Shown here: positions 1 through 20,764 of the stretch, one piece after another
How the letters are laid out: the number at the start of each line of letters is the position of its first letter
Position numbering within the stretch: position 1 is the stretch's first letter
Virus record (IMG/VR): IMGVR_UViG_3300023281_001538
Coordinates: 1-20,764 of that record
DNA length: 20,764 nucleotides
From: a virus
Reading direction: 5' to 3' (one strand)
Made by a program: the position numbers and the translations under genes
The notes under the pieces: model-generated
What the model saw: only the letters and a program-made list of their open reading frames with translations
Told to the model about the DNA's origin: nothing
Database searches by the model: none

Positions 1-524
1 CGCTCAGTGGACTAACAGTGGCTTCGGACACGTGGCAGTTCACCGATGTGGAAAGCCTAGCAGCAAGCAGTGACCAGGGTAGTACCCGGTGGAGTGATAC
101 AACTCCAGTCACTATCGACCTGCCAGCGGCCCAGGCGTGGGTGGACGTAGCAGGCGTCGGTATCACATATGCTCTGGACGCAGGCAACCAGAAGTTCACG
201 CAGATCGACGCAGCCAACGGACGGATACAATACAACGGCGTCCGTTCACGTGGGTACAAGGTCAGCGCGTCACTGACGGCCGAGCGCACCGGCCCACCAG
301 ACATCGAGTTTGAGATCGCGGTGGCCCTGAATGGTACAGTGGTCCCTAGCTCCATCACCATGGGGCATGCCAGTGCCGTTATCACTGGCATCACCATCCC
401 GATGGTTGTGGTGGACTTATTAGTACCAGGTGACCACCTAACACTGCAAGCCCGCAACGTGGACCTCAGCAACCCCACCAACGATATTGGAATCACCTCG
501 GCCCACCTTTCAGTCGCGTACTAG
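1..524 (+). CDS. Probable phage virion protein, C-terminal part (5' end outside window)
   Basis: The frame is open to the left edge of the window, and the first internal start (GTG at 18) has no Shine-Dalgarno sequence, so this is probably the 3' part of a longer gene. The visible ~170 residues are rich in Thr, Val, Ala and Ile with alternating beta-strand patterns and no cysteine. The end (a GDHLTLQARN segment followed by ITSAHLSVAY) resembles the last strands of TNF/C1q-like jelly-roll domains found at tips of phage fibres and other virion proteins; this is an inference from pattern, not an identified family. All six arginines use CGN codons, unlike the AGA-rich genes to its right, and its base composition looks richer in GC. 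It converges with the leftward gene at 526, with one base between the stop codons. Confidence 0.6.
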   Translation, partial: LSGLTVASDTWQFTDVESLAASSDQGSTRWSDTTPVTIDLPAAQAWVDVAGVGITYALDAGNQKFTQIDAANGRIQYNGVRSRGYKVSASLTAERTGPPDIEFEIAVALNGTVVPSSITMGHASAVITGITIPMVVVDLLVPGDHLTLQARNVDLSNPTNDIGITSAHLSVAY

Positions 525-525
525 T

Positions 526-1008
526 TTACAGATCTGAGACATGTGCGAGGGCGAGTTCTTCAGCGGAATCGTTTACAAGTTCCCAGGCACCTCCCCGGAG
601 AATTAAAATTCCTAAACTCTCCAGTGAATATATAGCTTCGCTCCAGCCTTCTTCCTTAGTCAGAACGTCTAAGTCACCTGACTTCGTAAGCTTGTAAAAA
701 GCCTTATCCGTAAGAAGGCGAATTATCCCACCTTCTTGTAATACCTGGCGTAGTGTAAGGACCTTAGGGAGATTGTACTCCAAACTCACCGTCACACTAT
801 CTACAGCAGCTATACACATACTCAGCTGCTGTTTCAGCTCAGTTAAATCGCGCTGTAGAGACGCAATCTCACTGTGGGACTGCAGCGCCTTACCCTCTAC
901 AGTCTTAGGTTCGCTACAGTTATAGCAGTATTCTACATTCTCTCCTTCTAGGTACTGCATGTAGCCTCTAACAACCTCACCACACTTACGGCAGGGCACG
1001 TCAGACAT
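526..1008 (-). CDS. Hypothetical protein with N-terminal zinc ribbon and coiled coil
   Basis: A 160-aa protein of unknown function. Residues 6-9 (CRKC) and 28-31 (CYNC) form two CxxC knuckles about 20 residues apart, a typical small zinc ribbon. A heptad-like helical segment follows at about 45-75 (SEIASLQRDLTELKQQL), and the C-terminal half is mixed alpha/beta (ITRLLTDKAFYKL-like and LGILILRGGAWELV). The C-terminal half could be a winged-helix-like domain, but no recognition helix can be confirmed by eye. The ATG overlaps the stop of the upstream 43-aa gene (ATGTCTGA), so the two are probably translationally coupled. The gene is last in the leftward operon and its stop abuts the rightward gene ending at 524. 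Confidence 0.8.
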   Translation of the reverse strand: MSDVPCRKCGEVVRGYMQYLEGENVEYCYNCSEPKTVEGKALQSHSEIASLQRDLTELKQQLSMCIAAVDSVTVSLEYNLPKVLTLRQVLQEGGIIRLLTDKAFYKLTKSGDLDVLTKEEGWSEAIYSLESLGILILRGGAWELVNDSAEELALAHVSDL

Positions 1009-1132
1009 GGGAAGAACTCATTTCCAGCTCCTTCAGTTTATCTGAAAGATCCTTTACTTGAACCTTTAAGGCTTCGATGTCTAGCTGCATTTGCAGCAAC
1101 CTCTGCTCTTCTGGATTATCAACGGTTTCCAT
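1001..1132 (-). CDS. Small coiled-coil protein (43 aa)
   Basis: Reading leftward from ATG at 1132, an AGGAGC Shine-Dalgarno sequence lies six bases upstream. The 43-aa product begins METVDNPEEQ and continues as a single amphipathic heptad helix with Leu/Ile/Val at a/d positions (LLQMQLDIEALKVQVKDLSD), a likely short coiled coil. The stop TGA lies inside the first codons of the next gene (start 1008), giving an 8-base overlap. This coupling, the good ribosome binding site and the lack of a competing frame support a real gene. It lies 17 bases after the tRNA. The neighbour it feeds into also has a coiled-coil segment, so the two may interact; that is inference. Confidence 0.65.
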   Translation of the reverse strand: METVDNPEEQRLLQMQLDIEALKVQVKDLSDKLKELEMSSSHV

Positions 1133-1149
1133 TACTTGCTCCTATTATA

Positions 1150-1226
1150 TGGCGGCTTTGATAGGACTTGAACCTATAGCATTCGGCTTAGAAGGCCGAC
1201 GCTCTATCCTGTTGAGCTACAAAGCC
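1150..1226 (-). tRNA. tRNA-Arg (anticodon TCT), CCA encoded
   Basis: The leftward strand folds as a complete cloverleaf. The acceptor stem GGCTTTG pairs perfectly with CAAAGCC, followed by discriminator G and an encoded CCA (1152-1150). The D arm is GCTC/GAGC. The anticodon stem TCGGC/GCCGA holds the loop CTTCTAA, giving anticodon TCT. The T arm is ATAGG/CCTAT with loop TTCAAGT. It would read AGA and AGG arginine codons, which are common in the surrounding genes but absent from the virion gene at 1-524. It sits inside the leftward operon between the pentapeptide-repeat gene and a 43-aa gene, so it is probably cut from a polycistronic transcript. Confidence 0.95.
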
Positions 1227-1235
1227 TTAACTTTG

Positions 1236-1730
1236 CTAGAGATCCGTACCGTACTCTAAAGTAGCCATAGCTACATAGTCTTCTCGGTCTTCAACATCTG
1301 CGTGGATAGGATATTCCTCCCAAAGCGCTACCTGCTCTTTCCTAGGTATATGGCTGTAACATAAAGTATGCATCCAAGAATATTCGGAAGGCATACAGGT
1401 ATACTTGCTCATCAGAATATTATTAAGTTCCGCATTTACAAAGCTACATGTAGAAAAATCGGTAACCCTGAAGCTAGTCAGAGACATACTTCCTCCTACA
1501 AATTTACAGCTGTGTAGTATACTGCTACGGAAGTTAGCGCCATCTAAGTTGCATTGATTGAAAGTAACATTAGTGAATTCAGCGTCAAAGCTAACGTATG
1601 CCAGGTTTTCTTGATCAAACACATAGTCATGTAAAATCTTTAGAGGAAAGAAGGTATCCTCGCCCCTATCTCGACGCTTTTCCCAATGCTGAAGGGATAG
1701 ATTGTTAATTGTCTTGGAGTTCCATGGCAT
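1236..1730 (-). CDS. Pentapeptide-repeat protein
   Basis: A 164-aa protein. From about residue 45 to 110 it shows the five-residue periodicity of pentapeptide repeats, with Phe/Leu at the centre and small or polar residues around it: VSFDA, EFTNVTFNQ, NLDGANF, CKFVG, TDFSTCSFVNAEL. These form a right-handed quadrilateral beta helix in known members. The family has many roles, including DNA mimicry and gyrase protection (Qnr/MfpA), but this copy is short and no specific role can be assigned. The ATG at 1730 is preferred over a TTG at 1736 because AGGAGG lies nine bases before the ATG but only three before the TTG. The gene overlaps the end of the upstream gene (1705) by 26 bases. Confidence 0.75.
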   Translation of the reverse strand: MPWNSKTINNLSLQHWEKRRDRGEDTFFPLKILHDYVFDQENLAYVSFDAEFTNVTFNQCNLDGANFRSSILHSCKFVGGSMSLTSFRVTDFSTCSFVNAELNNILMSKYTCMPSEYSWMHTLCYSHIPRKEQVALWEEYPIHADVEDREDYVAMATLEYGTDL

Positions 1731-2022
1731 CCTCAAGGTCCTCCTCTTCAGGATCTTCTGTAACGTACTCTACGCTGGTCACAGGCCTTTCCCATACTCG
1801 CACGCAGTCGATAACGTCCCTATACTCGAAAGGAAGCTCGTTGTTCTCTCCGTGCCCCTTGTGGTAAATGGTCTGCCAGAGAAGGCCTTCGTTCTCGAAG
1901 ATAAGCAGGTACTCAGTAAACCACTGGTGCTGCTTCAGAGGCTCGTTTACCTTGATACACTCGCCCCCGCCCTCAAGCACGCCTTCCATGATGAAGCCTC
2001 TTTCAAACTCTTTTCTTTGCAT
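1705..2022 (-). CDS. Hypothetical protein, acidic C-terminus
   Basis: A 105-aa protein with no family I recognise. The N-terminal half contains aromatic, beta-like segments (HQWFTEYLLIFENEGLLWQT), and the C-terminus is strongly acidic (VTEDPEEEDLEDAMELQDN). The ATG at 2022 is supported by GGAGG six bases upstream. The gene overlaps both neighbours: its start lies within the last 20 bases of the zinc-ribbon gene at 2003-2239, and its end overlaps the pentapeptide-repeat gene. Such nested starts and stops point to one co-translated leftward operon. Confidence 0.7.
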   Translation of the reverse strand: MQRKEFERGFIMEGVLEGGGECIKVNEPLKQHQWFTEYLLIFENEGLLWQTIYHKGHGENNELPFEYRDVIDCVRVWERPVTSVEYVTEDPEEEDLEDAMELQDN

Positions 2023-2239
2023 GCTGCTCCTCCGCTACCCCAGTTAAATACTCTGAAGGGGAAATATTTTGGCAATTTCTACAACGTAGTTGGTAGACAG
2101 GACCAGGAAGTGTATCTACCCTCCAGTTCTGCCCCCTTACTGCGTCCAGTAGGTCTAGAATAGTCTCCCCAGGTTCGGTGAACTCTAGCTGTAGTCCAGC
2201 TTCTTTACATATGTCACATTTAGCAATAGTATGAATCAT
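2003..2239 (-). CDS. Small zinc-ribbon protein (78 aa)
   Basis: A 78-aa protein with two CxxC pairs: CDIC at residues 8-11 and CRNC at about 53-56, about 40 residues apart. This suits a small zinc ribbon with an inserted helical segment (ETILDLLDAVRGQNW). The C-terminus is basic (EEQHAKKRV). Function is unknown; phage proteins of this type often bind nucleic acid or host polymerase, but nothing here proves that. Its ATG overlaps the TGA of the upstream 46-aa gene (ATGA), and its 3' end overlaps the next gene by 20 bases. Confidence 0.7.
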   Translation of the reverse strand: MIHTIAKCDICKEAGLQLEFTEPGETILDLLDAVRGQNWRVDTLPGPVYQLRCRNCQNISPSEYLTGVAEEQHAKKRV

Positions 2240-2376
2240 CTCTTCTTCTCCATGAGATCAAGACATTTAGAACAAGTGACAATTAGCTTGCTATCAGTCA
2301 GGAGTACGTTAGTTTCTGAGCAGAGGGATTCTCGCAAACCCTTCTTGCTAGCATGGATTTTGAACTTCTTACCCAT
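2236..2376 (-). CDS. Small basic protein with CxxC motif (46 aa)
   Basis: Reading leftward from ATG at 2376, the 46-aa product begins MGKKFKIHASKKGLRESLCS and ends with a CSKC knuckle followed by LDLMEKKR. With Cys19 this could form part of a small zinc site. The TGA stop overlaps the ATG of the next gene (ATGA), which supports a real coupled gene. There is no clear Shine-Dalgarno sequence; instead a perfect palindrome (2381-2397) lies just upstream of the start. It is the first gene after the leftward terminator at 2417-2452, so it probably begins a new unit or depends on read-through. Confidence 0.55.
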   Translation of the reverse strand: MGKKFKIHASKKGLRESLCSETNVLLTDSKLIVTCSKCLDLMEKKR

Positions 2377-2380
2377 GGCT

Positions 2381-2397
2381 AGACTGTGACACAGTCT
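2381..2397. promoter_or_regulatory. Perfect 17-bp palindrome, possible operator or RNA hairpin
   Basis: AGACTGTG-A-CACAGTCT is a perfect inverted repeat with a one-base centre. It lies four bases upstream of the ATG at 2376 and 20 bases past the leftward terminator stem. It contains TGTGACA/TGTCACA, the heptamer also seen three times in the divergent control region (4020, 4031 and, inverted, 4103). It could be a repressor site, or as RNA a 6-bp stem with a 5-base loop that would cover the ribosome binding region of the 46-aa gene. Confidence 0.45.
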
Positions 2398-2409
2398 CGG
2401 CGCTTTGGG

Positions 2410-2452
2410 TAACTAAAAAACCCTCCAGTAGCAGAATTTACTGGAGGGTTTT
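2410..2452 (-). terminator. Strong leftward rho-independent terminator
   Basis: AAAACCCTCCAGTA (2417-2430) and TACTGGAGGGTTTT (2439-2452) form a perfect 14-bp stem with an 8-base loop. Read leftward, the stem is followed by a run of T (TTTTTTAG). It lies 11 bases beyond the stop of the gene at 2463-2693 and would end the transcript of the genes at 2463-3923. Confidence 0.88.
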
Positions 2453-2462
2453 AGCTGCGACC

Positions 2463-2693
2463 TTAGTCGTCTACGTCTTCGCCAGGAGTGAAGTGGTAAA
2501 AGACGTAAATCTCTTTAGCGTCCTTAGGAATGTCAGCGACCTTGATGGTAGCTCCAACTCCGAGAACGTAAGTGGGATCTGTAAGGTCGTCTACGATACA
2601 GTACTCCACGCTCGTAGCACAAGCAAACGGATGCCACGTATCCTCTTGCTGCTCTGATTCAGAGCCGTCTTTCCTATAAGTGACTTCAAACAT
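2463..2693 (-). CDS. Hypothetical acidic protein (76 aa)
   Basis: A 76-aa acidic protein with no family I recognise. It begins MFEVTYRKDGSESEQQ and contains beta-like segments (SVEYCIVDDL, TYVLGVGATIKVADI, KEIYVFYHF) with a DVDD end. A longer reading from 2738 is possible, but the ATG at 2693 follows AGGAGG by four bases and avoids overlapping the upstream gene (stop 2704), so it is preferred. The gene is last in the 3923-to-2463 operon and is followed at once by a strong terminator. Confidence 0.7.
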   Translation of the reverse strand: MFEVTYRKDGSESEQQEDTWHPFACATSVEYCIVDDLTDPTYVLGVGATIKVADIPKDAKEIYVFYHFTPGEDVDD

Positions 2694-2703
2694 GTGTCCT
2701 CCT

Positions 2704-3048
2704 CTAATCGCAAAGAACTCTAACGTGCATATCGTCAAAGTCTCGTGTAGTAGTTAACTTTCCCGTCAATACTAGATCCTGGGATAAGTCTCGATATTTG
2801 TACGTAATATCCGTCAGGACATTTTCACGATAGGTCACTGTAAGCGACTTACTGAGGTAAGTCCAGCGAAGAACGCGCTCATTGGAGGATAGTCGGGTTA
2901 CGGTATCGGGAGAGTGCTCCAGCATGTACACGACCAGCTTATCGCGTGCCTCGCCCTTAAGCTGTATTCCTAGCAGTACGAAAGCTACGCCCAGCGCGGA
3001 AAGTATTAAAACGACTATGAGCACATTTTGCTCACTTATACTTGGCAT
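2704..3048 (-). CDS. Single-pass membrane protein (114 aa)
   Basis: A 114-aa protein with one strong N-terminal transmembrane helix at about residues 8-30 (NVLIVVLILSALGVAFVLLG) after a short polar N-terminus, then a roughly 80-residue soluble part with beta-type patterns (RWTYLSKSLTVTYRENVLTDITYKY). There is no lipobox and no obvious signal-peptidase site, so it is probably a membrane-anchored protein with its C-terminal domain on one side. Function is unknown; superinfection exclusion or inner-membrane takeover are common roles for such phage proteins but are not shown here. A weak AGGT lies nine bases upstream of the ATG. Confidence 0.72.
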   Translation of the reverse strand: MPSISEQNVLIVVLILSALGVAFVLLGIQLKGEARDKLVVYMLEHSPDTVTRLSSNERVLRWTYLSKSLTVTYRENVLTDITYKYRDLSQDLVLTGKLTTTRDFDDMHVRVLCD

Positions 3049-3165
3049 GGATATTACCTACAGGTTAGAAGTAAACGGGCCGTAGCCCGGTCCCCTATTT
3101 ATAGGATTTATCAACGCTTACAGCTCTTTACCGGCCCAGCGTTGTCCCAAAGTAGTATACCCTTT
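3049..3165. other. Intergenic gap with short inverted repeats
   Basis: A 117-bp gap within the leftward gene run. It holds CGGGC-CGTA-GCCCG (3075-3088) and CCTATTTATAGG (3094-3105). Read leftward, the latter contains TATAAA, a possible -10 box for the gene starting at 3048, but no convincing -35 box is present at the usual distance. The CGGGC hairpin is not followed by a T run in either direction, so it is not called a terminator. Confidence 0.3.
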
Positions 3166-3648
3166 CTACGCTTCCTTGGCAAGCAATGCGGACATATCCG
3201 TATTCGCTTCCAGGATCGAATCCATCAGCGCATCGACAGCCTTCGTAGCTTGCCGCACGGATAGATAATACCCTGCTAGCTTTTTTGCATAAAAGTCTGG
3301 AGCACTGGCATGTAGGAACTTCAGGATTGCATCCTCAAACCGCTCATCCAGCTCCCGAGTCACTACATGGACCTTACCTTTCTCCATCCGAGCCTCGGTA
3401 ATAGTGCGACCCTTCTTCTTACTGAAGGCGTCAAACACGTGCTCATAAGGTACGTACCCTTGGTCTTGATAAGCTGCGCACGACTTCTCAATACGGTTGA
3501 TTGAGTAGGCGATTTCAACCTCTGTATCACTAATCCTCTTCCGAGCAATGGTCATTGTACGGTTCTGACGGAATGCGGGATCCTGAAGGTACATATACTT
3601 TAACACGATATTGTCTCCTAGCTGGCGCCCTGTGCGCCCCCTCATCAT
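3166..3648 (-). CDS. Hypothetical protein (160 aa)
   Basis: A 160-aa protein I do not recognise. It is basic in the N-terminal third (MMRGRTGRQL, RTMTIARKRI), with a beta-type segment (TEVEIAYSINRIEKSCAAY), a KKKGR turn and a helical C-terminal third (LDERFEDAILKFLHAS, VRQATKAVDALMDSILEA). There are no cysteine pairs, membrane segments or catalytic motifs. The start ATG at 3648 overlaps the TGA of the upstream gene (ATGATG), with GAGG a few bases before, so translation is coupled. A second ATG follows directly and the exact start between them is uncertain. Confidence 0.72.
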   Translation of the reverse strand: MMRGRTGRQLGDNIVLKYMYLQDPAFRQNRTMTIARKRISDTEVEIAYSINRIEKSCAAYQDQGYVPYEHVFDAFSKKKGRTITEARMEKGKVHVVTRELDERFEDAILKFLHASAPDFYAKKLAGYYLSVRQATKAVDALMDSILEANTDMSALLAKEA

Positions 3649-3923
3649 AAATCCTCATCGGGGACAGTCAAGAACATTTTGCTGTTATCAAACCCCGACT
3701 CAGAGCGTTGCAGGGCCTGGTCGGATATGCTCCGCTTACGGGGTGGCTGAGTGAACCCAATCAGGCCCTCAGCCACATCCCCTACCTCTCTGAACAGATC
3801 TGTTAGGGAGGCTGTCGGGCCCACGGTAAACGTGAATCCGCTTTGATCGGTAACTGCGGTAATGGCTACAGTCGCTAACCATCCTTGTTCCGTTCTATGT
3901 AGATCTATATCTCCTAATTTCAT
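3645..3923 (-). CDS. Hypothetical protein (92 aa)
   Basis: A 92-aa protein with no recognised family. The first half looks beta-rich (GWLATVAITAVTDQSGFTFTVG), and the second half is polar and charged (PPRKRSISDQALQRS), ending in VPDEDL. The ATG at 3923 follows AGGAAG by eight bases. It is the first gene of the leftward run, so its transcript should start in the divergent region 3924-4328. It overlaps the next gene by four bases. Confidence 0.7.
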   Translation of the reverse strand: MKLGDIDLHRTEQGWLATVAITAVTDQSGFTFTVGPTASLTDLFREVGDVAEGLIGFTQPPRKRSISDQALQRSESGFDNSKMFLTVPDEDL

Positions 3924-4076
3924 GTATCTATCTTCCTGAATGAGGGTAGATTGTATAATTAGTATTTCCCCTTTTCGTACATAAGCTCAATTATATAAAC
4001 GATTTCAACGGGGTACGACTGTCACACAAATGTCACATAACCTCTAACCTCTATAACAAGGTTCTGAGGAGTACAA

Positions 4077-4091
4077 ATGGACACATTCTAA
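4077..4091 (+). other. Five-codon minigene (ATG GAC ACA TTC TAA) with good RBS
   Basis: A textbook Shine-Dalgarno sequence (GAGGAG) lies five bases before an ATG that opens a four-amino-acid frame, MDTF, followed by TAA. Upstream is CTATAAC (4051-4057), a possible -10 box. Phage minigenes such as those in the lambda barI region are known to sequester tRNA or act as leader peptides. Whether this one is translated is inference. Confidence 0.35.
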
Positions 4092-4163
4092 GTTTACCCT
4101 TTTGTGACATTTCTGCAACAATTCCAGAAAGTGCTTGCGCCTCGACTTGACAAAACCTATGCT

Positions 4164-4193
4164 GGGGGAAACATTTAAGAAGGGGGAAACATT
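4164..4193. repeat. 12-bp direct repeat GGGGGAAACATT, 18-bp period
   Basis: GGGGGAAACATT occurs exactly at 4164-4175 and again at 4182-4193, separated by six bases (TAAGAA). The repeat lies just downstream of a TTGACA at 4147-4152 and directly before two hairpins. It may be a pair of binding sites for a transcription factor; the 18-bp period is somewhat under two helical turns. Confidence 0.55.
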
Positions 4194-4229
4194 GGGAGCT
4201 TCGCTCCCATACACCGCCATGGGCGGTGT
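4193..4229. other. Two adjacent hairpins in the control region
   Basis: TGGGAGC-TTC-GCTCCCA (4193-4209) is a 7-bp stem, and ACACCGCC-ATG-GGCGGTGT (4211-4229) is an 8-bp stem; they are one base apart. Neither is followed by a T run in either direction, so they do not look like ordinary terminators. They could be a structured leader, an RNase processing or stability element upstream of the gene at 4329, or a DNA cruciform site. Confidence 0.5.
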
Positions 4230-4328
4230 GCATTTAGAGAAGATCTGGTTTAATTGATCTTAACTGAAGAGATCTGAGAGATCCACATAGATCTACGTAA
4301 ATTGCGCCCCGTATCCCGCTCGATACAT

Positions 4329-4940
4329 ATGAAGACTTTTATACTCATCCTTGCAATGTTGTCTCTTGTCTCTTGTGAGACCTGTACTCCCCCTGATCCT
4401 AAGCAAGAGCCCGTCCACGTATTACACAGTAAGGATGGTAAGGAGCAGGTCTGGGATACAAACTTGTTCCCACTCAGACTAGATATTGACTCTCGCTTTG
4501 GTCCAGAAGCGATTGAAGTGTTAGTAACTGTTGTTGAGCAATGGGAGTCGACCACTGGGCGTGACCTATTCCGATTAGACATCATCTCTGACGAGATCGC
4601 TATACTGAATCCTGCTGGAGGTCACGTTACGATGACCCCTGCTAAGCTTTCCCGTACACTTGAAGGAAACCACTTAGGGAACACTAGTCGCTGGACTGTG
4701 AAGGGACATACGGGACGTATCCATTCTCAGAAAGTGGAGATTGATGAATCCGTGTTGAAGGACATGGATCTTCTACGTGCGGTCGGCTTACATGAGCTAG
4801 GCCATGTGCTGCTCCTATCTCATGACTTTCTAGATCCTGATAGTCTAATGATTCTGGACGTCACCCAAAGTGGCCTAGTGATCCTGCCTAAGCACATTCT
4901 TCATGCTCAGGAACGCTATGGACATGTCTTGATGCTGTAG
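4329..4940 (+). CDS. Lipoprotein zinc metalloprotease, metzincin (matrixin-like)
   Basis: A 203-aa protein. Residues 1-16 form a lipoprotein signal peptide: MKTF, a hydrophobic core, then lipobox Leu13-Val14-Ser15-Cys16, so Cys16 should be lipidated and the mature domain anchored outside the cytoplasm. The catalytic motif is H155-E156-L-G-H159-x5-H165 (HExxHxxxxxH). Asp166 follows, and Met174 in DSLMIL is a candidate Met-turn, the features of metzincins. The N-terminal half resembles the matrixin twisted sheet with one long helix (EAIEVLVTVVEQWESTTG). The usual glycine of HExxHxxGxxH is Leu here. A TTG at 4302 would extend the frame but spoil the signal peptide, so ATG 4329 is chosen; no clear Shine-Dalgarno sequence is visible. 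It is the first rightward gene after the control region. Substrate is unknown; envelope or surface remodelling is an inference. Confidence 0.8.
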   Translation: MKTFILILAMLSLVSCETCTPPDPKQEPVHVLHSKDGKEQVWDTNLFPLRLDIDSRFGPEAIEVLVTVVEQWESTTGRDLFRLDIISDEIAILNPAGGHVTMTPAKLSRTLEGNHLGNTSRWTVKGHTGRIHSQKVEIDESVLKDMDLLRAVGLHELGHVLLLSHDFLDPDSLMILDVTQSGLVILPKHILHAQERYGHVLML

Positions 4941-4957
4941 GGGTTTGGTGCTATCAT
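4929..4957 (+). promoter_or_regulatory. Sigma70-like promoter, predicted leaderless transcript
   Basis: TTGATG (4929-4934), a 17-bp spacer and TATCAT (4952-4957) preceded by TGC (extended -10). The -35 box lies in the end of the metzincin gene. The next ATG (4964) is six bases after the -10, where transcription should start, so the mRNA would have no leader. Confidence 0.65.
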
Positions 4958-4963
4958 AGAAAT

Positions 4964-5140
4964 ATGATTGAACAACAGCAACAGGATATTAGACTACTTA
5001 CGCACATGATGTGTGAGCTGAGAGAGAAACAGAGTTCGGTGAGAGTATCATTGGATGACCTCACCTTAGAGCGATGCAAGAAAGGTATTCTTGCTTTGGA
5101 AAACGCTATTGAGGCGTTACAGGTACAGGTCTACGCTTAG
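4964..5140 (+). CDS. Small helical protein (58 aa), likely leaderless
   Basis: A 58-aa protein starting MIEQQQQDIRLLTHMM and continuing as an almost wholly helical, amphipathic sequence (ELREKQSSV, LDDLTLERCKKGILALENAI), probably a short coiled coil. Function is unknown. There is no Shine-Dalgarno sequence: the ATG sits six bases after a good -10 box (TATCAT), which predicts a leaderless mRNA. The next gene starts nine bases after the stop with its own GAGGG ribosome binding site, so this promoter probably also drives the HAD phosphatase. Confidence 0.65.
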   Translation: MIEQQQQDIRLLTHMMCELREKQSSVRVSLDDLTLERCKKGILALENAIEALQVQVYA

Positions 5141-5149
5141 AGGGTATTT

Positions 5150-5722
5150 ATGACTACGATCTATGTTTTGGACGTTGACGGCACGATTGCCAACAACGAG
5201 CACCGAGCCCGCTTGCTCTACCACGAATGCCATCAGTGTCTAACGGGTATGGACGGCCTGACGGGCCCTGGGCAGTTTGTCTGCCCCCACTGTGGGTGTA
5301 TGGATTCGAAGGCTACAAGCGCCTCCTGGGACCGATTTAACGACCTGTCCCTTATGGAACAGGACACACCTATTCCACGCACACAGAAATGCGTAAAAGC
5401 GCTTGAATCCCTGGGCTATCCGGTCCATTATCTAACTGCGCGGTACCTCTCCCAGCGGGAGGTGACGCTAGGGTGGTTGCAGGTTCATTTTGGTTTTGAT
5501 GCCTCGAAGCAGTACCTACTTACTCGTGATACGGATGATCATCATGGTCCCAAGTCTCATGAGTTTAAGGAAAATGCTGTCAAGCAGCTTCGGGCCCTTT
5601 GTGACTCGCAGTATGAGAACCCTAACTACGTATTCGTAGATGACAAGAGTTCTAACTTAAAGATGTTTAGTCGACATGGGTTGTCTCTAAAGGCACCTGA
5701 GTTTTGGCAAACAATGCGTTGA
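5150..5722 (+). CDS. HAD-family phosphatase with zinc-ribbon insertion (Pnkp 3'-phosphatase-like)
   Basis: A 190-aa HAD hydrolase. Motif I is D8-V-D10-G-T, with Asp8 the expected nucleophile and Asp10 the acid/base. Motif II is the Thr of LTAR. A motif III lysine is probably in FKENAVKQL. Motif IV is FVDDKSSN with two Asp for Mg2+. This order and length resemble the 3'-phosphatase domain of T4-type polynucleotide kinase/phosphatase and related phage HAD proteins that act on nucleic-acid or nucleotide phosphates. In the cap position, residues 27-50 insert two knuckles, CHQC and CPHC, followed by GC, making a zinc ribbon not usual in this family. The start is supported by GAGGG about six bases upstream. 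A promoter -35 box overlaps the stop codon. Exact substrate is unknown. Confidence 0.8.
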   Translation: MTTIYVLDVDGTIANNEHRARLLYHECHQCLTGMDGLTGPGQFVCPHCGCMDSKATSASWDRFNDLSLMEQDTPIPRTQKCVKALESLGYPVHYLTARYLSQREVTLGWLQVHFGFDASKQYLLTRDTDDHHGPKSHEFKENAVKQLRALCDSQYENPNYVFVDDKSSNLKMFSRHGLSLKAPEFWQTMR

Positions 5723-5748
5723 CTCTAAACTTAGCTAAATGCTATACT
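5719..5748 (+). promoter_or_regulatory. Sigma70-like promoter upstream of the ribonucleotide reductase
   Basis: TTGACT (5719-5724), an 18-bp spacer and TATACT (5743-5748) with the TGC extension. The -35 overlaps the TGA stop of the HAD gene. The predicted start at about 5755 lies just six bases before the terminator stem at 5761, so this promoter transcribes straight into a terminator. Confidence 0.7.
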
Positions 5749-5760
5749 ACCTAACTTGGC

Positions 5761-5802
5761 GGACAGGCTCTTTTCTATTATCGAGCTTGTCCTTTTTTAT
5801 TT
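5761..5802 (+). terminator. Rho-independent terminator or attenuator before the reductase gene
   Basis: GGACAGGCTC (5761-5770) pairs with GAGCTTGTCC (5783-5792), a 10-bp stem with one G-U pair and a 12-base loop, followed by TTTTTTATTT. It ends transcription coming from the HAD gene, but it also lies downstream of the promoter at 5719-5748 and upstream of the reductase ATG at 5820, so it may attenuate reductase expression. Confidence 0.85.
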
Positions 5803-5819
5803 CTAGGAACTGACTTAGT

Positions 5820-7751
5820 ATGACTTATCTTCCCACTTTTTATCAACAGTTTATCCACAAGTCACGCTACGCAAGATGGATAGAGGGAGAGAACAGGCGA
5901 GAGACCTGGGAGGAGACCGTAGATAGGTATCTAGACTTTATGGAGGCAAAGGTTGCTGAGGACCATCCTATGGCTCTCGCAAAGCTACAAAAGAAGCGTC
6001 CTAAGATACGCAAGTACTTTGTAGAGCAAAAAGCACTACCTTCCATGCGCTCAGTCATGACTGCAGGTAAGGCCTTAGAGCGGGACAACATCGCAGGCTA
6101 CAATTGCAGTTACGTAGCTATCGATCATCCCCGAGCATTTGATGAGATCCTGTACATACTCATGTGTGGTACTGGTGTGGGCTTCTCTGTAGAGCGACAG
6201 GCTATCACCCACCTACCTGCCGTAGCGGAGGAGTTCTACCCTACAGACACCTGTATCAAGGTGCGAGATTCCCGCATAGGCTGGGCTACCGCGTTCAGGG
6301 AGCTGCTGAGTCTGCTGTGGGCAGGTCAAATCCCTAGCTGGGACCTGACTAACCTGAGGCCTGCAGGTGCTAGACTAAAAACCTTTGGGGGGAGATCTAG
6401 TGGGCCAGAGCCCCTTAACGAGCTGTTTAAGTTCGCAGTAAACCAGTTTCAGAAATCAGCAGGAAGAAAGCTTACAAGTCTGGAATGCCATGACTTGGTA
6501 TGTAAGGTCGCAGATATCGTAGTGGTCGGAGGCGTTCGACGCTCCGCACTAATCTCACTATCGAATGTGTCTGACGACCGCATGCGTGGAGCTAAGAGCG
6601 GCCAGTGGTGGGTGGAGACTCCTCACCGGAAGCTTGCAAACAACTCAGCTGCGTACAACGAGATCCCTGAGTTCCCTGTGTTCCTTCAGGAATGGAAGGC
6701 TCTCTATGACTCCAAGGCTGGCGAGCGAGGCATCTTTAGTAGAGAAGCCTCTCGTAAGCATGTGGAGTCCACAGGGATTCGTGATCCTAACCATGACTGG
6801 GGTACTAATCCTTGCTCAGAGATTATCCTACGCTCATGCCAGGTATGTAACCTGTCTGAGATTGTAGTGCGTCCTGAGGATACTTTGAAGGAGCTAAAGG
6901 AGAAGGCTGAAATTGCTGCCATCCTAGGTACTTTACAGTCTACGGTTACAGACTTTAGATACCTTAGGAAGATCTGGCGTAAGAATACTGAGGAAGAGCG
7001 CCTCCTGGGAGTAAGCCTGACTGGTATCATGGATCATCCCGTCCTCTCTGATCCTAACAATGACGAGCTTCCTAAGTTACTTACAACTCTAAAGGATTAC
7101 ACTCTAGCTGTAAACCATGAATGGGCAGATGCTCTAGGTATCGAGCACTCAGCAGCAGTTACATGCGTCAAGCCTAGTGGCACAGTTTCGCAATTAGTCA
7201 ACTCTTCTAGTGGAATCCATGCTCGATTCTCGCCCTACTATGTACGTACGGTCAGGGCTGATAAGAAGGACCCTCTAGCGCTGTTCATGATGTCTAAGGG
7301 TTTTCCCTGTGAGGACGATGTAACGAATAGTAACGTCCTAGTGTTCAGCTTTCCCATCAAGAGCCCTGAAGCTTCCACCTTTGTAAGCGACCTTACTGCT
7401 CTAAAGCAGTTAGAGGTTTGGAAGATTTACCAGGACTACTGGACGCATCACAAGCCCTCTTGTACGATTTACTACACGGATAAGGAATACCTGGGAGTAG
7501 GCGACTGGGTTTACAATAACTTCAAGTCCATCAGTGGCGTATCCTTTCTCCCACATACAGACCATATCTATGCCCAGGCTCCTTACCAGGAGATATCTCA
7601 AGAGAAGTATGAGCAGCTAGTGAGCGAGATGCCTGCAGAGTTCGATTGGGCCGATCTTACTGACTTTGAAAAAGAAGATACAACCACAGGCACTCAGGAA
7701 CTAGCATGCAGTGGTGGAGCCTGTGAAATAGTTGATCTAACCACACCTTAA
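5820..7751 (+). CDS. nrdJ: Adenosylcobalamin-dependent (class II) ribonucleotide reductase, monomeric RTPR type
   Basis: A 643-aa enzyme that makes deoxyribonucleotides from ribonucleotides using a cobalamin-derived thiyl radical. The family best matched is the monomeric Lactobacillus leichmannii-type triphosphate reductase. Cys332 in NPCSEI is the expected radical cysteine. Cys96 (NCSYV) and Cys343 (VCNLSE) are the substrate-reducing pair; the 11-residue gap between Cys332 and Cys343 equals that of Cys408 and Cys419 in the Lactobacillus enzyme. Cys630 and Cys635 near the C-terminus (ACSGGAC) are the CxxxxC pair that shuttles reducing power. GGRSSGPEPL and KPSGTVSQLV are conserved active-site or phosphate-binding segments. 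It is about 100 residues shorter than the 739-residue reference. No nrdI, nrdH or thioredoxin gene is nearby. A moderate AGGA lies 11 bases before the ATG. Promoter and terminator signals lie directly upstream. Confidence 0.93.
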   Translation: MTYLPTFYQQFIHKSRYARWIEGENRRETWEETVDRYLDFMEAKVAEDHPMALAKLQKKRPKIRKYFVEQKALPSMRSVMTAGKALERDNIAGYNCSYVAIDHPRAFDEILYILMCGTGVGFSVERQAITHLPAVAEEFYPTDTCIKVRDSRIGWATAFRELLSLLWAGQIPSWDLTNLRPAGARLKTFGGRSSGPEPLNELFKFAVNQFQKSAGRKLTSLECHDLVCKVADIVVVGGVRRSALISLSNVSDDRMRGAKSGQWWVETPHRKLANNSAAYNEIPEFPVFLQEWKALYDSKAGERGIFSREASRKHVESTGIRDPNHDWGTNPCSEIILRSCQVCNLSEIVVRPEDTLKELKEKAEIAAILGTLQSTVTDFRYLRKIWRKNTEEERLLGVSLTGIMDHPVLSDPNNDELPKLLTTLKDYTLAVNHEWADALGIEHSAAVTCVKPSGTVSQLVNSSSGIHARFSPYYVRTVRADKKDPLALFMMSKGFPCEDDVTNSNVLVFSFPIKSPEASTFVSDLTALKQLEVWKIYQDYWTHHKPSCTIYYTDKEYLGVGDWVYNNFKSISGVSFLPHTDHIYAQAPYQEISQEKYEQLVSEMPAEFDWADLTDFEKEDTTTGTQELACSGGACEIVDLTTP

Positions 7752-7760
7752 TGCTATAAT
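7732..7760 (+). promoter_or_regulatory. Strong sigma70-like promoter
   Basis: TTGATC (7732-7737), a 17-bp spacer and perfect TATAAT (7755-7760) preceded by TGC. The -35 lies in the last codons of the reductase gene and the -10 just after its stop. It drives the gene at 7780 with a leader of about 13 bases that contains AAGGA. Confidence 0.78.
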
Positions 7761-7779
7761 GACCTCCTAAGGAACTTCT

Positions 7780-8202
7780 ATGTCAATTACACGTAATAAC
7801 CCCACCACTAGCACTATCTCTGGTAGAGGTAAAGGTCCAGGTGTTGCCGTACCTAATCCTGGCCTATCTGCAGTATACTCTCTTGGAGACGCCGTAGGTG
7901 CAGGCACCACAGAGGGCGTAGAGGTAGGGAACTACAACTTCGTGACTCAAGTACTTACTACTACTGCAGGAGGCACCGTAGCTCCTGAGGGTTGCCCCGG
8001 TTTCGAGCCAGGCTCAAGTGTAGAGGCCGCGTTTGCCCCTGTAGCTAACACTATGGTAGGCGTAGGCGCAGTAACCGCTACCGCACTAGTCTACACCTTC
8101 GGTGGCCCCGCTACTATCACTGTCCCAGTCCATGGACTTAAAATTGTTAGATTCGTGTTGACCGGCGCAGCGGTAGACATTAGATATACACTGCACGCTT
8201 AA
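7780..8202 (+). CDS. Hypothetical beta-rich protein, possibly a virion protein
   Basis: A 140-aa protein rich in Gly, Ala, Thr and Val. The N-terminal ~30 residues are polar and flexible (TTSTISGRGKGPGVAVPNPG). The rest alternates short beta-type stretches (YNFVTQVLTTTAGG, ATALVYTFGGPATITVPVH, VRFVLTGAAVDIRYTLHA). It has one cysteine and no motif or membrane helix. The strong dedicated promoter and composition suit an abundant structural or decoration protein, but this is inference and it is not placed with the head genes. The start is supported by AAGGA about eight bases upstream. Confidence 0.7.
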   Translation: MSITRNNPTTSTISGRGKGPGVAVPNPGLSAVYSLGDAVGAGTTEGVEVGNYNFVTQVLTTTAGGTVAPEGCPGFEPGSSVEAAFAPVANTMVGVGAVTATALVYTFGGPATITVPVHGLKIVRFVLTGAAVDIRYTLHA

Positions 8203-8217
8203 CTTATAATAGAGGGG
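8200..8217 (+). promoter_or_regulatory. Possible -10 box and RBS before the metallophosphoesterase
   Basis: TATAAT at 8205-8210 begins three bases after the preceding stop codon, with GAGGGGG leading to the ATG at 8223. No good -35 is present (TTAGAT at 8180, 19 bp away), so promoter activity is uncertain; the G-rich ribosome binding site is clear. Confidence 0.4.
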
Positions 8218-8222
8218 GAAAG

Positions 8223-9122
8223 ATGCAGAAGTCTTGCAAGATTTGCGGGGGTGACTTCCAGACGTGGGATAGCCGAACAAAGACGTGTGGGAACGATTCT
8301 TGTCTCCGCATTAGTCGAAGCTCTAGAAGCCGGGCCCCTTTCCCTGAACAGTTCCATGAACTGGAAGACCTTCCTAACTTATCGAAGCGTAAGCGTAAGC
8401 GCCCCTCGCTAAAGCGAGCATATAAGAAGGTGAATCCAGGTGAAATCATGGGGGTCATAGGGGATACCCACATGCCTTACGAGAAGGAGGGCTACCTGGA
8501 ATTCTGCCAAGAGACCTTCCAGAGCCAGGGCGTGACGCGAGTAATCCATGCGGGCGATCTTATGGACAACCATGCTCTAAGTTTCCACGACTCAGAGCCC
8601 TCCTTACGGGGAGCGGTGGGAGAGTATGAGGCGGTTCGCGAGCAGTTACAGCCGTGGTTTGATGCGTTCCCCAAGTTAGAGATAATCCGGGGCAACCACG
8701 ATAAGATACCTGCCAGGCAGTTAGCTAAGGCGGGTCTGGATCCTGATAAGTTCATGCGACCCATGGCAGAGGTATATGACTTTCCTCCCGGCTGGGTCGA
8801 GGTCGACAACGTCTTCAGTAACGGAGTACTCTACCACCATGGAGAGACTGCTGTAGGTATTGGGGGATTCCGTAAAGACAGTCGAGATCGCATGTGTAAT
8901 ACGGTTACTGGTCACGTGCATAGCAACTTCGGCGTAAGCTACACCGCTACTGACCACCGGTTAGTATATGGCTGCGCTGTAGGCTGCGGAGTTGATAGCC
9001 GTTCTATGGCTTTTGTTTACGGTAAGAACTTCAAGTTGAAGCCTATTGTAGGTTGTGCAGTGATACTGGAAGACGGCACCCTGCCTGTATGCTTCCCGAT
9101 GCCTTTGGGGTCCAAGCCCTAG
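8223..9122 (+). CDS. Calcineurin-like metallophosphoesterase with N-terminal zinc finger
   Basis: A 299-aa protein. Residues 1-30 carry Cys5, Cys8, Cys22 and Cys27, a small zinc finger, followed by a very basic linker (SKRKRKRPSLKRAYKK) that could bind nucleic acid. The catalytic domain starts at about residue 73 and has every signature of the two-metal phosphoesterase fold: D81-T-H83, G-D112, G-N158-H159-D160, H205-H206-G-E and G-H231-V-H233. These residues bind Mn/Fe-type metal pairs and cleave phosphomonoesters or phosphodiesters. Substrate cannot be told; with the zinc finger and basic tract a nucleic acid is a reasonable guess. GAGGGGG directly upstream supports the ATG. The HslV-like gene follows after 18 bases. 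Confidence 0.88.
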   Translation: MQKSCKICGGDFQTWDSRTKTCGNDSCLRISRSSRSRAPFPEQFHELEDLPNLSKRKRKRPSLKRAYKKVNPGEIMGVIGDTHMPYEKEGYLEFCQETFQSQGVTRVIHAGDLMDNHALSFHDSEPSLRGAVGEYEAVREQLQPWFDAFPKLEIIRGNHDKIPARQLAKAGLDPDKFMRPMAEVYDFPPGWVEVDNVFSNGVLYHHGETAVGIGGFRKDSRDRMCNTVTGHVHSNFGVSYTATDHRLVYGCAVGCGVDSRSMAFVYGKNFKLKPIVGCAVILEDGTLPVCFPMPLGSKP

Positions 9123-9140
9123 AAAGAGTAGTACCTTCTT

Positions 9141-9653
9141 ATGACATGTGGCATAGCAATACCGGTAGACGGAAAAGTGGTCCTAGCCTCAGGATCAAGG
9201 ATCCTAGCCGGTACGCATAAGATGCCCGACTCTAAGAAGATTCTTAAAATAGGCGCATTTACTGCAGTATCTGCGGGCATGCTCAAGGCTGAGAGACTCA
9301 GCTTGATACAGTTTTACGCCATATCTTCTCCAGCGCCTATCAGCTTTCCTCAGCTTATAGAGACTTGGGCTAATTCTTTAGTTGAGCTTAATATACCCTC
9401 TGAGGACGGTATAGAGTTTCTAGTGGCTGTAGGGGACTGTTTGTGGTTTGTGGACTCTGACGGAGTAGTAATGGAGCATAGCGAAGGCTTCCTTACGATA
9501 GGCTCTGGAGGAGACATGGCCAGAGGTTTCCTAGGTGCGTCCAAGAAGCCTAAGACAGTGGAGGAGGCTGAGAAATTAGCCTTGCGTTGCCTGAAGTATG
9601 TGTCATTACATATGGTATGCGAGGGTCCTCCCTTCGCAACGGAGGTAACATGA
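9141..9653 (+). CDS. HslV/proteasome-beta-like Ntn hydrolase
   Basis: A 170-aa protein, close to the ~175 residues of HslV. After Met removal Thr would be residue 1 (MTCGIAI), the position of the catalytic threonine. The strand pattern DGKVVLASGSR matches the HslV/proteasome segment that holds Asp17, and KKILKI matches the Lys33 region. The EFLVAVGDCLWFVDSDGVV, LTIGSGGDMARGF and VEEAEKLALRCLKYV segments follow the HslV order, including the GSGG turn with the active-site serine. Asp17, conserved in active subunits, is Gly here (ASGSR instead of ADSR/GDG), so activity is uncertain. No HslU or other ATPase gene is in the window; it might use host HslU or act alone. The stop overlaps the next start (ATGA). 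There is no clear Shine-Dalgarno sequence. Confidence 0.75.
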   Translation: MTCGIAIPVDGKVVLASGSRILAGTHKMPDSKKILKIGAFTAVSAGMLKAERLSLIQFYAISSPAPISFPQLIETWANSLVELNIPSEDGIEFLVAVGDCLWFVDSDGVVMEHSEGFLTIGSGGDMARGFLGASKKPKTVEEAEKLALRCLKYVSLHMVCEGPPFATEVT

Positions 9654-10075
9654 GCATTGAGACTTACCTAGAGAGCTTAGAGGAGCTAATAGACCCGAGT
9701 CAGGACCCTCTGATAACCATCGAGTCCTACCAGGCAGAGGCAATTACCGCTGCTGCAGATTCTTTGGCTTTCTGCAAAGCATTATTTGACATCTTCAAGC
9801 TGAATGGTATGCTGGATGAAGATGCTACTTTCGATCTGTATGTCCTAGAGACTTTGATCGATAATATGGTAGGAGAAGTTACAGCGGCGGCTCTATATCT
9901 CAAAGGGCAACCACCTGGCAGGAAAGTTAGTGAAGGATTGCGGAGCATTAGCAACGATATCCATCAACATAACTTATTAGCTAAAGAGGAAGATCGAGTT
10001 CCGCTTGCTGTAGAAGTAGGGTTTAGCAAGTTAGCAGAACATGTTGAATCTGCTAAAATCCACTTAGCTATATAG
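9650..10075 (+). CDS. Hypothetical helical protein (141 aa)
   Basis: A 141-aa, mostly helical, acidic protein with no recognised family. Helices are suggested at about 2-14, 23-50 (IESYQAEAITAAADSLAFCK), 60-85 and 95-140. There are no metal or catalytic motifs. The frame extends upstream to 9587, but ATG 9650 is chosen: GGAGG lies four bases before it and the ATG overlaps the TGA of the HslV-like gene, so the two are translationally coupled. It could be a partner or regulator of that protein, by position only. A terminator follows 10 bases after the stop. Confidence 0.72.
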   Translation: MSIETYLESLEELIDPSQDPLITIESYQAEAITAAADSLAFCKALFDIFKLNGMLDEDATFDLYVLETLIDNMVGEVTAAALYLKGQPPGRKVSEGLRSISNDIHQHNLLAKEEDRVPLAVEVGFSKLAEHVESAKIHLAI

Positions 10076-10085
10076 CATTAAGATA

Positions 10086-10113
10086 AGCGCTCCTTACGGG
10101 GTGCTTTTTTTTT
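10086..10113 (+). terminator. Rho-independent terminator
   Basis: AGCGCTCC (10086-10093), loop TTAC, GGGGTGCT (10098-10105): an 8-bp stem with two G-U pairs, followed by nine T. It ends the metallophosphoesterase, HslV-like and 141-aa unit. The next promoter -10 begins five bases after the T run. Confidence 0.85.
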
Positions 10114-10123
10114 GTGCTATACT
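10114..10123 (+). promoter_or_regulatory. Extended -10 promoter, predicted leaderless transcript
   Basis: GTGC-TATACT (-10 at 10118-10123) with the TGC extension. No good -35 is visible (TTACGG at 18 bp, inside the terminator). The ATG at 10130 lies six bases after the -10, the same spacing as at 4964 and 10665. Confidence 0.5.
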
Positions 10124-10129
10124 AGTTAT

Positions 10130-10309
10130 ATGCGACCTTCTCTATATCAACTAATATACTACCTTGTAGCACTTGCAACCTATGCACTAGCCTGCTGGCC
10201 TCCCTTCGCATCCATACATGATGTCCTGGTAGCCGCTGCTGGTTCTCTTTTAGCTGTCCCTCACAATGCTCCGAAACATGCTCAGAAAAACGTTGCATCG
10301 GACGAATAA
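10130..10309 (+). CDS. Small two-helix membrane protein (59 aa), likely leaderless
   Basis: A 59-aa protein with two hydrophobic segments, about 8-22 (LIYYLVALATYALAC) and 29-44 (IHDVLVAAAGSLLAVP), joined by a short WPPFAS turn, with a polar C-terminal tail (KHAQKNVASDE). Size and layout would suit a small membrane protein such as a holin-like or signalling protein, but there is no lysis gene beside it, so no function is assigned. There is no Shine-Dalgarno sequence; the ATG is placed at the expected transcription start of the TGCTATACT promoter. An upstream in-frame GTG (10112) lies in the terminator T run and is rejected. Confidence 0.65.
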   Translation: MRPSLYQLIYYLVALATYALACWPPFASIHDVLVAAAGSLLAVPHNAPKHAQKNVASDE

Positions 10310-10350
10310 CTCAGTATAGTGATCTTACTTAATGCGCTGGTCATTCCAGC
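10293..10350 (+). promoter_or_regulatory. Promoter and short leader hairpin for the 59-aa gene at 10371
   Basis: TTGCAT (10293-10298), a 16-bp spacer and TATAGT (10315-10320). The roughly 45-base leader contains a hairpin GCTGG-TCATT-CCAGC (10336-10350) and then GGAG about nine bases before the ATG. The -35 lies inside the previous gene. Confidence 0.5.
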
Positions 10351-10370
10351 ACTAAACTTGGAGATACATT

Positions 10371-10550
10371 ATGAGTTTTTCAGCTGAACAGCCCGTCTGG
10401 GCACTTGTAAACAAGAGCACGCAGACCTTTGAAGCCACCAAGAGTGGTATCCGCACTTTCGAGACGCGCACAGTCGCTCGACAGGAGCGAGGTACAGATC
10501 AGAAGGTAGTGAAGCTATCAGCGTCCGACGCGAGCTTTAGTTACCGCTAG
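10371..10550 (+). CDS. Hypothetical small protein (59 aa)
   Basis: A 59-aa basic, polar protein (MSFSAEQPVWALVNKSTQTF... and an end SASDASFSYR) with no cysteine, no membrane segment and no recognised motif. It contains many Thr, Ser, Arg and Lys residues. GGAG lies about nine bases before the ATG, a promoter lies at 10293-10320 and a terminator at 10584, so it forms a single-gene transcription unit. That isolation is unusual in this otherwise packed window and suggests it is needed at its own time or level. Function is unknown. Confidence 0.65.
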   Translation: MSFSAEQPVWALVNKSTQTFEATKSGIRTFETRTVARQERGTDQKVVKLSASDASFSYR

Positions 10551-10583
10551 ACGCGGCCCAAATGCTTGATCAGCCAACTGGGT

Positions 10584-10624
10584 AACCCTCCCGAGCCATT
10601 AAGTGCTCTGGGGGGTTTTTTATT
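10584..10624 (+). terminator. Rho-independent terminator
   Basis: AACCCTCCCGAGC (10584-10596) pairs with GCTCTGGGGGGTT (10605-10617), a 13-bp stem with one mismatch and one G-U pair and an 8-base loop, followed by a T run (GGTTTTTTATTT). It closes the single-gene unit at 10371. Confidence 0.85.
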
Positions 10625-10629
10625 TACAT

Positions 10630-10658
10630 TTGCTCTTATTTCATACGTTTGCTATAAT
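10630..10658 (+). promoter_or_regulatory. Sigma70-like promoter at the head of the large rightward operon, predicted leaderless
   Basis: TTGCTC (10630-10635), a 17-bp spacer and perfect TATAAT (10653-10658) with the TGC extension. The ATG at 10665 is six bases later. No terminator is seen from here to the end of the window, so this promoter may drive all genes to beyond 20764. Confidence 0.75.
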
Positions 10659-10664
10659 AGCTAG

Positions 10665-10964
10665 ATGCCTACCCGCGTAATCTGGCCAAACTCTACTGAC
10701 ACGCATGCATATGTCTGGAGATTGCTAGAGTACTCAGGGATGACTAAGGGGGCTCTGCAAGCAGGACGTTACACTATGTCTGGCTATGTTTCCGTAGACG
10801 GAAACAGGGTACAAAATAAGAAAAGCAGAGTTCGCATAGGTAAAACCTTTACTATTGAGCTACGAGTACCTGGCAGATTAGTAGATAGTAGGGAGATGAT
10901 TGTGGTAGCCAAAGGCTTTCTAGACAGCACCCCTCACAGAGTCACTGGGCCTTACGTGTTCTGA
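10665..10964 (+). CDS. S4-like RNA-binding domain protein, likely leaderless
   Basis: A 99-aa protein. Residues 15-70 follow the S4 fold pattern of ribosomal protein S4, pseudouridine synthases and heat-shock protein 15: a helix WRLLEYSGMTKGAL, AGRYTMSGYVSVDGNRV in place of the usual helix plus VRVNG turn, then KKSRVRIGKTFTIEL. Such domains bind structured RNA. There is no catalytic domain, so it would act as a binding protein; the target (rRNA, tRNA or phage RNA) is unknown. The ATG coincides with the predicted transcription start of the 10630-10658 promoter, so it should be translated without a leader. Its stop overlaps the next start (TGATG). Confidence 0.6.
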   Translation: MPTRVIWPNSTDTHAYVWRLLEYSGMTKGALQAGRYTMSGYVSVDGNRVQNKKSRVRIGKTFTIELRVPGRLVDSREMIVVAKGFLDSTPHRVTGPYVF

Positions 10965-11182
10965 TGTTTGGTGAATGCGAACATTGTGGCAAGAAGATTG
11001 CCTTTCAAATCAACCTCGAAGAGGGTCACGGTACAGTAGGCCTCTGTCAGTGTACTGAAGCGTTTGCAGCCCATGTCCAAGAACATAGGCTTAAGTTTCA
11101 ACGAAAAATAGCAGCTCAGAGAGTCTTTCGAGACAAAAGACCTACCATAACTCCCCGAAAAGTAAGTAGACATAGATCATGA
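10964..11182 (+). CDS. Small zinc-ribbon protein (72 aa)
   Basis: A 72-aa protein with CEHC at residues 5-8 and CQC at about 28-30, a short treble-clef or zinc-ribbon pattern, and a very basic second half (HRLKFQRKIAAQRVFRDKRP, then PRKVSRHRS), suggesting nucleic-acid binding. It overlaps the S4-domain gene by one base and the HExxH gene by four bases (ATGA), so all three are translated together. Function is unknown. Confidence 0.7.
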   Translation: MFGECEHCGKKIAFQINLEEGHGTVGLCQCTEAFAAHVQEHRLKFQRKIAAQRVFRDKRPTITPRKVSRHRS

Positions 11183-11736
11183 CTGACTATCTTAGAGAAG
11201 GCCTTCGCCCCCAAGACGCTCCCGCTTATGTAGCCTCATTGCTTGAAAAAGAGTTTGATGGCAAGCTTAATATTACTCACAAAGAGGGCTGGTACTGGTT
11301 CCCCTTCAAGGGGGACTACGGAGTCACGCTTCTGAATACTATTGGATTGCCTGACAGCTGGAGTACTATGTCTCCCGCATCTAAGGTAGCTATGCTACTA
11401 CATGAGGCCCAGCACGTCCGTCAGCAGCTTAAACTAGGTAGAGGAAATATCTATCTAGGATTTCTAATCCAGATGGTTCTCTACTTATTCGTACCTTTTC
11501 CTATTGGAATTGCCTACTGCCGTGCATACCTAGAAATGGAAGCATATAAGGAGAGTATACGGGGATACTACTTGATGTCTGGTAAAAATCTGTTAGTCAT
11601 TAACAGTAGTGGGATGCGTGCCAACATACTCAAGCAGTTCACAGGTTCTAGATATTTCTGGATGTGGCCGTTTAAGTCTCACTTAAACAAGTGGTATGAC
11701 CGTATCGTAGAAGAGGTCATACTTGAGGAGGGCTAA
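11179..11736 (+). CDS. Membrane-associated HExxH zinc metalloprotease
   Basis: A 185-aa protein. HEAQH (75-79) in a helix (SKVAMLLHEAQHVRQQL) is a zinc-protease motif. About 40 residues later, Glu119 or Glu121 in CRAYLEMEAYKES is a likely third zinc ligand, the gluzincin-type HExxH...E layout. Between them residues 91-113 form a hydrophobic stretch broken by prolines (YLGFLIQMVLYLFVPFPIGIAY), so the active site probably lies at or in a membrane. A DUF4157-like or M48/SprT-like relationship is possible but cannot be settled by eye. It has no signal peptide. It is coupled to both neighbours by overlapping codons (ATGA and TAATG), inside the operon that leads to the head genes. Confidence 0.65.
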   Translation: MTDYLREGLRPQDAPAYVASLLEKEFDGKLNITHKEGWYWFPFKGDYGVTLLNTIGLPDSWSTMSPASKVAMLLHEAQHVRQQLKLGRGNIYLGFLIQMVLYLFVPFPIGIAYCRAYLEMEAYKESIRGYYLMSGKNLLVINSSGMRANILKQFTGSRYFWMWPFKSHLNKWYDRIVEEVILEEG

Positions 11737-12413
11737 TGGCACTACAGATTCACAAGAACCATATCAAACGCAGGTCTAGGCGCGCTGAAAAGCCCAAGGA
11801 AACTGTAGTATACCCGGAGGCCTCTCAGAGGACTGACTCCGGTTTTACTATCTCAGGGTACAAGGGTGCCTTTGAGACTTCCTCGGAGCGTGTAACCGCT
11901 GGAGGCGTCAGTACTATCCGCTGTCACGACGGTATGCCTAGAGTATATCGAGTAGAGAACGGCTATTGTCTATTCATTATGATCGACAAGAGTACTGGCG
12001 AGAAGACTGAAGTTATTGGTTCACCTAGTAAAGAGATTCTAGTACCTAAGGGCTTTGCTCATTACTTTAAGGGGCACGTGGATCTTGATACTAATCTCTA
12101 TGTTGTGCAGGAAAAGAACTTCCTGGATGAGTTTGTAGAAGAGGCGAACGTTGACAAGGTGACTCCTTTTGCAGAAGCTATACACAACTACACTCCTGAC
12201 GCTCCTGCACCTAGGAAGAAGCGTCCTAAGAAATCAAAGGCTGCTGAGCAGAACCGAAAGTTCTCCGCATCTAAGGGTCACGTATCTGTAGATAACGCGG
12301 CCGATTCAGGACTTGACGGAATGATGAAGGCTGCAGCTGACCCTAACTTCAAGGTCGATAACCAGCGACCCACAGTTCTCTCAGGAAGAGACATGGGTAT
12401 AGGACAGGGATAA
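11736..12413 (+). CDS. Cupin-like domain protein with basic C-terminal tail
   Basis: A 225-aa protein. Residues about 40-135 read as a double-stranded beta-helix (cupin-like) domain: VSTIRCHDGMPRVYRVENGYCLFIM, then TEVIGSPSKEILVPKGFAHYFKG and DTNLYVVQEKNFL, similar in order to sugar-epimerase-type cupins. The metal-binding His cluster is incomplete, so an enzyme role is doubtful. The N-terminus (KNHIKRRSRRAEKPK) and a later segment (APRKKRPKKSKAAEQNRK) are strongly basic, and the C-terminal 60 residues look unstructured. It might be a head-associated or DNA-binding protein. Start and stop overlap the neighbouring genes (TAATG on both sides). Confidence 0.5.
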   Translation: MALQIHKNHIKRRSRRAEKPKETVVYPEASQRTDSGFTISGYKGAFETSSERVTAGGVSTIRCHDGMPRVYRVENGYCLFIMIDKSTGEKTEVIGSPSKEILVPKGFAHYFKGHVDLDTNLYVVQEKNFLDEFVEEANVDKVTPFAEAIHNYTPDAPAPRKKRPKKSKAAEQNRKFSASKGHVSVDNAADSGLDGMMKAAADPNFKVDNQRPTVLSGRDMGIGQG

Positions 12414-14998
12414 TGAGCCTACCTCTTTACATAGATATTAATAAAGCCCTTCCTGTAGGAGCTGGTGGAGCTAACACTCCTAAGCCTGCGGGCGAGGTCG
12501 CGGGACCTAAACAAGCAGGCCCACCCGAAGGTTCTTACTCTTGGAATAAGAAAGACGGTCCACAGCCCCCTCCAGACGCTGTTGGATGGCAACAAGCTGA
12601 GAATGGTACCTGGTTTAAGATGGCTGGCGCTGGAGGTAAGGCGGCACAGCCTTCTGAGGAAGGTGAAGTAGATCCCGTAGCAGATGCAGCCGCTGAGAAG
12701 AAGATAGAGGAAGATTCACAGTCTGCCTCTGCTGAGATGGCAGATCCTAAATATATTGAGCTAGACGGAAGCGCTGCAGAGGATCAGCGTAATATTGATA
12801 TAGCCAGGCAGTCTGGACAAGAGGAGATAGCTCAGGAACTTGAAGCTAAGATTAAGGAAGCTGGCGGAATGCCAGATCAGCGCGAGGCAGGTACAGAAGA
12901 AGGTGAAGCACCTGGTGAGCCTGCAGCATCTAGCGAAGATAAAAGGGCTTCCGATTCAGCAAAGCGACAGGAAGAGAAGAACAAAGGTAAAGCTCAGAAT
13001 AAAAAAGACAGAGCTATAGATAGAGCCTCCGGTATGGATCCTGAAGTAGACAGAAGCGGCTACGACAGTAGAATGGAAGCTGCAGCTGAGGCAGAAGCTG
13101 AAGGGGACTATGAAACAGCCACCGAAGAGGCTAAAGAGGCTTGGCGTGAACTGGGAACTTCCCAAGCTCAGCATCGGGCAGACAAGGCCGTAAAGGCTAA
13201 GAATGACCAGGAAGTAGCTAGAAAGGCTGCCGAAGATAAGGCCACTCAAAAGGCGGATGAAAAGAAGAAGGCGGACGAAAAGAAGGCCGCCGAAAAGGCG
13301 CAGAAGGCGGATGAAAAGAAGAAAGCTGATATCAAGAAGGCAGAGGACGCCGCTAAGGAGAAAGCCGCTAAAGCTAAGGCTGATACCGAGAAGGCTGCTG
13401 CAAAAGAGAAAGCTAGAATAGAAGCTGTAGAGGCAAAGGCTAAGAAGGATGCTGCAAAGGCTAAGGACGCTGCCGAGAAGGCTGCTATCAAAAAAGAGGC
13501 AAAGGAAGCTAGAGAAGCTGCCCAAAAAGAGGCAAAGGCAGCCACGGAAGCCGCTAAAAAAGAGGCTGCAGCAGCCAAGGAAGAACTGAAGGCCGCGAGA
13601 GCTAAAGCTGCCCAAGAGCGGGAAGCTAAAAGAACTGCAGCTAACGAGTTACGTATTCAGGAAAGGGCTGAGGCTGCTGCGAATCGTGAGACAGAAAAGG
13701 CCTCTAAAGCCAAAGCTGCAAAGCAGAAGGCTCATGAAGCTAAAGTAGGTAGGACAGAGTCTCAGCAACATGCTCTTAGTCTAAAAAACGCTAGGATGGA
13801 CCCTGGCGTAGATCGATCTGCGTACAACAAGTATATGGATGCTGCTGAGCAGGTCATGGATACTTCTCCTGACACAGCTTCCGAATTGATAAAGCAGGCA
13901 GAAGCGTCACTTGTCGAGGAGGAGGCGTCCTTTAAGCAAGAAGCTAAAGAGGCTAAAGAAGAGGAGAAGCTTGCTAAGGAAGACGCCAAAGCAGACGAAA
14001 AGGCAGCCAAGGAAGAAGCCAAAGAAGAGGCTAGACTTGCTAAGGAAGAGGAAAAAGCTGATAAGCAAGACGCCAAGGAGGCTGCTGCACAAGAGAAGGC
14101 TATAGCAAAGATAGATGCTGAAGAAGAGAAGGCTATAGCAAAGGAGGATGCTGCAGAAGAGAAGGACTTTGCAAATCAAGCTAAGGCTGAGGATAGGGCA
14201 GCAGCTCAAGACAAGGCTCAAGGTAAAAGAGATGCCATGGCTGACTACAAGACGGGCACAGCTATCGGCGCTGCTGCAGCTAAGGCACCTCTCAAGGCCG
14301 GTGGAGGATCAGCAGCGGGAGGCGTTGCAGTTCAAGCAGGTGTCTCAGGCGCTGCTAAACTAGGGCATCACTTATTGACAGACGATGAGGATGCTGCAGC
14401 CAAGAGGGAAGATGAAAAAGCTGGAGGTACTTCACAGTCCTCGTTAGGTAAATCTATGCGAGATGTTTCACTAAACAACGATATCTACATTGACCTGCGT
14501 AAGGCAGGCGCGATTAGTAACTCATCCTCCAGTTCTGCGGGAGACTCAAGTGACCCTTACCGAGACGCTAGGGAGTACAATGAGTCCTTTTCCGAAAGAC
14601 GCACAGGTACGGGTGCTGCTACTCCCGCAGACTCTGTAGCTAAGGTAGACGAGGAGAACTCTCTACAGTCAGAACTAGAATCTGCACGTGAACAGGATTC
14701 CGAACGCTCTAAGCGACAGGGACTAACTCCTGACGAAGAGAATGAAGAAGAAGAGGATGACGGAGCCCAGAAAAGTATTGGGCTAGACTTCACTGCTTTG
14801 GCAAATGTAGCTAAGATAGTTAAGTCAATTAAGATTTCTAGAGTAACTCCTACAGAAATGGAGTTCCTCACGGCAGAATTAGGCTATACTCTAGAAGACG
14901 TAGAAAAAGGTATAGCTAAGATCACTGGTAGAAACCGGGATCGCTTTTCTAAATGGCTTTGCGGAAGAATGCATAAGTCGATTAACGTCTTGAGGTAA
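12413..14998 (+). CDS. Large Ala/Lys/Glu coiled-coil protein with duplicated module (861 aa)
   Basis: An 861-aa protein, mostly a long charged helix or coiled coil (about 245-455 and 510-610) of AEKAKAADEKKAA-type repeats like TolA or a scaffold. A module starting MDPxVDRSxYxxxMxAA occurs twice, at residues 208-250 and 462-505, each leading into a coiled coil. Residues about 614-655 are a Gly/Ala stretch (AIGAAAAKAPLKAGGGSAAG). The N-terminus has LPLYIDINKAL and residues 691-699 have IYIDLRKAG, a repeated short motif. The C-terminal ~75 residues look folded (TPTEMEFLTAELGYTLEDVEKG). Ribosome binding is coupled to the previous gene. Directly upstream of the portal, it may be an internal or ejected head protein or a scaffold; no family is recognised. 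Confidence 0.8.
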   Translation: MSLPLYIDINKALPVGAGGANTPKPAGEVAGPKQAGPPEGSYSWNKKDGPQPPPDAVGWQQAENGTWFKMAGAGGKAAQPSEEGEVDPVADAAAEKKIEEDSQSASAEMADPKYIELDGSAAEDQRNIDIARQSGQEEIAQELEAKIKEAGGMPDQREAGTEEGEAPGEPAASSEDKRASDSAKRQEEKNKGKAQNKKDRAIDRASGMDPEVDRSGYDSRMEAAAEAEAEGDYETATEEAKEAWRELGTSQAQHRADKAVKAKNDQEVARKAAEDKATQKADEKKKADEKKAAEKAQKADEKKKADIKKAEDAAKEKAAKAKADTEKAAAKEKARIEAVEAKAKKDAAKAKDAAEKAAIKKEAKEAREAAQKEAKAATEAAKKEAAAAKEELKAARAKAAQEREAKRTAANELRIQERAEAAANRETEKASKAKAAKQKAHEAKVGRTESQQHALSLKNARMDPGVDRSAYNKYMDAAEQVMDTSPDTASELIKQAEASLVEEEASFKQEAKEAKEEEKLAKEDAKADEKAAKEEAKEEARLAKEEEKADKQDAKEAAAQEKAIAKIDAEEEKAIAKEDAAEEKDFANQAKAEDRAAAQDKAQGKRDAMADYKTGTAIGAAAAKAPLKAGGGSAAGGVAVQAGVSGAAKLGHHLLTDDEDAAAKREDEKAGGTSQSSLGKSMRDVSLNNDIYIDLRKAGAISNSSSSSAGDSSDPYRDAREYNESFSERRTGTGAATPADSVAKVDEENSLQSELESAREQDSERSKRQGLTPDEENEEEEDDGAQKSIGLDFTALANVAKIVKSIKISRVTPTEMEFLTAELGYTLEDVEKGIAKITGRNRDRFSKWLCGRMHKSINVLR

Positions 14999-14999
14999 C

Positions 15000-16655
15000 A
15001 TGTCAGACGAATGGACCAGTAAATCTTCCTTTTGGAACAGTAACTCTTCAGAGTCAATAAAAAAGGCTCGACTAAAGCAAGAAAAGCCAGATTACGGTTT
15101 CAAATCTTACTTCGACGACCCTTTTGCACCTATGAGTGCTATGGGTTATCAAGCTCGTCCGTACTTGGTACCCTTCGATACGCTGAAGAAGGTTCCACAG
15201 CAGTTATCGATCATTGCGTCTATAATCCAGACTCGCACCAACCAGATTGCATCTTTCTCAGTCCCTTATAGGAACTCTAAGTCCATTGGGTACGAGATCA
15301 AGCACAAGAATCCTGGTAGGCTGACGACTAAGGGCGAGCGCGACTTTATCCTAGAGTTAGAAAAGTTTGTTTTCAATTGCGGACAGCCTAACCCCAATCC
15401 CTTCGCCCAGCACCCTAGAGATGGCTTTGACCATTTCTTGAAGAAGGTTGTGCGCGACACCCTAATGTATGACCAAGTTTGCTTTGAAGTAGTACCTGAT
15501 AGAAGAGGTTTACCTTATGAATTCATGGCTGTTGACGCTTCAACAATACGCATCGCTGCTCCTAATACACTTGATACATATAAGTACAACGGGAACAGTG
15601 CCCTCGACAAGAACACCTTCGAGTCTATGGGTGATCCCTCCGAGTTTGGTTCCGGTAAATTCAACTATGTGCAGCTTATACAAGGGCAGATCCGAAACCT
15701 GTACACCAGGAACGAACTAGCTTTTGGAGTTAGAAATCCCCGTACGGACATCAACGTGTACGGCTACGGCTACTCAGAGTTAGAGCAGCTTACTCGAACA
15801 ATTACTGCAGCTATCTATGCAGAAGAGTTCAATATCCGTAACTTCTCTCAGGGTAGTTCTCCCAAGGGGATTCTGTCCTTCAAGGGCGATGCTATGGATA
15901 ATGATATGCTTGAGGACTTCAAGCGTAAGTGGAACCAGAACGTGGAGGGAGTTCATAACGCCTGGAAAACTCCTATCATCCAGTCTGAGACAGGTATCGA
16001 GTGGACGGATCTCCACCCCAATAATCGGGACATGGAGTATAATAGCTGGCTCGAATACCTAATTAAGCTTATTTGTGGTGTATTCCTCATAGACCCTGCT
16101 GAGGTAAACTTCGACCTTCACGGTGGAGTACAGCAGACTCCTTTGTTCGAATCGTCCCAGGAATGGAAACTTAAGGCTTCACGTGACCGTGGACTTAAGC
16201 CTCTTCTTAAGTTCCTGGCTAAGATGGTTAACGAGAACGTTGTACAGAAAATTGACGATAACTTTGTCTTCGACTTCGTAGGCCTTGATGAGCTTACTGA
16301 ACAAGAGAAGCATGAACTACGTAAGGAGCAGGTAGCTTCCTACATGACTCTAAACGAGATTCGTCGCGCAGAAGACCTTCCCGATATCGAAGACGGAGAC
16401 CGCGTACTTAACCCCACGTACCTCCAAGCTGTACAGCTTGAGCAACAGGCCAAGCAGCAAGAAGAGCAGATGGCTATGCAAGGTAGCGCTGCGGGTCAAG
16501 GTGGAGAAGAGGGTGGTGGAGGCGGTGAAGTACCGCCAGAAGAGGGTGCTGAAGAAGAGCCTAGTCCTCCTTACGTAGAAAACTTCACCAAGTCTCAGCG
16601 CACCTTTGAGATTAGTGACTTAGACGACTGGTTTGATGAGGATGCCGGCATATAA
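15000..16655 (+). CDS. Phage portal protein (HK97/SPP1-type fold)
   Basis: A 551-aa protein forming the dodecameric ring through which DNA enters and leaves the head. The segment PRTDINVYGYGYSELEQL, then AAIYAEEFNIRNFSQGSSPKGIL, is the typical core of tailed-phage portals (conserved YG.S.LE and N...F..G..P.G.L). The earlier YDQVCFEVVPDRRGLPYEFM and the clip/stem helices (EDFKRKWNQNVEGVHNAWK, then NFDLHGG) match the family order. The C-terminal ~75 residues are low complexity: Gln-rich (EQQAKQQEEQM), Gly/Glu-rich, then an acidic tail ending DLDDWFDEDAGI. Length is normal for the family. GAGGTAAC lies directly upstream and the previous stop is one base before the ATG. No terminase gene precedes it in this window, which is unusual. 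Confidence 0.9.
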   Translation: MSDEWTSKSSFWNSNSSESIKKARLKQEKPDYGFKSYFDDPFAPMSAMGYQARPYLVPFDTLKKVPQQLSIIASIIQTRTNQIASFSVPYRNSKSIGYEIKHKNPGRLTTKGERDFILELEKFVFNCGQPNPNPFAQHPRDGFDHFLKKVVRDTLMYDQVCFEVVPDRRGLPYEFMAVDASTIRIAAPNTLDTYKYNGNSALDKNTFESMGDPSEFGSGKFNYVQLIQGQIRNLYTRNELAFGVRNPRTDINVYGYGYSELEQLTRTITAAIYAEEFNIRNFSQGSSPKGILSFKGDAMDNDMLEDFKRKWNQNVEGVHNAWKTPIIQSETGIEWTDLHPNNRDMEYNSWLEYLIKLICGVFLIDPAEVNFDLHGGVQQTPLFESSQEWKLKASRDRGLKPLLKFLAKMVNENVVQKIDDNFVFDFVGLDELTEQEKHELRKEQVASYMTLNEIRRAEDLPDIEDGDRVLNPTYLQAVQLEQQAKQQEEQMAMQGSAAGQGGEEGGGGGEVPPEEGAEEEPSPPYVENFTKSQRTFEISDLDDWFDEDAGI

Positions 16656-17475
16656 GCTAGCCTACAAGTTAGACTTCCAGAGCCTTCCGATCTCAATAGA
16701 GAATGGGAAAGGCTCTAGTCGTCATTGGACAGACGAAGCCACAGGTGAAAAAGGTTCCACTAAGATGGAGTATCCGTATGGATACGTGCGAGGAACCTTA
16801 GGAACAGACGGAGACGCTGTAGATGTCTTTATTGGCCCTGATAAGAAGTCTCAAAAAGTTTTCATAGTTACCCAAATGAAGGCTCCTAAGTTTACAGAAG
16901 TGGACGAACAAAAGTGTATGCTTGGGTTCAATTCTTCTAAAGAAGCTAAAGATGCCTACACTCGACATTATGACTCTCCTAAGTTCTTTGGAAGCATGAT
17001 TGAAGTAGATATTGAAGAGTTTAAGGATAAACTTAAGAGCCAAAAAGGCAAACTTATAAAATCTTTGCTCAAAAAGTACCTATCTGCTAAACTAAGGGTA
17101 GACTATAGTCATGGAGATAGCTATATGAATAGCTTAGATATGTTAAAAGGTCTTTCTTCGGCGATGCGTACCGCTAAGGATTCCGTTGAAAAGGCTCTCA
17201 CTTCTAGAAGTGCAGTAGCTACATCCCGTAAGGTTGAGGAAGCTCCCGAAGCTACTACGGACAATATATTCGGTACAGGTGTTCCGCTTAGGGACGGTGA
17301 GAGAACGCCTTACGTCATGCGCAAGTCTGCAGTGGATTATGGTAACTACCGCCCTCAGGTCGAAGATACCGAATCCTGCAACGTATGTAAAACCCAGTTC
17401 AAGAAGAGTATGGGATGCCTACGCTGTAAGCATGTCAACTCTACTACAGAAGCCGCCCCACTGTGGAAGAGATAA
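16642..17475 (+). CDS. Inorganic-pyrophosphatase-like (InPase) polyvalent protein with C-terminal zinc ribbon
   Basis: A 277-aa protein. Residues about 16-135 are the small pyrophosphatase-like domain found in phage polyvalent proteins: ISIENGKGS, YPYGYVRGTLG, then DGDAVDVFIGP, in which Asp56, Asp58 and Asp61 form the DxDxxD metal-binding signature of inorganic pyrophosphatases, and a helical end (MIEVDIEEFKDKLKS). Residues 140-230 are helical and polar. Near the C-terminus CNVC and CLRC make a zinc ribbon. In polyvalent proteins such domains are thought to be packaged in the head and injected; that is established for some relatives and inferred here. The start overlaps the end of the portal gene; ATG 16636 and TTG 16633 are alternative starts. 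Confidence 0.75.
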   Translation: MPAYKLAYKLDFQSLPISIENGKGSSRHWTDEATGEKGSTKMEYPYGYVRGTLGTDGDAVDVFIGPDKKSQKVFIVTQMKAPKFTEVDEQKCMLGFNSSKEAKDAYTRHYDSPKFFGSMIEVDIEEFKDKLKSQKGKLIKSLLKKYLSAKLRVDYSHGDSYMNSLDMLKGLSSAMRTAKDSVEKALTSRSAVATSRKVEEAPEATTDNIFGTGVPLRDGERTPYVMRKSAVDYGNYRPQVEDTESCNVCKTQFKKSMGCLRCKHVNSTTEAAPLWKR

Positions 17476-17476
17476 A

Positions 17477-17836
17477 ATGCAACTATTCTTGGACGACTTA
17501 TGTAAAGCTGGCGATGCGGTTGACCAGGGCGATCAGGTAGGAGGGCAATATATCCGTCGAATTGTGACGGGTACGACTAAGGACGGTCGTCCACAGTACA
17601 GATATCTTCGTACTAAAGAAGAGGTCGCTTCTTACGACTCCGCTCAGAGCAGTAAGAAAAAGGGCGATAAAGATAAAGATAAAGACAAGGATAAAGATGA
17701 GGATAAGGGAGGCTCTCTTAAGGAGAAGCTTGCTGATGAGAGAAAGCAGAGCAAAGAAAAGCTTGATCGCGATCCGACCTTATTCCTTAAAGATAAAACA
17801 GTAAAGAAAAGCCTTCCACTATACTTAGAGGATTAA
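17477..17836 (+). CDS. Small head-operon protein with Lys-Asp repeat (119 aa)
   Basis: A 119-aa protein. The N-terminus MQLFLDDLCKAG resembles the IYIDLRKAG-type motif seen in the coiled-coil protein. Residues about 23-52 form a beta-hairpin-like segment (GGQYIRRIVTGTTKDGRPQY). Residues 64-77 are a run of alternating Asp and Lys, followed by a charged helix, and the C-terminus is KKSLPLYLED, again similar to the LPLYID motif. The start at 17477, two bases after the preceding stop, is chosen over upstream starts in this frame, which would read through the previous gene. Function is unknown. Confidence 0.65.
   Translation: MQLFLDDLCKAGDAVDQGDQVGGQYIRRIVTGTTKDGRPQYRYLRTKEEVASYDSAQSSKKKGDKDKDKDKDKDEDKGGSLKEKLADERKQSKEKLDRDPTLFLKDKTVKKSLPLYLED
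17666..17707 (+). repeat. Short in-gene repeat of GATAAA coding (Asp-Lys) pairs
   Basis: Seven tandem 6-bp units, mostly GATAAA with drift to GACAAG, GATGAG and GATAAG, encode an Asp-Lys run with one Asp-Glu. Such tracts can change length by slippage. Confidence 0.7.
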
Positions 17837-17837
17837 C

Positions 17838-18347
17838 ATGTCAACTTTCACCCACTTACCCCGTCTTCCCTTAAACCTACAGAAAGCCTTTAGTGGCGGA
17901 TCTGCTGGAGAAGAGCTATCAGATTACAAATCTGCTGAGCCTGAGACGGTACCTGAGTATCCTACTGGCGTAGTAGCTACTTACCGCGCACCTGCTGACC
18001 GTGTAAACGGTAACTCCGTATTCCGTCGCTACCCTAACGCAAGCCTAGATATTGATTATGCTGCGAATAAGGTAATTGACATGATTCACCGAGTCCAGGA
18101 GAGTGATAATTCTAGTGGATTCCTAACGAATCAAGAAGAGCTTATTCTGAGTGTGGTATTCCCCCGAGTGTTCTGTTTTGTGGATGAGGCGATGCTAGAC
18201 CATATGAGAGAAGTAAATCTTCGAATCACGATGGACGAAGCAGTACTAGTGGCCATGAAGGTCTCAGCTCACCTTAAGGAAGAGCTAAACTATAACGCTG
18301 GCACAGGCGGTGGTTCCGTAACCGGAAGGTCCAATACCCGTGCCTAA
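17838..18347 (+). CDS. Hypothetical head-operon protein (169 aa)
   Basis: A 169-aa protein, unrecognised. The N-terminus HLPRLPLNLQKAFSGG carries another copy of the LPL-x-L-x-KA-type motif. The middle is proline- and charge-rich, and residues about 75-150 are helical and compact (IDYAANKVIDMIHRVQES, TNQEELILSVVFPRVFCFV, MDEAVLVAMKVSAHLKEEL). The end is a Gly/Ser tail (TGGGSVTGRSNTRA). The start is one base after the previous stop. A head-completion or virion role fits its position only. Confidence 0.7.
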   Translation: MSTFTHLPRLPLNLQKAFSGGSAGEELSDYKSAEPETVPEYPTGVVATYRAPADRVNGNSVFRRYPNASLDIDYAANKVIDMIHRVQESDNSSGFLTNQEELILSVVFPRVFCFVDEAMLDHMREVNLRITMDEAVLVAMKVSAHLKEELNYNAGTGGGSVTGRSNTRA

Positions 18348-18534
18348 AGTCTCTACTACTCTGACTCCCTCTCAATTAGATACTTTATGTAAACACATAA
18401 AGATGAACTCTGATAAAGAAGCTATTGAGAAAAGCAAGCCTTCCAATCCCTCTGAGGGTGCGCTAACTAGCGGCCTAAAGAGATACTTTGCACTTCTTGA
18501 GAAGAGCTTGAACATGGATTTAGATGAAGTATAG
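18340..18534 (+). CDS. Hypothetical small protein (64 aa), GTG start
   Basis: A 64-aa helical, polar protein starting at GTG 18340, with its first eight bases overlapping the previous gene and its end overlapping the next gene by 11 bases. It contains LTPSQLDTLCKHI and SGLKRYFALLEKSLNMDLDEV, probably two or three helices. No motif is recognised. The overlaps on both sides and the lack of another frame in this stretch support a real coupled gene. Confidence 0.6.
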   Translation: MPKVSTTLTPSQLDTLCKHIKMNSDKEAIEKSKPSNPSEGALTSGLKRYFALLEKSLNMDLDEV

Positions 18535-19036
18535 ACAAACCAAGAGCCTAATGGTTCCCGACACGCAGCTGTTTGGATTCCACGAGCACGAGATCAAGGT
18601 AATAGCCCGCACTCCCTTGCAGAAGCAGCGTGACGCGGATGGTTCACAGTTCTCACGAATGCGCCCTTCAGTCCTAGCTCCTACAGAAAGCCTGTATGTC
18701 GCTCCAAAGAAGATTGAAAAGGGTTCACTAGCTCAGAAACTTCCTGACTATCATCACCCTCCTCAGACCGACCCTTGCCTAACTGTATGTAGCTATCTTG
18801 ACAGTAAGAGAGCTAAGCAAGAGTACAAGACCAGTTACAGTTCAGTCTTTACCGATCCTTACCAGTCGGGTTACGGTAAAATGACTGACCAGCCTCGCGA
18901 CCCAGCTACCAATAGACGCCTTGACCAACAGCCACATATTGATAGAGTTACCCAAGCAGCACCTCGTGACGCATACGCACCAGTCAAGAAGTGCCTAAAC
19001 AGCTTTCAAGATAAGCTTTCAAGACTTATTAAGTAA
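18524..19036 (+). CDS. Hypothetical head-operon protein (170 aa)
   Basis: A 170-aa basic, proline- and tyrosine-rich protein (DPYQSGYGKMTDQPRDPATN), probably largely extended, with little predicted helix except the C-terminus (LNSFQDKLSRLIK). There are no metal or catalytic motifs and no recognised family. The start overlaps the previous gene by 11 bases, and the 19048 gene follows after 11 bases. It may be a virion-associated or linker protein; function is unknown. Confidence 0.68.
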   Translation: MKYRQTKSLMVPDTQLFGFHEHEIKVIARTPLQKQRDADGSQFSRMRPSVLAPTESLYVAPKKIEKGSLAQKLPDYHHPPQTDPCLTVCSYLDSKRAKQEYKTSYSSVFTDPYQSGYGKMTDQPRDPATNRRLDQQPHIDRVTQAAPRDAYAPVKKCLNSFQDKLSRLIK

Positions 19037-19047
19037 CGAGGTTCGAT

Positions 19048-20764
19048 ATGAAGTGGGGCGCTTCAAATAAGTTTGAGAAGCTGCGGGAGATCTCGCGGCT
19101 TCATCAACTTTGGGCTACATACGTAATCGTAGGTCCAGATTCCATATCTAAGTCAGAGTATGGTGAGCTGAAACGCTCACATCTCCCGACTGATACTTTC
19201 CTATGCTTGCCCTACAAGGCCTACTTACTGGGCAAGGCAGAGGCACAGGTACGTCCTAGTCTGCGTAAATCTCTAGACGTAGACCTTAGTAAGGATACCC
19301 TTACTCCAGAGGACTATATCAAGGTACGCAGGCATGAAGAGCGTTTGGCTAGTGTTATCAAGGGCTTACTCTCTGCAGAGTTAGAAGGTAACTACGACCT
19401 ACTGAACGGTAGTAAACCTGACTTACGCTCTCTAGTAGTGAAGTGTTTACAGGAACTGAAAGTTATCAAGAACTCTGCCTATGTATCCAGCATCCAATCC
19501 TATGAGGGAGTTTACTCGAAATCTTTAGGAAACAATTCTTCTATCGTGTCTACGGGAGCTATTCATGACGTTATGAAAGTCAGTGAACTCCCTGAGCGGA
19601 ACTTGCATGATCTAATCTTCTTGCCAGAGGATATGGCTAAAGCCGTAGGCTCTCCTACAGTGTCTCCTGCAGGACCTGAGGGGGCCCGTAAAGAGGCTGC
19701 CGCTCGCCCTGCAGCAGTAGGCAGTATGAAGGGTGCCCCAGCTGCAGGACAGACTGCAGGCCCTGGAAGACCCGCAGCTGCTCCCGCAGACAATGCCACT
19801 ACTATAGCGGATGTGATGGTTGATTGTCCTTATGGGGGAGATGATGACTGCAAGGCAGCTGGGGGCAGTGGATCCAAGCGACATATGTATGGCGGGGTTA
19901 GCATGACACGTCATGGAGAAGCAAGAGCTGGAGGCAATAACCCTTCTACAGAAGAAGGAGATAAAGAGCTAGTCCAGCAAGAGATCCGGGATACTGTAAA
20001 CTATGACAGGATCTCCCATCCTCACTCTAAGATCCTTTACGACCTAAATAATGGAGAGATTGGGACAGAGCAGAGTGTAGCCTCTAGCCCTGATGCCTCT
20101 GCAGGAGTTACGGAAGCTTACGTAGTCTCCATTATCGGAGGTGGACGTGGGCTGGCTAAGCCTGTAGTTAGTTTATCCGAAGCTTACATAGATAATGAAT
20201 TTGCCATAACAGGTGGAGGCTCTGTCCCAGTAGGTAAAAGCGTAGGACGAGAAGTTGCCGCCTATGGAGCATCCATGCTTCATGGGTCTAACGAGCTAGT
20301 CCCTCCCACTACCTCACGTTCTCACGGAGGACGTCCCATGAGCGTTCAGCAGTGGAAAGAGGGATACACCAGCGGTGACGCAGCTGTAGGTATAGCGGCA
20401 GGTACTACTAACAATCAGACCCAGTCTTTCCTAAACCTGGTTCCAGCTGCAAGTAAGGATAAGATTAAGAGTAAACTTAATCAATTGATAGTCAATACTA
20501 TAGTAACCAACGACACGGATAAGCACTTCGGAAATATTGTAATCAACGAGGACTTCTCAGACTTCGCTGCAATCGATGGAGGATTCAGCTTCGGCAATAG
20601 TATGGCCGGGTGTAAAAATACAATACAACAGGATATGCATAATGCAGGCATGAAGGTCAAGATAGATCAGCAAGCGCAGACGCGTCTAGCTAACCTATCC
20701 TTCAAGGACTACCGCAAAGCACTAGGTGGAGATGTAGAGGACTGGGCAGTGGGGCAATCATTCT
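19048..20764 (+). CDS. Large protein with C-terminal PI3/4K/HipA-like kinase domain (3' end outside window)
   Basis: The open frame runs from ATG 19048 through the right edge, at least 572 residues. The N-terminal ~200 residues are an unrecognised, mainly helical domain. A Pro/Ala/Gly linker (about 205-250) follows. From about 360 the sequence reads as a kinase fold: Lys371 (RGLAKPVV, ATP lysine), Glu402 (GREVAAYGASMLHG, helix-C glutamate), Trp and Gly of QQWKEGY, then N-D-T-D491-K-H-F-G-N496 (catalytic loop) and A-I-D510-G-G (metal Asp, DFG-like). This order resembles HipA, PI3/4-kinase-like and actin-fragmin-kinase-type families that modify proteins or lipids. Located just beyond the portal and pyrophosphatase-like genes, it may be packaged and injected. 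Activity and substrate are unknown. Confidence 0.75.
   Translation, partial: MKWGASNKFEKLREISRLHQLWATYVIVGPDSISKSEYGELKRSHLPTDTFLCLPYKAYLLGKAEAQVRPSLRKSLDVDLSKDTLTPEDYIKVRRHEERLASVIKGLLSAELEGNYDLLNGSKPDLRSLVVKCLQELKVIKNSAYVSSIQSYEGVYSKSLGNNSSIVSTGAIHDVMKVSELPERNLHDLIFLPEDMAKAVGSPTVSPAGPEGARKEAAARPAAVGSMKGAPAAGQTAGPGRPAAAPADNATTIADVMVDCPYGGDDDCKAAGGSGSKRHMYGGVSMTRHGEARAGGNNPSTEEGDKELVQQEIRDTVNYDRISHPHSKILYDLNNGEIGTEQSVASSPDASAGVTEAYVVSIIGGGRGLAKPVVSLSEAYIDNEFAITGGGSVPVGKSVGREVAAYGASMLHGSNELVPPTTSRSHGGRPMSVQQWKEGYTSGDAAVGIAAGTTNNQTQSFLNLVPAASKDKIKSKLNQLIVNTIVTNDTDKHFGNIVINEDFSDFAAIDGGFSFGNSMAGCKNTIQQDMHNAGMKVKIDQQAQTRLANLSFKDYRKALGGDVEDWAVGQSF

Follow-up and report, generated by a model that had tools for sequence, protein, structure and literature searches.

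The Proteasome-Like Gene Lies in a Three-Gene Cassette

The IMG/VR virus record IMGVR_UViG_3300023281_001538 is a fragment of 29,099 bases, and the stretch analyzed here covers its positions 1 to 20,764 (hereafter the window, to which coordinates refer unless another contig or phage is named). On the plus strand, an ORF at 9141 to 9653 starts with ATG, runs without interruption, and encodes 170 amino acids. Codon usage resembled that of the phage's other genes, with an LLR per codon of +0.13 in frame; the two alternative frames gave -0.34 and -0.60. Together with matches to PF00227 and PHROG 1040, an AlphaFold2 model, and structure matches, this identified a proteasome-like gene of the HslV/proteasome-beta fold. 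Upstream, and separated from it by 18 bases, an ORF at 8223 to 9122 (plus strand) encodes a metallophosphoesterase (PF00149, E 1e-7; PHROG 221, E 1e-42) with a Cys-rich, zinc-ribbon-like N-terminal segment. Downstream, a gene at 9650 to 10075 (plus strand), whose start overlaps the stop of the proteasome-like gene, encodes a small, predicted helical protein; ATG 9650, which is preceded by GGAGG, was chosen as its start. The single-sequence model of this small protein (pLDDT 49) was too poor for structure searching.

Elsewhere, the record encodes a portal closest to those of the SPO1 group (~42% identity), a head maturation protease (PHROG 1028), a scaffold, and a major capsid protein of the SU10 type. 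Given this separate maturation protease, scaffold, and capsid protein, a head maturation role for the proteasome-like protein was rejected, and PADLOC returned no match to an anti-phage defense module. At window positions 16633 to 17475, overlapping the end of the portal gene, lies a gene whose product contains an inorganic-pyrophosphatase-like domain of phages (PF18823, E 2e-36), a type that also occurs in head-associated proteins.

The Window Protein Is a Member of the Phage Proteasome-Like Family

The 170-residue product scored 31.1 bits against Pfam PF00227 (Proteasome), above the curated cut-off of 22.4, and matched PHROG 1040, the "peptidase HslV family" (E 4e-8). Its AlphaFold2 prediction had a pLDDT of 81.5 and a pTM of 0.81, with residues 21 to 30 the weakest, and aligned with proteasome beta subunits, Anbu, and HslV at Z 19.7 to 21.9 (rmsd 2.1 to 2.6 over 161 to 170 residues), as well as with phage proteins that carry HslV or proteasome-subunit annotations. 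In many of the aligned proteasome beta chains, chain residue 1 was matched by residue 2 of the model, a Thr. A profile built from 71 phage sequences likewise matched HslV, BPH (the beta-proteobacterial proteasome homolog), and proteasome beta chains, position 2 again corresponding to chain residue 1 in many rows. By profile and predicted fold, the product is a homolog of the proteasome-beta/HslV type of Ntn hydrolase, in agreement with the initial annotation, which had called it HslV/proteasome-like and had proposed structure prediction as the check.

The HslV part of that name went too far. Scores against the HslV equivalog models TIGR03692 (13.1 bits; cut-off 157.75) and NF003964 (11.7 bits; cut-off 137) were far below threshold, hence the protein is not HslV proper, and a true HslV identity was rejected. 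HslV (ClpQ, the peptidase of HslUV) shares with it the fold and a compact subunit, and solved HslV chains are among the matches of the phage family profile; unlike HslV, the window protein has such low equivalog scores, lacks the Asp17 discussed below, and is encoded in a record, itself a fragment, without HslU. These comparisons bear on one of the functions initially suggested, an inhibitory or structural mimic that enters and poisons host HslV or proteasome rings. The fold is indeed that of ring-forming subunits, and a Thr-protease-like subunit with an incomplete triad could plausibly act as a poison. However, a score of 13 bits against the HslV equivalog makes a conserved ring interface unlikely, relatives at the same locus have a full triad, and HslU and HslV are both absent from the 29-kb record; we regard such a mimic as very improbable.

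Phages commonly encode proteins of this kind: more than 400 relatives were matched in each of two IMG/VR scans, and one query matched 172 GenBank phage records, mostly T5-like. Examples in PHROG 1040 include Geobacillus virus E3 gp65 and proteins of Moorella phage MTATph1, T5-like phage Eps7, and Microbacterium phage Pumpernickel, which resemble the window protein in length, fold, N-terminal MT, Lys33, the GxG turn, phage setting, and, mostly, records lacking an ATPase partner; all carry Asp17, whereas the window protein has Gly and the longest branch. Phage proteasome homologs have already been published by Fuchs et al. 2021 (PMC8665760) as PPH and AAH, both of which are said there to share the catalytic triad. 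Like the window protein, these are phage-borne, group I proteasome-like proteins without a propeptide or an AAA+ partner (PMC8665760). PPH, however, has ~140 residues and lacks helix H2, while the window protein has 170 residues and its model contains both helix pairs (48 to 60 and 69 to 82 before the strand at 92 to 97, and 124 to 133 and 140 to 157 after it), which sets it apart from the PPH description. BPH has the same fold and no known unfoldase, and its structure 5ovs was a high match to the profile, but it is bacterial, has an intact triad, and shares low sequence identity.

The absence of an ATPase partner, noted initially for the window, extends to the whole 29-kb record, where no AAA_2 ATPase was matched, though a host may supply HslU. 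The record is itself a fragment and 17 of 18 other records carrying the family also lacked an AAA_2 match, so that this absence says little. The exception was the jumbo phage SCTP-2, in which the AAA_2 matches are distant from the proteasome-like gene. Nor did Fuchs et al. 2021 (PMC8665760) find AAA+ partners for phage proteasome homologs, and the lack of one is thus normal for the family.

Gly Replaces the Triad Asp in an Otherwise Retained Active Site

The proteasome triad consists of Thr1, Lys33, and Asp/Glu17 (PMC4792962). With the Thr that follows the initiator Met numbered 1, the window protein reads T1 C2, A15 S16 G17 S18 R19, K31 K32, G45, and G120 S121 G122 G123. We compared these positions across 192 distinct phage homologs, drawn from named phages and from three viral-contig scans with alignments; the search patterns of those scans left out the Asp17 column. 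Thr1 (codon 9144 to 9146, plus strand), which should become the N-terminal nucleophile once Met is removed, occupies a column with T or S in all 192 sequences (S in two); the N-terminal Thr reported initially is therefore shared by its relatives. The catalytic Lys was also correctly recognized, being K in 192 of 192, although the residue equivalent to Lys33 is residue 32 (codon 9237 to 9239, plus strand). Gly45 (codon 9276 to 9278, plus strand), equivalent to Gly47 by alignment, is probably the oxyanion-hole Gly and is G in most homologs. The GSGG turn was found as described, its Ser121 (codon 9504 to 9506, plus strand) being equivalent to Ser129; at this column, 190 of the 192 homologs have S, C, or T.

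In contrast, the Asp17 position is occupied by Gly (codon GGA, 9192 to 9194, plus strand). The N-terminal alignment is ungapped and places this Gly exactly on the family's Asp17, bearing out the initial reading of ASGSR; the column holds D in 191 homologs and G in one, the window protein. No acidic residue substituting for Asp17 was evident in the alignment. A compensated frameshift concealing a DSR motif was rejected, as the other two frames near 9165 to 9230, read by eye, do not contain one.

The loss of Asp17 accompanies a general divergence of the protein, which has nonetheless spared Thr1, Lys33, the oxyanion Gly, and GSGG. The window protein forms the longest end branch of the tree (2.81 versus a median of 0.79) and, of 24 highly conserved columns, deviates from the family in 7, as many as one other row, a pattern expected under relaxed or altered constraint. 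No close relative was recovered from IMG/VR by single-protein search, from GTDB species genomes, or from plasmids, and the nearest matches among GenBank phages were below 30% identity.

The Gly17 finding rests on a single metagenomic sequence, and with no close relative in any of these four collections, the gene could be decaying, with a recent loss of Asp17 on its way out, or could carry a sequencing or assembly error. The sequence argues against both. Since GGA lies two substitutions from GAT and GAC, Gly17 is not explained by one wrong base in an Asp codon; GAA (Glu) would require one change, yet Glu occurs in no relative. The ORF is intact with normal codon usage, its stop is overlapped by the downstream gene, and the remaining active-site residues are in place. 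We therefore consider decay or error improbable.

The Cassette Recurs in Relatives That Keep the Triad Acid

We scrutinized 32 records with related capsid proteins. Proteasome-like genes were present in three (G010, G013, and G034), always in the order metallophosphoesterase, proteasome-like gene, small protein; because G013 and G034 share identical ORFs here, the three records represent two lineages besides the window. In the corresponding contigs, the cassette spans 701 to 2602 of L426 and 1012 to 3114 of L427 and L428 (minus strand). The window's small protein is 34% identical over 111 residues to its counterpart at the same place in L426 (E 6e-16). The two syntenic relatives keep Lys33 and Asp17 (codons GAC and GAT), but at the GSG turn they carry GAG or GIG.

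Across 61 records, a metallophosphoesterase lay within 1.5 kb of the proteasome-like gene on the same strand in seven, versus 1.3 expected under random placement, an expectation computed among the 30 records having a metallophosphoesterase; as the seven include two capsid-related records and mutually related contigs, the excess is suggestive and not a clean test. Same-strand neighbors of this kind occur in Ochrobactrum phage OC (W05, 97.9 to 99.0 kb) and in SCTP-2 (W12, 385.0 to 387.2 kb), and the neighboring metallophosphoesterases belong to different subfamilies. A functional link between the metallophosphoesterase and the proteasome-like gene is possible.

Contigs with related portals (L086 to L089) are short, and the proteasome-like gene was absent from them. 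In three of these, the portal gene (7947 to 10850 in L089; also L087 and L088) carries an in-frame insert of ~380 residues with intein-like ends (CFPAEALV ... VHN/C), probably a portal intein.

The Window Protein Is Probably Impaired as a Peptidase

Related phage proteins are most likely small Thr peptidases, probably homo-oligomeric, that would act without a phage AAA+ unfoldase. The window protein lacks a propeptide, and removal of the initiator Met would expose Thr1 directly. With no propeptide to cleave, loss of Asp17 need not stop maturation, but its effect on catalysis is expected to be severe. Substitution D17N strongly lowered activity of the yeast beta5 subunit, and E17A in Thermoplasma acidophilum blocked both autolysis and catalysis (PMC4792962). 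Given these effects, the presence of Asp17 in 191 of 192 homologs, and its retention in the syntenic relatives, peptidase activity of the Gly17 protein would be strongly impaired. We consider it most likely, on the strength of these comparisons, that the window protein is a fast-diverging and catalytically impaired member of the known phage proteasome-like family, in which the Thr1-Lys33-Asp17 triad has lost its acid but not Thr1 or Lys33, and the oxyanion Gly and GSGG are also kept. Such retention would be odd for a dead enzyme and counts against one. Slow residual activity might persist through the alpha-amine or the Thr1-Lys pair; failing that, the protein might be kept for a binding or structural role inside the cassette.

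The rewired active site proposed initially would be a still-working peptidase or amidase in which an altered proton relay replaces Asp17. The relay would consist of the Thr1 alpha-amine, or of Lys32 held by the carbonyl of residue 19 with Ser16, Ser18, or water nearby. Retention of all other active-site residues is consistent with this, autolysis is not required where no propeptide exists, and the site tolerates losses, since yeast K33A with the propeptide supplied in trans kept ~17% activity (PMC4792962). Against it, no acidic replacement is evident and D17N by itself severely impairs the proteasome (PMC4792962), and we hold a working relay to be rather unlikely.

A further reading, which we hold to be rather unlikely, is a retained phage pseudo-proteasome subunit; having dropped the triad acid but neither Thr1 nor Lys33, it would work together with its two cassette neighbors in binding, in scaffolding, or as a slow covalent device, and not as a protease. 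On the reading that we favor, the window copy is probably a weak or inactive protease that may have acquired another role.

The protein is a real, well-defined oddity within a known family. Two things are new, a divergent member whose triad lacks its Asp and a metallophosphoesterase cassette that recurs; no paper describing either was found in the open-access literature. Relatives of the same gene order keep the triad acid that this natural copy lacks, and together they form a matched set for asking whether phages need the peptidase activity or the protein itself, and the recurring metallophosphoesterase neighbor offers a fresh lead on function.

Other Genomic Settings of the Family

Other settings of the gene were also observed. 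In a freshwater phage clade (L004, 6001 to 6537; L005, L015, and L062), it lies directly 3' of a large portal-looking gene, a slot that is a frequent site of head maturation proteases. In the large phages L003, L173, L180, L181, L183, L184, and L265, it sits amid nucleotide-metabolism genes, including those for thymidylate synthase, DHFR, dCMP deaminase, MazG, and ribonucleotide reductase. A ribonucleotide reductase gene is also present in the window, 1.4 kb upstream of the proteasome-like gene, as is a tRNA-Arg (TCT) gene at 1150 to 1226 on the minus strand.
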